From NCBI GenBank assembly GCA_030835825.1, contig JAURRA010000007.1, positions 1 to 64,000 on the forward strand: a stretch of 64,000 nt of DNA, read 5' to 3'. Source of the DNA: Flavobacteriaceae bacterium (GTDB lineage Bacteria > Bacteroidota > Bacteroidia > Flavobacteriales > Flavobacteriaceae). A program made the translations under genes and the position numbers. The notes under the pieces are model-generated. The model saw only the letters and a program-made list of their open reading frames with translations, was not told the origin of the DNA and searched no databases. How positions within the stretch are numbered: position 1 is the stretch's first letter; every line of letters starts with the position of its first letter. Shown here one piece after another: positions 1-64,000 of this stretch.

Positions 1-16
1 ATTTTAGATTTTATCA

Positions 17-1033
17 ATGGCTAAAATTCTCGTTACAGGTGGACTAGGATACATAGGCTCACATACTGTTGTTGCCCTAATGGCTAATGGACATCAGGTT
101 TGTGTTGTAGACGACTTATCCAATTCTAGTCTTAATGTATTAGAGGGAATCTCGAAAATTACAGGTAAGAAGCCAGAGTTTCATCAATTCGACTTGCGGG
201 ATATATCAGCCACAAGGAAATATTTTAAAGCCCAACAAAGCCTCGACGGTATCATTCATTTTGCGGCATCTAAGGCCGTTGGTGAAAGTGTAGATAACCC
301 GCTATTATACTATCACAATAACTTAGGTGGATTGGTCAATTTGCTCATGCACACCTCGGCAAAAAATATTATTTTCAGTTCCTCCTGTACGGTGTACGGT
401 ATTCCAGATGTGTTGCCTATCACCGAAAGCGCTCCCATAAAACCTGCCATGTCACCTTATGGAAATACCAAACAAATTGGTGAAGAAATTTTAAGAGATA
501 CTACTCAGGCTGATAGCAATTTGAACGTCATTGCTTTGAGATATTTCAACCCTATTGGCGCCCATGAGTCTGCATGGATTGGAGAATTGCCCATTGGTGT
601 GCCTCAGAATTTGGTGCCTTTTATCACCCAAACAGCAGCTGGCTTGCGTTCTGAACTTCAGGTTTTTGGCCATGATTACCCTACTGCTGATGGGACTTGT
701 ATTAGAGATTATATCCATGTTATGGATCTAGCGCTCGCGCATGTCATTGCTGTCGAGCGTTTGCTCAATCAATCCAATTTAGAGAGGTTTGAATTGTTCA
801 ATGTGGGTACCGGTTCGGGAAGCTCCGTTTTGGAGGTCATTGAGTCTTTTGAGCGAGTCAATGGCGTATCTCTCCCATATAAATTGGCATCTAGGCGAGA
901 GGGCGATGTGGTTGAGATTTATGCCGATACCACAAAAGCCTTCGATGTTTTGGGTTGGAAGGCTGAGCAATCCTTGGATGATGCCTTGAAATCTGCCTGG
1001 CTTTGGGAACGCCATGTTAGAAATATTTTCTAA
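17..1033 (+). CDS. galE: UDP-glucose 4-epimerase
   Basis: Interconverts UDP-glucose and UDP-galactose in the cytoplasm, supplying galactose units for polysaccharide and LPS. The 338-residue protein is full length for the extended short-chain dehydrogenase family. The NAD-binding glycine motif GGLGYIGS lies at residues 8-15, the catalytic Tyr148-x3-Lys152 pair sits in YGNTK, and the serine-rich strand FSSSC is around residue 120. The ATG lies only 16 bases inside the window, so any promoter is outside it. The next gene on the same strand is a decayed amidohydrolase, so galE appears to stand alone. The assignment rests on strong family motifs; related sugar-nucleotide epimerases are less likely given the GalE-like C-terminal half. 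Confidence 0.95.
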   Translation: MAKILVTGGLGYIGSHTVVALMANGHQVCVVDDLSNSSLNVLEGISKITGKKPEFHQFDLRDISATRKYFKAQQSLDGIIHFAASKAVGESVDNPLLYYHNNLGGLVNLLMHTSAKNIIFSSSCTVYGIPDVLPITESAPIKPAMSPYGNTKQIGEEILRDTTQADSNLNVIALRYFNPIGAHESAWIGELPIGVPQNLVPFITQTAAGLRSELQVFGHDYPTADGTCIRDYIHVMDLALAHVIAVERLLNQSNLERFELFNVGTGSGSSVLEVIESFERVNGVSLPYKLASRREGDVVEIYADTTKAFDVLGWKAEQSLDDALKSAWLWERHVRNIF

Positions 1034-1060
1034 TATTTAGTTCATCTAAATTCAATTCTC

Positions 1061-1372
1061 ATGTCGAAGTATCTCGTTCTTCTGGTTTTACTGTTCATCG
1101 GTCATACCATCTGTGCTCAAAAATTATTACATCCATGCGGGGCAATTGATTGACACCCAAAAGGGCAAGTCAGTTAACGAAAAAACCATTATTGTATCCG
1201 ATGGCATTATTACTTCCGTTGAAGATGGTTTTTTGGTCCCCAATGATGCTTTTTAGCTAATGGTTTTGTGGCAGATATTGTGGCTGTGAACGAGAATCCA
1301 CTTGACAATATTCACACCTTCGAACAAGTTGTTTTTGTGATGAAAGACGGTAAAGTTTACAAAGACAATTAA
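1061..1372 (+). pseudogene. Amidohydrolase pseudogene (frameshift plus large internal deletion)
   Basis: The remnant of a secreted imidazolonepropionase-like amidohydrolase. An ATG at 1061 opens a signal peptide (MSKYLVLLVLLFIGHTICAQ). One base after the next lysine codon the frame shifts to YYIHAGQLIDTQKGKS, followed by IIVSDGIITSVEDG, which is the typical N-terminal strand pair of the family, and it ends at a TAG near 1256. The C-terminal signature (VADIVAVNENPLDNI, then VVFVMKDGKVYK) follows immediately, so the metal-binding barrel of about 300 residues is gone. The remnant ends at 1370-1372, touching the lspA stop from the other side. It cannot encode an enzyme. This fills the otherwise gene-free gap after galE. 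Confidence 0.85.
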
Positions 1373-1869
1373 GCCTCTTGGCTGTCAGGACCTTTCTTTT
1401 TGAAACCTAAGGTTACCAATAAAATCAAACCGGCACTAACAAACATATCGGCAGCATTGAAAATTCCCGTTTGAAACACTCCCCCAAAATCGATGTGTAG
1501 AAAATCGGTTACAGAACCAAATCTAAATCGATCGAGCATGTTGGCAATGCCGCCACCAATGATTGATGCAAAACCAATAGTAGACCATTTGTCTAGCGTT
1601 GATTCTGTGAATAACTTGTACATAACTATACCCAAAACTATCACGGGTAAAATTAGTAGAAGCATCAGTTTTAAAGTGGGACTAAGATCACTTCCCATAC
1701 CTAAAAAAGCCCCAGGATTTTCTACATTGGTCAAGGTAAGATAGTCGCCAATAAGTGAAATGGATTGGTAACGTTCAACATAATGTCTGACCAATATTTT
1801 GGTAGCCTGATCGAGTGCCACTGCAGCAAAAATAAATAAAATCAATAATCGGTTGCGTTTAGAAATCAT
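1369..1869 (-). CDS. lspA: Lipoprotein signal peptidase (signal peptidase II)
   Basis: An inner-membrane aspartic protease that removes signal peptides from diacylglyceryl-modified prolipoproteins. The 166 residues hold four predicted membrane helices. Family motifs are present: DQATK at 20-24, the NVENPGAFLG segment near 48-57, and the two catalytic aspartates in IANMLDR (Asp113) and SVTDFLHI (Asp122). The gene begins 11 bases after the fabD stop, so the two are probably cotranscribed. Its substrates in this window would include GldB, GldK, LptE and the M28 peptidase, all of which carry lipoboxes. The stop codon overlaps the end of the convergent amidohydrolase pseudogene. Confidence 0.95.
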   Translation of the reverse strand: MISKRNRLLILFIFAAVALDQATKILVRHYVERYQSISLIGDYLTLTNVENPGAFLGMGSDLSPTLKLMLLLILPVIVLGIVMYKLFTESTLDKWSTIGFASIIGGGIANMLDRFRFGSVTDFLHIDFGGVFQTGIFNAADMFVSAGLILLVTLGFKKKGPDSQEA

Positions 1870-1880
1870 GTTTTGTCTGA

Positions 1881-2762
1881 TTAAATTTCTGCGGAGCTCA
1901 CCTCAAGCTCTTTTTGGATTTTTTTGACTAAGCCCTGCAGTACTTTGCCTGGGCCGACTTCTGTGAAATGTAGAGCTCCATCTTGAGCCATTTTTTGAAC
2001 AGATTGGGTCCATCTCACCGGAGCGGTAAGTTGTTCGACTAAATTTCTTCGAATGGCTGAGGGCTCCATTTCTGGACAAGCATTAACGTTTTGATAAATC
2101 GGACAAATGGGAGGGTTGAAGGTGGTGGCCTCTATCGCACTGGCGAGTTGTTCTCTTGCTGGGGACATGAGCGGTGAGTGAAAGGCCCCACCAACTGGAA
2201 GTACTAGAGCGCGCTTGGCACCAACTTCTTTGAGTGCTTCGCAAGCTAATTCAATTCCAGAAATACTTCCCGATATGACAAGCTGTCCCGGGCAATTATA
2301 ATTGGCAGGAACTACAATGTCTTGAATTTCGTTACAAACTTTTTCAACAGCCTCGTCATCCAATCCCAGTATTGCTGCCATGGTTCCAGGAGCTTGTTCG
2401 CAAGCCGATTGCATGGCTGTGGCTCTTTGAGACACTAATTTCAACCCGTCCTCAAAGGACAAGGCACGGCTGGCTACCAAGGCTGAAAATTCACCCAGGG
2501 AATGTCCAGCGACCATAATTGGATTAAATCTTGGCCCTAATAATTCGGCTAAGATGACAGAGTGCAAGAATATGGCTGGTTGCGTAACATTCGTAGCTCT
2601 CAATGCTTCGTTATCCCCTTCAAAGAGAATATCAGAAATACGAAAACCCAAAATTTCATTAGCTTGCTCAAACCTGTCTTTAGCTTGGACTGAACTCAGG
2701 TATAAATCATGTCCCATTCCGGGAAACTGAGACCCTTGACCTGGAAAAACAAATGCATTCAT
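1881..2762 (-). CDS. fabD: Malonyl-CoA:acyl carrier protein transacylase
   Basis: Transfers malonyl groups from CoA to acyl carrier protein, committing malonate to fatty acid synthesis. The 293-residue length is usual for FabD. Motifs seen are GQGSQFPGMG at 8-17, the nucleophile in GHSLGEFSA (Ser88), and the catalytic histidine in GAFHSPLM (His194). The ATG at 2760-2762 lies 17 bases downstream of a TAnnTTTG-type -7 element on the minus strand. The region between carries a perfect 10-bp inverted repeat that may act as an operator. lspA follows 11 bases later. The gene is unlikely to be a polyketide-type transacylase because no synthase genes are near. Confidence 0.95.
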   Translation of the reverse strand: MNAFVFPGQGSQFPGMGHDLYLSSVQAKDRFEQANEILGFRISDILFEGDNEALRATNVTQPAIFLHSVILAELLGPRFNPIMVAGHSLGEFSALVASRALSFEDGLKLVSQRATAMQSACEQAPGTMAAILGLDDEAVEKVCNEIQDIVVPANYNCPGQLVISGSISGIELACEALKEVGAKRALVLPVGGAFHSPLMSPAREQLASAIEATTFNPPICPIYQNVNACPEMEPSAIRRNLVEQLTAPVRWTQSVQKMAQDGALHFTEVGPGKVLQGLVKKIQKELEVSSAEI

Positions 2763-2763
2763 C

Positions 2764-2791
2764 TCTCTATTTTAAACCTCAAAAATAGAGA
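2764..2791 (-). promoter_or_regulatory. fabD promoter -7 element inside a 10-bp inverted repeat
   Basis: On the minus strand TATTTTTG (2780-2787) matches the Bacteroidota -7 consensus TAnnTTTG. A perfect inverted repeat (TCTCTATTTT at 2764-2773, AAAATAGAGA at 2782-2791, 8-base spacer) surrounds it and reaches to the fabD start codon. The repeat is visible in the sequence; an operator role is inference. It could instead form a 5' leader hairpin. Confidence 0.5.
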
Positions 2792-2848
2792 TAATTTTAT
2801 TGTGATTCATGCCAACAGGGCAAATGCTTTCAAAACACTTCAATGGAA

Positions 2849-3271
2849 TTATTTCGGGGCACTAATCATCCATTGAATTCCGAACTGATCAGTGAGCATG
2901 CCAAAATGGGACCCCCAAAATGTTTCTGACATGGGCGAGCTTACTTGCCCATTTTCAGAAAGTTTCCCAAAAATGTCCTCCGCTTGGGATTTATTTTCTA
3001 CGTTCAGGCTGATTGAAAAATTGGTGCCTTTTTGATAACTGTCCTTCATCGGTCCTGCAGCATCACAGCCTAAGAGTGTAAACTCATTTGTAATGGGCAA
3101 TGCAATATGCATGATTTTATTCATAAAGTGAGGATCGTTGTCCAACTTGCAGTCTGAAGGGATATCTTTAAAATATTTGATTTCACTCAAAGTCGCGTCG
3201 AAGACTGATTGATAAAACTTAAAAGCAGCCTCGCATTGACCATCGAAGGCTAAGTAGGTATGAAATGTCAT
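2849..3271 (-). CDS. VOC superfamily (PhnB-like glyoxalase-fold) protein
   Basis: A 140-residue protein of the PhnB-like branch of the vicinal oxygen chelate superfamily. The opening HTYLAFDGQCEAAFKFYQSV, the central LGCDAAGP segment and the C-terminal DQFGIQWMI strand are typical of that family, often annotated as 3-demethylubiquinone-9 3-methyltransferase-like or bleomycin-resistance-like. No substrate can be named. The gene is last in the minus-strand thyA-folA series, 27 bases after the folA stop. A -7 element TAAATTTG (3294-3301) overlaps the 3' end of folA, so it may also have its own promoter. Family confidence is good and function is unknown. Confidence 0.75.
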   Translation of the reverse strand: MTFHTYLAFDGQCEAAFKFYQSVFDATLSEIKYFKDIPSDCKLDNDPHFMNKIMHIALPITNEFTLLGCDAAGPMKDSYQKGTNFSISLNVENKSQAEDIFGKLSENGQVSSPMSETFWGSHFGMLTDQFGIQWMISAPK

Positions 3272-3293
3272 GTTTTTGGGGTTTAAAACAAGT

Positions 3294-3301
3294 CAAATTT
3301 A
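3294..3301 (-). promoter_or_regulatory. Candidate -7 element for the VOC gene
   Basis: TAAATTTG on the minus strand matches TAnnTTTG exactly and lies 22 bases before the VOC start codon, overlapping the last codons of folA. I found no clear TTG -33 element at the right distance, so this is a candidate only. Confidence 0.35.
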
Positions 3302-3775
3302 CGATTTTAAATAAGTTAAAAAAGAAAAATCAAATTCATTATCTCCATCCGCTTGATGTCTTTCACTTTTAGATAGGGTCCAATAATTTAAATTTATTTC
3401 AGGGAAATGTGTGTCACCTTGGGATTGAGTATGGACTTTAGTGAGCTCTATGACATCGCAATAGGGCATGGCTTGCAGATAGATTTCGCCTCCGCCAATA
3501 ATAAATATTTTTTCAAAACCTTGGGCGAGCGCTATGGCCTGCGAGATTGTGTGAGCTAAAATGACCTCTTCTGGAACGGTATAATCTTTTTGCCGAGAGA
3601 TGACAATATGCTTTCTGTTGGGTAGGGGTTTGGGAAAGCTTTCGAAGGTTTTGCGACCCATTATTATGACGTGCCCTGAGGTCAACGACTTAAATCGTTT
3701 CAAATCAGTTTTCAGCTTCCAAATCAGTTTATTGTCCTTGCCAATAACATTGTTTTCTGAGGCTGCTGCAATCAT
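3299..3775 (-). CDS. folA: Dihydrofolate reductase
   Basis: Reduces dihydrofolate to tetrahydrofolate with NADPH, recycling the cofactor oxidised by thymidylate synthase encoded just upstream. Conserved pieces are MIAAASENNVIGKDNKLIWK at the start, the substrate-site segment TDLKRF, IIMGRKTFES, and IFIIGGGEIY for NADPH binding. I place the start at 3775 (158 residues) because family members begin at this point and GAGGTGATT precedes the ATG. An in-frame ATG at 3832 would add 19 residues without resemblance to DHFR, with a weaker AGGA upstream. The thyA-folA order is a standard folate/thymidylate pairing. Confidence 0.93.
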   Translation of the reverse strand: MIAAASENNVIGKDNKLIWKLKTDLKRFKSLTSGHVIIMGRKTFESFPKPLPNRKHIVISRQKDYTVPEEVILAHTISQAIALAQGFEKIFIIGGGEIYLQAMPYCDVIELTKVHTQSQGDTHFPEINLNYWTLSKSERHQADGDNEFDFSFLTYLKS

Positions 3776-3865
3776 AATCACCTCAGATTTTTGATTTGGC
3801 AGGTATTTAATTTTATCCACGGAATTGCTCATTTTACCATCCTATTTTCCCCCAATAGGGATTTG

Positions 3866-4690
3866 TCAAATTGCCACTGCGCCTTTGATATGAGGATGCG
3901 GATTGTAGTTACTTAGAGTAAAATCTTCAAAGGTAAAGTCAAAGATACTTTTCACCTTGGGGTTTAGCGTCATAGTCGGTAATTCTCGAGGTTCTCTGGA
4001 AAGTTGAAGCTCAAGTTGTTCGAGATGATTGCTGTAGATATGCGCATCTCCAAAAGTATGAATAAATTCACCCACTTGATAACCACAGACCTGTGCTATC
4101 ATCATTGTAAAAAGAGCATATGATGCAATATTAAATGGTACACCAAGAAAAATGTCTGCACTTCTTTGATATAATTGACAGGACAACTTACCGTCCGCCA
4201 CGTAAAATTGAAAAAAGGCATGGCATGGGGGTAGGGCGGCTTTTCCTTGGGAAACGTTATCTTGAAATGATTGAGAGGTGTCGGGCAAAACCGAAGGATT
4301 CCAGGCACTTACAAGCATTCTTCGACTATTTGGATTATTTTTTAGGGTGTGAATCACTTCTTGAAGTTGGTCAATATCATCACTGTTCCAATCACGCCAT
4401 TGGTGACCGTAAACAGGCCCTAAGTCTCCATTGCTATCAGCCCACTCGTTCCATATTCGAACCCCATTATCATTGAGGTATTTGATATTAGTGTCACCTT
4501 TAATGAACCACAGCAATTCGTAAATAATAGACTTCAAGTGCAGTTTTTTGGTGGTTAACATGGGGAATCCCTGAGCTAAATCAAACCGCATTTGATAGCC
4601 AAAAACACTTTTAGTTCCAGTTCCAGTCCTGTCGTCCTTGTTGTGCCCTTCTTTGAGCACATGATTCACCAAATCAATATATTGCTTCAT
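3866..4690 (-). CDS. thyA: Thymidylate synthase
   Basis: Methylates dUMP to dTMP using methylenetetrahydrofolate, releasing dihydrofolate for FolA next door. The 274 residues carry the N-terminal DDRTGTGT loop, the nucleophile in [12 protein letters not shown] (Cys156), the phosphate-binding arginines in NSRRM, and the [18 protein letters not shown] segment. The loop just before the catalytic cysteine is about ten residues longer than in the E. coli enzyme, a small variation and not a defect. It sits 17 bases after a nucleoside transporter and upstream of folA, making a nucleotide salvage and thymidylate unit. Confidence 0.97.
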
Positions 4691-4707
4691 GTGGTTGTAT
4701 TAATTCA

Positions 4708-6399
4708 TTATCCTATAATTATTCCGGCAATGGTCGCAGACATGAGTGAAGCTATGGTACCACCGATGAGAGCTTTCATTCCAAATTTAGACAGCACAGT
4801 TCTTTGTCCAGGGGCCAAGGCACCAATGCCGCCAATTTGAATGCCTATTGATGCAAAATTAGCAAATCCACAAAGCATATAGGTCGCCATGATGATAGAT
4901 TTTTCATAGGTAAAATGAGTACCAGTTGTAATGTCCTTCAAATCAGCGAGCTGTATGTATCCTACAAATTCGCTTGCAGCCAATTTAATCCCTAGCAGCT
5001 GCCCCATCAGCATAGTGTCTTCTGACGCCACTCCAATGAGCCACATAAGTGGGGCGAAAATTGTTCCGAGAATGGCTTCTAAAGTCAATCCAGAATAACT
5101 AGAATTAGCGGCTACCCAAGCATTGATATTGGTCCAATCTCCTATCACATCTAGAATGCCGTTGAACATGGCAATAAAGGCTACAAAAACCAAAAGCATG
5201 GCGCCAACATTGACAGCAAGTTTAAGTCCCTCAGTGGTTCCATTAGCAATGGCATCTAAAAAATTACTTCCGATTCTTTCATAGGAAACAGTAACATCAT
5301 TGTTGATGGGCTCCGTTTGAGGATATAATATCTTGGAAATTACGACGGCACCTGGCGCAGCCATAACGGAGGCGGCTAGGAGGTGTTTGGCAAATTGCAA
5401 CCTAAGCACGGGATCGTCACCACCCAAAAAGCCGATATAGGCAGCTAATACAGCGCCTGCAACCGTGGCCATGCCACCGATCATAACTAACAGCATTTCG
5501 GACTTGTTCATCCGTTCCAAATAGGCCTTGATCAACAACGGGGCTTCTGTTTGACCTAAAAATATATTACCAGCCACACTCAAACTTTCGGCTCCAGATA
5601 TTTTTAAAGCTTTGGATAATAACCAAGCCAAACCTTTCACTGCTTTTTGAATGATACCTAAGTAAAATAATACAGAGGTAAAAGCTGAGAAAAATATAAT
5701 GGTTGGCAAGACTTGAAATGCAAAAATATACCCAAAATTGTCTGTATTGTTAATCAAACCATCAAATAGAAATGCACTACCCGCCTGAGTAAATTCTAAA
5801 ATGGCAATAAACACCTTTCCAACGCCTTCAAATGCCGATTGCACAATGCTAACTTTGAGTACTCCAATGGCAATTATACATTGTAGAGCAAGACCTAAAC
5901 CAACTATTTTCCAATTGATAGCTCTACGATTACTGCTGGCAATGAATGAAATAAATAACAATGCAATCATTCCTAGTGCCCCTCTGAGTAACCCGTTAAT
6001 ACTAAAGCCTTCGCTGGAAACTATAACTGCCTTCTCCTCTAAAGATTTTCGGTTAAAAGCATACGCTACACCATTTTCCTCTAAGACAAGTCGGCTTGAA
6101 TTAAACTGATTTATGGTATAAACTCTTAGGGTGTCATTAGGTTGAGTATATTCAAAAGAAATGCTGTTATCCGAAACATAATATTTCCCTTTGGCAAGAA
6201 GGTTTTTAGCTTCTAGGGCATAATTAAATGTACTCTCAGACAAAGACAGAAAATCTTTGGTTGTATCAATATCGAAAAGAGCAGTTCCTTCTTGATCAGT
6301 TATTGATTCAAAAACCCATTCGCCTTCAAGGGTTTGACCTACGGCTTGTGTGCCAAACAAGCACGCTCCCGCCAATAGCAACAAAAAATATTTCATCAA
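4708..6399 (-). CDS. Concentrative nucleoside transporter (NupC/CNT) with N-terminal lipocalin-like domain
   Basis: A 563-residue fusion. Residues 1-22 form a signal peptide ending in AVGQ. Residues 23 to about 125 are a soluble beta-rich segment (LEGEWVFESI, later VLEENGVAYAFNR) resembling the lipocalin-like domains common in Bacteroidota. From about residue 135 the protein is a full CNT transporter with many membrane helices and the family signatures FLGQTEAPLLIKAYLERM and GFANFASIGIQIGGIGALAP. It should import nucleosides with a cation gradient. With the signal peptide the extra domain would lie in the periplasm and could bind substrate or a partner. The ATG follows the nuclease stop with no gap, and thyA comes next, which fits nucleoside salvage. 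Confidence 0.88.
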   Translation of the reverse strand: MMKYFLLLLAGACLFGTQAVGQTLEGEWVFESITDQEGTALFDIDTTKDFLSLSESTFNYALEAKNLLAKGKYYVSDNSISFEYTQPNDTLRVYTINQFNSSRLVLEENGVAYAFNRKSLEEKAVIVSSEGFSINGLLRGALGMIALLFISFIASSNRRAINWKIVGLGLALQCIIAIGVLKVSIVQSAFEGVGKVFIAILEFTQAGSAFLFDGLINNTDNFGYIFAFQVLPTIIFFSAFTSVLFYLGIIQKAVKGLAWLLSKALKISGAESLSVAGNIFLGQTEAPLLIKAYLERMNKSEMLLVMIGGMATVAGAVLAAYIGFLGGDDPVLRLQFAKHLLAASVMAAPGAVVISKILYPQTEPINNDVTVSYERIGSNFLDAIANGTTEGLKLAVNVGAMLLVFVAFIAMFNGILDVIGDWTNINAWVAANSSYSGLTLEAILGTIFAPLMWLIGVASEDTMLMGQLLGIKLAASEFVGYIQLADLKDITTGTHFTYEKSIIMATYMLCGFANFASIGIQIGGIGALAPGQRTVLSKFGMKALIGGTIASLMSATIAGIIIG

Positions 6400-7008
6400 T
6401 TATCGTTTAGAGATTTCATCACGAATGCGGACAGCAGATTCGTAATCTTCATTTTTGACAGCCTCGATGAGCATTTCGTTCAGCGTTTCTAGACTGATTC
6501 CCGAAAGGTTGACCAACTCGTCATTATCGCGTAGGGGTTCTAAATTGGAGGAAATAATTTTTTTGCTTAAAGGATCCGAATCCGACGGTTTTTCCTGACT
6601 CAAAAAAACGCCAGCCTTATCTAAAATAGCTTCGTAGGTGAATATGGCAGCCTTGAATCTCAATGCCAAAGCAATAGCATCACTTGTGCGCGCGTCAATG
6701 ATTTCCTCTATTTTATCGCGTTCACAAATTAGGCTTGAATAAAACACCCCATCGACCAGTTTGTGGATGATTACCTGCTTGACTTTAATATCGAACCGGT
6801 CAGAAAAACTTTTAAAAAGGTCGTGAGTGAGTGGTCTAGGGGGTTTAATTTCTTTTTCGAGCGCAATGGCAATAGACTGGGCCTCAAAAGCCCCAATGAC
6901 TATAGGTAATTTCCTTGTGCCTTCTACCTCATTAAGAATTAAGGCATAGGCGCCGTTTTGAGTCTGGCTGTATGAAATTCCCTTGATATCAAGTCTGATT
7001 AGGCTCAT
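6400..7008 (-). CDS. Bifunctional nuclease family protein (DUF151) with UVR motif
   Basis: A 202-residue protein. Residues 1 to about 130 match the bifunctional nuclease (DUF151) family: LPIVIGAFEAQSIAIALE, DARTSDAIALALRF and IFTYEAILDKAGV. The C-terminal 40 residues (LNEMLIEAVKNEDYESAVRI, then RDEI) form a UvrB/UvrC-type helical pair. Plant and mycobacterial relatives have reported DNase and RNase activity, but the role in Bacteroidota is not established. It is translated from the same minus-strand unit as etfA upstream (62-base gap) and is flush with the nucleoside transporter downstream. Confidence 0.85.
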   Translation of the reverse strand: MSLIRLDIKGISYSQTQNGAYALILNEVEGTRKLPIVIGAFEAQSIAIALEKEIKPPRPLTHDLFKSFSDRFDIKVKQVIIHKLVDGVFYSSLICERDKIEEIIDARTSDAIALALRFKAAIFTYEAILDKAGVFLSQEKPSDSDPLSKKIISSNLEPLRDNDELVNLSGISLETLNEMLIEAVKNEDYESAVRIRDEISKR

Positions 7009-7070
7009 GGTTAACTTCTGCTAAGACCCAGATTCTAATGGTCTTTTTCTAGGTTATGAAGATAACAAAA

Positions 7071-8033
7071 TTATGAGTTTTGACTCTTGAAAACTTTTAG
7101 TTTTTCAATAAGTGCTGGAACTACCTCAAAAGCGTCACCAACAACACCATAATCTGCCGCTTTAAAAAACGGAGCTTCTGGGTCTGTGTTGATCACGACC
7201 TTGACTTTGGATGAATTAATTCCTGCTAAATGCTGAATCGCTCCCGAAATGCCAATGGCTATGTATAGATTGGCTGCCACTGGTTTGCCAGTTTGTCCAA
7301 CATGCTCACCGTGGGATCGCCAGCCCATGTCTGATACCGGCTTAGAGCAAGCGGTAGCAGCGCCAAGCACCTCGGCCAGTGTTTCAATCATACCCCAATT
7401 TTCAGGCCCTTTGAGTCCGCGACCAGCGGACACAACAACTTCAGCATCTGCAATGGTAACTTTATCTGAGGCTTTGTCAACCCCAGTAACGGATTGAGTG
7501 CTTTCTGAAATACTGGGCTCAAATACTTCAACTTCAGCTGAAACAGCTTGTTCAACCAAGCCAAATGCATTTTTTGATAAGCTAATCAATCGGCGATCTC
7601 CGGATAATTCAGTCATACCGTAGGCTTTGTTTGTAAATACTGTTCTTTTTACCACAAATGGATCCAGACTCATTGGCAGTGCAACCACATTCGAGGCATA
7701 TGAGGCCTTCAATTTAATGGCCAGAAGAGGCGCCAAGAATTTACTATCTGCACTAGTGCTTAAAAGCACAACTGAACTATTTGAGGCTTGGGCTGCCTGA
7801 GAAATAACTTCAGCATAAGATTTGGCGTTAAATGTCGTCAATGAAGGATTGTTCACCTGTAACACTTTATTCACACCGTATAATTCAATGGCCTTAGGGT
7901 CAGTTGGTTTCACAGCAACAGCCGTTACTGAAGTGTCCATCTCATTAGCTAAAGCTCTGGCATATGAAGCCAATTCAAAGGCACTTTTGCTGAATGACCC
8001 GTTTTGTGTTTCTGCGTAAATTAATATTGACAT
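7071..8033 (-). CDS. etfA: Electron transfer flavoprotein alpha subunit
   Basis: The alpha subunit of the FAD-containing heterodimer that takes electrons from acyl-CoA and other dehydrogenases and passes them to ETF-quinone oxidoreductase. The 320 residues have the N-terminal ETF domain and the C-terminal FAD-binding domain with VVSAGRGLKGPENWGMIE, KPVSDMGW and the QTGKPVAANLYIAIGISGAI segment. It follows etfB by 10 bases, and the pair must be cotranscribed. The gene is complete and nothing is unusual. Confidence 0.96.
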   Translation of the reverse strand: MSILIYAETQNGSFSKSAFELASYARALANEMDTSVTAVAVKPTDPKAIELYGVNKVLQVNNPSLTTFNAKSYAEVISQAAQASNSSVVLLSTSADSKFLAPLLAIKLKASYASNVVALPMSLDPFVVKRTVFTNKAYGMTELSGDRRLISLSKNAFGLVEQAVSAEVEVFEPSISESTQSVTGVDKASDKVTIADAEVVVSAGRGLKGPENWGMIETLAEVLGAATACSKPVSDMGWRSHGEHVGQTGKPVAANLYIAIGISGAIQHLAGINSSKVKVVINTDPEAPFFKAADYGVVGDAFEVVPALIEKLKVFKSQNS

Positions 8034-8043
8034 ACCTATAAAT

Positions 8044-8790
8044 TTAAATAACTTTAGCTTCGTTGTGTAACAGTTTGATCAGTTCATCTAGGTTGTCCTT
8101 GTCAACCATTGTAATTGCGCCTTTTGGGGCAGGTTTTTCGAACTTATTGGTCGTAGTTTTGACTTCAGTTTGAATGGCTTCTTTAACCTCCAGTGGCTTT
8201 TGACGCGCCATCATGATACCTCTCATATTGGGTATTCTCAAATCACTTTCTTCAACGAGTCCTTTTTGACCACCTATAACCAAAGGAAACGACGTAGACA
8301 GAATTTCCTTACCGCCATCAATTTCTCGTTCTGCCGAGATTTGGTTGTCCTCAACGGTCAGCTTTATACAATTATTGACAAAATTGGCTCCAATCAATTC
8401 GGCTAGCATGCCAGGAACCATTCCGCCATTATAATCGATAGATTCACGGCCAGCAATAATAAGGTCATAGGCCTCCTCTTGGGCAATGGTTGCCAGTTGT
8501 TTTGCAACTTCAAATCCATCCTTAGGATTCATGTCTACCCTAAAGGCTTTGTCGGCACCAATCGCTAAAGCTTTTCTTAAAGTTGGTTCAACACTCACGT
8601 CCCCAACCGTAATCACATCGACTGTGGCCGACTGCTGTTCCTTGAACCACATCGCTCTAGTGAGACCAAATTCATCGTTTGGATTGATGATAAATTGCAC
8701 CCCATTGGTATCAAATTGAGTGTCGTTATCTTTAAAGTTTATTTTAGAAGTTGTGTCTGGCACATGACTGATACAAACTAATATTTTCAT
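8044..8790 (-). CDS. etfB: Electron transfer flavoprotein beta subunit
   Basis: The beta subunit of ETF, which binds AMP and docks with dehydrogenase partners. The 248-residue length is normal. Typical segments are MKILVCISHVPDT at the start, the GADKAFRVD region, LIIAGRESIDYNGGMVPGML, and LRIPNMRGIMMARQKP near the recognition loop. It is the first gene of a minus-strand series that continues through etfA, the DUF151 nuclease and the nucleoside transporter. A -7 element lies 31 bases upstream. The divergent neighbour is the pyruvate dehydrogenase beta subunit. Confidence 0.96.
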   Translation of the reverse strand: MKILVCISHVPDTTSKINFKDNDTQFDTNGVQFIINPNDEFGLTRAMWFKEQQSATVDVITVGDVSVEPTLRKALAIGADKAFRVDMNPKDGFEVAKQLATIAQEEAYDLIIAGRESIDYNGGMVPGMLAELIGANFVNNCIKLTVEDNQISAEREIDGGKEILSTSFPLVIGGQKGLVEESDLRIPNMRGIMMARQKPLEVKEAIQTEVKTTTNKFEKPAPKGAITMVDKDNLDELIKLLHNEAKVI

Positions 8791-8821
8791 TTTTTTGGAG
8801 GTCTTTAGTTTAAAATGAGCA

Positions 8822-8829
8822 CAAATTTA
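8822..8829 (-). promoter_or_regulatory. Candidate -7 element for etfB
   Basis: TAAATTTG on the minus strand matches TAnnTTTG and lies 31 bases before the etfB ATG, within the 141-base divergent spacer shared with pdhB. No convincing TTG lies at the -33 distance. Confidence 0.4.
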
Positions 8830-8905
8830 GTGATTAATACTAACTTGCTGTGCATGCATAATAAATTTTTCATCCCAGTTGAAGGACAATTCATTAACAA
8901 TGCCT

Positions 8906-8913
8906 TATTTTTG
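8906..8913 (+). promoter_or_regulatory. Candidate -7 element for pdhB
   Basis: TATTTTTG matches TAnnTTTG and ends 18 bases before the pdhB ATG. A TTG at 8879-8881 lies 24 bases upstream of it, slightly longer than usual spacing. Confidence 0.45.
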
Positions 8914-8931
8914 TAGCGCTAAAAACGGACG

Positions 8932-9915
8932 ATGAGAACAATTCAATTCAGAGAAGCTATTGCCGAGGCCATGAGTGAAGAGATGCGCAGAGATTCTGCC
9001 GTCTATTTAATGGGAGAAGAAGTAGCCGAATATAATGGTGCCTACAAGGCATCCAAAGGCATGCTCGATGAGTTTGGACCAGACCGCGTTATAGACACCC
9101 CAATCGCTGAACTTGGTTTTGCGGGAGTAGCTGTAGGATCAACCATGACAGGTAATAGGCCGATTGTAGAATTTATGACCTTTAATTTTGCTTTGGTAGG
9201 TATTGATCAAATCATCAACAATGCAGCTAAAATCCGTCAAATGTCAGGTGGTCAATTGAATTGTCCTATTGTTTTCAGAGGCCCAACCGCCTCTGCTGGT
9301 CAATTGGCTGCAACTCACTCTCAAGCTTTTGAAAGTTGGTATGCCAATACACCGGGGCTCAAGGTTGTAGTGCCGTCAAATCCATATGATGCTAAAGGAC
9401 TTTTGAAGTCTGCGATTCGTGATAACGACCCTGTTATTTTCATGGAAAGTGAGCAGATGTATGGCGATAAAGGCGAAGTTCCCGAGGGCGAATATTTGAT
9501 CCCATTAGGAGTGGCAGACGTCATCCGTGCAGGTAGTGATGTAACCATCGTTTCATTTGGAAAAATCATTAAAGAAGCCGTCAAAGCCGCCAATCAATTG
9601 GCCGAAATGAATATTTCATGCGAAATCATTGACCTGAGAACAGTGCGTCCAATTGATTATGACACTGTTTTGACTTCTGTCAAAAAAACCAATAGAATGG
9701 TCATCCTTGAAGAAGCATGGCCGTTAGGGAATATTTCGACTGAATTGACTTATCAAGTTCAAAGTAGAGCTTTCGATTTTCTTGATGCACCAATTATTAA
9801 AATTAACACAGCTGACACCCCAGCGCCTTTTTCACCAGTACTGTTAGAAGAATGGCTGCCAAATAGCGAGGATGTGGTGAAGGCCGTTCAAAAAGTAATG
9901 TATGCTAAGGCATAA
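8932..9915 (+). CDS. pdhB: Pyruvate dehydrogenase E1 component subunit beta
   Basis: The beta chain of the thiamine-diphosphate E1 decarboxylase of the pyruvate dehydrogenase complex, giving acetyl-CoA for the TCA cycle and lipid synthesis. The 327 residues start MRTIQFREAIAEAMSEEMRR and include VYLMGEEVAEYNGAYKASKG with the ThDP-contact glutamate, the GFAGVAVGSTM segment and the C-terminal transketolase domain (IDLRTVRPIDYDTV). A branched-chain 2-oxoacid dehydrogenase beta chain is the main alternative, but the similarity pattern favours pyruvate. The alpha chain and E2 are not adjacent. A strong terminator follows. Confidence 0.9.
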   Translation: MRTIQFREAIAEAMSEEMRRDSAVYLMGEEVAEYNGAYKASKGMLDEFGPDRVIDTPIAELGFAGVAVGSTMTGNRPIVEFMTFNFALVGIDQIINNAAKIRQMSGGQLNCPIVFRGPTASAGQLAATHSQAFESWYANTPGLKVVVPSNPYDAKGLLKSAIRDNDPVIFMESEQMYGDKGEVPEGEYLIPLGVADVIRAGSDVTIVSFGKIIKEAVKAANQLAEMNISCEIIDLRTVRPIDYDTVLTSVKKTNRMVILEEAWPLGNISTELTYQVQSRAFDFLDAPIIKINTADTPAPFSPVLLEEWLPNSEDVVKAVQKVMYAKA

Positions 9916-9941
9916 CTTTGGCTTTTGAACAACTGATTTTC

Positions 9942-9983
9942 AAAAAAATAAGGTCAGCCCGAATGGTTGACCTTATTTTTTTT
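9942..9983 (+). terminator. Rho-independent terminator after pdhB
   Basis: AGGTCAGCC (9951-9959) pairs with GGTTGACCT (9965-9973) around a five-base loop. The stem continues through an A-run into a T-run, so the hairpin is symmetric and could work in both directions. Confidence 0.9.
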
Positions 9984-9990
9984 ACTTTTG
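9983..9990 (+). promoter_or_regulatory. Candidate -7 element for hppA
   Basis: TACTTTTG fits TAnnTTTG, starts at the end of the pdhB terminator T-run and lies 27 bases before the hppA ATG. Confidence 0.4.
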
Positions 9991-10017
9991 TGACCGAAAA
10001 ATTTAAAACAGAAATCA

Positions 10018-12441
10018 ATGGATTCTAATGTAATTTATGTGCCAATGTTAATGGCAGTTATAGGTTTGCTCTACATGCTTGTGAAAAGGTCATGGGTTAA
10101 AAAGCAAAACCCGGGCAGCGAAAAAATGCAAGACATTTCTCAGGCTATCAAAGAGGGAGCTTTAGCCTTTCTTAATGCTGAGTACCGACTTCTGGCGGTA
10201 TTTGTTTTTTTGGCAGGTGTTGCGCTATACGGTATTTCCGCGGTGGTAGAAACCACCAGTTGGATGATAGTACCAGCCTTTGTTACTGGAGCCATTTTTT
10301 CTGCGCTTGCTGGAAATATCGGCATGCGAATTGCCACCGAAGCGAATGCACGAACTGCCGAAGCTGCCAAAACAAGTTTACCGCAAGCTCTTAAAGTGTC
10401 ATTTGGTGGTGGAACCGTCATGGGACTAGGCGTTGCTGGTTTAGCAGTATTTGGTTTGAGTTTGCTGTTTACCTTCTTTATGGGACAATTTTTAGTAGAA
10501 GGCGGTAATTTTTACAACGATATGACCATCATTCTTGAGACCCTAGCAGGTTTCTCACTCGGAGCAGAATCCATTGCGCTTTTTGCAAGAGTTGGTGGGG
10601 GTATTTACACTAAGGCGGCCGATGTAGGTGCCGATTTGGTTGGTAAAGTTGAAGCAGGTATTCCTGAAGATGACCCGCGTAATCCTGCTACTATTGCAGA
10701 TAATGTTGGGGACAACGTTGGAGATGTTGCGGGAATGGGAGCCGATCTGTTTGGGTCTTATGTTGCAACAGTCTTAGCCGCTATGGTTCTGGGAAATTAT
10801 ATCATTAAGGACATGCTGGACGCTGGTGTAGTGCTTGAAACTTTTAATGGAATGGGCCCTATTCTATTGCCCATCGTCATTGCTGGTGTTGGTATTCTAG
10901 CATCAATTATTGGTACTTTCTTTATCCGTATTTCAAGCAACGAATCTAAGGAGGCTGAGGTGCAGCGAGCCTTAGACACAGGGAACTGGGTGTCAATCGT
11001 ATTGACCCTTATCGCGTGTTGGTTTTTAATCCACTGGATGCTACCCGAGACGATACCAATGAAATTTTTCGGTGCGGGATATAAAGATGTATCCTCAGAT
11101 AATGTTTTCTACGCAGCTGTAATCGGTTTAGCAGTAGGGGCTTTAATTTCTGCCGTGACGGCCTATTATACGTCTTTAGGAAAAAAACCAGTAATGAGTA
11201 TTGTTCAAAACAGCTCGACAGGCGCAGCAACAAATATTATCGCTGGCTTGGCTGTAGGTATGAAATCGACTTTTCTATCGGTACTGTTGTTTGCGGCGGC
11301 CATTTATGGGTCTTACGCCTTAGCTGGATTCTATGGTGTAGCTCTTGCTGCATCAGCAATGATGGCTACTACTGCGATGCAATTGGCTATCGATGCTTTC
11401 GGACCAATTGCTGACAATGCTGGTGGCGTTGCCGAAATGAGTGAGCTCGACCCAGAGGTAAGACAAAGAACCGATATTTTAGATTCTGTTGGAAATACAA
11501 CTGCCGCTGTAGGTAAGGGATTTGCTATTGCCTCAGCAGCACTTACTGCTTTAGCTCTTTTTGCTGCTTACGTAACTTTCACGGGAATCGATGGTATCAA
11601 CATCTTCAAGGCCGATGTTTTGGCTATGTTATTTGTCGGTGGGATGATTCCTGTTATTTTTTCAGCTTTAGCTATGGAATCTGTTGGAAAAGCGGCCATG
11701 GAAATGGTTCAAGAAGTAAGACGACAATTTCGTGAAATTCCTGGTATCCTTGAGGGAACGGGAAAACCAGAATATGCAAAATGTGTAGACATTTCAACAA
11801 AAGCTGCACTCAAAGAAATGATTCTTCCTGGTCTTATTACTATTATAACACCAATTTTAGTGGGACTTTTGTTTGGAGCTGAGCCACTCGGGGGCTATAT
11901 GGCTGGTGTTTGTGTATCTGGCGTTATGTGGGCCATTTTCCAAAACAATGCGGGTGGCGCATGGGACAATGCTAAAAAATCCTTTGAGGCTGGTGTTATG
12001 ATTGATGGTGAAATGACTTTTAAAGGAAGTGACGCTCACAAGGCAGCAGTCACAGGAGATACTGTTGGTGACCCATTTAAAGATACTTCGGGACCATCAA
12101 TGAATATTTTGATCAAGTTAACCTGTTTGGTTGGATTAGTAATTGCGCCTATTCTTGGCAATCATGCCACTGACGAAACCGAAATGTCATCTGTGCATGA
12201 CATGTCGCTTCATAAAGCGCATCAAGCAGAAGAGATTCAAGTTCAAATGATTTTAAATGATGATGGGTCTGCCAAGGCTACGGTAATTACATCAACCACG
12301 GTTGAGGGTAAAACAACGTCTGAAGAAAGGGTGTTCGAAGGTACTCCAGAGGAGGTCAAAGCTGCGGTAGAGACTTTTAAAAAAGGAAGTGAAACAGTTG
12401 TGATTGGGAAACATCTCAACACTGAGGAACACGGACAATAA
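10018..12441 (+). CDS. hppA: Membrane-bound, potassium-dependent type cation-pumping pyrophosphatase
   Basis: Hydrolyses pyrophosphate and pumps protons or sodium ions across the inner membrane. The 807 residues span about 16 helices. The substrate-site signature [20 protein letters not shown], followed by [18 protein letters not shown], covers residues 212-248, and the second signature [19 protein letters not shown] is near 460. The sequence GNTTAA has alanine at 496 where potassium-independent enzymes carry lysine, so this is the K+-dependent class. Ion specificity cannot be settled by eye; both Na+ and Na+/H+ pumps occur in Bacteroidota. A soluble C-terminal tail of about 70 residues follows the last helix. 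Terminators lie on both sides, so it is probably monocistronic. Confidence 0.95.
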
Positions 12442-12452
12442 CCCATTGGGAT

Positions 12453-12483
12453 AAAAAAAACCGCGCCTTGGCGCGGTTTTTTT
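12453..12483. terminator. Bidirectional terminator between hppA and the deoxynucleoside kinase
   Basis: CCGCGCC (12461-12467) and GGCGCGG (12470-12476) form a GC-rich stem with a two-base loop, flanked by an A-run and a T-run. It serves both convergent genes. Confidence 0.93.
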
Positions 12484-12485
12484 GT

Positions 12486-13100
12486 TTAGAACAAACCGTT
12501 TATTTCACTGTCTATTTTTTCAATAATTCCACCGAGGTCCTCAGGATTTTCCACAAAGTCTAGTTGGTCAACATCGATAACCAGTAATTTTCCTTTATCG
12601 TAATTGTGAATCCAGGCCTCATAGCGTTCGTTGAGTCTACTCAAGTAATCAATACTGATGGAGTTCTCGTATTCTCGACCTCTTTTGTGAATTTGTTTAA
12701 CCAAATTCGAAATGTCACTACGCAAATAAATTAACAAATCGGGAGCTTGAACAAGTGACTCCATTAAGTCAAATAGGGCTTTGTAATTGCTAAAATCGCG
12801 ATTATTCATTAATCCCATTGCGTGTAAATTGGGCGCGAAGATATGGGCATCTTCATAAATGGTTCTGTCCTGAACAATGTCTTTGCCACTTTCTCTAATT
12901 TGCAGCACTTGTCTGAATCGACTGTTTAAAAAATACACTTGAAGGTTGAAGCTCCAGCGCTCCATTTGATTATAAAAGTCATCCAAATACGGATTATCAA
13001 CAACGTCTTCTAATTGGGCTTCCCATTTATAATGTCTGGAGAGCATCTGTGTAAGTGTGGTTTTCCCCGCCCCAATATTACCGGCAATGGCTATATGCAT
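12486..13100 (-). CDS. Deoxynucleoside kinase (dNK/dGK family)
   Basis: Phosphorylates deoxynucleosides in the salvage pathway. The 204-residue protein has the P-loop GNIGAGKTT at 7-15, the DRTIYEDAHIFA segment corresponding to the family DRS motif, and the RGREYEN LID region. Substrate choice (deoxyadenosine, deoxyguanosine or pyrimidine) cannot be read from motifs. It lies one base after a secreted hypothetical protein in the same direction, and its stop is beside the shared terminator with hppA. It fits with the nucleoside transporter and thyA earlier in the window. Confidence 0.9.
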   Translation of the reverse strand: MHIAIAGNIGAGKTTLTQMLSRHYKWEAQLEDVVDNPYLDDFYNQMERWSFNLQVYFLNSRFRQVLQIRESGKDIVQDRTIYEDAHIFAPNLHAMGLMNNRDFSNYKALFDLMESLVQAPDLLIYLRSDISNLVKQIHKRGREYENSISIDYLSRLNERYEAWIHNYDKGKLLVIDVDQLDFVENPEDLGGIIEKIDSEINGLF

Positions 13101-13101
13101 T

Positions 13102-13896
13102 TTAAAATGTTATAAGGTATTCGTGAATTGTTTTCTCGTCATAAATATACAAGGTTTGACCCTGCAAGAAAAATGAGCCGGAAAACATTTTATCAAATAT
13201 AATTTTTTGTGGCTTTTCAGAGGACTTTTGTAATAGAAAATAACCATTAGGGTTACATAAAATAATAAAACCATCACCTAAAATAAAGTTTTGAAAGTTC
13301 GGCATATCCATTTTTTTGATCAAACCACCTTGGCTGTTAAATTGCCATAAATTATTTACGGTTAAGGCCCAGCAATATGTCGTATTACTTTGAATAGTTC
13401 GCACAGGTTCTGTAATTCTGATAGTCGCGGCAAGTACGTTTTGTTGAAAAAAATCAAATTTTTGAAGCGTTTGTGACAAGGCATCAAAAATCCATATCTG
13501 GTTCGATCCAGCCATAGCTATATGACTGACATCTCTGAATGGAAGCAGCGCATTGAAATCAATCTTGGCCAATTCACTCAATCTATCGTCTAAAACAATG
13601 AGTTGATTGAAATCCCTGAACAACAGAGCTGTTTGCAGTGGGGTAAATTGGTCGGCTTGAGAAATTATTCCAGTATTTAAGCTGCCGTACTTAAACGATT
13701 GATGGCCGATATTTGTCCGAACGTTTTGTTCACTATAGGTGGTGAAATTACCTTCCAAGTCCACGGCTAAAAGTTGCCCTTTTGATTTTTCAAAACTATT
13801 TACGAATATGGCCTTAGGTGGATTGCTTGACCAAATCGAGTTGCTAAGGAGTAAAAGAAAATATATAAACTTCATAAGTTGTTTTGATTTTTTCAA
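13102..13896 (-). CDS. Secreted hypothetical protein, possibly beta-propeller
   Basis: I do not recognise a named family. The 264 residues begin with a signal peptide (MKKSKQLMKFIYFLLLLSNS; an in-frame Met8 is an alternative start). The rest is beta-rich with repeated blocks of about 40 residues ending in aromatic-rich strands, such as GSNQIWIFDALSQTLQKFDF and NTTYCWALTVNNLWQFNSQG, then GDGFIILCNPNGYFLL. That spacing suggests a partial or single beta-propeller. It is likely exported to the periplasm or outer surface. It is followed one base later by the deoxynucleoside kinase, so both share a transcript, but no functional link is evident. Confidence 0.6.
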   Translation of the reverse strand: MKKSKQLMKFIYFLLLLSNSIWSSNPPKAIFVNSFEKSKGQLLAVDLEGNFTTYSEQNVRTNIGHQSFKYGSLNTGIISQADQFTPLQTALLFRDFNQLIVLDDRLSELAKIDFNALLPFRDVSHIAMAGSNQIWIFDALSQTLQKFDFFQQNVLAATIRITEPVRTIQSNTTYCWALTVNNLWQFNSQGGLIKKMDMPNFQNFILGDGFIILCNPNGYFLLQKSSEKPQKIIFDKMFSGSFFLQGQTLYIYDEKTIHEYLITF

Positions 13897-14003
13897 TAAA
13901 ATAAGGATATCTTGATTAATTAAAATATTGTTAAATAGTTATTAGATGCCCCCTGTGGTAGTTATAAAAGTGATAAATTCGCTAAAATCCTAATGCTTCA
14001 ATC

Positions 14004-14831
14004 ATGAACAATGTAATAAAAATTTTAACAGTTGCCCTACTTTTTTCGGCTGTTAGGCTGCGGGCACAGGAATTTCAGGGGGTAGCTACCTTTCAATCTA
14101 AAACTAAATTTGAAGTTTCTTTAGATAGTTCATCCATGAATTCTCCAATGCAAAAGCAAATTGAAGAGATGCTGAAGAAACAAATGGAAAAAACCTTTAA
14201 ACTGACTTTTGATCAATTCGAATCTATATACAAGGAAGACGAATCTTTAGCACCACCTCAGCCTAGCGGAGGGATGTTTTTTCAGATTTCGTCAGGATCC
14301 GATGACCTTTACAAAAACTTAAAACGCAATCAATACACAGAATCCAAAGATTTCTTGGGACAATTATTTTTGATTAAAGACAGCATTCAGAAGTTCGATT
14401 GGCAACTGTCTCCTGAAACCAAACAAATTGGCAGCTATTTGTGTTTTAAGGCTTCATACGATCGTCCCATTGAGGAGTCTAGTTTTGGCATTGTAATCCT
14501 CGAAGAAGAGGAGCAAGAGGCTCAGCCAAAGTTCAGAACTATCACGGCATGGTACACACCTCAAATCCCTGTCAGTAATGGACCAGGTCAGTTTGGAGGT
14601 TTGCCTGGGCTCATCTTAGAATTGCAAGATGGGGAGACCAATATTTTGTGTTCCCAAATTGTTATTAACCCCAATGACCGTGTCAAGATAAAAGAGCCTA
14701 ATAAGGTTAAAGAAGTGAGTTTGTCAGAATTTGAGGCTATTCGTGTCGCGAAATATAAAGAAATGCAAGAAAATAGCGGCAGACCCGGTAAGGGCGGAGA
14801 GCACGGTATTACAATCAAAATTGGAAACTAA
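14004..14831 (+). CDS. GLPGLI family secreted protein (first copy)
   Basis: A 275-residue protein of the Bacteroidota-specific GLPGLI family, whose function is unknown. A signal peptide ends near LRAQ (residue 22). The mature part starts EFQGVATFQSKTK and contains ITAWYTPQIPVSNGPGQFGG followed by the GLPGLILELQDG motif that names the family. The C-terminal part is charged. The next gene is a clear paralogue, so the pair arose by tandem duplication. Members of this family are often encoded beside TonB-receptor-like barrels, as here. A weak -7 element (TAAATTCG, 13974-13981) lies 22 bases upstream. Confidence 0.85.
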   Translation: MNNVIKILTVALLFSAVRLRAQEFQGVATFQSKTKFEVSLDSSSMNSPMQKQIEEMLKKQMEKTFKLTFDQFESIYKEDESLAPPQPSGGMFFQISSGSDDLYKNLKRNQYTESKDFLGQLFLIKDSIQKFDWQLSPETKQIGSYLCFKASYDRPIEESSFGIVILEEEEQEAQPKFRTITAWYTPQIPVSNGPGQFGGLPGLILELQDGETNILCSQIVINPNDRVKIKEPNKVKEVSLSEFEAIRVAKYKEMQENSGRPGKGGEHGITIKIGN

Positions 14832-14879
14832 TATTTAAACCAATCACACACCATGGAGTCCAAACAAAAACAATTAAAT

Positions 14880-15740
14880 ATGAAGCATATTTTGCCTTTA
14901 ATTATAGCCATGACAATGGGTATTTTGATTCAGGCCCAGGATTTTCAGGGTGTAGCTTATTATCAATCAAAAACATCAATGGATATGGGAGAATTTGGCG
15001 GTCGTCAAATGTCTCCTGAGATGAAAAAACGGATTGCTGAGAACATGAAAAGTATGTTGGAAAAAACTTATATACTTGCTTTCAACCAGTCTGAGTCTGT
15101 TTTCTCTGAAGAGGAAGTTTTGGAAGCTCCGGGATCTGGCCGAAACTGGATGAGCTGGATGAATAACTACAGTGCGGGTCCACAATATAAGAACATCAAG
15201 GAAAGTCAATTGGTTCAGGATCAAGAATTTTTTGGAAAACAATTTTTGATCAACGATTCGCTTCAAAGTTTTGAATGGCAAATGGGAACAGAAACACGAC
15301 AAATTGGTAGTTATTTGTGTTTTAAAGCCACAGCAGTAAAAAAAGTCGCTGACTCAGATTGGGCGAGCATGCGCCGCAGGACTAACAGAGATCAAACCAA
15401 TAAAGTTGATGCCGACTCAACCAAAACAACCGTGGTTAGCGACGATCTTGAAATGCCAAAGGAGGTCATTGTGACGGCTTGGTATACACCTCAGATACCT
15501 GTGAGTCACGGTCCAGGAGAATTCTGGGGATTACCGGGATTAATTCTTGAAGTTCAAAATGACCGCACAACGATTTTATGTTCCAAAATTGTCATGAATC
15601 CTGCGCAGAAATCAAAAATACAAGCACCGACTAAAGGTCAAAAAGTGACCCGATCTGAGTATGACGATATCGTTAAGAAAAAGACAGAAGAGATGCGCGA
15701 TATGTATCGCGGTGGGGGCAGAGGCAGAGGTCGAAATTAA
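14880..15740 (+). CDS. GLPGLI family secreted protein (second copy)
   Basis: A paralogue of the preceding gene with the same order of blocks: signal peptide ending IQAQ, DFQGVAYYQSKTS, a paired lysine-rich helix (LEKTYILAFNQSES), QIGSYLCFKA, and VTAWYTPQIPVSHGPGEFWG leading into GLPGLILEVQ. I take the ATG at 14880 (286 residues) because it opens directly into the signal peptide and follows an A-rich stretch typical of starts here; an in-frame ATG at 14853 adds nine polar residues. It differs from its neighbour by an insertion of about 30 residues rich in Arg, Asp and Thr before the conserved core, and by a glycine/arginine-rich tail. Confidence 0.85.
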   Translation: MKHILPLIIAMTMGILIQAQDFQGVAYYQSKTSMDMGEFGGRQMSPEMKKRIAENMKSMLEKTYILAFNQSESVFSEEEVLEAPGSGRNWMSWMNNYSAGPQYKNIKESQLVQDQEFFGKQFLINDSLQSFEWQMGTETRQIGSYLCFKATAVKKVADSDWASMRRRTNRDQTNKVDADSTKTTVVSDDLEMPKEVIVTAWYTPQIPVSHGPGEFWGLPGLILEVQNDRTTILCSKIVMNPAQKSKIQAPTKGQKVTRSEYDDIVKKKTEEMRDMYRGGGRGRGRN

Positions 15741-15780
15741 AATCTAGACCCCCTTTGTAAAAATTAAAAACATAAAAATT

Positions 15781-15951
15781 ATGAAGCATTTTATTTACAC
15801 CTGGTACCCTATTATTCTTGCCTTTGGCTGTCTTTTGTATTCAGTAGGTTTAGGATTGGCAGATCGCACTGCTGAGGCTCAATATTCAGCTCATTGGCCT
15901 GGAACGATTTTACTATTTGCAATAGCCATTCGTCAAAGAAGAAACTCATGA
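15781..15951 (+). CDS. Small two-helix membrane protein
   Basis: A 56-residue reading frame starting at an ATG preceded by an A-rich stretch. Two hydrophobic segments (WYPIILAFGCLLYSVGLGLA and WPGTILLFAIAI) suggest two membrane helices joined by a short polar loop, ending in RQRRNS. The stop overlaps the start of the next small gene as ATGA, which implies translational coupling. I know no family for it. Its position between GLPGLI genes and an outer-membrane barrel suggests cotranscription with them. Confidence comes from the start context, the coupling and the membrane-protein composition. Confidence 0.6.
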   Translation: MKHFIYTWYPIILAFGCLLYSVGLGLADRTAEAQYSAHWPGTILLFAIAIRQRRNS

Positions 15952-16136
15952 GTTTTGGTTTCTTTTTAGTCGGGGCAATTATATTCTCCCTTTACATCTA
16001 TTTTACGATATGGAATATTTTCTATAGTAGTAAAAAGCAAAGAGAAGAGAATTATCCTTCTCTGAAAAATCTAAATGACAAGATAGACGCAGATGGAATG
16101 GGTAATTATGAAAAGTCTCCAGATAAAGACAGCTAA
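15948..16136 (+). CDS. Small single-helix membrane protein
   Basis: A 62-residue protein starting MSFGFFLVGAIIFSLYIYF, with one N-terminal membrane helix and a hydrophilic, charged tail (KKQREENYPSLKNLNDKIDA). Its ATG overlaps the TGA of the previous small gene. In-frame codons upstream read through the previous gene in another frame and are not likely to be used. No named family. It ends 75 bases before the barrel gene. The tail would lie in the cytoplasm or periplasm depending on orientation; the lysines after the helix favour the cytoplasm. Confidence 0.6.
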   Translation: MSFGFFLVGAIIFSLYIYFTIWNIFYSSKKQREENYPSLKNLNDKIDADGMGNYEKSPDKDS

Positions 16137-16211
16137 GCTTTTTTTATCAAAAAATCAAACAAAATTCATTGACAGCTAAACACGAAAGATTTAATTTTTT
16201 TTATTTATAAT

Positions 16212-18920
16212 ATGAAACATTACTTAATTGGATTCGGGATTTTAATAGTAACAAGTTTTAGTTCAAACGCTCAAATTCGTGTTGAAGGTGTCGTTAGAGA
16301 TAGTATTGGAGAGCCATTAGAGTTGGCCAACGTTATTGCGATCAATCAGGCAACAAAAGCCATGCAGGGCTATGCGATTACCAATAGTTCAGGGCAGTAT
16401 AAAATTAACTTAGCACCTAACTCTAGTTACACCTTGATGGTAAGTTATATCGGCATGCGTACCGATCAATCTACGCTTGTTACTGAAACAAGTGACCTTA
16501 ATAGGGATTTTACTTTAATGAATGATACGAATTTGGAGGCTGTCGAATTGGTCTATGAAATGCCAGTCACCGTTCGGGGTGATACCTTAGTATACAATGC
16601 AGATTCCTTTAAGACTGGATCAGAACGAAAACTGGAAGATGTTCTAAAAAACTTGCCAGGTGTTGAAATTATGGACGATGGACAGATTGAGATTGAAGGT
16701 AAGGCAGTAACCAAATTGATGGTGGATGGTAAAGATTTTTTTGATGGAGATACCAAGTTGGCGTCAAAAAATATTCCTGCGAATGCCGTGGATAAGGTTC
16801 AAGTCCTAAAAAACTTTTCCGAAGTCAGACAGCTTAGTGGTGTTACAAACAATCAAGACAATATTGCTTTGAACATCAAACTAAAAGAAGGTAAAAAGAA
16901 TTTCTGGTTCGGCAATATTACAGCGGGAGGCGGTCAATCGCCCGCAGAAGATTTGTACTTACTGCAACCAAAACTTTTCTATTACAATCCAAAATACAGT
17001 ATCAATGTGATCGGAGACCTGAATAACCTAGGTGAAGTGGCGTTTTCGCGGAGTGACTATTTCAGATTCTCGGGTGGTTTTAGAAGTCCAAGTTCAAATA
17101 GTGGCACTAATTTGAGTCTTGGGGGAAATGCACTGGGATTTTTGAATCTTCAAAACAACAGAGCCCTATCCATTGAATCAAAATTTGCAGCTTCTAATTT
17201 TAGCTATTCTCCTTCTGAGTCCCTTACCATGAGTGGCTTTGGTATTTTTTCACATAGTCGCAACAAATTACAAGAAAATAATGATCGTATTTACACGGAT
17301 TCTGAACTTGGACTTCCTGACGAATCGACCGAGTCCAGAACTAGTCAGCAAAGTGACTTGGCCATGCTTAAACTCAGTAGCACCTATAAGCCGAATTCAA
17401 ACAATCAAATGGATTATGATATCCTAGGAAGAACTTCTGATGAGAGTCAAAATCAAAGTGTAACATCTTCAGTTTTAGGTACAAATACCCAGTTGGAGGG
17501 TTCAAAACCCTTCAGTGTAAATCAAAATTTAAATTATTACTTCACTCTTGATGATAATAATATTTTTGCCTTGGAGGCCCAGCACTTGTTAAGCGATGAA
17601 GATCCTCTTTATTCGGCTATACTCGACAATAAAGAAGCTTATGAGGCCACAGCAATGGGATTAGGATTTGATCCCGATCAACTCAATTATCAAGCCAATC
17701 AGTCGAAAAGGTTAAAAACGAATCAACTCGATGCTAAACTGGATTATTATTACATTCTGAATCAAAAAAGTAATCTAAATTTTTCTTTTGGCACCTTATT
17801 GAGCCGCCAGCAGTTTCAGTCGGATTTATTTCAAATTTTAGATTCAGGAGTGTCCTTTGACCCAACACCTCTGGCTAATGACGGTCTAAATTCTAACGAT
17901 ATCGACTACCGATTTAGCGATATATACTTAGGATTAGCCTACAGATTAAAGACAGGAATATTTACCTTGTCTCCTGGTCTTTCGATCCATGCATTTGGTA
18001 ATTCAAATACACAATTTGGCAATGCCTTTGACCATAATTTTGTTAAAGTACTTCCTAAACTGAATGTATTGATGCAATTGAAAAAGAGTGAACAAATCAC
18101 CCTCGATTACAGCATGAGAACACAATTTACCGATGTATCAAGGTTGGCAATTGGATTGGTGATGAACAATTACAATTCATTTTTTAGTGGCGCCGCTGAT
18201 TTGCAGAATGCGCTTTCTCACAATGTTAGTCTTTCGTACTACAGTTTTAATTTATTCAACTATACCAATGTTTTTGCCAATATTTTTTACAATAAGAGTG
18301 TCGACAATATTAGAAATAGAACCAATTTTAGTAGTGTAATTGCCACAAGTTCACCTTTTAATTCGGGATTCGCAGATGAATCACTGAGCGCCTCGGGGAG
18401 GTATCAAAGAACATTCGGTAAAATTAGAGGATCATTAAATACAAATTTTAATTATTCCAAATTCAACCAATTTATTCAAGACCAGGTTTCGGTAAACGAA
18501 AACTTTTCGCAAACTTATCGCGCCGAGCTCCGTACCAATTTTAAGACAGCGCCAAACGTGGAATTGGGCTATAGATACTCAATTGCAAACAATGATTTAG
18601 GAACAACAGTGGCGCGTTTTTACACCAATGCCCCTTCAATCGAAATCGATGCGTATATAAAGAAATCCGTTACTTTTAGAACCAACTACTCACTCAACAG
18701 ATTCAGCAATGAAGAGCGTTTACTGAATGAATTTGATTTTTGGGATGCCAGTATCGCTTATAAGAAAGAAGACAGTAAATGGGAATATGAAATCAAAGCA
18801 ACTAATCTGCTAGATACTGGGTCTCAAGTGTCAAGCAACACCAGTAATATCTCGGTAAGTACAACGGAGTATTTTATCCAACCTCGATTTGTGACTTTCC
18901 GTTTGAGGTACGAGTTGTAG
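16212..18920 (+). CDS. TonB-dependent-receptor-like outer membrane beta-barrel protein
   Basis: A 902-residue outer-membrane protein. Residues 1-20 are a signal peptide. Residues 24 to about 105 form a carboxypeptidase-regulatory-like domain (VEGVVRDSIGEPLELANVIA, with TNSSGQYKINL). A plug-like segment follows (VRGDTLVYNADSFKTG, LEDVLKNLPGVEIMDDGQIE, LMVDGKDFFDGD). The remainder is a beta-barrel of alternating polar and aromatic strands ending FVTFRLRYEL. This layout is shared by the barrel family found beside GLPGLI proteins. The substrate is unknown; it could import a ligand with TonB or serve as a secretion-related porin. It is preceded by the two GLPGLI genes and two tiny membrane proteins on the same strand. 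Confidence 0.88.
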   Translation: MKHYLIGFGILIVTSFSSNAQIRVEGVVRDSIGEPLELANVIAINQATKAMQGYAITNSSGQYKINLAPNSSYTLMVSYIGMRTDQSTLVTETSDLNRDFTLMNDTNLEAVELVYEMPVTVRGDTLVYNADSFKTGSERKLEDVLKNLPGVEIMDDGQIEIEGKAVTKLMVDGKDFFDGDTKLASKNIPANAVDKVQVLKNFSEVRQLSGVTNNQDNIALNIKLKEGKKNFWFGNITAGGGQSPAEDLYLLQPKLFYYNPKYSINVIGDLNNLGEVAFSRSDYFRFSGGFRSPSSNSGTNLSLGGNALGFLNLQNNRALSIESKFAASNFSYSPSESLTMSGFGIFSHSRNKLQENNDRIYTDSELGLPDESTESRTSQQSDLAMLKLSSTYKPNSNNQMDYDILGRTSDESQNQSVTSSVLGTNTQLEGSKPFSVNQNLNYYFTLDDNNIFALEAQHLLSDEDPLYSAILDNKEAYEATAMGLGFDPDQLNYQANQSKRLKTNQLDAKLDYYYILNQKSNLNFSFGTLLSRQQFQSDLFQILDSGVSFDPTPLANDGLNSNDIDYRFSDIYLGLAYRLKTGIFTLSPGLSIHAFGNSNTQFGNAFDHNFVKVLPKLNVLMQLKKSEQITLDYSMRTQFTDVSRLAIGLVMNNYNSFFSGAADLQNALSHNVSLSYYSFNLFNYTNVFANIFYNKSVDNIRNRTNFSSVIATSSPFNSGFADESLSASGRYQRTFGKIRGSLNTNFNYSKFNQFIQDQVSVNENFSQTYRAELRTNFKTAPNVELGYRYSIANNDLGTTVARFYTNAPSIEIDAYIKKSVTFRTNYSLNRFSNEERLLNEFDFWDASIAYKKEDSKWEYEIKATNLLDTGSQVSSNTSNISVSTTEYFIQPRFVTFRLRYEL

Positions 18921-18988
18921 CTTGTTTTTTTAGGATTATTGAAGGAATAGGTGATCAGTAAATCGTTTGTGGAAAACCATTGGAACTG

Positions 18989-20248
18989 TTAAGCCAGTCC
19001 AAAGCGTTTGGCCAATTCATTTTTAAAATCCAGTCGCTCCCAAGTAAACAGGTCCACTTTCATCGTTTTGATCTCCCCGTCTGGGAGTTTAAATTCCTTT
19101 TCAACAGTTTGAGGTAGTCTACCCATATGTCCATAGGCTGCGGTTTCCGTATATATGGGTTGACGTAATTTAAGGCGTTCCTCAATGGCAGCAGGTCGCA
19201 TGTCGAAGGTCTTAATGAGAACAGCGGCAATAGCTTCATCGTCGTATCCCATTTTTGCAGTTCCTGCCGTATTCACATAAAAAGAAGTAGGTTCGGCCAC
19301 TCCAATGGCGTATGAGACCTGAATCAATGCCTGATCGCAAATACCCGAAGCCACTAGGTTTTTGGCAATATGTCGTGTAGCATAAGCTGCACTTCGGTCA
19401 ACCTTGCTAGGGTCTTTACCGGAAAAAGCTCCCCCGCCGTGTGCTCCTCGACCACCATATGTATCCACAATAATTTTGCGGCCAGTCAATCCTGTGTCAC
19501 CATGAGGCCCGCCGATTACAAAATTACCGGTTGGGTTGATATGATATTTAATTTGGTGGTCAAACAATTTTTGATGTTTGTCCGACAATTGTGCAATGAC
19601 ACGGGGCATCAAAATATGAATCATATCATCATTTATCTTTTCTCTCATGGCCTTTTCATCCTGTAAAAAAGGATCATGTTGAGTTGATAGAACAACGGTT
19701 TCTACCCGTAAAGGCTGATGATCGTCGGAATACAATATGGTGACCTGACTTTTGGCATCGGGTCGAAGATAAGTTATCTCTTGATTAGACCGTCGAAGAA
19801 CAGCCAATTCCTTTAGAATAAGATGAGAAATTTCTAGGGTTAAAGGCATATAGTGATCGGATTCGTTTGTAGCAAATCCAAAAACAATACCCTGATCGCC
19901 AGCGCCTTGTTCAATTTTAGCCCCTTTATCTACACCGCGGTTGATATCTTCGGACTGCTCGTGGATCGCCGACAAAACACCACATGAATTGCCGTCGAAC
20001 ATATAATCAGACTTGGTATATCCGATGCGGTTGATTGTATCCCGGGCAATCTGTTGTACATCCAGATATACTTTAGACTTAACCTCTCCGGCCAGTATGA
20101 CTTGACCAGTTGTGACAAGAGTTTCACAAGCTACCTTGGCCTCAGTATCAAAGGCTATAAAGTTATCGATTAAAGCATCGCTGATTTGATCAGCAATTTT
20201 ATCAGGATGTCCTTCTGACACACTTTCGGAAGTGAATAGATAGGCCAT
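18989..20248 (-). CDS. metK: S-adenosylmethionine synthetase
   Basis: Makes S-adenosylmethionine from methionine and ATP. I place the start at 20248, giving 419 residues and the family opening AYLFTSESVSEGHPDKIADQ. An in-frame ATG at 20353 would add 35 residues unlike any MetK and would run through a riboswitch. Other conserved parts are GAGDQGIVFGFA, FVIGGPHGDTGLTGRKIIVD and the P-loop-like GGGAFSGKDPSKVDRSAAY. The gene has its own promoter with a leader of roughly 110 bases that folds as a SAM-II-type aptamer, so expression should fall when SAM is plentiful. Confidence 0.97.
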   Translation of the reverse strand: MAYLFTSESVSEGHPDKIADQISDALIDNFIAFDTEAKVACETLVTTGQVILAGEVKSKVYLDVQQIARDTINRIGYTKSDYMFDGNSCGVLSAIHEQSEDINRGVDKGAKIEQGAGDQGIVFGFATNESDHYMPLTLEISHLILKELAVLRRSNQEITYLRPDAKSQVTILYSDDHQPLRVETVVLSTQHDPFLQDEKAMREKINDDMIHILMPRVIAQLSDKHQKLFDHQIKYHINPTGNFVIGGPHGDTGLTGRKIIVDTYGGRGAHGGGAFSGKDPSKVDRSAAYATRHIAKNLVASGICDQALIQVSYAIGVAEPTSFYVNTAGTAKMGYDDEAIAAVLIKTFDMRPAAIEERLKLRQPIYTETAAYGHMGRLPQTVEKEFKLPDGEIKTMKVDLFTWERLDFKNELAKRFGLA

Positions 20249-20296
20249 TTCTAAAAAGTTATTTGAAAATTGATTGTATGGAAATAGAATGTCGTC

Positions 20297-20349
20297 ACTG
20301 TCTTTAGCATTTTTGTGGGTGAGGTTGCAATCAGTCAAATTTCTCCTCA
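20297..20349 (-). ncRNA. SAM-II-type riboswitch in the metK leader
   Basis: Read on the minus strand, TGAGG (20345-20349) pairs with CCTCA (20320-20324) to form P1. The loop holds AATTTGACTGATTGCAA, which keeps the AUUU...AUUGCAA spacing of known SAM-II aptamers. Downstream comes AATGCTAAAG, matching the conserved GCUAAA block, and ACTG (20332-20335) in the loop is complementary to CAGT (20297-20300), giving the pseudoknot. It begins a few bases after the likely transcription start and lies 48 bases before the metK ATG. The match was made by eye; a covariance search would settle it. Confidence 0.82.
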
Positions 20350-20361
20350 ACAATTGAGCTG

Positions 20362-20369
20362 CAAATATA
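20362..20369 (-). promoter_or_regulatory. metK promoter -7 element
   Basis: TATATTTG on the minus strand is an exact TAnnTTTG match. It lies 113 bases before the metK start, far further than for other genes in this window, because the riboswitch occupies the leader. Transcription would begin near 20355, just ahead of the aptamer. Confidence 0.6.
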
Positions 20370-20508
20370 CATTGTTTTGGGAAAAGCTAAAATTTAGACA
20401 TAAAAATCCCATTTATTGGATTTTATCGTAAATTGTTAAACTATTAATAAGGCAGGTTGATTTTGTTTAATATACCTGATGTTTCATTTATTTTTTTAAT
20501 CGTTTCCA

Positions 20509-22104
20509 ATGACCCATGTAAATACCATCCCTGAAGCATATCAAATCAAATCCCCACTCACCTTATCTCAGTTCGTCATCGAAGGTCAATTGAAGCATTG
20601 GAGCGGACCAACCGCCGAGGTACGGTCCCCAATACAAACTGTCAATGGTGATTGCGTAATGCAAGAGACTTTAGTGGGACATGTGCCACAAATGGGTGAA
20701 AAGGAAGCGGTACAAGCTTTGAAGTCAGCATGTGAGGCTTACGACAGAGGTCGTGGGCAGTGGCCAACGATGAAAGTGGGAGAGCGCATCAAGTGCATGG
20801 AGCAATTTGTAGTCCAAATGGCCACCAAGCGCGACGAAATCGTCAAATTATTAATGTGGGAAATTGGTAAAAATCTAAGCGATTCAGAAAAAGAATTCGA
20901 CAGAACAGTTGAGTATATTTATGATACAATAGATGCCTATAAAAACCTAGATCGTGAAAGTGCCAAATTTGACAAGGTTGGTGGTGTTAGAGCCCATATC
21001 AGACGTGGACCTCTCGGGGTAGTATTGTGTCTAGGACCTTATAATTATCCTCTAAATGAGACCTTTTCCTTGCTCATACCAGCGATCATTATGGGCAATA
21101 CTACGATTTTTAAACCAGCAAAATTTGGAGTTCTCTTAATAGCCCCTTTGTTGGAAGCTTTTGCTTCTTGTTTTCCTCCAGGTGTTGTAAATGTTATTTT
21201 TGGTCGCGGCAGAGAAGTGGCATCACCAATTATGAAGTCAGGTAAAATTGATGTTTTGGCGCTTATCGGGCATAGTTCTTCTGCGGTAGCTCTTCAAGAT
21301 TTACATCCTAACAAAAACAGGTTGAGGTTGGTACTGGGCTTAGAAGCTAAAAATCCCGCCATTATTTTACCTTCTGCCGATATGACACAAACTGTGTCTG
21401 AATGTATTTCAGGCACCTTGTCGTTCAATGGTCAAAGGTGTACCGCACTAAAAATATTGTATGTTCATGAAGATATCAAGGAGATTTTCCTAAAACAGTT
21501 TTGTAATAAAGTGGATGAGTTAAAGTTGGGAATGCCTTGGGAAAATACTCTGTTGACGCCCTTACCTGAACCCAATAAACCCGATTATATTCAGTCTCTT
21601 ATTGACGATGCCCTGTCCAAGGGTGCAAAAATCATGAATAAAAAAGGAGGGGAGCGCTCCTCTAATTACATTTTTCCTGCAGTGCTATACCCAGTTACTG
21701 AAGACATGAAAGTATATCATGAAGAGCAATTCGGGCCCGTAATACCCGTAAAATCATTCAGCGATATCAACATGCCAATCAATGAAATGTCTGAATCGAA
21801 TTATGGACAACAGGTCAGCGTATTTGGGACGAATACACAAGAATTAGCGCCATTAATCGACACCTTAGTCAATTTGGTATGCAGAGTTAATTTGAATAGT
21901 GCTTGTCAACGCGGGCCCGATGTGTATCCGTTTTCTGGTCGTAAAGATTCGGCAGTCAGCACACTGAGTGTGAATGATGCGTTGCGTGCATTCTCAATCC
22001 GAACTTTCCTTGCGTGTAAGGACAATGAGATCAACAAGAGCATTTTAAGAACAATGCTCCAAGAGCGTCAATCGAACTTTGTAAGTACGGACTATTTATT
22101 ATAA
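20509..22104 (+). CDS. gapN: NADP-dependent glyceraldehyde-3-phosphate dehydrogenase (GapN-type aldehyde dehydrogenase)
   Basis: A 531-residue aldehyde dehydrogenase, probably the non-phosphorylating GAPDH that oxidises glyceraldehyde 3-phosphate to 3-phosphoglycerate with NADP+. The general base lies in [10 protein letters not shown] (Glu279) and the nucleophile in [10 protein letters not shown] (Cys311). [19 protein letters not shown] and [11 protein letters not shown] are cofactor-site segments. The C-terminal [20 protein letters not shown]-like block, here [16 protein letters not shown], is characteristic of GapN. It lies divergent to metK and convergent to gldA with only three bases between the stops, and no clear terminator is visible there. 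Another aldehyde as substrate cannot be ruled out. Confidence 0.85.
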
Positions 22105-22107
22105 AAT

Positions 22108-23007
22108 TTACGAGGAAGTTAATTGCTTAAACAGTGCTTCTAAGCCAACATTTTTTTGCCGAAGTTGGAGAATTTTTAAGCCATTGTCATGAGCAAAATC
22201 GAAGATGGCTGAACGCATATCCAACTTAGTTCTAAAACTAATTTCATAGATAAACCCTGCAGTGTTTTCAACCAAAGTCACTTGGTCCAATTTTTTTAAA
22301 AAGGCCTCTTCAACACGGTAATCAAATTCTACCACAACAATTTGTTGTTGATTGTTGAGCATTTCGGAAAGCTCTTGATCTGCAACAATCGAACCCTTGG
22401 AAATAATCAGCACACGATCGCACATCGCTTCTACTTCTTGCATGATGTGAGTAGAAAGTAAAATCAATTTGTGTTTGCCGAGATCAACAATGAGTTGTCT
22501 AATGTCTTCTAATTGATTGGGGTCTAGTCCTGTTGTTGGTTCATCTAAGATTAGAATTTCAGGATCGTGAAGTAATGCCGCTGCAAGTCCCACACGCTGT
22601 CGATAGCCCTTTGACAAGGCGTTGACATGTTTGTGAATCACGGGTTGCAGCCCAGTATTGATTACAGCCCTTTCAACAGCAGACTTGGTCAACCCATGAA
22701 TTTTTGATAACCAAGTCAGGTATTCGACCACATACATCTCATCATACAATGGATTGGCTTCTGACAAATAACCTATTTTGGATTTTAGGTTAAAAGATTG
22801 ATCGGACATTGTTTGACCATGAATTGTGACGGAACCTTTTTGAATTTTCAACAGTCCAGTTAAAAGTTTGAAAAGAGTTGATTTGCCAGCACCATTGGGG
22901 CCTAAAACACCTATAACTCCAGATGACGAAGTAGTGAAACTTACCCCATTCAAGGCTTTGCCGTTGGGATAGGCAAACGATAAATCTGAAACACAAATTG
23001 TTTTCAT
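22108..23007 (-). CDS. gldA: ABC transporter ATP-binding protein, GldA-like
   Basis: A 299-residue ATPase subunit. Walker A is GPNGAGKST, the signature LSKGYRQRVGLAAALL, and Walker B EILILDEPTTGLDPNQ, followed by the STHIMQEVE switch histidine. Length and sequence fit GldA, the ATPase of a GldAFG exporter needed for gliding in Flavobacterium, and the neighbouring prephenate dehydratase gene is a context I associate with gldA in Flavobacteriia. No permease gene (gldF, gldG) is adjacent, so the partner must be elsewhere. A general ABC-2 export ATPase is the alternative. Confidence 0.72.
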   Translation of the reverse strand: MKTICVSDLSFAYPNGKALNGVSFTTSSSGVIGVLGPNGAGKSTLFKLLTGLLKIQKGSVTIHGQTMSDQSFNLKSKIGYLSEANPLYDEMYVVEYLTWLSKIHGLTKSAVERAVINTGLQPVIHKHVNALSKGYRQRVGLAAALLHDPEILILDEPTTGLDPNQLEDIRQLIVDLGKHKLILLSTHIMQEVEAMCDRVLIISKGSIVADQELSEMLNNQQQIVVVEFDYRVEEAFLKKLDQVTLVENTAGFIYEISFRTKLDMRSAIFDFAHDNGLKILQLRQKNVGLEALFKQLTSS

Positions 23008-23084
23008 TAAAAGTTGTTCGTAACTAATTTACTGTCACAAAGGTCGCTATAAATCAAAAAATGAGAGAAAATAATCGAATAAAG

Positions 23085-23114
23085 TTGTTCGACTTAATTT
23101 TATTATTACATTCG
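23085..23114 (+). promoter_or_regulatory. Candidate promoter of the pheA leader
   Basis: TTG at 23085-23087 and TACATTCG at 23107-23114 (one mismatch to TAnnTTTG) are 19 bases apart. The leader ATG begins five bases after the -7 element, so the leader peptide mRNA may be nearly or wholly leaderless. Confidence 0.45.
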
Positions 23115-23119
23115 TACTC

Positions 23120-23185
23120 ATGACTGCAGAGCTGTATTTTTATTTTAGCTATTATTTCTTCAGTGGCTCGCCACTCGAGACCTAA
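23120..23185 (+). CDS. Aromatic leader peptide of the pheA operon attenuator
   Basis: A 21-residue reading frame whose core is YFYFSYYFF (codons at 23135-23161): eight aromatic codons, four Tyr and four Phe, in nine. The remaining codons end in SGSPLET and a TAA at 23183-23185. This is the classic shape of an attenuator leader that senses charged tRNA-Phe and tRNA-Tyr. Its last codons overlap a hairpin and an antiterminator segment, so a ribosome stalled on the aromatic codons would leave these free. It lies 79 bases before pheA, the first gene of the aromatic operon. Inference from sequence only, but the coincidence of all parts is strong. Confidence 0.85.
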   Translation: MTAELYFYFSYYFFSGSPLET

Positions 23186-23240
23186 GCAGTGTTTTGTTTA
23201 AAGAACCACTATAGTCTCGATTTTGCGAGGCTTTTTTTTT
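23162..23240 (+). promoter_or_regulatory. Transcription attenuator upstream of pheA
   Basis: Three elements follow the aromatic codons. A hairpin AGTGG-CTCG-CCACT spans 23162-23175. CGAGAC at 23176-23181 is exactly complementary to GTCTCG at 23214-23219, forming an antiterminator. GTCTCG also pairs with CGAGGC (23226-23231) to form a 6-bp terminator stem followed by nine T (23232-23240). Antiterminator and terminator share one strand and so exclude each other. Ribosome stalling on Tyr/Phe codons should favour read-through into pheA. Confidence 0.85.
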
Positions 23241-23264
23241 GTCAATAATTGACTGAATTGTTTT

Positions 23265-24092
23265 ATGAAAAAAATTGCTATTCAAGGGGTACGCGGCTCA
23301 TTTCACCACATCGTGAGCCATAAGTTTTTTAAGGAAGAACCGGAACTACTCGAGTGTGACAGCTTTGATTTGATGGTAAAGAAATTGAATCAAGGTGAAT
23401 GTGACGGCGCGGTTATGGCGCTTGAAAACTCAATCGCTGGGTCAATTTTGCCAAACCACGCCTTGATTGATTCTAATGACTTACTCATCCAAGGTGAACG
23501 CTACTTGGACATTCAAATGAATATGATGGCGCTTCCTGGACAGACAATTGCTGATATTACTGAGGTCCACTCCCATCCCATTGCCTTGTTACAATGTAAA
23601 TTATTCTTTGATCAATATCCACACATCAAGCTCGTTGAAGCCGATGATACTGCCGATGTCGCTCGAGATATTAAGAATAAAAAAATTAAAAAGCGCGCTG
23701 CCATAGGAAGTCTTTTGGCTGCAGAAATTTTCGATTTGCACATATTGGCCAAAAGTATACAGACCATTGCGACCAATCAAACTCGTTTTGTACTGCTATC
23801 CAAAACACTATCCGAGCACAATCCGCTCCAAGTCAATAAAGCTTCTTTTAAATTTGAATTAAATCACCAACGGGGCAGTTTGGCATCAATACTAAATGTT
23901 ATGAGTGATTGTAATTTGAATTTGACAAAAATTCAATCATTACCGAAAATAGATACACCTTGGACTTATGGTTTTTTTGCCGATGTGACTTTTGATACTT
24001 ATCAAAATTTTGAAAAAGCTATCGCTATTATGAAACTGATGGCCAAGGTATTTAAAGTGATGGGGGTCTATCAAAATCAAAGGGACTTATGA
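23265..24092 (+). CDS. pheA: Prephenate dehydratase
   Basis: Converts prephenate to phenylpyruvate, the committed step to phenylalanine. The 275 residues hold a periplasmic-binding-like catalytic domain (IAIQGVRGSFHH, VMALENSIAGSI, and the catalytic TRF in NQTRFVLLSK) and a C-terminal ACT domain (GSLASILNVM). In place of the ESRP motif used for Phe binding in many regulators the ACT domain has QSLP, so allosteric feedback may differ. No fused chorismate mutase is present; that activity is two genes downstream. The ATG lies 24 bases after the attenuator T-run, and the stop overlaps the aminotransferase start as ATGA. Confidence 0.95.
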   Translation: MKKIAIQGVRGSFHHIVSHKFFKEEPELLECDSFDLMVKKLNQGECDGAVMALENSIAGSILPNHALIDSNDLLIQGERYLDIQMNMMALPGQTIADITEVHSHPIALLQCKLFFDQYPHIKLVEADDTADVARDIKNKKIKKRAAIGSLLAAEIFDLHILAKSIQTIATNQTRFVLLSKTLSEHNPLQVNKASFKFELNHQRGSLASILNVMSDCNLNLTKIQSLPKIDTPWTYGFFADVTFDTYQNFEKAIAIMKLMAKVFKVMGVYQNQRDL

Positions 24093-25252
24093 CAGCTGCA
24101 AACAGGCTTGCTTCAGTGCAAGAGTATTATTTTTCGAAAAAACTACAAGAGGTCAATGAGATGAAATCCCGTGGCTGTGATATCATCAATTTGGGTATTG
24201 GCAGTCCGGATTTATTACCGCCCAATGAGGCCATTGATGCCCTCAGTAATAGCCTCTTGGACAACAACTCGAATGGATATCAGAGTTATAGGGGGCTTCT
24301 GGAATTGAGAGAGGCCATGGCGCATTTCTATGCTGCGCATTTCAGTATCAGCCTTGACCCCCTCACTGAGGTGCTCCCCTTGATGGGTAGTAAGGAAGGA
24401 ATTATGCACATTTCAATGGCTTTCCTCAATCCAGGGGATCATGTGCTTATTCCAAATCCAGGTTATCCAACCTACGAATCAGTTAGCCGATTGGTGGAAG
24501 CTGTCCCAGTTTTTTATGATTTGGATGAGACCTCGGATTGGCTCCCAAACCTAGACCATTTGGCACAAATGGACCTGTCTAAAGTTAAATTGATGTGGAT
24601 TAATTATCCGCACATGCCTTCTGGTGCCAAAGCATCAGTAAAAATATTAACCGATCTCGTAGCGTTTGCCCAGAAGCACAATATTTTATTAGTCAATGAT
24701 AATCCCTATAGTTTGATTTTAAACGATCAACCGCTTAGCTTGATCTCTATTCCAGGAAGTCGGCATTGCTGTTTGGAGTTGAATTCAATCAGTAAAACCT
24801 TTAATATGTCGGGATGGAGAGTCGGCATGGTAGTTGGCGACAAAATTATGATTGACCATATTTTAAAGGTAAAAAGCAATATGGATTCAGGCATGTTTTA
24901 TGGATTGCAAAAGGGTTCTATCGTTGCTCTTCAGTCAAACGACCAATGGTTTGACACTTTGAATAAAACCTATAATGACAGACGGCAATTGGTTTGGCAA
25001 TTAGCCGAAAAATTAGGAGGTCATTTTCAAAAGGACAATGCGGGGATGTTCGTTTGGTTAAAACTTCCTGAGGGTACTCAGTCAATAGAATTTTCTGAAA
25101 GAATTTTACATGACTATCATATTTTTACAACACCAGGAGATATTTTTGGATCTCAGGGTAAGGGATATTTACGCCTATCGCTCTGTCTGGAGGCTGCGCG
25201 TATCAAAGAGGCTATTCACAGGATTAAACATAAATTAAAACACGACTCATAG
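24089..25252 (+). CDS. PLP-dependent class I/II aminotransferase, probably aromatic
   Basis: A 387-residue fold-type I aminotransferase. It has the N-terminal LGIGSPDLLPP substrate-site motif, NPGYPTYESV, NDNPYSLIL for cofactor contact, and the PLP-binding lysine in SISKTFNMSGWRVG. Sitting between pheA and DAHP synthase and translationally coupled to pheA by a 4-base overlap, it most likely converts phenylpyruvate (and hydroxyphenylpyruvate) to the amino acids or acts on prephenate. Sequence alone does not exclude aspartate or LL-diaminopimelate specificity. The next gene starts immediately after the stop. Confidence 0.88.
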   Translation: MTAANRLASVQEYYFSKKLQEVNEMKSRGCDIINLGIGSPDLLPPNEAIDALSNSLLDNNSNGYQSYRGLLELREAMAHFYAAHFSISLDPLTEVLPLMGSKEGIMHISMAFLNPGDHVLIPNPGYPTYESVSRLVEAVPVFYDLDETSDWLPNLDHLAQMDLSKVKLMWINYPHMPSGAKASVKILTDLVAFAQKHNILLVNDNPYSLILNDQPLSLISIPGSRHCCLELNSISKTFNMSGWRVGMVVGDKIMIDHILKVKSNMDSGMFYGLQKGSIVALQSNDQWFDTLNKTYNDRRQLVWQLAEKLGGHFQKDNAGMFVWLKLPEGTQSIEFSERILHDYHIFTTPGDIFGSQGKGYLRLSLCLEAARIKEAIHRIKHKLKHDS

Positions 25253-26338
25253 ATGGAAAACAATCAAAATCTAAAAAGCTGGCTAAACGACTACAATCTG
25301 AAACATCCTATGGTGATTGCTGGGCCATGTAGTGCAGAAACAGAGACGCAAATGCTCGACGCTGCGTTTCAATTAAAAGACAGCGACACATCTGTGTTTA
25401 GAGCTGGTATTTGGAAGCCTAGAACCCGACCTGGCAATTTCGAAGGGGTGGGTGCCATTGGACTAAAATGGCTTCAAACGGTCAAGGCTGAAACTGGGCT
25501 GCAAACTGCAACGGAAGTAGCTAATGCCAATCACGTTGAACTGGCTCTGGAGCATGATGTCGATGTCCTTTGGATCGGCGCTAGAACTACTGTCAATCCT
25601 TTTATGGTGCAAGAACTTGCCAATGCTTTGGCTGGTGTAGACAAACCGATTTTAGTCAAAAATCCAGTCAATCCCGATTTAGCGCTTTGGCTTGGTGCTG
25701 TTGAACGCCTGCATAAATCAAATATCCAAAAATTGGGCGTCATCCACAGAGGTTTTTCGAGCTATGAAAAATCTAAATACCGCAATAAACCCGAATGGCA
25801 AATCCCGATTGAATTACAAAATCAATTTCCCGATCTTCCTTTATTTGTAGACCCTTCTCATATCGGCGGTAAAAGAGATTTGATTTTAGAACTTTGTCAA
25901 AAGGCTTTAGACTTGAACTTTGATGGCATGATGATTGAAACACACCCAACGCCTGAAAAAGCATGGAGTGATGCCGAACAGCAAGTTACCCCCGAGCGAC
26001 TAAAGGAGATTTTGAAGAGCTTAGTGGTCAGAGATCCAATGCTTGAGGGTGCCGAGTATGTCAACAAATTGGAGAAATTGCGAACTAAAATTGACAGCTT
26101 TGATGATCGTCTATTGCAGGTGTTGGGCCAACGAATGACGGTGGTTGAACAAATTGGTCAATTGAAAAAAAGTCAAAATGTGGCTGTTTTGCAGAACGCC
26201 CGTTGGCATGAAATTTTAAAAAAAATGGTAGATATGGGAGAAAAAGAGCATTTGAGTGCGGAATTTGTTACTAAAATTTTCCAAGCCATTCATCAAGAGT
26301 CTATCAATCATCAAGAGCAAATTATGAATCAACAATAG
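25253..26338 (+). CDS. Bifunctional DAHP synthase (type Iβ)/chorismate mutase (AroQ type)
   Basis: The 361 residues join two enzymes. Residues 15 to about 255 are a 3-deoxy-7-phosphoheptulonate synthase with VIAGPCSAETETQMLDA, FRAGIWKPRTRPGNF, EVANANHVELALEHDVDVLW-like barrel strands, PSHIGGKRDL and MIETHPTPEKAWSD. Residues from about 275 on are an all-helical chorismate mutase (LRTKIDSFDDRLLQVLGQRM, then QLKKSQNV). The fusion lets the mutase domain confer feedback control on the first shikimate step, as known in Bacteroidota. It starts directly after the aminotransferase stop. The usual intervening tyrA is missing. Confidence 0.93.
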   Translation: MENNQNLKSWLNDYNLKHPMVIAGPCSAETETQMLDAAFQLKDSDTSVFRAGIWKPRTRPGNFEGVGAIGLKWLQTVKAETGLQTATEVANANHVELALEHDVDVLWIGARTTVNPFMVQELANALAGVDKPILVKNPVNPDLALWLGAVERLHKSNIQKLGVIHRGFSSYEKSKYRNKPEWQIPIELQNQFPDLPLFVDPSHIGGKRDLILELCQKALDLNFDGMMIETHPTPEKAWSDAEQQVTPERLKEILKSLVVRDPMLEGAEYVNKLEKLRTKIDSFDDRLLQVLGQRMTVVEQIGQLKKSQNVAVLQNARWHEILKKMVDMGEKEHLSAEFVTKIFQAIHQESINHQEQIMNQQ

Positions 26339-26353
26339 ACCAAAAATGCGCAC

Positions 26354-26361
26354 TATCTTTG
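26354..26361 (+). promoter_or_regulatory. Candidate internal promoter -7 element before rsgA
   Basis: TATCTTTG matches TAnnTTTG and ends only seven bases before the rsgA ATG, so a transcript from here would be almost leaderless. No TTG lies at a fitting -33 position. Confidence 0.35.
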
Positions 26362-26368
26362 TAAATCA

Positions 26369-27316
26369 ATGACAGGAACAGTATACAAATCTACGGGAAG
26401 TTGGTATGTGGTGAAATCGCCTTCTGGTGCGTTTTTTAAATGCAGAGCTAAAGGCCGACTTCGTTTAGCTAATTTTAAGAGTACAAACCCCATTGCTGTG
26501 GGCGATCTGGTAGATTTTGAACTGGAAATGACAAGCGATCAAGCCACGGGAGTAATCGAGAACATTCATGAGAGACACAATTATATTGTCCGAAAATCGG
26601 TCAATTTATCAAAACAGACACATATTATTGCCAGTAATATCCACCAAGTACTTTTGATTGTGACCATCAATAACCCCGTAACCATGACAAGTTTTATTGA
26701 CCGGTTTTTAGTTACGGCAGAAGCTTATCACATTAAGGCAGTTTTGCTGTTTAATAAAATTGACACCTATGATGATACTGCAAGAGAAACTGCCACACTC
26801 CTGCAAGCATGTTACAGTAAAATTGGATATACTTGTCTGGAAATATCGGCTCAAAATCAAATCAATACGGAAAGTGTAAAAGCGCTGATGAAAGGTAAAG
26901 TAAATATGATTTCAGGTCATTCGGGTGTGGGCAAGTCTACCCTCGTCAATGCCCTCGATCCTGATCTGAATTTGAGGACAGCTTCTATTTCGGATCAACA
27001 CCAACAAGGACAACACACGACGACTTTCGCCGAAATGTTTGATTTAGAATTTGATGCACAAATTATAGACACCCCAGGAATTCGAGGGTTTGGAATCGTT
27101 GATATGGAGCCCGAAGAAATAGGAGATTATTTCCCAGAGATGTTGGCTTTAAAAAATGAATGTAAATTTAACAATTGCTTGCATAAAGACGAACCACATT
27201 GTGCTGTGAAGAGCGCTATTGAAAACAGTCAAATTGCCGAGTCTCGATACCACAGTTATTTGCAAATGCTGGAAGGAGATCAGGGTAATTACAGAAATGA
27301 TATTTATCCCGATTAA
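26369..27316 (+). CDS. rsgA: Ribosome small subunit-dependent GTPase A
   Basis: A circularly permuted GTPase that helps late 30S subunit maturation. In 315 residues the G motifs appear in the order G4 (LLFNKIDTYDD), G1 (GHSGVGKST) and G3 (DTPGIRGFG), preceded by an OB-fold. The C-terminal zinc-binding motif CKFNNCLHKDEPHC follows. It lies 30 bases after the DAHP synthase gene in the same direction and 13 bases before dtd, so it is probably part of the long aromatic operon while possibly having a promoter of its own. Confidence 0.96.
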   Translation: MTGTVYKSTGSWYVVKSPSGAFFKCRAKGRLRLANFKSTNPIAVGDLVDFELEMTSDQATGVIENIHERHNYIVRKSVNLSKQTHIIASNIHQVLLIVTINNPVTMTSFIDRFLVTAEAYHIKAVLLFNKIDTYDDTARETATLLQACYSKIGYTCLEISAQNQINTESVKALMKGKVNMISGHSGVGKSTLVNALDPDLNLRTASISDQHQQGQHTTTFAEMFDLEFDAQIIDTPGIRGFGIVDMEPEEIGDYFPEMLALKNECKFNNCLHKDEPHCAVKSAIENSQIAESRYHSYLQMLEGDQGNYRNDIYPD

Positions 27317-27329
27317 TGGTGGTCATTTC

Positions 27330-27794
27330 ATGAAGGCAGTAGTTCAAAGGGTATCCCAAGCAGAAGTGACAGTAAATGGACAAGTCAAAGGTTCTATTGG
27401 CATTGGTCTTTTGGTATTGCTGGGGATAGCTCAAGAAGACAACAGGTCCGATGCCGATTGGTTGGTGAGTAAGATACTCCAATGTCGCATATTTGCCGAC
27501 CAGTCAAAAAAAATGAATTTGTCAGTTTTGGCCGTTAACGGTGAGGTATTGTTAATTAGTCAATTTACCCTTTTAGCCAATGTGCTTCAAGGGAATAGAC
27601 CCAGCTATAAGGATGCTGCTTCGCCAGAAAAGGCTTTAGAGCTATATCATTATTGCATGGATCGAATAAAAGCAGAACTGACCACCAATCTTCAAACCGG
27701 TGAATTTGGAGCTATGATGGAGGTTTCTCTAAAGAATGATGGTCCAGTAACTATCGTTTTTGACTCGAAAAGTAAACACAAAACACATGAATAA
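27330..27794 (+). CDS. dtd: D-aminoacyl-tRNA deacylase
   Basis: Hydrolyses D-amino acids wrongly attached to tRNA. I start at the ATG at 27330, giving 154 residues and the family opening MKAVVQRVSQAEVTVNG; codons further upstream lie inside rsgA in another frame. The signature SQFTLLANV and the C-terminal MMEVSLKNDGPVTIV (the NxGP-like active-site loop) are present. It overlaps the mazG-like gene by eight bases, which indicates translational coupling within the operon. Confidence 0.94.
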   Translation: MKAVVQRVSQAEVTVNGQVKGSIGIGLLVLLGIAQEDNRSDADWLVSKILQCRIFADQSKKMNLSVLAVNGEVLLISQFTLLANVLQGNRPSYKDAASPEKALELYHYCMDRIKAELTTNLQTGEFGAMMEVSLKNDGPVTIVFDSKSKHKTHE

Positions 27795-28116
27795 TTTGAA
27801 TGAAGCTCAAAGCACAGTCGATCAATGGATCAAGGAACACGGCGTGAGATATTTTGACCCATTGACCAATATGGCTCAGCTGACAGAAGAAGTCGGTGAG
27901 GTAGCCAGAATTATTGCGAGACGATATGGTGAGCAAAGTGAAAAACCAAATGACAAATTGAAAGATTTGGGCGAAGAGTTGGCCGATGTTGTTTTTGTTG
28001 TTTTATGCCTAGCTAATCAAACTGGAATTGATCTTCAAGAGGCTTTTGATAAAAAATTGGAACTCAAGTCTAAAAGAGATCACAATCGTCATCATGACAA
28101 TGAAAAACTGAGATAA
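27787..28116 (+). CDS. MazG-like nucleotide pyrophosphohydrolase
   Basis: A 109-residue MazG-fold protein that probably hydrolyses non-canonical or excess nucleoside triphosphates. The metal-binding acidic motif appears as EEVGEVARIIARR and EELADVVFVVLCLA. The start at 27787 follows the family opening with NNLNEAQSTVDQWI; a longer frame from 27760 would lie inside dtd. The C-terminus is rich in Lys, Arg and His. It lies 16 bases before aroA and overlaps dtd. Confidence 0.88.
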   Translation: MNNLNEAQSTVDQWIKEHGVRYFDPLTNMAQLTEEVGEVARIIARRYGEQSEKPNDKLKDLGEELADVVFVVLCLANQTGIDLQEAFDKKLELKSKRDHNRHHDNEKLR

Positions 28117-28132
28117 CTACTGATTTAATGTT

Positions 28133-29368
28133 ATGAATATTCGACTGTGCAATTTTAATATTAAGTCTACCCAACAGCCTGTCTTGGTTCCGGGGTCAAA
28201 GAGCGAGTCGAATAGACTTCTGATCTTGAAGGCTTGGTACCCATCAATTAAAATCTACAACTTATCAACGGCCGTTGATACAGTTAAATTGGTAAGGGCC
28301 CTCGAAAGCTTCCCCAATGATATTGTTGATGTACACCATGCTGGCACGGCCATGCGTTTTTTAACGGCTTTCTTTGCAGCTCGGGAAAACTGTAAGGTGA
28401 CTTTGACTGGTTCGGCAAGGATGCAAGAGCGTCCAATTGGGGTTCTTGTTAGCGCGTTGAGAGAACTGGGAGCCGAAATAGATTACGCCAAAGAGCAAGG
28501 CTTTCCGCCACTTAGAATCAGGGGCAAAAAATTATCCGGAGGAACTCTTACGCTTGACCCTTCCGTCAGTAGTCAGTATGTTTCTGCCTTAATCCTCATC
28601 GCTCCACAACTTGACAATGGCTTAGAATTGCGATTCAAAAAGAAACCAACATCGATGCCTTATATTGAAATGACTGCGCAGTTGCTCAAAGATATGGGTG
28701 TAGCGTGTCATGTCGATCAATTGGGGGTTACCATTTCACCGTTTCATGGAGATTTAAAAGCGAAGGAGTTTGAAGTTTGCTCTGATTGGTCTTCGGCATC
28801 CTATTATTTTAGTGCTGCAGCTTTGAGTCCGGTAGGCACAAAAATTGTTTTGACAAATTTTGTGTCTAATAATCTTCAAGGAGACGCAGGCGTTATGCAG
28901 ATATATCAATTGTTTGGTGTTTCAGCAACCCAATCGAAAGGAGAATTGACAATAGAAAAGATCAGTGATATTTTGCCTAGTCAGGTTGAATTGGACTTGA
29001 ATGAAACGCCAGATTTGGCACAAACTATCGCAATTAGCTGCCTTGGATTGAAAATTCCATGCAAGCTGACAGGCTTACATACATTGAAAATTAAAGAAAC
29101 AGATCGGTTACTCGCCTTGAAAACAGAAATGGAGAAATGTGGAGCAATTGTAAAAATTTCTGATAACACCTTGATCCTGAAATCCATGGGAGATTGTCCT
29201 GAGGATGTTGTTATTGATACTTATAATGACCACAGAATGGCCATGTCGTTTGCGCCACTGAGTATCCTTAATTCTATTGTAATTAAAGACGCCAAAGTGG
29301 TGGAGAAATCTTATCCCGATTTTTGGGAAGACTTTAAAAAAATTGGCTTAAACTGGGAAGTTTTTTAA
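28133..29368 (+). CDS. aroA: 3-Phosphoshikimate 1-carboxyvinyltransferase (EPSP synthase)
   Basis: The sixth shikimate-pathway enzyme, joining shikimate 3-phosphate and phosphoenolpyruvate. The 411 residues contain VPGSKSESNRLLILKA, the HAGTAMRFLTAFFA loop, QERPIGVL, KETDRLLALK and the C-terminal DTYNDHRMAMSFAP. In many bacteria the PEP-site loop reads NAGTAMRPL; here it is HAGTAMRFL, with Phe in place of Pro as in other Bacteroidota. It is the last gene of the aromatic operon opened by pheA, 16 bases after the MazG-like gene. Confidence 0.95.
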   Translation: MNIRLCNFNIKSTQQPVLVPGSKSESNRLLILKAWYPSIKIYNLSTAVDTVKLVRALESFPNDIVDVHHAGTAMRFLTAFFAARENCKVTLTGSARMQERPIGVLVSALRELGAEIDYAKEQGFPPLRIRGKKLSGGTLTLDPSVSSQYVSALILIAPQLDNGLELRFKKKPTSMPYIEMTAQLLKDMGVACHVDQLGVTISPFHGDLKAKEFEVCSDWSSASYYFSAAALSPVGTKIVLTNFVSNNLQGDAGVMQIYQLFGVSATQSKGELTIEKISDILPSQVELDLNETPDLAQTIAISCLGLKIPCKLTGLHTLKIKETDRLLALKTEMEKCGAIVKISDNTLILKSMGDCPEDVVIDTYNDHRMAMSFAPLSILNSIVIKDAKVVEKSYPDFWEDFKKIGLNWEVF

Positions 29369-29384
29369 ATATATGTCTGTTTCC

Positions 29385-29416
29385 TTGACATGGCCCCTAG
29401 TCAAATTGTATATTTG
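29385..29416 (+). promoter_or_regulatory. queA promoter
   Basis: TTG (29385-29387) and TATATTTG (29409-29416) are separated by 21 bases, a full match to the Bacteroidota -33/-7 promoter pattern. The -7 element ends 20 bases before the queA ATG. Confidence 0.65.
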
Positions 29417-29436
29417 CCGCTCTTTACAAGACATCT

Positions 29437-30486
29437 ATGAAATTATCACACTTTGATTTTGACCTCCCCGAAAACTTATTAGCCGAATATCCTGCAGAAA
29501 ACCGAGACGAGTCTCGTTTAATGGTACTCAACAGAAAGGAGCAAACTATTGAACACAAACAGTTTAAGGATTTAATTGATTATTTCGATCAGGACGATGT
29601 CATGATTCTCAATAACACTAAGGTTTTTCCTGCCCGTCTTCACGGTAACAAAGAAAAAACAGGCGCTAAAATCGAGGTCTTTTTGTTAAGAGAACTTAAC
29701 CAAGAACAAAGATTGTGGGATGTTTTGGTTGATCCCGCGCGGAAAATTAGAATTGGCAACAAGCTGTATTTTGGCGAGGATGAATCTTTAGTAGCCGAAG
29801 TTATCGATAATACAACTTCTAGAGGTCGTACTTTGAGATTCTTGTACGATGATTATTACCATGAATTTAGAAAAAAATTAACTGAACTGGGAGAAACACC
29901 ATTGCCCAAATACATCAAGCGTGAGGTTAATAAAGAAGACGAGGAGCGATATCAAACCATTTATGCCAAACATGAGGGAGCGGTCGCCGCACCTACCGCT
30001 GGCTTACATTTCTCAAAACACTTATTGAAGCGACTTGAAATCAAAGGTGTTAATTTTGCTGAAATTACACTACATGTCGGTCTTGGGACCTTCAATCCAG
30101 TAGAAGTTGAAGATTTGTCTAAACACAAGATGGATAGTGAAGAAATCACTGTGGATGATCAAGCTGCTCAAATTGTGAATGCAGCGATAAGTAAAAAACG
30201 ACGAGTTTGTGCCGTGGGAACCACTGCAATGAGAGCGGTTGAGAGTTCAGTGTCATCGCAAGGTTTGCTCAATCCCTATGCTGGATGGACGAATAAGTTT
30301 ATATTTCCGCCCTACGACTTTAGCATCGCGAATTCGATGATTACGAATTTTCATATGCCAAAATCAACTTTGATTATGATGGCCTCGGCTTTTGCTGGTC
30401 ACGATTTTATAAAAAGAGCTTACAAGGAAGCCATTAAAGAGAAATACAAGTTCTACTCCTATGGTGATGCCATGTTAATCATTTAA
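29437..30486 (+). CDS. queA: S-adenosylmethionine:tRNA ribosyltransferase-isomerase
   Basis: Adds the ribosyl part of SAM to preQ1 in tRNA, forming epoxyqueuosine. The 349 residues contain the family blocks [46 protein letters not shown] and [15 protein letters not shown], ending with [18 protein letters not shown]. Length is normal. It has its own promoter after aroA and a GC-rich terminator before rlmN, so it looks monocistronic. Confidence 0.97.
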
Positions 30487-30492
30487 ATTAAG

Positions 30493-30515
30493 GCCTCGCA
30501 GCGCGGGGCTTTTTT
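30493..30515 (+). terminator. Terminator between queA and rlmN
   Basis: GCCTCGC (30493-30499) pairs with GCGGGGC (30503-30509) around a three-base loop and is followed by six T. It ends six bases before the rlmN ATG. Confidence 0.85.
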
Positions 30516-30520
30516 ATTCC

Positions 30521-31564
30521 ATGTCAATTAAAGAAAAGCAAGACATTCGGACTTTGACTCAGCAAGCGCTGAGAGATTTTTTTGTTGAGAAGGGTGAAAA
30601 ACCATTTCGCGGCGATCAAGTCTTTGAGTGGTTGTGGCAAAAAGGGGCACACCATTTTGACGACATGACCAATCTTTCTTTGGCCATGAGGCAATTGTTG
30701 GATACGCATTTCAGCATCAACCATATCGCGATAAGCCGGATGCAGCAAAGTAAAGATGGAACCATTAAAAACGCTGTTAGTTTGCACGACGACATGATTG
30801 TTGAATCGGTTCTTATACCTACTGCCAAAAGAACGACGGCCTGTGTCTCAAGTCAAGTTGGTTGCAGTTTGAATTGTGAGTTCTGCGCTACTGCCAAGCT
30901 CAAGCGCATGCGGAATTTAAATCCTGATGAAATTTTTGATCAAGTGGTGGCAATCGATCAACAGAGTCAAGAGTACTTTGGGCGAAAGCTGTCCAATATA
31001 GTTTTTATGGGGATGGGCGAGCCGTTGATGAACTATAACAATGTTATTGCGGCAATAGACAAAATTACAGCTGAAAAAGGACTCCAAATGTCCCCCAAGC
31101 GCATTACCTTGTCCACCTCTGGTATTCCTAAAATGATCAAAAAAATGGCAGACGATGGCGTTAAATTCAATTTAGCACTGTCCCTGCATTCGGCTATTCA
31201 GGAGGTTCGAGAAAAGATTATGCCCTTTTGTAGTAAATTTCCGTTAGTCGATCTTTTAGAATCGCTCCAATATTGGTATGAGAAAACGGGACGTATTACT
31301 ACTTTAGAATATTTAATTTGGAAAGGGATTAATGATGGCGAAGAAGATCGCAAAGCACTTGTCGATTTCGCCAAGAAGGTACCCTGTAAGGTCAATATCA
31401 TTACCTATAATTCTATCGACGAGGATCAATTTGTGCAAGCTGGACCATTAACGGTTAAGGCCTACGTTGATGTCCTAGAAAAAAATAGAATTCCAGTTAC
31501 TATACGTCGGTCGCGGGGAGACGATATCGATGCAGCTTGTGGTCAATTAGCCAATAAGTCTTAA
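30521..31564 (+). CDS. rlmN: 23S rRNA (adenine-2503-C2)/tRNA methyltransferase
   Basis: A radical SAM enzyme methylating A2503 of 23S rRNA and A37 of some tRNAs. In 347 residues the cluster-binding motif is CSLNCEFCATAKLKRMRN, followed by MGMGEPLMNY, and the second catalytic cysteine lies in DIDAACGQLA near the C-terminus. The ATG is six bases beyond the queA terminator T-run, which leaves little room for a separate promoter. Some transcription may therefore come through from queA or start within the terminator region. Confidence 0.95.
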   Translation: MSIKEKQDIRTLTQQALRDFFVEKGEKPFRGDQVFEWLWQKGAHHFDDMTNLSLAMRQLLDTHFSINHIAISRMQQSKDGTIKNAVSLHDDMIVESVLIPTAKRTTACVSSQVGCSLNCEFCATAKLKRMRNLNPDEIFDQVVAIDQQSQEYFGRKLSNIVFMGMGEPLMNYNNVIAAIDKITAEKGLQMSPKRITLSTSGIPKMIKKMADDGVKFNLALSLHSAIQEVREKIMPFCSKFPLVDLLESLQYWYEKTGRITTLEYLIWKGINDGEEDRKALVDFAKKVPCKVNIITYNSIDEDQFVQAGPLTVKAYVDVLEKNRIPVTIRRSRGDDIDAACGQLANKS

Positions 31565-31566
31565 TG

Positions 31567-31586
31567 CAAGCGCCTCGGCTTGTTTT
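31567..31586 (+). terminator. Weak terminator after rlmN
   Basis: CAAGC (31567-31571) and GCTTG (31578-31582) form a short stem followed by four T, directly before the -7 element of the next gene. Confidence 0.5.
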
Positions 31587-31588
31587 AT

Positions 31589-31596
31589 TACCTTTG
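31589..31596 (+). promoter_or_regulatory. Candidate -7 element for the polyprenyl synthase
   Basis: TACCTTTG matches TAnnTTTG and ends 23 bases before the TTG start of the polyprenyl synthase gene. Confidence 0.45.
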
Positions 31597-31619
31597 CAAA
31601 GCATAAACCAACTCTTGCC

Positions 31620-32597
31620 TTGAAAATCGTAGAACAAATTCAAAAGCCTATTGCTCAGGAAATGGCTCTTTTCGAAGAAAAGTTCCGCGATGCTATGTCC
31701 AGTAAAGTAGCCCTGCTCAATAGAATCAGTCATTATGTTGTCAACCGAAAAGGAAAGCAAATGCGACCTATGTTTGTGTTCCTAACGGCCAAAATCCTCG
31801 GTAATGGCAAAGTTGATGAGCGCACCTATCGCGGAGCGTCAGTCATCGAGCTGATTCATACGGCTACCTTAGTTCACGACGATGTGGTAGATGACAGCAA
31901 TCGTCGTAGAGGATTTTTCTCCGTCAATGCCTTGTGGAAAAATAAAATAGCCGTTTTAGTAGGTGATTATTTGCTGTCTAAAGGCTTGTTGTTATGCATT
32001 GACCATAATGATTTTGACCTGCTGAAGATTATTTCGGTAGCGGTTAGAGCAATGAGTGAGGGAGAATTGCTTCAAATCGAAAAGGCTAGGACCTTGGATA
32101 TCACCGAGGAAGTCTATTTTGAAATTATCAGACAGAAAACAGCTACATTGATAGCCGCTTGTTGTAGTCTTGGCGCGGCATCGGTGGATTCTAATTCTGA
32201 GGAAGTGGAACGCATGAGGCATTTTGGGGAGCTGATTGGATTGGCATTTCAAATCAAAGATGACTTGTTTGACTACACCGACGGTCCTATTGGTAAACCT
32301 GTTGGTATTGATATTAAAGAACGGAAAATGACTTTACCTTTCATTTATGTTTTGAATACCTGCCAAAAATCAGATCGTGATTGGATGATCAATTCCATCA
32401 AAAACCACAACCGCGACAAAAGCAGAGTCAAGGAAGTGATTGAATTTGTCCAAAAGCAAGGCGGGATGGAATACGCTAGTCAAAAAATGTATGCCTTAAA
32501 ATATCAGGCTTTGACTTTATTAAAAGATTATCCAAGTAGTGATTATAAGGCTGCTCTCGAGCAATTAGTCACCTTCGTTATTGAGCGAAAAAAATAG
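31620..32597 (+). CDS. Polyprenyl diphosphate synthase
   Basis: A long-chain trans-prenyltransferase that probably makes the side chain of menaquinone. The 325 residues have the first aspartate-rich motif in LVHDDVVDDSNRRRG (Asp87, 88, 91, 92) and the second in FQIKDDLFDY, with the KGKQMRPMFVFL IPP-binding segment. The start is a TTG at 31620: the following KIVEQIQKPIAQEMALFEEK aligns with the conserved N-terminus of the family, and the next ATG would cut it. The chain length cannot be read with confidence. The stop abuts the convergent thioredoxin/TPR pseudogene. Confidence 0.92.
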   Translation: MKIVEQIQKPIAQEMALFEEKFRDAMSSKVALLNRISHYVVNRKGKQMRPMFVFLTAKILGNGKVDERTYRGASVIELIHTATLVHDDVVDDSNRRRGFFSVNALWKNKIAVLVGDYLLSKGLLLCIDHNDFDLLKIISVAVRAMSEGELLQIEKARTLDITEEVYFEIIRQKTATLIAACCSLGAASVDSNSEEVERMRHFGELIGLAFQIKDDLFDYTDGPIGKPVGIDIKERKMTLPFIYVLNTCQKSDRDWMINSIKNHNRDKSRVKEVIEFVQKQGGMEYASQKMYALKYQALTLLKDYPSSDYKAALEQLVTFVIERKK

Positions 32598-32598
32598 G

Positions 32599-33475
32599 CT
32601 ATTGTTTCGCCTCGAGGCGCTCCAAGGCTTTTTTGGCCTCGTTGTTCTCTGGCTCCAAACGCAGTATTTTTTGATAGGATTTTTTCGCAGCATTCAGTTG
32701 ACCAGCTTTTTCTTCGGCCTGGGCTAGTATGCTGATGGCGCTTACTTCTTCTGGAAAAAAAGAGGTGTTAAAGGAAAATACCATGACGGCTTCATCCAAC
32801 ATATTGGCACTCAAATACACATTGCCCAAGGTATTCAATTCAGTCATGTTGTCCACCCAAGGCATGATTTTTAGATAATGGGCATAGAGGTTTGTTTTGA
32901 TGTTGTCAGTCCTACGTTCCTCAATTTGTGACATGATGTAGTTGGCAGCACGATAATTGGGTACTGATGGGTAGCCGTAGGCAATCTGAGCCACATCAGT
33001 AAGTAAATCGTTTTTTGGAGTTTCAACGATACGACCAATTTCAAGTCCATTTTTTGTGAATTGAAATACGGGTACACGATGAATTTTTACCTTTTTCTTC
33101 GCCATTGGGGCCTTGCTTGTAATGTTCAGAACGTCCGTCAAGAGCGATAAGATGTAATTTTGAGCGGTCTAGTGATAGCTTATCCCAGAGTCTAATCAAT
33201 TGGGGAACCCAATATTGACTGTCACTACACCAAGTTCCAAAATAAATATTGACCTCCAAATCGTTTAACTTTTGATGCAAATCGTCATAGCTGCTATTGG
33301 GTAATACAAATTTCTTAGTATTTTCATCGAACCATTGGTTGTAGGGAGGTTGAGCTTCTATCTGTCCAATGCTAATGGGGCCCAGTAAATGAACTTCCCC
33401 ATATTCTTGATAGGACTGGGCATTGGCCAAAGTGAACGCAAAAATAGCAGCTAAAAGCAGGTTAAATTTGAACAT
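32599..33475 (-). pseudogene. Thioredoxin-like/TPR secreted protein, interrupted by a frameshift
   Basis: Two overlapping frames on the minus strand make one family member. The first opens with a signal peptide (MFKFNLLLAAIFAFTLANAQ) and a thioredoxin fold with VNIYFGTWCSDSQYWVPQ, in which the second active-site cysteine is Ser. It runs off course after PNGEEKGK. The second frame resumes with IHRVPVFQFTKNGLEIGRIV, the expected next strand and cis-proline region, followed by a helical TPR-like C-terminus (NTLGNVYLSANMLDEAVMVF, then AKKSYQKILRLEP). One A too many in the AAAAA run near 33088 explains the break. It may be a true mutation or a sequencing error. An in-frame ATG at 33499 is an alternative start. 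Confidence 0.75.
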
Positions 33476-33585
33476 AACAGTTAAGATTTGGTATCTCAAA
33501 TTTACTAAAATCGACAGAACTGAAACAGTTGCAGATAGATTTTATCACTTCAGACAAATTGTACTATTTTTAGAGTCTTATTCAG

Positions 33586-35547
33586 ATGACCTTGATTTCA
33601 AGACAAACTATTGACGCAGTTTTCGAAGCAGCCCGAGTTGAGGAGGTGATTGGCGACTTTGTACAATTAAAAAAGTCTGGGAGTAATTTTAAGGGATTGA
33701 GTCCTTTTACAGATGAGCGTTCCCCAAGTTTTATGGTATCTCCTGTCAAGCAAATTTGGAAGGATTTTTCAAGCGGAAAGGGAGGGACAGCGGTATCCTT
33801 TTTGATGGAACACGAGCATTTTACGTATCCAGAAGCGCTTCGCTATTTGGCAAAAAAATACAATATTGAGATTGAGGAGACCGAGCAGACAGATGAGGAT
33901 AAAGCTGCCATGGACTTGCGAGAAAGTATGTTTTTGGTCAATAGTTTTGCTGTTGAATTTTTCGAAGGACAACTGAATGAAAGTGAGGAAGGAAAAGCCA
34001 TTGCTCTAAGTTATTTCGTTGAACGTGGATTTACGCCTGAAACTATTAAAACCTTTCAATTGGGCTATTCGCCAGACCAATGGCAAGCCTTTACAGATGC
34101 GGCACTGGACAAAGGCTATCAGTTGGACTTTTTGGAGCAAACGGGACTAACCATCGTCAAAGAAGATAAGAAATTTGATCGTTTTAAGGGCCGAGTCATG
34201 TTCCCAATTCATAGTCTCTCGGGTCGCATATTGGGTTTTGGAGGACGCATTTTGGGCAGCTCTAAGACTGCAGCAAAATATTTAAATTCCCCTGAAAGCG
34301 CAGTTTATTCCAAAAGTAAGGTATTGTACGGTATCTATTTTGCCAAACAACAAATCGCTAAGGAAGATAATTGCTATCTGGTTGAAGGTTATACCGATGT
34401 AATACAATTGCATCAAAAAGGCATCACTAATGTGGTCTCATCATCAGGCACAGCACTGACGCCTGAACAAATCCGCTTGATTAGTAGATTAACCAATAAT
34501 ATTACCGTTTTATTTGATGGTGATGCCGCAGGTGCCAGGGCAGCAATGCGTGGTATCGATTTGATTTTAGAGCAAGGGATGAACGTTAGAGTCTGTAGTT
34601 TTCCCGATGGAGAAGACCCTGACAGTTTTGCCAAAAAACATCCTAAGAATGTCATTGACAGCTATCTCAAAGACAACGCCAAAGATTTTATTACATACAA
34701 AGCCACTGTGTTGATGGCAGAATCGAACAACGATCCTGTCAAAAAAGCAGCTACCATAAACGATATGGTCAACAGTATATCAAAAATACCCAATGATATC
34801 CAGCGTGAGGTTTATATTAGATCTTGTGCTCAGATCATGGATATTGGCGAAGCAGTTTTGTTTAGCACCTTAGCCCAATTAACACAGCGGCAAGTCAAAG
34901 AAGCCCGAGACAGCTACAAAGATGCTCAAAAACCATTCGAAGTTGTAACTCATAAACCCAAACCAGCTAAGGTTGATATTCAATATGAGTTGGAGCGTAA
35001 AATCATCGAACTTTTACTTCTTTATGGTAATCAAGAGGCCGAGTTTGAAGATTTAATTTTAAAGGAGACCTCTTCCGGAGAATTGGAACTGGAGCCTATC
35101 AAACAGCAAATTAGGGTATTTGAAAAAATATTCCTCGATTTGCAGGAAGATGAAATGGTCTTTTCTAATGATCAGTTCAAGGGACTATATTTTACAATCA
35201 TTGAAAGCCTCAACCAAAACCCCACCAGTTTGCCTCAAAACCTCCTAAGTCAAGTGCCGACTGATTTGGCAGAAATCATGACGAGTATCATGATGGATCA
35301 TGAGCGCTATCAACTGCATGATTGGGAGCGAAAAAACATTTTCCCTCAAGGTCGCGATGGTAAAATAGGTCAGTTGGTCAATGAGACAATTTTAAGTTTG
35401 AGATGCTTTTTGATTGACCTAAAAATATTAGAGTTCCAAGCCAAGACTAACGACTCGGAGGAAGATCACAAGGAAATATTAGAGGATGTAATGAATTATT
35501 CTAATCTGAAAAGATTGTTATCAAGAAAACTTAATCGGGTCTTATGA
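33586..35547 (+). CDS. dnaG: DNA primase, lacking the usual zinc ligands
   Basis: Synthesises RNA primers for replication. The 653 residues follow the DnaG plan: N-terminal CHC2-type domain, TOPRIM catalytic domain (LVEGYTDVIQLHQKG; SSSGTALTPEQIRL; LFDGDAAGARAAMRGIDL) and a C-terminal helicase-binding region. In the N-terminal domain the Cys-His-Cys-Cys ligands are replaced by Ser39, Thr42, Asp60 and Ser63 (GLSPFTDERSPSF, QIWKDFSSGKGG), so it cannot bind zinc in the usual way although the surrounding fold is kept. I believe this is shared by Flavobacteriia. The 3' end overlaps the convergent regulator by six bases. Confidence 0.95.
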   Translation: MTLISRQTIDAVFEAARVEEVIGDFVQLKKSGSNFKGLSPFTDERSPSFMVSPVKQIWKDFSSGKGGTAVSFLMEHEHFTYPEALRYLAKKYNIEIEETEQTDEDKAAMDLRESMFLVNSFAVEFFEGQLNESEEGKAIALSYFVERGFTPETIKTFQLGYSPDQWQAFTDAALDKGYQLDFLEQTGLTIVKEDKKFDRFKGRVMFPIHSLSGRILGFGGRILGSSKTAAKYLNSPESAVYSKSKVLYGIYFAKQQIAKEDNCYLVEGYTDVIQLHQKGITNVVSSSGTALTPEQIRLISRLTNNITVLFDGDAAGARAAMRGIDLILEQGMNVRVCSFPDGEDPDSFAKKHPKNVIDSYLKDNAKDFITYKATVLMAESNNDPVKKAATINDMVNSISKIPNDIQREVYIRSCAQIMDIGEAVLFSTLAQLTQRQVKEARDSYKDAQKPFEVVTHKPKPAKVDIQYELERKIIELLLLYGNQEAEFEDLILKETSSGELELEPIKQQIRVFEKIFLDLQEDEMVFSNDQFKGLYFTIIESLNQNPTSLPQNLLSQVPTDLAEIMTSIMMDHERYQLHDWERKNIFPQGRDGKIGQLVNETILSLRCFLIDLKILEFQAKTNDSEEDHKEILEDVMNYSNLKRLLSRKLNRVL

Positions 35548-36177
35548 GCTCGAAATGCCCATAGATTCTGCTCTTTTTATTAAAGAAACGGTATTGGTGA
35601 CTCCCAATTTTTTCATCAAGCGGCTTTTATATGTTCCTACAGTTTTATCATTGATTTCCATACTTGCGGCAATCGATTTATTGCTCAATCCTTGATAAAT
35701 AAATTGAAGCACCTCCATTTCTCTATTCGAAAGCATTTTGGTATTGGTGTTCAATTCGCCCTCTTCGTTAAAAGTGAGGAATTTGGCTAGGGCTGCACTG
35801 ATATAAATTTCGTTATTATGGACTTTTTTCAAAATGTTAGGTACAATTTTCGGGGCGGTTGATTTACTCATAAATCCAGAGGCTCCAGCCCTAATGATAC
35901 TTAAGGCGTAAATGGCCTCGGGTTTGGATGAAAGCGCTAAAATTTTTACCCTACGGTGGTACTTGTGTATTCTTTTGATCAACTTTAGGCTATTAATTTT
36001 CACCATTTCCAAATCGATAATTAATACATCGGGGTTCGTGGACTTGATCTTTTCTAAAATTAAACTTACGCCGTCAGCTTTACCGACAATTTTCATATCC
36101 TTCGTATCGGAAAGGAGTTTCTCGAAACCTAAAGAAATAATAGGAAATTCGGTGGCCAGCAGCAGTTTGATGATCAT
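35542..36177 (-). CDS. LuxR-family response regulator with degenerate acidic pocket
   Basis: A 211-residue protein with an N-terminal receiver domain and a C-terminal LuxR helix-turn-helix (MLSNREMEVLQFIYQGLSNK, then TVGTYKSRLMKKLGV). The likely phosphoacceptor is Asp55 in VLIIDLEMVK, and the conserved lysine appears in FMSKSTAP. The acidic pair that holds magnesium, usually ADDH, reads ATEF here, so phosphorylation may be weak or absent. The ATG is three bases after the nadE stop, so both are on one transcript. No histidine kinase is encoded nearby. Confidence 0.85.
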   Translation of the reverse strand: MIIKLLLATEFPIISLGFEKLLSDTKDMKIVGKADGVSLILEKIKSTNPDVLIIDLEMVKINSLKLIKRIHKYHRRVKILALSSKPEAIYALSIIRAGASGFMSKSTAPKIVPNILKKVHNNEIYISAALAKFLTFNEEGELNTNTKMLSNREMEVLQFIYQGLSNKSIAASMEINDKTVGTYKSRLMKKLGVTNTVSLIKRAESMGISSS

Positions 36178-36180
36178 AAT

Positions 36181-36978
36181 TTAGGACTTCAAAGTTGCCG
36201 GGATTTGACATACTGGAATCGGGACCATTTTATGCTTATTCTTCCGGTTAAATTGAGAATAAATGCGCATCACTTCTTGTTGACGATCAGTAAACTCAGT
36301 CAGTGATTTACTTTCCTTACTGACATTCATGGCCCACTCTAATTCATCATAATTGGCGCCAATTTGATCCTCATCTGAGCGTGCATCACCAAAAAGGCCA
36401 TCGCTGGGCGTGGCATTTAGTATAGTTTCAGGTACTTTTAAAAAGTGACCTAATTGATAAACTTCGGATTTCATCAAATCTGCAATCGGCGACAAATCTA
36501 CTCCGCCATCACCATATTTGGTGTAAAATCCAACGCCAAAATCCTCTACTTTGTTTCCTGTGCCGGCTACCAGAGCATTATTTAAAGTGGCATGATAATA
36601 CAAAGTGGTCATTCTAAGACGTGCTCTCGAATTAGCCAAAGACAAATCGGTTTTTTCTTGCCCTGACTCTGAAGGATTACTGTTAATAAATGCCTCAAAA
36701 ACTGGGGTTAAATCTACTCTGACCGTCTTAAAATTGTCAAAAGAGGCGCCTAATTGTGATTGCATTTGCTGCGCCCGTGACACATGATCGGGATGCTGGT
36801 GTATCGGTATTTCTATGCCCCATACCTTCATTCCCGTTCTAGCACATAAGCTTGCAGTAACTGCCGAATCAATACCTCCTGAAATACCTACCACAAAACC
36901 GCTAGCTTGAGCGGAATCGGCATAATCACTTAACCATGAAACAATGTGTTTGGCAACTAATTCGGGTTGTTTCAGCAT
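36181..36978 (-). CDS. nadE: NH3-dependent NAD(+) synthetase
   Basis: Last step of NAD synthesis, amidating nicotinic acid adenine dinucleotide. The 265-residue single-domain form uses ammonia, since no glutaminase domain is present. The ATP pyrophosphatase P-loop SGGIDSAV lies near residue 32, with LVAGTGNKVEDFGVGFYTKY, GDGGVDLSPIADLMKSEV and the TPSDGLFGDARSDED loop. It runs divergently from gldB and ahead of the LuxR-type regulator. A nadE-gldB neighbourhood is, as I recall, also seen in other Flavobacteriia. Confidence 0.95.
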   Translation of the reverse strand: MLKQPELVAKHIVSWLSDYADSAQASGFVVGISGGIDSAVTASLCARTGMKVWGIEIPIHQHPDHVSRAQQMQSQLGASFDNFKTVRVDLTPVFEAFINSNPSESGQEKTDLSLANSRARLRMTTLYYHATLNNALVAGTGNKVEDFGVGFYTKYGDGGVDLSPIADLMKSEVYQLGHFLKVPETILNATPSDGLFGDARSDEDQIGANYDELEWAMNVSKESKSLTEFTDRQQEVMRIYSQFNRKNKHKMVPIPVCQIPATLKS

Positions 36979-37016
36979 TTGAAAGAAGTTTAAGATAGGT
37001 TCTAATTAAAGAACGT

Positions 37017-37024
37017 TATTTTTG
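37017..37024 (+). promoter_or_regulatory. Candidate -7 element for gldB
   Basis: TATTTTTG matches TAnnTTTG and ends 24 bases before the TTG start codon of gldB, in the 70-base divergent gap with nadE. Confidence 0.45.
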
Positions 37025-37048
37025 TGCTAAGTTAAAGGTTTTATCAAA

Positions 37049-38032
37049 TTGAGAAAAATACAGTTTTCATTTCAGTCTCTATTAATTATCTTGGGATCTG
37101 CAATCTTGATGGCCCTGAGTATTTCCTGTGTCCAAGATCGGCAGGAAAGGGCGATTAGTCAAATTACTGTTGAACTCAATCTCCTTCGCTTTGACTTAGA
37201 GTTCGCCCAAACGCCTTCCGACCATCTACACCTGATCAAACAAAAATACCCTTATTTTTTTCCACAGGAGGTGGCTGATAGTATCTGGGAAGCCAAAATG
37301 AATGACAGTTTACAGATGGAATTAGCTCAAGAAGTGCGTAAAGTTTTTCCGTCAAATGATGAGTTAAAAGATCAAATACACGCCGTTTTTCAGCATATTA
37401 AATATTATTTTCCCGATTTGTTGCTACCAAAATCCGTAGTCACTACGACTTCCGAGGTTGACTATCAGCATCAAATCATTATCACGGATTCGTTAGTTGT
37501 GATTGCCTTAGATACTTTTTTAGGCGTTGATCACCCTTTCTATAAGGGGGTATATGATTACATTAAAATTGGAATGACCAAAGACAGAATTCCGACAGCG
37601 CTGGCTTTGGAATTTGCTACACAGAATATTACTCCAATTAATAGACCCACCTTAATTGAGGCAATGATTCATGAGGGTCAGAAACTCTATGTCGCCCAAT
37701 TGTTATGTCCTAGATCATCGGAACAGCAACTGCTTGGTTATACTCAGCAGGAGTATGAGTGGGCTGACGCCAATGCGCGATTTGTTTGGGAGTATTTTAT
37801 AACAAATGATTACCTTTTTTCTACGGAACCAAAACTGTTTAATCGTTTTGTGGCCTTGGCCCCTTTTTCTAAATTTTATTTAGAATTCGATCAGGATACA
37901 CCCGGTGGACTAGGTAAATATGTAGGGCTCCAAATTGTTAAAGCTTACATGGAAAAGGCAAAATTGGAACTGCCAAAGTTGTTGAAAACACGCCCAGAGG
38001 TGATTTTTAATGCCGCTAAATACAAACCTTAA
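37049..38032 (+). CDS. gldB: Gliding motility lipoprotein GldB
   Basis: An exported lipoprotein needed for gliding in Flavobacterium; its biochemical role is not established. The 327 residues start with a signal peptide and lipobox LSISC (Cys27). Characteristic blocks are FDLEFAQTPSDHLHLIKQKY, FPDLLLPKSVVTTTSEVDYQ, the YDYIKIGM region and the C-terminal DTPGGLGKYVGLQIVKAYME. The start is a TTG; the codon fits because the signal peptide begins directly after it. gldC follows nine bases later. A DUF-like metalloprotease-related fold has been suggested for the family but is not shown here. Confidence 0.9.
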   Translation: MRKIQFSFQSLLIILGSAILMALSISCVQDRQERAISQITVELNLLRFDLEFAQTPSDHLHLIKQKYPYFFPQEVADSIWEAKMNDSLQMELAQEVRKVFPSNDELKDQIHAVFQHIKYYFPDLLLPKSVVTTTSEVDYQHQIIITDSLVVIALDTFLGVDHPFYKGVYDYIKIGMTKDRIPTALALEFATQNITPINRPTLIEAMIHEGQKLYVAQLLCPRSSEQQLLGYTQQEYEWADANARFVWEYFITNDYLFSTEPKLFNRFVALAPFSKFYLEFDQDTPGGLGKYVGLQIVKAYMEKAKLELPKLLKTRPEVIFNAAKYKP

Positions 38033-38041
38033 AATAGGATT

Positions 38042-38374
38042 ATGACTACTTCAAAAATTGAATTATTAATTGGATTAGATGACAACCGAGTGCCTGAAAA
38101 GTTGAGCTGGAACGCCAAAGATGGTGGAGTAAGCGAGGCTGATGCTAAGGCATTTTTGTTATCGGTTTGGGATCACGAGGCTCAAACAGCTTTGCGAATT
38201 GATTTGTGGACTAAAGATATGCCTGTCGATCAAATGAAAATGTTTTTCTACCAAACACTTTTGGCTATGAGTGACACCTATTTGAGAGCAACACAAGATG
38301 AAAAAATGAGTGATACCATGAAGGACTTTTGTGACTACTTCGCTGAAAAATTAGACCTCAAAAACAATAATTAA
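38042..38374 (+). CDS. gldC: Gliding motility protein GldC
   Basis: A 110-residue soluble protein without signal peptide or membrane helix, matching GldC in length and in the blocks IGLDDNRVPEKLSWNAKDGG and DMPVDQMKMFFYQTLLAMSD, then the CDYFAEKLDL tail. Its role is unknown beyond a reported effect on gliding in Flavobacterium. It lies nine bases after gldB and its stop is flush with the convergent rodA stop. The pair is conserved in the class. Confidence 0.9.
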   Translation: MTTSKIELLIGLDDNRVPEKLSWNAKDGGVSEADAKAFLLSVWDHEAQTALRIDLWTKDMPVDQMKMFFYQTLLAMSDTYLRATQDEKMSDTMKDFCDYFAEKLDLKNNN

Positions 38375-39655
38375 TTACCACTCGTTGAGTCGGTTGGAAT
38401 CCAGCTTGAGAAAAATAAACAATAAGATAGTGAATCCCCAGAGTGATGATCCCCCATAACTAAAAAAAGGCAGCGGAATTCCAACAGTAGGAAAAAGTCC
38501 AATCACCATGCCAATATTGATAGCAAAATGGGTAAACAAAACGGCAACAACACCCATGCCATAAATTCTACTGAATGGATTTTTCTGAAGATTTGCTAAA
38601 TAGATGATCCTGAGCATAAGAGTTACAAATAAAATGACCACTAAGCTACTTCCGATAAAGCCCCATTCTTCACCCACGGTACTGAAAATATAATCGGTGT
38701 GCTGTTCGGGCACAAAATTCCCGATGGTTCTAGTGCCTTGCAAAAAGCCTTTGCCACTAAAGCCTCCAGAACTTATGGCCTTTTGTGATTCGTTCAAATT
38801 ATATAAAATGGTTCTTCTCAGATCAGCTAACTTTTCGGGATCCTCTTCAAAGCCAAGCCACAGGTTCAGGCGATCTCTTTGATGTGGTTGCAGTATATTG
38901 TCATAGAAATATCGTGCTATCACTGCGACAATTCCCGAGCCTAAAATGGCTAAAAAGCTCCAGAGTTTGAATTTGTATTTACCTTTAGGGATCAACGGTT
39001 GAATTAGGAAAAACAGCGCAGAAAAGCCTAAAGCGATTAGCACACCTAATTTAATCGCAACAAGCGTCAATATAACCAAGTAAACCAAAATGTACAAGTG
39101 ACTATTTGGTAATCCTTCCCTGTAAATAACAAAAAAGAAACTTAAAAACACAAGGGCACTTCCGGCATCATTTTGTAGCAGAATTAAAACGGTTGGCAGC
39201 AGAACAAGTAAAATCGAGTTCAATTGATCTAGTGGTCTTGAAATACTGGTTTGCATATCACTGAGATATTTGGCCAAAGCCAAACTAACGGCAACTTTTA
39301 CCAGTTCACTGGGTTGAAATGTAAAACTCCCAATAGCATACCAGGATGTTGCGCCATTTATCTCCTTTCCAAAAACGAAAAGTCCTAAGAGTAACACAAT
39401 AGCAATCAAATACACTATGCTGGCAAATCGTTCATAGAATTTTGCGTCAATGGCAAAAATGATAGCTCCCAATACAACAGATAGCCCCATGAACAGCAAC
39501 TGTTTGCCATAGGGTTGGGACAAATCAAAAATACTTCCGTCTTGACTTCCAATCGTAGCGGCATATATGTTGATCCATCCGAAACAAATCAGCGCAAGGT
39601 AAATCCCTATTGACAGGAAGTCGAATTTGTTTTTATGTTGTCTGGCTAACCTCAT
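38375..39655 (-). CDS. rodA: Rod shape-determining SEDS protein RodA
   Basis: A peptidoglycan glycosyltransferase of the SEDS family, acting with PBP2 in lateral wall growth. The 426 residues have about ten membrane helices and the family signatures WYAIGSFTFQPSELVKVAVS, LLQNDAGSALVFL and the C-terminal FFSYGGSSLWGFTILL. It is the last gene of the mreB-mreC-mreD-mrdA-rodA operon, its ATG abutting the mrdA stop. The gene is complete, and its stop is flush with gldC from the other strand. Confidence 0.95.
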   Translation of the reverse strand: MRLARQHKNKFDFLSIGIYLALICFGWINIYAATIGSQDGSIFDLSQPYGKQLLFMGLSVVLGAIIFAIDAKFYERFASIVYLIAIVLLLGLFVFGKEINGATSWYAIGSFTFQPSELVKVAVSLALAKYLSDMQTSISRPLDQLNSILLVLLPTVLILLQNDAGSALVFLSFFFVIYREGLPNSHLYILVYLVILTLVAIKLGVLIALGFSALFFLIQPLIPKGKYKFKLWSFLAILGSGIVAVIARYFYDNILQPHQRDRLNLWLGFEEDPEKLADLRRTILYNLNESQKAISSGGFSGKGFLQGTRTIGNFVPEQHTDYIFSTVGEEWGFIGSSLVVILFVTLMLRIIYLANLQKNPFSRIYGMGVVAVLFTHFAINIGMVIGLFPTVGIPLPFFSYGGSSLWGFTILLFIFLKLDSNRLNEW

Positions 39656-41518
39656 TTATTGATTGATTAAAAATGGTTTACCACTGTAGGGTTTTTGATA
39701 TTCTTCCTCGAGACTTTTACTCAGGACTAAGGCCTCCATGGCTTTGAGAGTAACTTCTCCCTTGAGATATTTCTCAATCATCAAACTAGATATTCTGCCT
39801 GCCCATCGGGCACCGTAATAACCATTCTCAACAAAAACAGCGATAGCAATTTTAGGATCTTCTTTTGGAGCAAAGGCCATAAAAATAGAATGATCAGTCA
39901 GTTGGACTCGTTTGCCATTAATCTTGGTGTAATTTTCAGCTGTTCCAGTTTTGCCACAAATATCTATCCCTGGGACATTTAAAAAAGAAGCTGTACCTGA
40001 GGTAAATACCTCAGACATTCCCTCAATAATTGGCTCAAAATACTGCGGTTCTATGCTTGTATTTATGGGTTTGACATAATCTTCGTCTATCTCGTAATTG
40101 TCGTTGGGTTTTAGTAAATGAGGCTTAAAAAAGAAGCCTTTATTGGCAATAGCAGCTGTCCAGTTGGCCATTTGAATAGGGGTTGACAAAATTTCACCTT
40201 GACCAATGGCGTTGGACAAAGTTGTGGTTGCTCCCCATCGAAAGTCGGGGTAACGCCTGTCGTAATAGCCTCCATCTGGAATTAATCCTCTTTTTCCTAT
40301 TGGCAAGTCATAACCCAGAAAATTTCCAAGTCCGAAACTCTTAAGATGATTACTCCACACATCCATACCTTTGCTAGCTGAGGGATATTTTTCAATACTT
40401 CTTCTATAAACATCAGCAAAATAGGAGTTACATGATTTCGCAATAGCCGATATTAAATTCCTCTTGCCTCCCCCACAATGACAGATCATTCTACGGTTGT
40501 TTCGGCCATATATATATGACCCGTTGCAGGTGTAAATTTGTGTCGGATTAACGACACCTTCTTGCAACCCAAGAACACCAGTTAGTGTTTTAAAAGGTGA
40601 TCCTGGCGGGAACATTTGTAACAGACCTCTGTCGAAGAGTGGTCTATTGATGGTGTCAGAATTGAGCAAATTATAGTTGGTTGATCGTTCTCGTCCAACT
40701 AAAAGCTGAGGATTGTAACTTGGGGCTGATACGAGTGCTAAGATTTCTCCAGATTGAGGGTCTAAAGCCACAATGCCCCCACGTTTCTTGGTCATGAGTT
40801 GCTCCCCATAAGCTTGAAGCTCAATATCAATTGTCAGAGTCAAATCCTTTCCTGGAATAGGAATGGTATCGTAGGCACCATTTTTAACAGATCCTATAAT
40901 GCGATTAAAGCGATCCTTTTGCACATAACGGACACCTTTTTGCCCTCTTAGAAGATCCTCATAGGATTTTTCTACACCTTGCTTTCCAATGAGATCACCC
41001 AGATTATAGTAGCTGTCAGAAGCCATAGTGTTGTTATTGACTTCAGCTATAAAGCCTAAAATATTGGCGGCATAGTCGGTTTTATAATCTCGAACATCTC
41101 TTTTTTGAATGTAAAATCCGTTGAACTTATGCATTTTCTCGGCTAACATGGCGTACTCTTTTTTAGCGAGTTGTGCTACAAACACTGAGGGCAGTCTTGG
41201 GGAATATCTATTAGCTTTTTCTAAAGAACTTTTAAACTTTTCGAGCTCTATGGCGAGAACTTTACAAAACTCAAGGGTGTCCATGGCCTTGACCTCTCGG
41301 GGAATCACCATAACGTCATAGGAGGCTTCGTTGGCCACCAATAGGGTGTTATTACGATCAAAAATATAACCGCGCTTGGGATAAATAAATTCCTTGCGAA
41401 CGGCATTGTCATTCTCTATATCGTATTGCTCTGTATAAATTTGAAGCATAAAAAGCTTGCCGATAAAAATTAGACCTATACCGACAACCAATCCTCCTAA
41501 AAGGTATTTGCGAATCAT
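39656..41518 (-). CDS. mrdA: Penicillin-binding protein 2
   Basis: A class B transpeptidase of the elongation machinery. In 620 residues there is an N-terminal membrane anchor, the pedestal segment (FIYPKRGYIFDRNNTLLVAN) and the transpeptidase domain with the serine motif SPFK (Ser307-Lys310), SCN in KSCNSYFADV, and KTG in ICGKTGTAENY. The start overlaps the mreD stop as ATGA. It works with RodA encoded next. There is nothing unusual in the catalytic motifs. Confidence 0.95.
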   Translation of the reverse strand: MIRKYLLGGLVVGIGLIFIGKLFMLQIYTEQYDIENDNAVRKEFIYPKRGYIFDRNNTLLVANEASYDVMVIPREVKAMDTLEFCKVLAIELEKFKSSLEKANRYSPRLPSVFVAQLAKKEYAMLAEKMHKFNGFYIQKRDVRDYKTDYAANILGFIAEVNNNTMASDSYYNLGDLIGKQGVEKSYEDLLRGQKGVRYVQKDRFNRIIGSVKNGAYDTIPIPGKDLTLTIDIELQAYGEQLMTKKRGGIVALDPQSGEILALVSAPSYNPQLLVGRERSTNYNLLNSDTINRPLFDRGLLQMFPPGSPFKTLTGVLGLQEGVVNPTQIYTCNGSYIYGRNNRRMICHCGGGKRNLISAIAKSCNSYFADVYRRSIEKYPSASKGMDVWSNHLKSFGLGNFLGYDLPIGKRGLIPDGGYYDRRYPDFRWGATTTLSNAIGQGEILSTPIQMANWTAAIANKGFFFKPHLLKPNDNYEIDEDYVKPINTSIEPQYFEPIIEGMSEVFTSGTASFLNVPGIDICGKTGTAENYTKINGKRVQLTDHSIFMAFAPKEDPKIAIAVFVENGYYGARWAGRISSLMIEKYLKGEVTLKAMEALVLSKSLEEEYQKPYSGKPFLINQ

Positions 41519-42018
41519 GTTTTATACTTAAACAAAATGAGAACAATTAAACTAAAACCTAGCGTGATTACACTTGTTAAAAGAGCATATCCTAAAGTGG
41601 ATAGAAAATCTGAAAATGTAAATCGTTCTAATAAAATGATAATGAGGTGGTGTGCAAATATCAAGGAAAGAAGATAGGTCAGTTTGCGACTGGTGTCTCG
41701 AAAATCAAATTTCACGGCCAAATAATCATACGACACACCAAAGATAAGTTTCAGTAGAGTAGGTCGGATAAATGCCGCAGAAACGCAGGCAGAGGCGTGA
41801 ATTCCTCCTGTATCTGCAAACAGGTCTATGACTAATCCTACTAAAAAGGAGATTAATAAAAATTGTATTTGATTGGTTCTCAAAGGATAGAGTAATACGA
41901 ATATGACGTATACAAATGGGTTGAGATATCCGATCACATTGATATGATTAAAAATCAATATTTGCGCTCCAATCAGGGCAATAAAACGCAGAGCCAAAAG
42001 AGGGAGGACACTATTCAT
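41515..42018 (-). CDS. mreD: Rod shape-determining protein MreD
   Basis: A small integral membrane protein of the elongasome; 167 residues with about five helices. Sequence conservation of the family is low, so position matters: it lies between mreC and mrdA with overlaps of eight and four bases. Segments such as GLVIDLFADTGGIHASACVS and LAVKFDFRDTSRKLTYLLSL are of the MreD kind, the first with the typical acidic pair in a membrane segment. Confidence 0.9.
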   Translation of the reverse strand: MNSVLPLLALRFIALIGAQILIFNHINVIGYLNPFVYVIFVLLYPLRTNQIQFLLISFLVGLVIDLFADTGGIHASACVSAAFIRPTLLKLIFGVSYDYLAVKFDFRDTSRKLTYLLSLIFAHHLIIILLERFTFSDFLSTLGYALLTSVITLGFSLIVLILFKYKT

Positions 42019-42811
42019 CTGTTGAGTTTAGAGCATTGATTTCTTGTGCGTCCTGATTCCTAATGACATACACATTGTTGAGACTTGTCATATCATTAAT
42101 GAGCGCCACTTGAATGGTATAATAGTTTTGAGATTCATCGAGATTAAATGCTTTGATTACTCCTACAATCAAACCTTTGGGGAAGGCCAAAGAATTGCCG
42201 CTGGTAATGATAGTATCATTGATAGAAATCTTAGCCAGTGATGGTACATCACTCAAAAGTGTCACATGAGGGTCAACGCCGTCCCATGTCATGATTCCCA
42301 AATGATTAGTGTTTTTGACTTGTACACTGATTTTACTCTTTCTGTTGAGTATGGATTGGACCCGAGAAAACTTGGAATTAACCCGATCCACAATACCGAC
42401 AATGCCCTGATCAGATATCACGCCAACATCTTCGCTGACCCCATTTTTTTCACCAACATTTAAGGTTAAATAGTTATGAGATAGGTTATAACTATTTTTA
42501 ATTACAATACCATTAATTATTGAAAATTGGAGTTGGGTCAGATTAACCTCTGTCTTGTTCGGGCGAAGCTGTTCAGCCTTTAAAATAGCATTATGCTGTA
42601 AGAGCTGTTCATTGTCTTTTTTTAACTTAAAGTAATCTCCAATGGCATTTTGAATCTGATGCAAACTCCCACTCACCCAATTGGCTGAATGCCAGAATTG
42701 AGCATTGTGATAGGCGCGCGAACTAACTGTAAGAATTAGACCAAAGGCGAACAGCAACAAAAACAACAAGAATCGCTTGTTTTTGAAAATAAAAATCAAG
42801 ATTTGCTGCAT
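42011..42811 (-). CDS. mreC: Rod shape-determining protein MreC
   Basis: The bitopic elongasome scaffold. The 266 residues have an N-terminal cytoplasmic tip and helix (RFLLFLLLFAFGLILTVSS), a coiled coil (YFKLKKDNEQLLQHNAILKA) and the periplasmic beta domain with LTLNVGEKNGVSEDVGVISD and SGNSLAFPKGLIVG. Its start is 12 bases after the mreB stop and its end overlaps mreD. It would recruit PBP2 to MreB filaments. Confidence 0.95.
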   Translation of the reverse strand: MQQILIFIFKNKRFLLFLLLFAFGLILTVSSRAYHNAQFWHSANWVSGSLHQIQNAIGDYFKLKKDNEQLLQHNAILKAEQLRPNKTEVNLTQLQFSIINGIVIKNSYNLSHNYLTLNVGEKNGVSEDVGVISDQGIVGIVDRVNSKFSRVQSILNRKSKISVQVKNTNHLGIMTWDGVDPHVTLLSDVPSLAKISINDTIITSGNSLAFPKGLIVGVIKAFNLDESQNYYTIQVALINDMTSLNNVYVIRNQDAQEINALNSTDE

Positions 42812-42823
42812 GAGTTAGGGGCT

Positions 42824-43852
42824 CTATTTGATCAAAACATTCTTATAGCGGTACAAGTTTTTAAGTGCAATTCCTGTTCCACGAACAACAGCTCTAAGAG
42901 GGTCTTCTGCAATGTAAATGGGCAAATCAGTTTTTTGAGACAATCTTTTATCCAGACCTCGAAGCATAGACCCACCACCGGCAAGATATACACCAGTTTG
43001 ATAAATGTCGGCAGCCAATTCGGGTGGGGTTTGCGATAGGGTTTCCATCACAGAGTCTTCTATTCTAAGAATAGATTTGTCGAGCGCTTTTGCAATTTCA
43101 CGATAAGAAACTTGTGCTTGCTTGGGTTTACCGGTGAGTAAATCCCTTCCTTGTACATTCATGTCGTCGGGTGGCATATCTAAATTTTCAATAGCCGATC
43201 CAACTTGAATTTTAATTCTTTCTGCAGTACGCTCACCAACATAGAGATTGTGTTGAGTGCGCATATAGTAAATAATGTCACTTGTAAAAACGTCGCCAGC
43301 AACTTTTACAGACTTATCGCAAACAATACCGCCGAGAGCTATCACTGCTATTTCAGTAGTTCCTCCTCCAATATCAACTACCATATTCCCTTTGGGTTGC
43401 ATAATATCAACACCAATTCCGATGGCAGCAGCCATCGGCTCATGAATCAAATAAACTTCTTTGCCATTGACGCGTTCAGCAGATTCTTTTACGGCTCGCA
43501 TTTCCACCTCAGTAATTCCAGAAGGAATACAAATTACCATTCTCAATGCTGGTGCAAATAATTTTTTCTTTAAGGTAGGAATACTTTTTATCAGCATGCT
43601 GATCATTTGCTCAGAGGCATCAAAGTCTGCGATTACACCATCCTTCAAGGGCCGAATGGTTTTAATGTTTTCGTGCGTCTTACCTTGCATCAGGTTAGCT
43701 TCTTCGCCAACTGCAATAATCTTGCCCGTTATTCTGTCTTTAGCAACAATCGAAGGGCAATCAATTACCACCTTATCATTGTGAATAATAAGGGTATTAG
43801 CAGTACCTAAATCAATTGCAATTTCTTCAATAAAAAAATCAAAAAAGCCCAT
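42824..43852 (-). CDS. mreB: Rod shape-determining protein MreB
   Basis: The actin-like filament that guides wall growth. I use the ATG at 43852 (342 residues) so that the protein starts with the family sequence GFFDFFIEEIAIDLGTANTL; the ATG at 43867 adds five residues. The phosphate-1 motif DLGTANT, the phosphate-2 motif VDIGGGTTEIAVI and the adenosine motif YLAGGGSMLRGLDK are all present. It is the first mre gene, 61 bases after purH, and may be transcribed from the purH promoter as well as one of its own. Confidence 0.97.
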   Translation of the reverse strand: MGFFDFFIEEIAIDLGTANTLIIHNDKVVIDCPSIVAKDRITGKIIAVGEEANLMQGKTHENIKTIRPLKDGVIADFDASEQMISMLIKSIPTLKKKLFAPALRMVICIPSGITEVEMRAVKESAERVNGKEVYLIHEPMAAAIGIGVDIMQPKGNMVVDIGGGTTEIAVIALGGIVCDKSVKVAGDVFTSDIIYYMRTQHNLYVGERTAERIKIQVGSAIENLDMPPDDMNVQGRDLLTGKPKQAQVSYREIAKALDKSILRIEDSVMETLSQTPPELAADIYQTGVYLAGGGSMLRGLDKRLSQKTDLPIYIAEDPLRAVVRGTGIALKNLYRYKNVLIK

Positions 43853-43913
43853 ATCCCGTTGTGTCAATCACTGATGCTTGTAAAAGTAATTAAAATAGTC
43901 AATTTATTGAGCA

Positions 43914-45446
43914 CTAATGCTTAAAATGTCTTGTGCCCGTAAATACCATGGCAATATTGTGATCGTTGCAATAATCAATACTAAGTTGATCTTTGACCGA
44001 TCCCCCAGGTTGAATAACAGCTTTTATTCCGGCTTCATGGGCTATTTCGACACAATCTGGAAATGGGAAAAACGCATCGCTAGCCATTACTGCACCTTTG
44101 AGATCCATATCAAAGGACTGCGCCTTATTAATAGCTTGACGTAAGGCGTCGACCCGGCTGGTTTGTCCAGTTCCACTGGCGCACAACTGTTGGTTCTTGA
44201 CCAACACAATGGTATTGGATTTGGTATGTTTACAAATTTTAGATGCAAAAATTAAATCATTAGTTTCACTTTCACTTGGACTTAATTTAGTCACGGTTTT
44301 GAGTTGCTCACCAAGGTCTGTTATGTTATCTCTTTCTTGAATCAATAGACCGTTTAAACACGACCGCATCATTTGACTTGGAAATAACGTTGGTTTTTGT
44401 TTTAAAATGACGAGGTTTTTTTTCTTGGTCAGAAAATCGAGTGCTTCCAATTCAAATGCTGGCGCAATGAGTACTTCACAAAATAACTGAGCAATTTTCT
44501 GAGCGGTAACTGTATCAACTTCTTTATTACTGATGAGCACCCCGCCAAAGGCTGATACAGGGTCACCTGCTAAAGCATCAGAATACGCTTCAGATAGTGT
44601 TGCACGCGTAGCTAGACCACAAGCGTTATTGTGTTTTAAAATGGCGAAGGTAGGGTCGTCATCTTTAAATTCGGCCATCAATTGTACAGCAGCATCTGTG
44701 TCCAATAAATTATTGTAACTCAATTGCTTCCCCTGTAGCTGAGTGAACAAGGCAGATAGGTCGCCGACAAATTGACCTGATTGATGGGGATTTTCACCAT
44801 AACGAAGCGCAGTTACACCTGCTGAGCTGAATTTGAAATAAGGCAATTCAACGCCTTCATTCATAAAATTGAATATTGCAGAGTCGTAATGTGACGAAAT
44901 ATGAAAAGCTTTAGCAGCAAAGAATCTTCGTTGTTCCAAACTACTCACGCCTTCTTCAGAAGCATTGAGAAGATCGAGAAACTCACCATAATCATCTACT
45001 GAAGAAACACATAGAATTTCGTTGAAATTTTTTGCCGCAGCCCGAATAAGAGATATGCCGCCAATGTCAATTTTTTCAATGATGTCCGCGTGAGATGCCC
45101 CAGAGGCTAATGTTTTTTCAAAAGGATATAAATCGACTATAACTAAATCAAAGGTGGGGATGTCAAATTTCTCCAATTCATCCCGATCATTGCCAAAATC
45201 ACCACGATGTAAAATGCCTCCAAAAACTTTAGGGTGCAAGGTTTTAACCCGCCCTCCAAGAATTGAAGGATAAGAAGTGACTTTTTCAACGGGGACAACT
45301 GCGATGCCAATATCAGAAATGTACTTTTCCGTACCACCTGTGGAGTAAATGGTCACACCAAGTGTGTCAAGTTTTCTTACAATGGGCTCAAGTCCCGTTT
45401 TGTCGAATACAGAAATCAGTGCGGAAGTAATTTTTTTCTTGGTCAT
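43914..45446 (-). CDS. purH: Bifunctional AICAR transformylase/IMP cyclohydrolase
   Basis: Performs the last two steps of purine synthesis. The 510 residues have the N-terminal MGS-like cyclohydrolase domain (STGGTEKYISDIGI, RVKTLHPKVFGGILHR) and the C-terminal transformylase domain with the catalytic KHNNACGLA, ALRYGENPHQSGQF and the ending PGGSVKDQLSIDYCNDHNIA with FTGTRHFKH. A -7 element lies 19 bases upstream. It is followed by mreB, a gene order I associate with Flavobacteriia. Confidence 0.97.
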   Translation of the reverse strand: MTKKKITSALISVFDKTGLEPIVRKLDTLGVTIYSTGGTEKYISDIGIAVVPVEKVTSYPSILGGRVKTLHPKVFGGILHRGDFGNDRDELEKFDIPTFDLVIVDLYPFEKTLASGASHADIIEKIDIGGISLIRAAAKNFNEILCVSSVDDYGEFLDLLNASEEGVSSLEQRRFFAAKAFHISSHYDSAIFNFMNEGVELPYFKFSSAGVTALRYGENPHQSGQFVGDLSALFTQLQGKQLSYNNLLDTDAAVQLMAEFKDDDPTFAILKHNNACGLATRATLSEAYSDALAGDPVSAFGGVLISNKEVDTVTAQKIAQLFCEVLIAPAFELEALDFLTKKKNLVILKQKPTLFPSQMMRSCLNGLLIQERDNITDLGEQLKTVTKLSPSESETNDLIFASKICKHTKSNTIVLVKNQQLCASGTGQTSRVDALRQAINKAQSFDMDLKGAVMASDAFFPFPDCVEIAHEAGIKAVIQPGGSVKDQLSIDYCNDHNIAMVFTGTRHFKH

Positions 45447-45465
45447 GAAGTGAAAAAGTGAACGA

Positions 45466-45473
45466 CAAAAGTA
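45466..45473 (-). promoter_or_regulatory. purH promoter -7 element
   Basis: TACTTTTG on the minus strand is a full TAnnTTTG match, 19 bases before the purH ATG. It adjoins the first copy of the imperfect direct repeat. Confidence 0.5.
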
Positions 45474-45610
45474 CCTATTTTTAGAAAAGAATCACAGCAT
45501 AAAAACCTAAAATAAGTGCGCTTTTTTTGAACGCTACTATTCTGCTTTAAGGATGTTAGCAGCTATTTTTAAGAAAAAATCACAGCGCTTGAAGTCTAAA
45601 ATAAGCGCCC
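45474..45610 (-). repeat. Imperfect direct repeat around the 3' end of the GAF gene
   Basis: A block of about 48 bases occurs at 45474-45521 and again at 45562-45610, roughly three-quarters identical by eye and offset by 88 bases. The second copy contains the last codons and the stop of the GAF-domain gene; the first carries the same last codons (reading AHLF and stop) without the gene. It looks like a decayed tandem duplication of the gene's 3' end. Confidence 0.55.
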
Positions 45611-46057
45611 CACTTCAACAGCTAATTTTTCTAATAGTAACACATCATCCTGATCGAATGCATTTTTTACGTGAGAGTCAATATCAATTTGTCCAATATT
45701 CTTGCCGTTGACAAAAATAGGAACCACAATTTCTGATTTCACAGTAATGCCACATGAGATATAATTGTCTTGAAGCGATACGTCAGGAACCAAAAAGGTC
45801 TCATTGCTCAGCGCAACTTGGCCGCAAATACCTTTGCCAAATGGAATGTGTGTATGTTCTGTTGGTTCACCACAAAAAACTTTAAGGAAGAGCTCGTCTT
45901 TGTCTTTTTGATGAAAATAAAATCCGGCCCAATCATAGTTTGGAAGCCGTTCACAAAGGGTGTCACAGACCCACTGAAGTTTGTCGTCTGTGGAGGCCTC
46001 TTGATTTCTAAGATAGGCTTCAAAGGCTTCCAATAGTTGAAAATAGTGCTGTTTCAA
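45596..46057 (-). CDS. GAF-domain protein, free-methionine-(R)-sulfoxide reductase-like
   Basis: A 153-residue single GAF domain. It resembles fRMsr (YebR), which reduces free methionine-R-sulfoxide: the segments DWAGFYFHQKDKDELFLKVF, PFGKGICGQVALSNETFLVP and SCGITVKSEIVVPIFVNGKN align with its core. Cysteines are present in GKGICG and ISCG, matching the two main catalytic positions, although the usual IACD reads ISCG. So reductase activity is likely but not assured; some Bacteroidota GAF proteins of this size are only annotated as GAF. It stands alone between purH and a divergent membrane protein. Confidence 0.8.
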   Translation of the reverse strand: MKQHYFQLLEAFEAYLRNQEASTDDKLQWVCDTLCERLPNYDWAGFYFHQKDKDELFLKVFCGEPTEHTHIPFGKGICGQVALSNETFLVPDVSLQDNYISCGITVKSEIVVPIFVNGKNIGQIDIDSHVKNAFDQDDVLLLEKLAVEVGRLF

Positions 46058-46174
46058 TAGACCAATATTTGTAACGAAGTTAAGAAATGATTGTCACTAA
46101 AACAGAAGTTGATCAAAAAGATATTTCTTCTTTTCTTTTCATTAATTTTACCATTAAATCCACATGACTACAAA

Positions 46175-46888
46175 ATGAAAACTAAATTTAATGTTAGTGG
46201 CATGACTTGTTCAAGCTGCGAATCGAAGGTAGAGGCTTCTCTTATGGCTTTTGACGGAGTGATTTCGGCAAAGGCGAGCAAAGAGGCATCAGTGGTCGAA
46301 ATTGAGTCCAGAAGTTTGCTCCAACTTCACCGATTGCAACCCCTATTGGATGAGAAATACCAGCTGTCCATATACGATATATCAACAGCCTCTGGATTGA
46401 AAAACAGCCATAGTAAACTTCAGCAATTGTTTCCACTATTCATGATTTTGAGTTATGTATTGGCGGGATCCATTGGATTGAACATTGACGATTTTTTTTA
46501 TCAGTCTTTCATGCTCGATTTTATGGGATTATTTTTTATTGTTTTTAGCTTTTTCAAGCTGTTAGATTTGAAGGGATTTGTGTCTTCATTTAGAATGTAT
46601 GACCCCTTGGCGAATAAATGGCCTACTTATGGTTGGCTCTATCCTTTTATTGAGGTCTTTTTAGGTCTACTCTTTCTGTTTAGGGAGAATATTGTATTGA
46701 GCCTTTGGATGACAATTGGTGTTTTGGGAATCACTACCATCGGCGTTACTAAATCGCTACTCAATAAGACGCCCATTACCTGCGCCTGCTTGGGCTCTGT
46801 GTTGAATTTACCCATGACTTTAGCAACTTTCATAGAAAATATTATCATGATTATTATGGCGGTTCTCATGCTGTTGACTTTAAATTAG
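46175..46888 (+). CDS. Heavy-metal-associated domain fused to MauE/DoxX-like membrane protein
   Basis: The 237 residues join a cytoplasmic metal-binding HMA domain (KFNVSGMTCSSCESKVEASL, CxxC) to a four-helix membrane part of the MauE/DoxX type ending with the TPITCACLGSVLNLPMTLA segment, whose cysteine pair may be redox-active or metal-binding. The fold suggests handling of copper or another soft metal, or thiol redox; no partner enzyme is adjacent. I start at 46175, directly at the HMA domain. A frame from a TTG at 46091 would add a hydrophobic 28-residue stretch. A five-codon frame (46164-46178) overlaps the start. Confidence 0.75.
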   Translation: MKTKFNVSGMTCSSCESKVEASLMAFDGVISAKASKEASVVEIESRSLLQLHRLQPLLDEKYQLSIYDISTASGLKNSHSKLQQLFPLFMILSYVLAGSIGLNIDDFFYQSFMLDFMGLFFIVFSFFKLLDLKGFVSSFRMYDPLANKWPTYGWLYPFIEVFLGLLFLFRENIVLSLWMTIGVLGITTIGVTKSLLNKTPITCACLGSVLNLPMTLATFIENIIMIIMAVLMLLTLN

Positions 46889-46910
46889 AGAGTAGTCTGG
46901 TGAGAGGTCA

Positions 46911-46944
46911 AAAAAAAAGCGCTTCTCTAAAGAAGCGCTTTTTT
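46911..46944. terminator. Bidirectional terminator between the HMA/MauE gene and groEL
   Basis: GCGCTTCT (46919-46926) and AGAAGCGC (46931-46938) form a perfect 8-bp stem with a four-base loop, with A-run before and T-run after. It can end both convergent transcripts. Confidence 0.93.
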
Positions 46945-46958
46945 ATTTAGCAATGAAT

Positions 46959-48599
<1,641 letters not shown>

Positions 48600-48605
48600 T
48601 TAAAA

Positions 48606-48881
48606 TTAAACAGTGGCGAGTAAATCACTTTCTCGCATCATCAAGTAGTCCTTTCCGTCCAGTTTCAATTCAGTGCCTGAATATTTTCCATACAACACTG
48701 TATCACCTACTTTAACGGTAACGGGATTGTCCTTAGTCCCAGGTCCAGTCGCTACCACTTGTCCTTTTTGTGGTTTTTCTTTTGCATTGTCGGGTATGAT
48801 AATGCCCGAAGCTGTTGTAGTTTCAGCTTCTAAGGGTTGTACTAAAACCCTGTCTGCTAGTGGTTTAATTTTTAATGTCAT
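48606..48881 (-). CDS. groES: Co-chaperonin GroES
   Basis: The heptameric lid of GroEL. The 91 residues include the family opening [16 protein letters not shown], the mobile loop ([20 protein letters not shown]) and [20 protein letters not shown]. It is followed by groEL. The 108 bases upstream, shared with the secG end, hold two inverted repeats but no CIRCE element, so heat control by HrcA is not supported here. Confidence 0.98.
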
Positions 48882-48913
48882 AAAAATTTATTTTAATTAT
48901 TGTTTCTTTTAGA

Positions 48914-48964
48914 GACACAAATTGTGCCATCATCTATAGACTGACAAACTTGCAGTTTGCAGTC
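48914..48964 (-). promoter_or_regulatory. Two inverted repeats upstream of groES
   Basis: CACAA-A-TTGTG (48916-48926) is an odd-centred palindrome 35 bases before the groES start. Further upstream GACTG-A-CAAACT and AGTTTGCAGTC (48939-48964) form an imperfect hairpin with one bulged A. The second has no T-run on either side, so it is not a standard terminator. Either may be an operator for the chaperonin operon; this is inference. Confidence 0.4.
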
Positions 48965-48989
48965 GGTAGAAGCATTTGAATTCTAAAAA

Positions 48990-49343
48990 TTACTGATTAT
49001 CACTAGAGGGAAGAGGATCAACCGGCAAAGGTTGTTCTGATGTTTCTGGAAGGGCTTGCTCCGTTGTTGCACCATTGTCTAAAGCTCTCGATTCAGTGTT
49101 GTCACCGCTTTTAGGAATAGCAACATTGGAGAGAAGAATTAAAATCAAGAGTAATCCTGCTAGGGTCCACGTGCTTTTATCTAGGAAATCGGTAGTTTTT
49201 TTGACTCCACCCAATTGCTGCGTACCTCCGCCGCCAAATGAAGAAGCTAAACCCCCACCTTTGGGGTTTTGTACCATTATAACAACTACCAACAGAAAGG
49301 CAACAATTACAATCAAAATCAGGAAAATAGAAAAAGTACTCAT
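48990..49343 (-). CDS. secG: Preprotein translocase subunit SecG
   Basis: The small membrane subunit of the Sec channel. The 117 residues have two helices (FSIFLILIVIVAFLLVVVIM and TLAGLLLILILLSNVAI) linked by the conserved VQNPKGGGLASSFGGGGTQQ loop, which is the family mark. The C-terminal 40 residues are acidic, Pro-rich and probably disordered, longer than in E. coli but usual in this phylum. The start is two bases after the previous gene's stop. Confidence 0.92.
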   Translation of the reverse strand: MSTFSIFLILIVIVAFLLVVVIMVQNPKGGGLASSFGGGGTQQLGGVKKTTDFLDKSTWTLAGLLLILILLSNVAIPKSGDNTESRALDNGATTEQALPETSEQPLPVDPLPSSDNQ

Positions 49344-49345
49344 GG

Positions 49346-50149
49346 TTATATGTTGTTTTGCGCTTTGAGCGCTGTCAATGTCTTAATTTGCCGCGCAAAG
49401 TACGTACTTTTTTCGGGATATTTCAAACTTAAAATACGATATGCTCTAATCGCTTTTTCATAATTTTTTTGCTCCTCGTAAATCTTGGCCAAAGTCTCGG
49501 TCATCCATGTTGACTGCATGGCTACTCCGTCACCACCGTCACTTTCTGGTTTCTGATTGTCGTTCAGCGGTTTAATTTTTGGATTGAGCGCTATAAAATT
49601 ATTGATGATATTGAAGTTTTTGGCCTGAGAAGTTGATGGACCACTTGAACGATCAATGGGCTTGAAGTTTGTTGCGTTCAGCCAAGCTGAAAAACTTCTT
49701 TTCTCAACGGTATGTGGCACATGATCACTAGCTGCTGAATCGATACTTTCACCCTCTAATTCAAAATGAAATTGTGAATTCCCTTCTTTGATTTTTAGCC
49801 GTATGGCTTTATCAACAGCAATACTTTCCTGTGCGGAGATATCTTCTATTCCTATAAGTTCAATTTCACGAATATTGGTTTTTTCATGACTTTGACCCGC
49901 TTTAAAGGCTGTCTTTTGGTCTTGATGAATCAGCCTAAACAATTGTCCTCTATCTGTTGTTTGGATGGCCGTACTCTTTAGAGCGTTGGCATACCTGAAA
50001 TTATTGGAGTTTTTGAGCCCCTTAAGATATAAGGCACGCGCAGCTTGAAAGTAGGGGTATTTATCCACCACATCCCGAAGTGATTTGGTGTCATTCGCAT
50101 TTATGTCGTTTGCATTTTCAAGATAATATGTAAAAGAATCGACAGTCAT
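49346..50149 (-). CDS. TPR-containing protein of the lptE-secG cluster
   Basis: A 267-residue cytoplasmic protein with no signal peptide. The N-terminal third (FTYYLENANDINANDTKSLR, YPYFQAARALYLKGLKNSNN) is a helical block seen in Bacteroidota homologues, the middle is low-complexity and charged, and the last 50 residues form a TPR pair (TETLAKIYEEQKNYEKAIRA). The function is unknown. It sits between lptE (5 bases upstream) and secG (2 bases downstream), an arrangement I associate with Flavobacteriia, so a link to envelope assembly or secretion is possible. Confidence 0.7.
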   Translation of the reverse strand: MTVDSFTYYLENANDINANDTKSLRDVVDKYPYFQAARALYLKGLKNSNNFRYANALKSTAIQTTDRGQLFRLIHQDQKTAFKAGQSHEKTNIREIELIGIEDISAQESIAVDKAIRLKIKEGNSQFHFELEGESIDSAASDHVPHTVEKRSFSAWLNATNFKPIDRSSGPSTSQAKNFNIINNFIALNPKIKPLNDNQKPESDGGDGVAMQSTWMTETLAKIYEEQKNYEKAIRAYRILSLKYPEKSTYFARQIKTLTALKAQNNI

Positions 50150-50154
50150 TCAAA

Positions 50155-50667
50155 TTACCATTTGGCCAATGTGGCATTAAAAATATCTTGGGTCAGTCTT
50201 TCAAAAATAGCTTCATGAGCAGTGTCTTTTTGCCCACCGATGAGTTGCTCACCTCCGGCATAGTCATAGAAAAAAGAAAACCGTTGTTCTAAATCCTCTT
50301 CAGGATTCTTGGTATTGAAAAATCTTAAATTAACTGTTATGGTCAGTCTATTTTGTGCAGCAGTATTATTGGCCGTTGCTGTGGTTGGAGAAATACGATA
50401 TTCTGTTATTTCACCTTCATAAATCAAATCGCCACTAAATTTAACCAGACTCAATCGTGTTTGATTTAGAATTAAATCTGTTAAGGCATTGGTAAAGTCT
50501 CTGTCTAAGCCAGGTTCAACCAAAGCGGCATTGTTTTGAAAGTAATTTACTTGGAAGGTATTAGTCTGCGGCGAGATGGATGCTCCCGTAAAGGAATACT
50601 TTCCGCAGCCCAAAAAAATGAGGAGCAATGGAATAAGTAACGATTTACTGATAAATGATTTTTTCAC
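50155..50667 (-). CDS. lptE: LptE-family LPS-assembly lipoprotein
   Basis: A 170-residue outer-membrane lipoprotein proposed to plug the LptD barrel that delivers LPS. It has a signal peptide and lipobox IFLGC (Cys21), then YSFTGASISPQTNTFQVNYF, which is typical of the Bacteroidota LptE family, and a two-layer alpha/beta body. The start overlaps the stop of the sigma-54 activator by four bases. LptD is not in the window. Confidence 0.88.
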   Translation of the reverse strand: MKKSFISKSLLIPLLLIFLGCGKYSFTGASISPQTNTFQVNYFQNNAALVEPGLDRDFTNALTDLILNQTRLSLVKFSGDLIYEGEITEYRISPTTATANNTAAQNRLTITVNLRFFNTKNPEEDLEQRFSFFYDYAGGEQLIGGQKDTAHEAIFERLTQDIFNATLAKW

Positions 50668-51923
50668 AGATCAAATTGTTTGATTTTACGGTATAATGTC
50701 CGTTCACTAATGCCTAGCTCCGTTGCGGCGAGTTTCCGCTTCCCTTTATGACGCTCCAAAGATCTTTTGATTAATTCCAGTTCTTTATCATGTAAAGATA
50801 GGGTTTCTTCGGGCTCGATATCCTCAACATAATCATAATCCTCGGCGTCTTCCTCGTTCGAAAGTGAAACAGCGGGGCGTTTGTTTTCTAGGGCGAGAAT
50901 ACTTTTGCTTTCTTGACTTGGTTCTTTTTCGCCGTAGATTTTTCTCACCAGGTCAGAATGGGTTTTTTCTACCTCCCGATGGTCGTCGTTTTGCATGAGT
51001 TCTAAGGTAAGTTTTTTGAGATCGTTCAGATCGCTTTTCATGTCAAATAACACCTTGTATAAAATCTCTCTCTCAGATCCAAATTCTGCTTCATTAGATT
51101 CTTTTTTCACAACCATGGGTAGATTGGATATTTGCGGAAGGTAGGATTTGAGCATGCCAGCATTGATGGATCGGAGTCTTTCAACCACGGAAATTTGCTC
51201 AGCAATATTTCGCAATTGTCTGATATTACCTGCCCAAGGAAATGACAAGAGTACCTCAATCGCATCCTCGGTGAGACTTATTGGTGGCATTTTGTATTTG
51301 GCAGCAAAATCGGCAGCGAATTTCCTAAACAACAAATGGATATCACCCTGGCGATGCCGCAATGAGGGTAAATGTATTTCTACTGTACTCAATCTATAGA
51401 ATAAATCTTCTCTAAACTTATTTTTTTCAATGGCTGCTGCCATGTTGAGGTTAGTAGCCGCAACTATGCGCACATCAGTTTTTTGAACAGTGCTTGAACC
51501 TACTTTAATAAATTCTCCATTCTCAAGAACACGGAGCAGTCGCACCTGAGTGGTCAAGGGTAACTCACCCACTTCGTCCAGAAAAATAGTTCCACCATTG
51601 GCCACTTCAAAATATCCGTTGCGGGTTTGAGTTGCTCCCGTAAAAGCACCTTTTTCATGACCAAATAACTCACTGTCAATGGTGCCTTCTGGGATGGCCC
51701 CACAGTTTACTGCAATATATTTGGCGTGTTTGCGATGTGACAACTGGTGAATGATTTTTGGAATAGACTCTTTACCAACCCCGCTTTCACCTGTCACCAA
51801 AACAGAAATATCGGTTGGTGCCACTCTAATGGCTTTTTCCAGTGCTCGATTTAATCCCGAATCATTTCCAACGATCCCGAATCTTTGCTTGATGGATTGA
51901 AGGTCAATAGTATTCATAATCAT
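50664..51923 (-). CDS. Sigma-54-dependent transcriptional activator without sensor domain
   Basis: A 419-residue enhancer-binding protein. The AAA+ domain begins near residue 14 with Walker A GESGVGKE (45-52) and the sigma-54 contact loop GAFTGA (92-97), then the Walker [14 protein letters not shown] and the [20 protein letters not shown] region. The C-terminus has a Fis-type helix-turn-helix ([20 protein letters not shown]). No receiver, GAF or PAS domain precedes the ATPase, so control may be by expression or a partner. The start overlaps the miaB stop as ATGA; a second ATG lies two codons in. RpoN must be encoded elsewhere. Confidence 0.93.
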
Positions 51924-53368
51924 TTGGATTTATCTGATAACTCAATACCCTCGCCGATCAATGTGGCACTGGTACAGTCAACAATTTTAACCATGACAAA
52001 ATCACCTGCTTTATATTGGTCTTTAGGAAAAACAACCACTGTATTTTGAGGATTACGCCCCGACCAATGCGCCTCACTTCGCTTAGATGTTTTTTCAATT
52101 AAAACCTCTTCGATTTGTCCCAAATGTTGTTGGGTTCTGTAAAGGCTGTGTTCCCGTTGTCGATCAATGATTTCTTGCAGTCTGCGTTGCTTAGTAGCTT
52201 CTGGAATGTCGTCAACCAATTTTCTGGCCGCCATGGTCCCAGGTCTTTCAGAATAAGAAAACATAAATCCATAATCATACTTCACATAATCCATCAACGC
52301 TAAAGTATCTTGATGATCTTCCTCTGTTTCACCAGGAAATCCAGCTATCATATCTTGGCTAATTGAGCAATTGGGTAAAATTTTTCTGATATTATCGATC
52401 AATGCCATATATTCCTGACGGGTATGCTGACGATTCATGACTTTTAAGATACGATCACTTCCACTTTGAACAGGTAGGTGAATGTAGTTGGGAATATTCT
52501 CAAACCGCGCCATGGTTTCTATAACTTCCAACGACATATCCTGTGGATTTGAGGTAGAAAATCTAAATCTCATTTTGGGTTGCGTCTTGGCGCATAGCTC
52601 AAGAAGGTTGGCAAAATTCACGGCTGTGGCTTTTTGAAATTCCGATGCTTTGTCAAAATCTTTTTTGAGTCCTCCGCCATACCATAAATAGCTGTCTACG
52701 TTTTGACCCAAAAGTGTTACTTCTTTAAAACCTTGATTCCACAAATCATTTATTTCCTCGATAATACTTTGCGGATCTCTACTTCGCTCTCGCCCTCTGG
52801 TGAAAGGAACCACACAAAATGTACACATATTATCGCACCCTCTTGTGATTGAAACAAAGGCATTCACGCCGTTAGTGTTGAGTCTGACAGGACTGACGTC
52901 GCCGTAGGTCTCGTCTTTGGAAAGTAAAACATTCACTGCGTTTTGACCATCGTCAACCTCGGCGATTAAATTGGGCAAATCTTTATAGGCATCGGGTCCA
53001 ACAACCAAATCCACGATTTTTTCCTCTTCCAAAAACTGATGCTTCAGACGCTCGGCCATGCAACCCAATACACCAACTTTGAGTTGAGGTTTCTTTTTCT
53101 TTAGGCTGTTAAAAGTGGCCAACTTCTTCCTAACGGTTTGTTCGGCTTTGTCACGAATAGAGCAAGTATTGAGTAAAACCAGATCGGCTTCTTCTAAACG
53201 ATTAGTGGTGTCGAAACCTGCCTTGGATAAAATGGATGCAACAATCTCACTGTCACTGAAATTCATCTGACAGCCGTAGCTTTCTAGGTACAACTTTCTT
53301 TGATTTATGGGATTGCGTGGCTTTTCAAGCGCCTTCCCTTGATCCTTTTCGACGATAATTTTTTCCAT
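51920..53368 (-). CDS. miaB: tRNA-2-methylthio-N6-dimethylallyladenosine synthase
   Basis: A radical SAM methylthiotransferase acting on A37 of tRNA. I start at 53368 (482 residues). A longer frame would begin with a TTG that is part of the -7 promoter element itself and so cannot be used. The N-terminal UPF0004 domain has [24 protein letters not shown] and GCMAERLK cysteines. The radical SAM motif is [20 protein letters not shown], and a C-terminal TRAM domain ends the protein. It leads a long minus-strand operon down to lptE and secG. Confidence 0.96.
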
Positions 53369-53401
53369 GGTACACCCGTTTGGAGGGTTTTTTAGTGCCG
53401 A

Positions 53402-53433
53402 CAAATATACTACTAATTTTTATTTTATGACAA
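53402..53433 (-). promoter_or_regulatory. miaB promoter
   Basis: On the minus strand TTG (53431-53433, within TTTG) and TATATTTG (53402-53409) are 21 bases apart, a full match to the Bacteroidota pattern. The -7 element ends 33 bases before the miaB ATG. Confidence 0.65.
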
Positions 53434-53446
53434 ATTGGCAGACTGC

Positions 53447-53477
53447 TTGTGTGTCCGTGTTTTTAAATCTATATTTC
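53447..53477 (+). promoter_or_regulatory. Candidate promoter of the 53502 membrane protein gene
   Basis: TTG (53447-53449) and TATATTTC (53470-53477, one mismatch to TAnnTTTG) are 20 bases apart, ending 24 bases before the ATG. It lies divergent to the miaB promoter in the same 133-base spacer. Confidence 0.45.
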
Positions 53478-53501
53478 GACTTGCTTTTAACTTTTTAAGC
53501 T

Positions 53502-54263
53502 ATGAATAGAACAGAAGATTTACTGAATAAAATTAACACAGCTCCAAGATTGGATTTTGGAACTATTTTCAACGATGCCCTGGAACTTTTTAAAAAGACT
53601 TGGCTCTTCGGATTTCTTTATTATGTCGTGGTGATAATTATTTCAATTCCCATTTCTATGATTACTAATCCTTCATATTTTAACATGATACGACATATCG
53701 ACAATTTTGAAATGTGGAATGATCCCTTTACTTTCAATAGTATGATCTTTGGCCCATATGTAGTGATGTCATTTTTGGGTTCTTTTGTAACTGCAAGCAT
53801 ATCTACTCTGTTGTTAGCAGGTTTTTTAAGAATAGTAAAACATATAGATCAGGGATTAGAGCCGGAAGCTATTGATTTATTCTTTTTCTTTAAAAGTGAC
53901 TACATATTTAAAGCCATGGCCTTAGCAGTCGTTTTGATGATTATTGCTGTTGCTGCGATTTTTTTATGCTTTTTCCCAATAATTTATGTTTCGATCGGTA
54001 TGACTTTCTGTGCCGTTATTTTTGCCTTTAATCCCGACCTGCGTTTAGGCGAGATTATTAAGGCAGCTTTCACCCTTGGACACAAGAAATGGTGGCTAAC
54101 CTTTGGACTTGTTATAGTAGCCGGCTTGTTGTCTGCTATTATCGGGCTGCTTATGTGCGGTGTTGGAATTTTCTTGACGGCATCCTTCACTGTGCTACCC
54201 ACCTATCTCGTCTATAAGTCAGTTATTGGCTTTGACGACTCAAAATATTCATCTATTCACTAA
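53502..54263 (+). CDS. Multi-pass membrane protein of unknown function
   Basis: A 253-residue protein with about five or six membrane helices, after a short amphipathic N-terminus with DFGTIFNDALELFKKTWLFG. This opening is typical of a Bacteroidota family of uncharacterised membrane proteins, sometimes grouped with glycerophosphoryl diester phosphodiesterase membrane-domain-like proteins. LGEIIKAAFTLGHKKWWLTF, before the last helices, is another recognisable block of that family. No catalytic motif is seen. It precedes the M28 peptidase gene by 13 bases, so they are cotranscribed. Confidence 0.65.
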   Translation: MNRTEDLLNKINTAPRLDFGTIFNDALELFKKTWLFGFLYYVVVIIISIPISMITNPSYFNMIRHIDNFEMWNDPFTFNSMIFGPYVVMSFLGSFVTASISTLLLAGFLRIVKHIDQGLEPEAIDLFFFFKSDYIFKAMALAVVLMIIAVAAIFLCFFPIIYVSIGMTFCAVIFAFNPDLRLGEIIKAAFTLGHKKWWLTFGLVIVAGLLSAIIGLLMCGVGIFLTASFTVLPTYLVYKSVIGFDDSKYSSIH

Positions 54264-54276
54264 TTTTAAATAACTC

Positions 54277-55218
54277 ATGAAACAATCCATGTTATTACTC
54301 AGTATCTCATTTCTTCTTTTTCAATGTTCGGCATTGCAAACACCTAGCCCTCGAGATATTGCCAAACTGCAAACCGTATCTGAGACTAAGGATATTTTAT
54401 TCTCTCTAGCTTCGGACCAAATGGCCGGTAGAGATATGCGCAGCGGAGGCTATCCAATGGCGGCTACCTATGTGGTAAATTATTTTAAATCCAATGCTAT
54501 TGAGCCATTTTTTGAGACTGGCTACAAGGACGCTTTTACTCTTAATGATGTGACATCCTATAACGTTGTTGCAAAAATTGGCACCTATGATCCTGAACGA
54601 CCGACCATCTTAATTGGCGCTCATCTCGATCATATTGGTATCAGCACAAAAACAAAGGACTCCATATATAATGGTGCCAATGACAACGCGAGCGGAAGTA
54701 CAGCGGTTTTGCAAATCGCCAAGGTACTTTCCAAATACAAATGGGAACAGAATATTGTCATTGCACTATTCGCTGCAGAAGAAAAGGGACTATTAGGTGC
54801 AAAACATTTGGCGGACAGATTTCAAAATGAAAAGGTCAGTTTACAATTGATGTTTAACTTTGAAATGATTGGCAAAACGCTGACAACAGGCGCCAATCGG
54901 GTTTATATGACGGGATATAAAATGTCAGACCTGCCCGCTGTTATGAATAGATTTACGCCCAACTTCGTTACATTTTTGCCCGAAGCGGAAGGTTATAATT
55001 TATTTAAGCGCTCAGACAATTATGCTTTTTACCAAACATTTGGTGTGCCTTGTCATACCTTATCCTCTTTTGATTTTAAAAATTATGACTACTATCACAA
55101 AGCAGAGGATGAAGCTGAATCTTTGGACGTAGAAAATATGAATCAAATTATTCGAACCTCAACCTATAGCATTGGTCAAGTCTTGAGATCTAAGGCAGTC
55201 ATTATTGTAAATGAGTAA
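54277..55218 (+). CDS. M28-family zinc metallopeptidase lipoprotein
   Basis: A secreted aminopeptidase-like protein. The 313 residues begin with a lipobox LLFQC (Cys17). The metal-binding residues are visible: HLDHIG for the first His and Asp, GANDNASGS for the bridging Asp, FAAEEKGLLG with the catalytic and ligand glutamates, NFEMIG for the fourth acidic ligand and YDYYHKAEDE for the last His. It probably trims peptides at the cell surface or in the periplasm. It is complete, and no PA domain is inserted. Confidence 0.9.
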   Translation: MKQSMLLLSISFLLFQCSALQTPSPRDIAKLQTVSETKDILFSLASDQMAGRDMRSGGYPMAATYVVNYFKSNAIEPFFETGYKDAFTLNDVTSYNVVAKIGTYDPERPTILIGAHLDHIGISTKTKDSIYNGANDNASGSTAVLQIAKVLSKYKWEQNIVIALFAAEEKGLLGAKHLADRFQNEKVSLQLMFNFEMIGKTLTTGANRVYMTGYKMSDLPAVMNRFTPNFVTFLPEAEGYNLFKRSDNYAFYQTFGVPCHTLSSFDFKNYDYYHKAEDEAESLDVENMNQIIRTSTYSIGQVLRSKAVIIVNE

Positions 55219-55293
55219 AGATTCTCAGGTTTTGTTATATGCTTTTTTAAATGGGGAAAATGGATCTGTCTACAACCTAATAAAAAAATCACA

Positions 55294-55301
55294 TACCTTT
55301 G
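55294..55301 (+). promoter_or_regulatory. topA promoter -7 element
   Basis: TACCTTTG is a full TAnnTTTG match ending 19 bases before the topA ATG. No TTG is seen at the -33 position. Confidence 0.45.
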
Positions 55302-55320
55302 TGGCCTTTAAATCTAAGGC

Positions 55321-57807
55321 ATGTCAAAAAATTTAGTCATTGTGGAGTCGCCTGCTAAGGCAAAAACTATTGAAAAATTTTTGGGACCCGATTTCAAAGT
55401 AGCCTCGAGTTTTGGTCACATCTCTGATTTGCCATCCAAAGAATTAGGTATTGACTTAACGGGAGATTTCAAACCTAAATATCAAGTTAGTCAGGACAAA
55501 AAGGAGGTTGTAAAAAACTTGATGAATCTATCAAAGAAAGCCGACTGTGTTTGGTTGGCCAGTGATGAAGATCGCGAGGGAGAAGCCATAGCGTGGCACT
55601 TAGCCGAAACACTTGAACTAGACCAATCCAAAACCAAAAGAATCGTTTTTAGTGAAATCACCAAAACAGCTATTCTAAAAGCCATTGAAAATCCCAGAGA
55701 AATAGACTACAATCTTGTTGATGCCCAGCAAGCTCGTAGAGTTCTAGATCGTATTGTTGGTTATGAATTGTCTCCTGTTTTATGGCGAAAAATAAGAACA
55801 GGCCTTTCTGCTGGTCGGGTCCAATCGGTTTCCGTTCGATTAATTGTGGAAAGAGAGCGCGATATTGATGAGTTCAACCCTGTTGCCTCATACCGCATTG
55901 ATGCGGAATTTATCACGGAAGACAATAAACTAATTAAAGCAAAATTGTCTAGTAATTTTAGCAGTTTTGAGGAGGCAGAGCAATTCTTGAAAGCCAATAT
56001 TGGAGCTTCTTTTAGGGTAGATACTTTAGAGAAAAATCCCGGCCAAAAAAGTCCTGCAGCTCCTTTTACAACCTCGACCCTACAACAAGAGGCATCCAGA
56101 AAATTGTATTTTTCTGTGAGTAAAACCATGACAGTCGCCCAGCGTTTGTACGAACAAGGTTTGATCACCTATATGAGAACCGACAGCGTAAATTTGTCCG
56201 TTGAAGCAAAAAATGCTGCCGCTGCACAAATCGAAAAGGCGTTTGGCACAACCTATGTTAAAAAAAGAAGTTACAAAGGAAAGTCAAAAGGCGCCCAAGA
56301 AGCCCACGAGGCCATACGACCTACGGATTTTTCGCGCCAATCAATTGAGGGTGATAGAGATCAAATAAGGTTATATGATCTGATTTGGAAACGAGCCATT
56401 GCGTCTCAAATGAGTGATGCCAAACTTGAGCGCACCAATGTAAAAATTGCCGCTTCTACACATAAACAGTTATTTGGAGCCAATGGAGAAATCATTGTTT
56501 TTGACGGTTTTTTAAAGGTATATCTGGAAGGCAACGACGATGAGGATGTGGAACAAGAAGGACTATTGCCAGCTCTCGAAGTTAGACAACCCCTGCACAG
56601 CCGGCTTATTTCGGCGACAGAACGCTTTACCCGACCGCCATTTCGATATACCGAAGCTTCTTTAGTGAAAAAATTGGAGGAATTGGGTATTGGTAGACCA
56701 TCTACATATGCACCAACCATATCCACCATCCAAAACAGAGGTTACGTTGAAAAGGGCAGCGCCGAGGGGTTGGAGAGACATTACACTCAATTAATCCTGA
56801 TGTCCGATGAAATGAGCTCCAAACAATTAAAAGAAACCGTTAATTCGGACAAGGGCAAACTCATTCCTACAGATATTGGAAAAATTGTTACCGACTTCTT
56901 AGTTAACCATTTCGATCAGATTTTAGACTATAATTTCACGGCAAACATGGAGGCCGATTTCGATAAAATTGCCGAAGGCAAGAAAAATTGGAAGCAAGTG
57001 ACCAAAAAATTCTACTCCAGTTTTCATCCAACTGTCGATGATGTAATGGCTAATGCCGACAGAGAATCGGGGGAGAGAATATTGGGGGAACATCCCGAAA
57101 ATGGCCGTCAGGTTAGTGTGCGTTTGGGTAAATTTGGCCCAATGGTTCAGATTGGCGCCAATGAGGACGAAGACAAACCCCTGTTTGCTAGTGTTCCTCC
57201 AGATATGCAACTGTCATCCATTTCGTTTGAGGAAGCCTTAGCTTTGTTTCAGTTGCCGAAAAATTTAGGCGAATTTGAAGGCAAATCTGTGGAAGTCAAC
57301 AATGGAAGATATGGTCCTTATGTCAAGTATGGAGAAGATTTTGTTTCCCTCCCAAAAGGAACCAATCCAATGGACGTGGATTTGGACTTCGCTGTTAGTA
57401 TAATAGAGGAAAAGGCCCGCGCCGATGCACCAATTTATCATTATAATGAGTTGCCTGTCCAAAAAGGCAAAGGTAGATTTGGTCCTTTTATCAAGTGGAA
57501 CAATATGTTTATCAATGTGAATAAGAAATACGATTGGGATAATTTGTCGGAGCAGAATGTCCAGGCGTTAATTGAGGACAAAATTCAGAAAGAAAAAGAT
57601 AAACTGATTCACAATTGGGTCGAAGCTGGTATTAGAGTTGAAAAAGCCCGCTGGGGTCGTCACAATATCATTCAAGGAAAAACCAAAATTGAATTGGCTA
57701 AAACTGTTGATGTTACTGACATGACCTTAGAACAAGCTCAATCTCTTTTAGAGAAAAAGACCGCTAAGACTAAAAAACCAAAAACTACCCGTTCTAAAAA
57801 GTCATAG
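55321..57807 (+). CDS. topA: DNA topoisomerase I
   Basis: Relaxes negative supercoils. The 828 residues contain the TOPRIM domain (LVIVESPAKAKTIEKFLG; ASDEDREGEAIAWHLAETL), the active-site tyrosine in GLITYMRTDSVNLS, and the FTRPPFRYTEASLVKKLEEL region. The C-terminus lacks zinc-finger cysteines. It has repeated domains of the GRFGPMVQ/GRYGPYVKYG/GRFGPFIKW type instead and a Lys-rich tail (KKTAKTKKPKTTRSKKS). The formimidoylglutamase-like gene follows after four bases. Confidence 0.97.
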   Translation: MSKNLVIVESPAKAKTIEKFLGPDFKVASSFGHISDLPSKELGIDLTGDFKPKYQVSQDKKEVVKNLMNLSKKADCVWLASDEDREGEAIAWHLAETLELDQSKTKRIVFSEITKTAILKAIENPREIDYNLVDAQQARRVLDRIVGYELSPVLWRKIRTGLSAGRVQSVSVRLIVERERDIDEFNPVASYRIDAEFITEDNKLIKAKLSSNFSSFEEAEQFLKANIGASFRVDTLEKNPGQKSPAAPFTTSTLQQEASRKLYFSVSKTMTVAQRLYEQGLITYMRTDSVNLSVEAKNAAAAQIEKAFGTTYVKKRSYKGKSKGAQEAHEAIRPTDFSRQSIEGDRDQIRLYDLIWKRAIASQMSDAKLERTNVKIAASTHKQLFGANGEIIVFDGFLKVYLEGNDDEDVEQEGLLPALEVRQPLHSRLISATERFTRPPFRYTEASLVKKLEELGIGRPSTYAPTISTIQNRGYVEKGSAEGLERHYTQLILMSDEMSSKQLKETVNSDKGKLIPTDIGKIVTDFLVNHFDQILDYNFTANMEADFDKIAEGKKNWKQVTKKFYSSFHPTVDDVMANADRESGERILGEHPENGRQVSVRLGKFGPMVQIGANEDEDKPLFASVPPDMQLSSISFEEALALFQLPKNLGEFEGKSVEVNNGRYGPYVKYGEDFVSLPKGTNPMDVDLDFAVSIIEEKARADAPIYHYNELPVQKGKGRFGPFIKWNNMFINVNKKYDWDNLSEQNVQALIEDKIQKEKDKLIHNWVEAGIRVEKARWGRHNIIQGKTKIELAKTVDVTDMTLEQAQSLLEKKTAKTKKPKTTRSKKS

Positions 57808-57811
57808 CCCC

Positions 57812-58981
57812 ATGTTTTCACTCGATTGTTTGACACCTGTTAAAGACGCCATTGTAGCGCACGGTCAATTATTGGGGTCCAACGCTCTTGGGACAAAAAT
57901 TCGCATTCATACCTCACAGGGTGGACTCCCCGAGCTCAATGGGGTAAAGATTGCAATCTTGGGAGTTACCGAAAATCGCAACGACATTGATTATATTGGG
58001 AATACCTTTGACATTAATGGCATCAGAAAATCATTTTATCAACTCTTTCAAGGCAATTGGGACTGTGAAATAGCAGATCTAGGCGATCTGATTTTGGGCG
58101 AAAGTCCAGCTGACAGCTACCAAGGTATGAAGACACTGATGATAGATTTGTTGTCCGAAAACATCATACCTATTATTTTAGGAGGATCTCAAGACCTTAC
58201 CTTCACCATGTATCGCGCTTATGACGAGCTTAAAGCCATGCTCAATGTCGTAAATATCGATTCGCGATTCGATTTATCAGATGACACCAAGCCCATTAAT
58301 AATCGCAATTATATGGGTAAAATCATTACTGAAAAACCTTTTAATTTGTTCAATTACACCGTTTTGGGATATCAAACCTATTTGAATCCGCAAGAGGAAA
58401 TCGATTTGATGGACAAGCTTTTTTTTGAGTCCTATCGACTAGGTGCTTTGATTCAAGACATCAGTTATGCCGAGCCCATGCTCCGAGATGCCGATTTGGT
58501 AACTATCGACTTGGATGCAATAAAAGCCTCGGAATTGGGCGGTCGACAACAACAATCCCCCAATGGATTTGATAGTCGAGAAATTTGCGCTTTAGCCAGA
58601 TATGCAGGTATTAGTAGCAGGGTATCAACTTTGGGTATATTTCACTACCGGTCCTATGAAGAAGATGAAGTCACTTCAGAATTGGTATCCCAAATGATTT
58701 GGTATTTTATTGAAGGCGTCAATTATCGAATTGCAGAATCGCCGAATGTCAAAGATCAAAATTTTCAAAAATTTACTGTTTTGATTGATGATCAAGAACT
58801 TGTTTTTTTCAAGAGTTTGACAACTGGCCGATGGTGGATTGAAATTCCTTTTTTAACTTTACACCATAATAAACTCGATCAACATTCGTTGTTACCTTGT
58901 ACACAAAAGGATTACGAGGCCGCTGGTCAAGGAGTAATTCCAGAGCGTTGGATTAAAGTTTGCAGAAAAAATAGCGTTTAA
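57812..58981 (+). CDS. Arginase-fold formimidoylglutamase-like protein, metal site degenerate
   Basis: A 389-residue ureohydrolase-fold protein. In active enzymes the two manganese ions are held by GGxH, DAHxD and DxD motifs. Here they read GGSQD (Gln127), DSRFD (Asp150, Arg152, Asp154) and IDLDA (Asp233, Asp235), so both histidine ligands are lost while the four aspartates remain. Catalysis is therefore doubtful. Its C-terminal extension is larger than in arginase. It sits four bases after topA and before gldK, a neighbourhood I believe is conserved in Flavobacteriia, which hints at a structural or regulatory role. Confidence 0.8.
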   Translation: MFSLDCLTPVKDAIVAHGQLLGSNALGTKIRIHTSQGGLPELNGVKIAILGVTENRNDIDYIGNTFDINGIRKSFYQLFQGNWDCEIADLGDLILGESPADSYQGMKTLMIDLLSENIIPIILGGSQDLTFTMYRAYDELKAMLNVVNIDSRFDLSDDTKPINNRNYMGKIITEKPFNLFNYTVLGYQTYLNPQEEIDLMDKLFFESYRLGALIQDISYAEPMLRDADLVTIDLDAIKASELGGRQQQSPNGFDSREICALARYAGISSRVSTLGIFHYRSYEEDEVTSELVSQMIWYFIEGVNYRIAESPNVKDQNFQKFTVLIDDQELVFFKSLTTGRWWIEIPFLTLHHNKLDQHSLLPCTQKDYEAAGQGVIPERWIKVCRKNSV

Positions 58982-59104
58982 TACTAGGGCAGGTTATTCA
59001 AGTTACATGGTAATCTCAAACAAAATAAGTTGCGTATTATGAAATATATAGATATGTTTACGCTTGCGTTTGTAATAACGTTAAAATTCATGAGTTATAG
59101 TAAT

Positions 59105-60499
59105 ATGAAAAACATTGGATTGCTCGTTTTATTAGCTCTTATGACAGGATGTAATTCTGGCGATAGAGGACAGCTAGTAGGAACTAGGGGTAAGAAATAT
59201 AATGCAGAGAAACCATTTGGCATGGCACTCATTCCAGGAGGTTCGTTCATTATGGGTAAATCGGATGACGACTTAGTTGGTGTGAACGATGCGCCCACAA
59301 AAACAGTCACTGTAAGATCCTACTATATGGACGAAACAGAGGTGACCAACAGCGAGTACCGTCAATTTGTCAATTGGGTTAGAGATTCTGTTATCCGCAG
59401 AAAACTTGCCTTAAAAGCGGTGGAGGTATTGGGCTATGATCTGGCCAACGATGCCGCCGAACTTGATGGGGGTATCGGCATGTTCTATCCAACAAGTATG
59501 CTGACCGACCCAGCTTTGGATCCAGAGGAGTTTTCATATACAGAATATCGCAGAGCTGAGGGAGATGATAAGTACAGTGATCCAGAGTATGCCGCGTTGA
59601 ATTGGGAGCAAGAGCTATTTTTCGATACACAAGATTATCCAGACAAACCCTACGCTGAGGTCTTGGACGAAATGTTTTTACCGATGGAATTGAGCTACAA
59701 CGGTCAAAGAACATGGGACGTTAGTTTGTTCGAATACGAATACAAGCAATTGGATATCGAAAAGGCAGCCCGAGAAGGTTTGTCGCGATGGGATGTTATC
59801 GTTTATCCAGATCCATTATCAGTTTATCCCGACACTACTGCTTGGGTGAGAGATTTTAACTACTCTTACAACGAGCCCATGCACAACGACTATTTTTGGC
59901 ACGAAGCCTATTCAGAGTACCCTGTGGTTGGAGTGAGTTGGAGCCAAGCCAATGCTTTCTGTAATTGGAGAACCGATTATAGAAACAGCTACCTTAAAAG
60001 TAAAGGGAAACATTTCGAAAACAAGTTTAGATTGCCAACCGAAGCTGAGTGGGAATTTGCCGCTCGAGGCGGCCTGCAGGGCGCTACTTATCCTTGGGGA
60101 GGGCCATATACCAAAAACGACAGGGCTTGTTTCTTGGCTAATTTCAAGCCACTTCGTGGTGACTATGCTGCCGATCAAGCCTTATATACGGTAGAAGCTG
60201 AATCCTTTGAGCCCAATGATTTTGGATTGTATAATATGGCTGGAAATGTTTCGGAATGGACCAATTCTTCCTATGATGCAGCTTCGTATACCTATAGTTC
60301 AACAATGAACCCTAATGTTAATGATCCTAATAACCACCGTAAAGTAGTGCGGGGGGGTAGTTGGAAAGATGTCGCTTACTTCTTGCAGGTTAGTTCGCGC
60401 GATTACGAGTACGACTCAATAAAAACCAGCTATATCGGTTTTAGAACAATTCAAGATTATTTGGGGACAGACGTTACCCCCAATCAAGCGTCTAATTAA
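59105..60499 (+). CDS. gldK: Type IX secretion/gliding motility lipoprotein GldK
   Basis: An outer-membrane-anchored lipoprotein that forms periplasmic rings with GldN in the type IX secretion system. I start at the ATG at 59105, giving 464 residues, a signal peptide and a lipobox LMTGC (Cys16); upstream in-frame codons add a non-signal stretch. The body is a formylglycine-generating-enzyme-like domain (ALIPGGSFIMGKSDDD, MDETEVTNSEYRQFVNWV, RLPTEAEWEFAARGG, MAGNVSEWTNSSYD, VVRGGSWKD) with an inserted block of about 130 residues. It is probably not catalytic. First of gldK-L-M-N. Confidence 0.95.
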   Translation: MKNIGLLVLLALMTGCNSGDRGQLVGTRGKKYNAEKPFGMALIPGGSFIMGKSDDDLVGVNDAPTKTVTVRSYYMDETEVTNSEYRQFVNWVRDSVIRRKLALKAVEVLGYDLANDAAELDGGIGMFYPTSMLTDPALDPEEFSYTEYRRAEGDDKYSDPEYAALNWEQELFFDTQDYPDKPYAEVLDEMFLPMELSYNGQRTWDVSLFEYEYKQLDIEKAAREGLSRWDVIVYPDPLSVYPDTTAWVRDFNYSYNEPMHNDYFWHEAYSEYPVVGVSWSQANAFCNWRTDYRNSYLKSKGKHFENKFRLPTEAEWEFAARGGLQGATYPWGGPYTKNDRACFLANFKPLRGDYAADQALYTVEAESFEPNDFGLYNMAGNVSEWTNSSYDAASYTYSSTMNPNVNDPNNHRKVVRGGSWKDVAYFLQVSSRDYEYDSIKTSYIGFRTIQDYLGTDVTPNQASN

Positions 60500-60549
60500 G
60501 GTCGCCCAATCAAATTAAAAAACACTTTAAATCAACTAAATTTTAAATT

Positions 60550-61176
60550 ATGGCAGCACAGGGAAAAAGAACAGTAACAAACATGGTCTACGGATTTGGA
60601 GCAGCAATCGTAATCTTAGGAGCTCTATTCAAAATTCAACACTGGCCGTATGGTTCTGAAATTCTAACTTTAGGAATGGTTGTAGAAGCTTTGGTGTTTG
60701 GCTATTCGGCGCTAGAAAGACAACAAGACGATCTCGATTGGTCTTTGGTTTATCCTCAACTGAGAGGTGGCAAAGCCAATACTGCTGATGCTGGAACTGC
60801 TGATGCAGAAGCTGTTTTATCTAAAAAAATGGATGCCCTTTTAAAAGAAGCTAAAATTGATGCAGCTCTGGTAACAAGTCTTGGAGATAGCTTGAGAAAC
60901 TTTGAAAGTGCGGCAAAGGAGTTAAATCCGACCAAAGATTCAATGGCTGCCTCGAAAAAATATAGTGAAGAAATGGCTCTAGCGGCATCTCAAATGGAGG
61001 CCTTAAACAATTTGTATAAAGTTCAAATGGAAAGTTTCAACCGTCAATCGGAAATGACCGAACAAGTTTCTGACAATGCTGGAAAATTGAAAGAGCAAAT
61101 GGCCTCTTTGGCGACCAACTTGTCTTCTTTAAATGGTGTTTATGGTGGAATGCTGTCTGCAATGAATACAAAATAA
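60550..61176 (+). CDS. gldL: Type IX secretion motor protein GldL
   Basis: The inner-membrane subunit that with GldM converts the proton gradient into motion. In 208 residues two helices span about 10-30 and 35-55 (NMVYGFGAAIVILGALFKIQ; HWPYGSEILTLGMVVEALVF), with the acidic residue in the second helix expected for the proton path. The rest is a cytoplasmic coiled-coil-rich domain (FNRQSEMTEQVSDNAGKLKE). It lies 50 bases after gldK and 37 before gldM. Confidence 0.96.
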   Translation: MAAQGKRTVTNMVYGFGAAIVILGALFKIQHWPYGSEILTLGMVVEALVFGYSALERQQDDLDWSLVYPQLRGGKANTADAGTADAEAVLSKKMDALLKEAKIDAALVTSLGDSLRNFESAAKELNPTKDSMAASKKYSEEMALAASQMEALNNLYKVQMESFNRQSEMTEQVSDNAGKLKEQMASLATNLSSLNGVYGGMLSAMNTK

Positions 61177-61213
61177 TCTCGACATAATTAACACAATATT
61201 GAAATAGGAAATT

Positions 61214-62812
61214 ATGGCAGGAGGCGGAAAAATATCACCACGGCAGAAGATGATTAATCTGATGTATTTGGTCTTTATTGCAATGATTGCGATGAATGTA
61301 TCCAAAGACGTTCTATCGGCATTTGGTAATTTTGAGAAAAAATTCGTTGAGGTGAATACCTTAGCAACGGAGACGAATAACAGATTATTAGCAGATCTGA
61401 AGCAAAAATCAGAAGAAAAACCTGAAGAATTTGCTTTTGTAGCCAACAAGGCAGAACAGTTGAGTGCGGTCTCGGATGATTTTTTCAACTATTTAGAGTC
61501 TTTGAAGCGCGATTTACTCAGTGACGGTAATTATGAAATTGAATCTGATACGGGAGAATTGAATTACGAGTCCATGGACAAAACAGATCTCTTGGATGAG
61601 AAATGGTTCACAGGCGATCGCTTGACCGTAGCTGGCGAAGAGGTTTTTGCGCGTCTTAAGAACTACAAGGCAGATATTCAGGGTATTATAGGCTATGATA
61701 CTGTCAATAATCAAGCATCAGATGCTAAATATATCAAGGCTTTGGAGGTTTTTGACAGAAGATTTGATTTGACAGATCAAGTCAATTCCCAATCAGGTAA
61801 GTCTTTACATTGGCTAGATTATAATTTTAAGGGCTTTCCTGCTATTGCTTCTTATGCGAAAATGTCTGCCATACAAAATGACGTTAAGGTAACCGAAACC
61901 AATCTATATAATTTATTCATTGGTAATACCTTGGATGAAGCCATTACTTTGAAAAATTATAACGCCATTGTGTTAGCGGACAAATCGGCCTTCTTTGCAG
62001 GAGAACAGTTCCAGGGGCGCGTGGTTTTAGGGAAATATGCCAACGTTACACCTAAGTCCTTGACTTTGGAAGGTCAGCCTTACGATCTTTCTGACGCCAT
62101 TGACTCTACGGGAGCAGCCATGGTGAGCTTTAATGTAGGTAATGTTGGAGAGCATACTTTTGAGGGCGTGTTTACTTTTCTAGAAGATGGTAAAGATTTG
62201 GACATCCCCTTCGAGGCAAACTACGTGGTTGTACCTCGACCAAACTCAGCTTCTGTTTCGGCCGATAAAATGAATGTGGTCTATCGTGGGCTAGAAAATC
62301 CCATGACCATAGCTTTTCCTGGTGTGCCAGATAACAATACAGTGGCTTCTGCTCCAGGAATGCGTAAAATTGGTAATGGCAAATACGTGCTTAACCCAAC
62401 CACTGGTAGTGATGTAACCGTCAATGTGACAGCAACACTAGATGATGGGTCTAAGGTGAACGACAAGCGCGTTTTCAGAATTAAAAATATTCCATCTCCG
62501 ATAGGTAAAGTTGCTGGAAAAAAAGGAACTGTTGCTTTGAATAAAAGAGATGTTAGTACATCAAAAATCTTAGCAGATTTTGGAGATTTTGTTTATGACT
62601 TAGAAACAAGTGTCTATTCCTTTGAAGTGACAGTATCTGGGAAATCCCCAATTAGGGTAACTGGTAATCGATTGAATACAGAGGCTCAGAATGCTATTAA
62701 TTCGGCTCCTAGAAACTCTATTGTCGTTATCGACAACATTCGAGTGCGCGCCAAAGGGGTTTCTGTTCAAATTCCAGAGGCAGCTCCAATAACTGTAAAA
62801 TTGACAAACTAA
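61214..62812 (+). CDS. gldM: Type IX secretion motor protein GldM
   Basis: The 532-residue partner of GldL. A single N-terminal helix (LMYLVFIAMIAMNVSKDVLS, about residues 16-35) is followed by a long periplasmic rod of four domains. It reaches the GldK/GldN ring at the outer membrane and transmits motion. The opening AGGGKISPRQKMINLMYLVF is the family hallmark. The end lies seven bases before gldN. Confidence 0.97.
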   Translation: MAGGGKISPRQKMINLMYLVFIAMIAMNVSKDVLSAFGNFEKKFVEVNTLATETNNRLLADLKQKSEEKPEEFAFVANKAEQLSAVSDDFFNYLESLKRDLLSDGNYEIESDTGELNYESMDKTDLLDEKWFTGDRLTVAGEEVFARLKNYKADIQGIIGYDTVNNQASDAKYIKALEVFDRRFDLTDQVNSQSGKSLHWLDYNFKGFPAIASYAKMSAIQNDVKVTETNLYNLFIGNTLDEAITLKNYNAIVLADKSAFFAGEQFQGRVVLGKYANVTPKSLTLEGQPYDLSDAIDSTGAAMVSFNVGNVGEHTFEGVFTFLEDGKDLDIPFEANYVVVPRPNSASVSADKMNVVYRGLENPMTIAFPGVPDNNTVASAPGMRKIGNGKYVLNPTTGSDVTVNVTATLDDGSKVNDKRVFRIKNIPSPIGKVAGKKGTVALNKRDVSTSKILADFGDFVYDLETSVYSFEVTVSGKSPIRVTGNRLNTEAQNAINSAPRNSIVVIDNIRVRAKGVSVQIPEAAPITVKLTN

Positions 62813-62819
62813 ATTTATC

Positions 62820-63875
62820 ATGAAACAGCTCATTGCGATTTTCTTATTCACCGCTTTTCCGGCTGTATTTTTCGGTCAGGCTAATATTTTGAATGCCAAG
62901 TCTCCAAGTGAGATAGGGGTTACATCTCCTGAGCAAGATAAATTTGACAATAATAAGCCGCTCGAGTATGGATTTGTGGCCGATAAGGATATTCTTTTTT
63001 CAAAAACTGTATGGGAAATTATCGATGTTGATGAGCGCGTGAATTTTCCTTTGTTTTTTCCAGCAGACACCTCTTTGGTCGGCACAGAGCGCCGTCCTTT
63101 GATTCATTATTTACTAAGCAGTGTTTTATCAGGAGAGGTTGAGAATTATTATGTTGAGGATAACTTGAAAGATAAAATGACTCGTGAGCAGTTGGATCGA
63201 AGCTTGAAATATAAAAAGATCCGCAAGGGAGAAGGTGAAGGGATTGGTGAAGAACGCATTAGTATTGAGGCGGGAAATAAATACAATTTCTTACTCAATT
63301 ATGGTGTAACCATTCCAAGCGAGTATCAGAATGTCGATCAAACTCAAATGAGCGATAAAGAATTAGGAGACTTCGATCAGGCCATGACTGAATTGATCTT
63401 TGAGAACAACCTCTTAAGAGAAGAGGAATACTCGGAAGAAATTTTTGACTATGCAGACATCGTAGAGTTTAGAATTAAAGGTGTTTGGTATTTCGATTCC
63501 AAATTGGGAGAGTTGAAGTACCGTCCTATTGCTATTGCACCAGTTGTTCAAACACCACGTTCAAAATCGGACCGTAAAGACAACCCTGCAGCCGAAGAAG
63601 CCTATGCTGCTTTGTTCTGGATTTTTTATCCCGATGTCAGAGATGTCTTATATAAGGCCGACGCTTTTAACGAAAAAAACACCTCAAGACCTATTTCGTT
63701 TGACGATTTAATCAATGCACATAGATTTGGCAGCTATATTTACAAAGAAGATAATGTCTATCAAGATCGTGAGATTGAAAAATATATTCCTAAAAACGCT
63801 CTGTTAAGACTATTAGAATCAGAAAGAATTAGAGACAAAATCAGAAACCTGGAGCACGACATGTGGTCCTGGTAA
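62820..63875 (+). CDS. gldN: Type IX secretion protein GldN
   Basis: A periplasmic protein bound to GldK. The 351 residues start with a signal peptide (KQLIAIFLFTAFPAVFFGQA). The body includes FSKTVWEIIDVDERVNFPLF, the AVEIV-like EIFDYADIVEFRIKGVWYFD block, LGELKYRPIAIAPVVQ and ALFWIFYPDVRDVLYKADAF, all typical of GldN/PorN. It closes the gldKLMN operon and is followed by a hairpin terminator. Confidence 0.96.
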   Translation: MKQLIAIFLFTAFPAVFFGQANILNAKSPSEIGVTSPEQDKFDNNKPLEYGFVADKDILFSKTVWEIIDVDERVNFPLFFPADTSLVGTERRPLIHYLLSSVLSGEVENYYVEDNLKDKMTREQLDRSLKYKKIRKGEGEGIGEERISIEAGNKYNFLLNYGVTIPSEYQNVDQTQMSDKELGDFDQAMTELIFENNLLREEEYSEEIFDYADIVEFRIKGVWYFDSKLGELKYRPIAIAPVVQTPRSKSDRKDNPAAEEAYAALFWIFYPDVRDVLYKADAFNEKNTSRPISFDDLINAHRFGSYIYKEDNVYQDREIEKYIPKNALLRLLESERIRDKIRNLEHDMWSW

Positions 63876-63897
63876 TACCTTATTAATAGACTAACAG

Positions 63898-63927
63898 GCG
63901 CTTACAGTAATGTGAGCGCTTTTTTTA
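63898..63927 (+). terminator. Terminator after gldN
   Basis: GCGCTTACA (63898-63906) pairs with TGTGAGCGC (63911-63919), with one G-T wobble, around a four-base loop and is followed by seven T. It ends the gldKLMN transcript. Confidence 0.9.
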
Positions 63928-63928
63928 T

Positions 63929-64000
63929 ATGACTCTCTCAAATAGACATACCGAAGATTACTTAGTTATAGGTTTGGGTATTGCCGGTTTATTGTTTTGC
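63929..64000 (+). CDS. N-terminus of a probable FAD-dependent oxidoreductase (partial)
   Basis: Only 24 codons are inside the window: a short polar lead and then YLVIGLGIAGLLF, a dinucleotide-binding beta-strand and glycine loop (GxGxAG) as in FAD-dependent oxidoreductases of the DadA type. As I recall, an FAD oxidoreductase gene often follows gldN in Flavobacteriia, which supports the guess. The ATG at 63929 overlaps the terminator T-run edge. The remainder is off the right side. Confidence 0.55.
   Translation, partial: MTLSNRHTEDYLVIGLGIAGLLFC

Follow-up and report, generated by a model that had tools for sequence, protein, structure and literature searches.

A probable leader-peptide attenuator with tyrosine and phenylalanine codons ahead of pheA in a Flavobacteriaceae bacterium, with counterparts across the Bacteroidota

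The region upstream of pheA in the window, by which we mean the whole 64,000-nucleotide stretch of Flavobacteriaceae DNA that was analysed, very probably carries a ribosome-mediated transcription attenuator, minimal in its design of three strands, which would answer a shortage of tyrosine or phenylalanine. The mechanism is of a known kind, and the finding is well supported by sequence. Comparable leaders were found in many relatives, and we consider it likely that leader peptides form a modular code for the aromatic pathway that is widespread in the Bacteroidota. A single attenuator chassis with three strands would stand before carbon-committing genes, with the codons retuned to the product still served: Phe and Tyr (and Trp) at pheA, Tyr at the hydroxylase, where the attenuator would be Tyr-specific, and Trp-Trp at DAHP synthase in some genomes lacking pheA and tyrA, with tandem copies in some.

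The features of the window and the leaders found at other genes are listed in Table 1. On direct reading, the frame of 21 codons, its eight Tyr/Phe codons in nine, the strands A, B and C and the run of nine T proved to have been placed correctly to the base by the first-pass annotation. The aromatic codon run is not due to chance: when the 257-nt intergenic region was shuffled 5000 times with its dinucleotides preserved, no ATG frame had eight Tyr/Phe in nine codons, and the maximum was seven, reached twice. The folding of the whole region was only moderately better than that of shuffles (z of −1.96); folding energy is therefore a weak witness, and the case rests on conservation. The energies in the window were −11.1 kcal/mol for the antiterminator segment and −8.4 kcal/mol for the terminator hairpin, and the terminator was the more stable of the two in just 50 of 144 leader loci. 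Since it is the less stable structure in most loci, termination would depend on masking by the ribosome. A match to TAnnTTTG, which we take to be the −7 promoter consensus, was present, with one mismatch at most and no further than 35 nt from the leader ATG, in 131 of 143 loci, compared with 44% of mononucleotide shuffles. The close vicinity of the putative −7 element to the ATG suggests that the leader ORF of the window would be near-leaderless; the gap ranges from 2 to 33 nt across loci, and such a start is not general.

Table 1. Features of the window, and leaders found ahead of other genes in relatives
Feature	Coordinates	Strand	Remarks
ORF with SAM-II at its 5' end	18989..20353		Presumably S-adenosylmethionine synthetase-like, by sequence recognition
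SAM-II riboswitch (RF01726)	20294..20354	−	53.4 bits vs 44; sole curated riboswitch match in the whole window
Promoter-like −7 element TACATTCG	23107..23114	+	One mismatch to TAnnTTTG; 5 nt 5' of the leader ATG
Leader peptide ORF	23120..23185	+	21 codons, MTAELYFYFSYYFFSGSPLET; ATG 23120, TAA 23183-23185; read directly
Control region	23135..23161	+	Codons 6-14, Y F Y F S Y Y F F; 4 Tyr and 4 Phe in 9
Small hairpin GUGG-CUCG-CCAC	23163..23174	+	Genus-specific
Strand A, CGAGAC	23176..23181	+	Putative antiterminator 5' arm, within the leader's last codons, just before the stop
Strand B, GTCTCG	23214..23219	+	Common to putative antiterminator and terminator
Strand C, CGAGGC	23226..23231	+	Putative terminator 3' arm
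T tract, T9	23232..23240	+	Part of the putative intrinsic terminator; 24 nt before the pheA start at 23265
pheA, prephenate dehydratase	23265..24092	+	PF00800, E 1e-49
Class I/II aminotransferase	24089..25252	+	PF00155, E 4.3e-57
DAHP synthase-chorismate mutase fusion	25253..26338	+	PF00793 and PF01817; abuts the aminotransferase (25252/25253)
rsgA, small-subunit biogenesis GTPase	26369..27316	+	TIGR00157, above cut-off
dtd, D-aminoacyl-tRNA deacylase	27330..27794	+	TIGR00256, above cut-off; start codon picked by eye
MazG-like nucleotide pyrophosphohydrolase	27787..28116	+	PF03819, E 3.9e-14; start codon picked by eye
aroA, EPSP synthase	28133..29368	+	TIGR01356, 287.6 vs cut-off 287.25, just above
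Terminator-like site	30490..30512		3' of queA
Tyr-run leaders			Before phenylalanine 4-monooxygenase: L260 (G359), L261 (G111), L298, L302, L305-L308, L313, L320, L322, L323, L325, L266, L036
Trp-Trp leaders			Before DAHP synthase-chorismate mutase: L247 (G036), L267 (G030)
His-run leaders			Before hisG: L185-L206

The pheA gene was found in 44 of 60 relatives and in at least 573 stretches of the named collection, the best 80 of which were used. These 124 loci yielded 119 upstream regions after five repeats were dropped. In a phylum sample pheA was found in 258 of 296 genomes, 40 of which were picked to span families for the study of upstream regions. A leader was called when an ATG frame with at least five Tyr/Phe in nine codons was followed by a terminator within the scanned distance. 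An aromatic leader with its terminator was present in 144 of the 159 regions (119, including the best 80 of at least 573, and 40), or in 143 of 158 distinct ones after removal of one repeated contig (L016 and L109 are the same contig, and both were counted in the tallies of 159 regions and 144 rows). At the sequence level, these loci combine a short ORF, in which codons for the product of the pathway are clustered, with an intrinsic terminator ahead of the first structural gene.

The scan left fifteen regions lacking a leader. In two, the element and its leader were located further upstream of pheA, at approximately 520 nt (G016) and 410 nt (L055), past a repeat-bearing stretch. The gap between attenuator and pheA in G016 (L007/L214) contains several copies of one repeat unit, and that of L055 encodes a similar fragment. 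Two others (G134 and G328) had an aromatic leader and terminator before a DAHP synthase gene, itself on the same strand upstream of pheA. The other eleven (G026, G047, G040, G053, G151, G345, G310, G306, G278, G208 and G113) showed neither a leader nor a match to the RNA model described below in the sequence examined. The leader of L104 was situated at −529 from pheA, beyond the fixed-distance scan, and the terminators of G044 and G057 had a long loop or a short T run. The proposal of a leader attenuator in a Bacteroidota is supported, although it is not peculiar to this bacterium: aromatic leaders were seen in class-mates of families f17, f18, f19, f22, f23 and f25, and in three genomes outside the class (G072, G124 and G212). 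The PheA proteins of these three scored like those of the class-mates, so that a transfer is possible.

Tandem arrangements were also observed. In L130 (G059), three Phe-rich units of leader plus terminator followed each other within approximately 450 nt before a partial pheA match. In L159 (G222) and L184 (G130), of family f23, pheA was preceded by a tandem pair of Tyr/Phe leaders, both with a terminator-like hairpin of their own.

The leader peptides themselves were very diverse, 133 of the 144 being distinct, and were constant only in their aromatic content and in the codons encoding A. The peptide could act by itself, either in cis as an arrest peptide or in trans, as peTrpL of Sinorhizobium is described to do in the text available to us (PMC7298713), but such freely varying sequences make this very unlikely.

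The A strand was called by its pairing to B; a requirement of identity between A and C was dropped as too strict, given G-U pairs. Over the 144 rows the score of the own A:B helix averaged 16.6, compared with 9.5 when B was taken from other lineages and 10.2 when the leader was shuffled, and was at least 12 in 143 rows. An alignment was built from 77 of the 111 distinct A/B/C triplets, the 34 left out being mostly class- and phylum-level. It was paired in 93.7% of the cells for A:B (20–41% with slid partners) and in 99.6% for B:C (23–54%). Two-sided changes numbered 37 in A:B and 45 in B:C, against 9.2 and 8.1, respectively, in shuffles, which leave the relatedness of the sequences in place. 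For B:C no measure was reached by any of 500 shuffles. For A:B, two of five measures were not clearly above the shuffles; the count of pairs with a two-sided change (4 of 6) was equalled by 199 of 500 shuffles and that of further pair types by 24 of 500. Judging by this alignment, both exclusive helices are kept through compensatory changes. B pairs with either A or C, and A and C consequently vary together through B, with the triplets CGAGAC/GUCUCG/CGAGGC in the window, AGGAU/AUCCUG/CAGGAU in Flavobacterium and GAGCGGUC/GACCGCUC/GAGCGGUC in G044. The terminator and antiterminator sharing a strand, as initially proposed, are in this way backed by covariation in relatives. RNAalifold, a tool unable to show both folds, predicted the terminator only on the 77 sequences.

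A pause or protector (1:2) hairpin is usual, if not universal, in trp and his attenuators. The hairpin initially noted before the antiterminator does exist in the window, but the GUGG/CCAC stem was limited to four genomes of the genus and was absent by eye at that place from the other rows of the 77-row alignment. It falls outside the conserved core, which, from these comparisons, is made of three strands. No conserved upstream strand able to sequester A was found, and an untranslated leader should therefore read through, unlike in trp.

These data bear on two other readings of the region. The first, a plain terminator of an upstream transcript next to a chance ORF in AT-rich DNA, is hardly credible: the GC content of the leader region is 0.32 and TTT and TAT are AT-rich codons, but the codon run never arose in shuffles, A covaries with B, and the gldA-like gene to the left of the leader is on the minus strand and divergent, so that there is no nearby need for a terminator. 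Loss of the aromatic frame or of the pairing in relatives had been set beforehand as the refutation test; it was looked for and not seen, both the frame and the two helices being kept. The second, in which a riboswitch, a T-box or an RNA-binding protein senses Phe or Tyr and the short ORF is incidental, is very improbable. A SAM-II riboswitch does lie 3 kb away (Table 1), but the Rfam search of the leader region returned no family at threshold and no T-box among its matches, the Phe_leader family (RF01859) reaching 19.9 bits for a gathering threshold of 55 (E 0.8). What is conserved in the RNA is a pair of helices, each six or seven base pairs long, and no aptamer-like core was predicted. The codons, as described below, differ according to what the downstream gene makes.

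The preferred reading, attenuation by a translating ribosome, also concerns distances. Counted from the first base of the final Tyr/Phe codon, A began at 7–27 nt in the 143 strong cases (mode 14, sd 3.2), a spread narrowed by the fact that A was sought just 6–36 nt after that codon. Relative to the stop codon its position ranged from −30 to +9 (sd 9.1). In the window the start of A lies 17 nt beyond the first base of the final aromatic codon. Given the size of the ribosome footprint, a ribosome halted at the last aromatic codon would end approximately where A begins, and at the stop codon it would usually cover A. In quantitative terms, the proposed mechanism centres on the kept spacing between run and A.

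An RNA model built from the last aromatic codon onward, with the run itself excluded, was searched in 60 family genomes. It gave 22 matches at E ≤ 1.2e-4 in genomes outside its training rows, and 21 were examined. The pheA gene was downstream in 19, and 18 of these had an aromatic leader; in the single exception, L223, the start of the contig is too near. None of the 19 new pheA loci has a core in common with the model rows; G362 is L074 of the named set. The two matches without pheA were both in G036, one of them being L247, the Trp-Trp leader of a DAHP synthase gene. Nine weaker matches (E 1.8e-4 to 6.7e-4) had no pheA in the fetched stretch, and eight of them no aromatic leader; the ninth, L255, was ahead of a phenylalanine 4-monooxygenase gene. 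Four more weak matches in the window's own genome had neither pheA nor an aromatic leader.

The ORF, its codons, the two exclusive helices with their compensatory changes and the kept spacing can be read in the sequences, and we propose on this basis the following course of events. Transcription, presumably coupled to translation, would start just 5' of the 21-codon ORF. When Tyr-tRNA and Phe-tRNA are ample, the leading ribosome would reach the stop codon, located 3' of A, and would cover A. B would then pair with C, and the RNA polymerase would halt at the T tract before pheA. When Tyr or Phe is short, the ribosome would wait in the aromatic run and leave A free to pair with B; the terminator would be destroyed and the operon transcribed.

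The composition of the leaders was in line with the gene that follows. In pheA leaders Phe, Tyr and Trp represented 22%, 16% and 2.4% of the residues, where shuffled leader DNA would give 9.5, 7.0 and 1.0. By the same comparison Phe and Tyr were enriched approximately 2.3-fold, and Leu and Ile were strongly depleted. A Trp codon was present in 77 of 144 leaders (28 expected). Among genomes with a leader, it was found in 21 of the 33 possessing trpC and in none of the six devoid of it (Fisher 0.006), a suggestive tracking of trpC by the Trp codon in which the six genomes represent two lineages only. The leader of the window has no Trp codon, like that of the other trpC-less lineage.

For the phenylalanine hydroxylase, 38 upstream regions were collected (the best 30 loci of 60 class genomes with the enzyme, plus six, plus two others). 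At least four Tyr in nine codons were found in 15 of them, for 0.62 expected from mononucleotide shuffles; none had four Phe in nine, and the other 23 regions had no Tyr-rich leader. The Tyr:Phe ratio was 75:23 in these leaders, as delimited by script, against 522:722 in pheA leaders, related sequences being treated as independent. A terminator and a pairing A strand were recognised by script in 12 of the 15, some of the A strands being only 4–5 nt long, and a hairpin with a T run by eye in the other three. The leader of L255, MKNLNNTYYYYPILTRRIGQ, precedes a 244-aa phenylalanine 4-monooxygenase (NF008877 just above cut-off; PF00351). In G059, a genome with no detected tyrA, the phenylalanine hydroxylase gene has a Tyr5 leader (L036).

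At DAHP synthase 27 loci were scanned (L292–L294 were left out). Two genomes with trpC but no detected pheA and tyrA, G036 and G030, had leaders MTNNNTWWSNSKFYLKR and MKPIYNFSKAWWHMFQNIR, respectively, with terminators, before the DAHP synthase-chorismate mutase gene. Of 2000 shuffles, 1 gave a WW frame for G036 and 12 did so for G030. No Trp leader was seen at DAHP synthase in G025, which lacks pheA, tyrA and trpC, nor at either of the two loci scanned in G049, which lacks pheA and tyrA; as G049 has trpC, it counts against the retuning rule. Aromatic-looking ORFs without a good terminator in G358 and G040 were not counted. At hisG, all 22 genes found in 37 genomes had, by plain count, an upstream ORF with at least three His in nine codons. 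A terminator was present in 19 of the 22, approximately 13 of these 19 having a convincing A/B/C layout by our own reading, and the A:B pairing of this set was weaker (13.9 compared with 10.8 in shuffles). The leader codons apparently follow the product: Phe and Tyr, often with Trp, at pheA, Tyr at the hydroxylase, Trp-Trp at DAHP synthase and His at hisG. As they do so across gene loss, the leaders could be read as a prediction of the purpose of an operon, and, as a natural experiment, they could show how a sensor changes its specificity while the RNA chassis stays the same.

It is possible, though rather unlikely, that the pheA attenuator reads Phe only, the Tyr codons being passive or merely slow. 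The aroR leader of Corynebacterium glutamicum (Phe-Tyr-Phe) is reported to answer Phe and not Tyr (PMC11802643, in the part of its text available to us), many leaders end the run before A with Phe codons, and G059, where tyrA was undetected, has pheA leaders with Tyr-free runs, the first of which would gain two Tyr codons with an earlier ATG. However, Tyr codons occur in 143 of 144 pheA leaders at more than the expected frequency given above, and the Tyr-rich leaders at the hydroxylase, which lack a Phe run, make it seem that Tyr codons are used as a signal. We favour a response to both amino acids, the sensing of Tyr being deduced from the codons.

The biology of the genus is consistent with such a double response. 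No match to tyrA, trpC or hisG was found in any of the four genomes of the genus (G000–G003), with 14, 14 and 13 of 14 controls positive, respectively. These genomes are 55–95% complete, so a single absence is weak evidence, which cannot be said of four together. Each of the four genomes has retained pheA with its attenuator and has a biopterin-dependent hydroxylase. That of the window's own genome is a 573-aa protein (NF010657, aromatic amino acid hydroxylase, 803 bits for a cut-off of 346) with no aromatic leader of its own. A hydroxylase was present in all seven genomes with pheA and without tyrA (G000–G003, G010, G015 and G059, the pheA match of G059 being partial with an internal stop). 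Tyr is probably made from Phe via the hydroxylase in the window's genus. With tyrA undetected and the hydroxylase present, the operon would feed both pools read by the leader, and the Tyr codons make sense.

The seven genes from pheA to aroA, including those for ribosome assembly (rsgA) and tRNA quality (dtd) already pointed out in the first-pass annotation, were recognised by domain matches and, from their spacing and order, would form one transcript. In relatives tyrA lies between the aminotransferase and DAHP synthase genes, a place with a zero gap in the window. Of the 74 named relatives whose sequence extends 8 kb or more downstream (from the best 80 of at least 573), 72 had the order aminotransferase-tyrA-DAHP synthase, in most cases with rsgA and dtd next; tyrA was missing from the operon in the other two, which were matches to genomes of the window's genus. 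The rsgA gene came next after DAHP synthase in 72 of the 74 from the same best 80 with enough sequence.

In Escherichia coli, the Phe-rich pheL leader precedes the prephenate dehydratase gene, and its terminator and antiterminator are exclusive. The present element resembles this pheA leader (RF01859) in having an aromatic leader before the same gene and exclusive structures. It differs from it in falling below the threshold of the family model, in its Tyr and Phe, often Trp, codons, and in its three strands with no conserved protector hairpin, A overlapping or adjoining the end of the leader. In the ilv and thr operons of E. coli, a single leader carries codons for several of the amino acids that a branched pathway supplies; these leaders are multivalent like that of the window, with other amino acids and another RNA architecture. 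The aroR leader of C. glutamicum was reportedly described by Neshat in 2014. It lies before aroF, according to the accessible text of PMC11802643; like the window's it is a Phe/Tyr leader, but it precedes a DAHP synthase gene, is actinobacterial and has three aromatic codons. Its Phe-only response is the best warning against taking codons as proof of sensing.

In the text available of a 2010 article, leader-peptide systems were said to be, to the authors' knowledge, unshown outside Proteobacteria and Actinobacteria before their Firmicutes case (PMC2965389). In the Bacteroidota, the Bacteroid-trp RNA (RF01692), a cis-regulatory RNA candidate of Bacteroidetes (PMC2864571, accessible part), is another family and had no match in the window. 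For Bacteroides thetaiotaomicron, the accessible part of PMC7366714 mentions short ORFs that resemble leader peptides. The literature searched, which left most subscription papers outside, described neither a leader specific for Tyr at phenylalanine hydroxylase, nor the wide spread, nor the apparent retuning of codons to surviving products. The closest precedent is Flavobacterium psychrophilum, of the same family, in which conserved structured 5' elements kept in other genera and without an Rfam hit were described before pheA and hisG, with strong clues for leader-peptide attenuation of amino-acid operons and an absence of Shine-Dalgarno sequences (PMC9723704). The accessible text of that paper gives no codons, strands, covariation or specificity. 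It represents partial prior art: the element had in part been noticed there. Altogether, leader-peptide attenuators may be placed in many Bacteroidota families, at least at pheA, hisG, phenylalanine hydroxylase and DAHP synthase.
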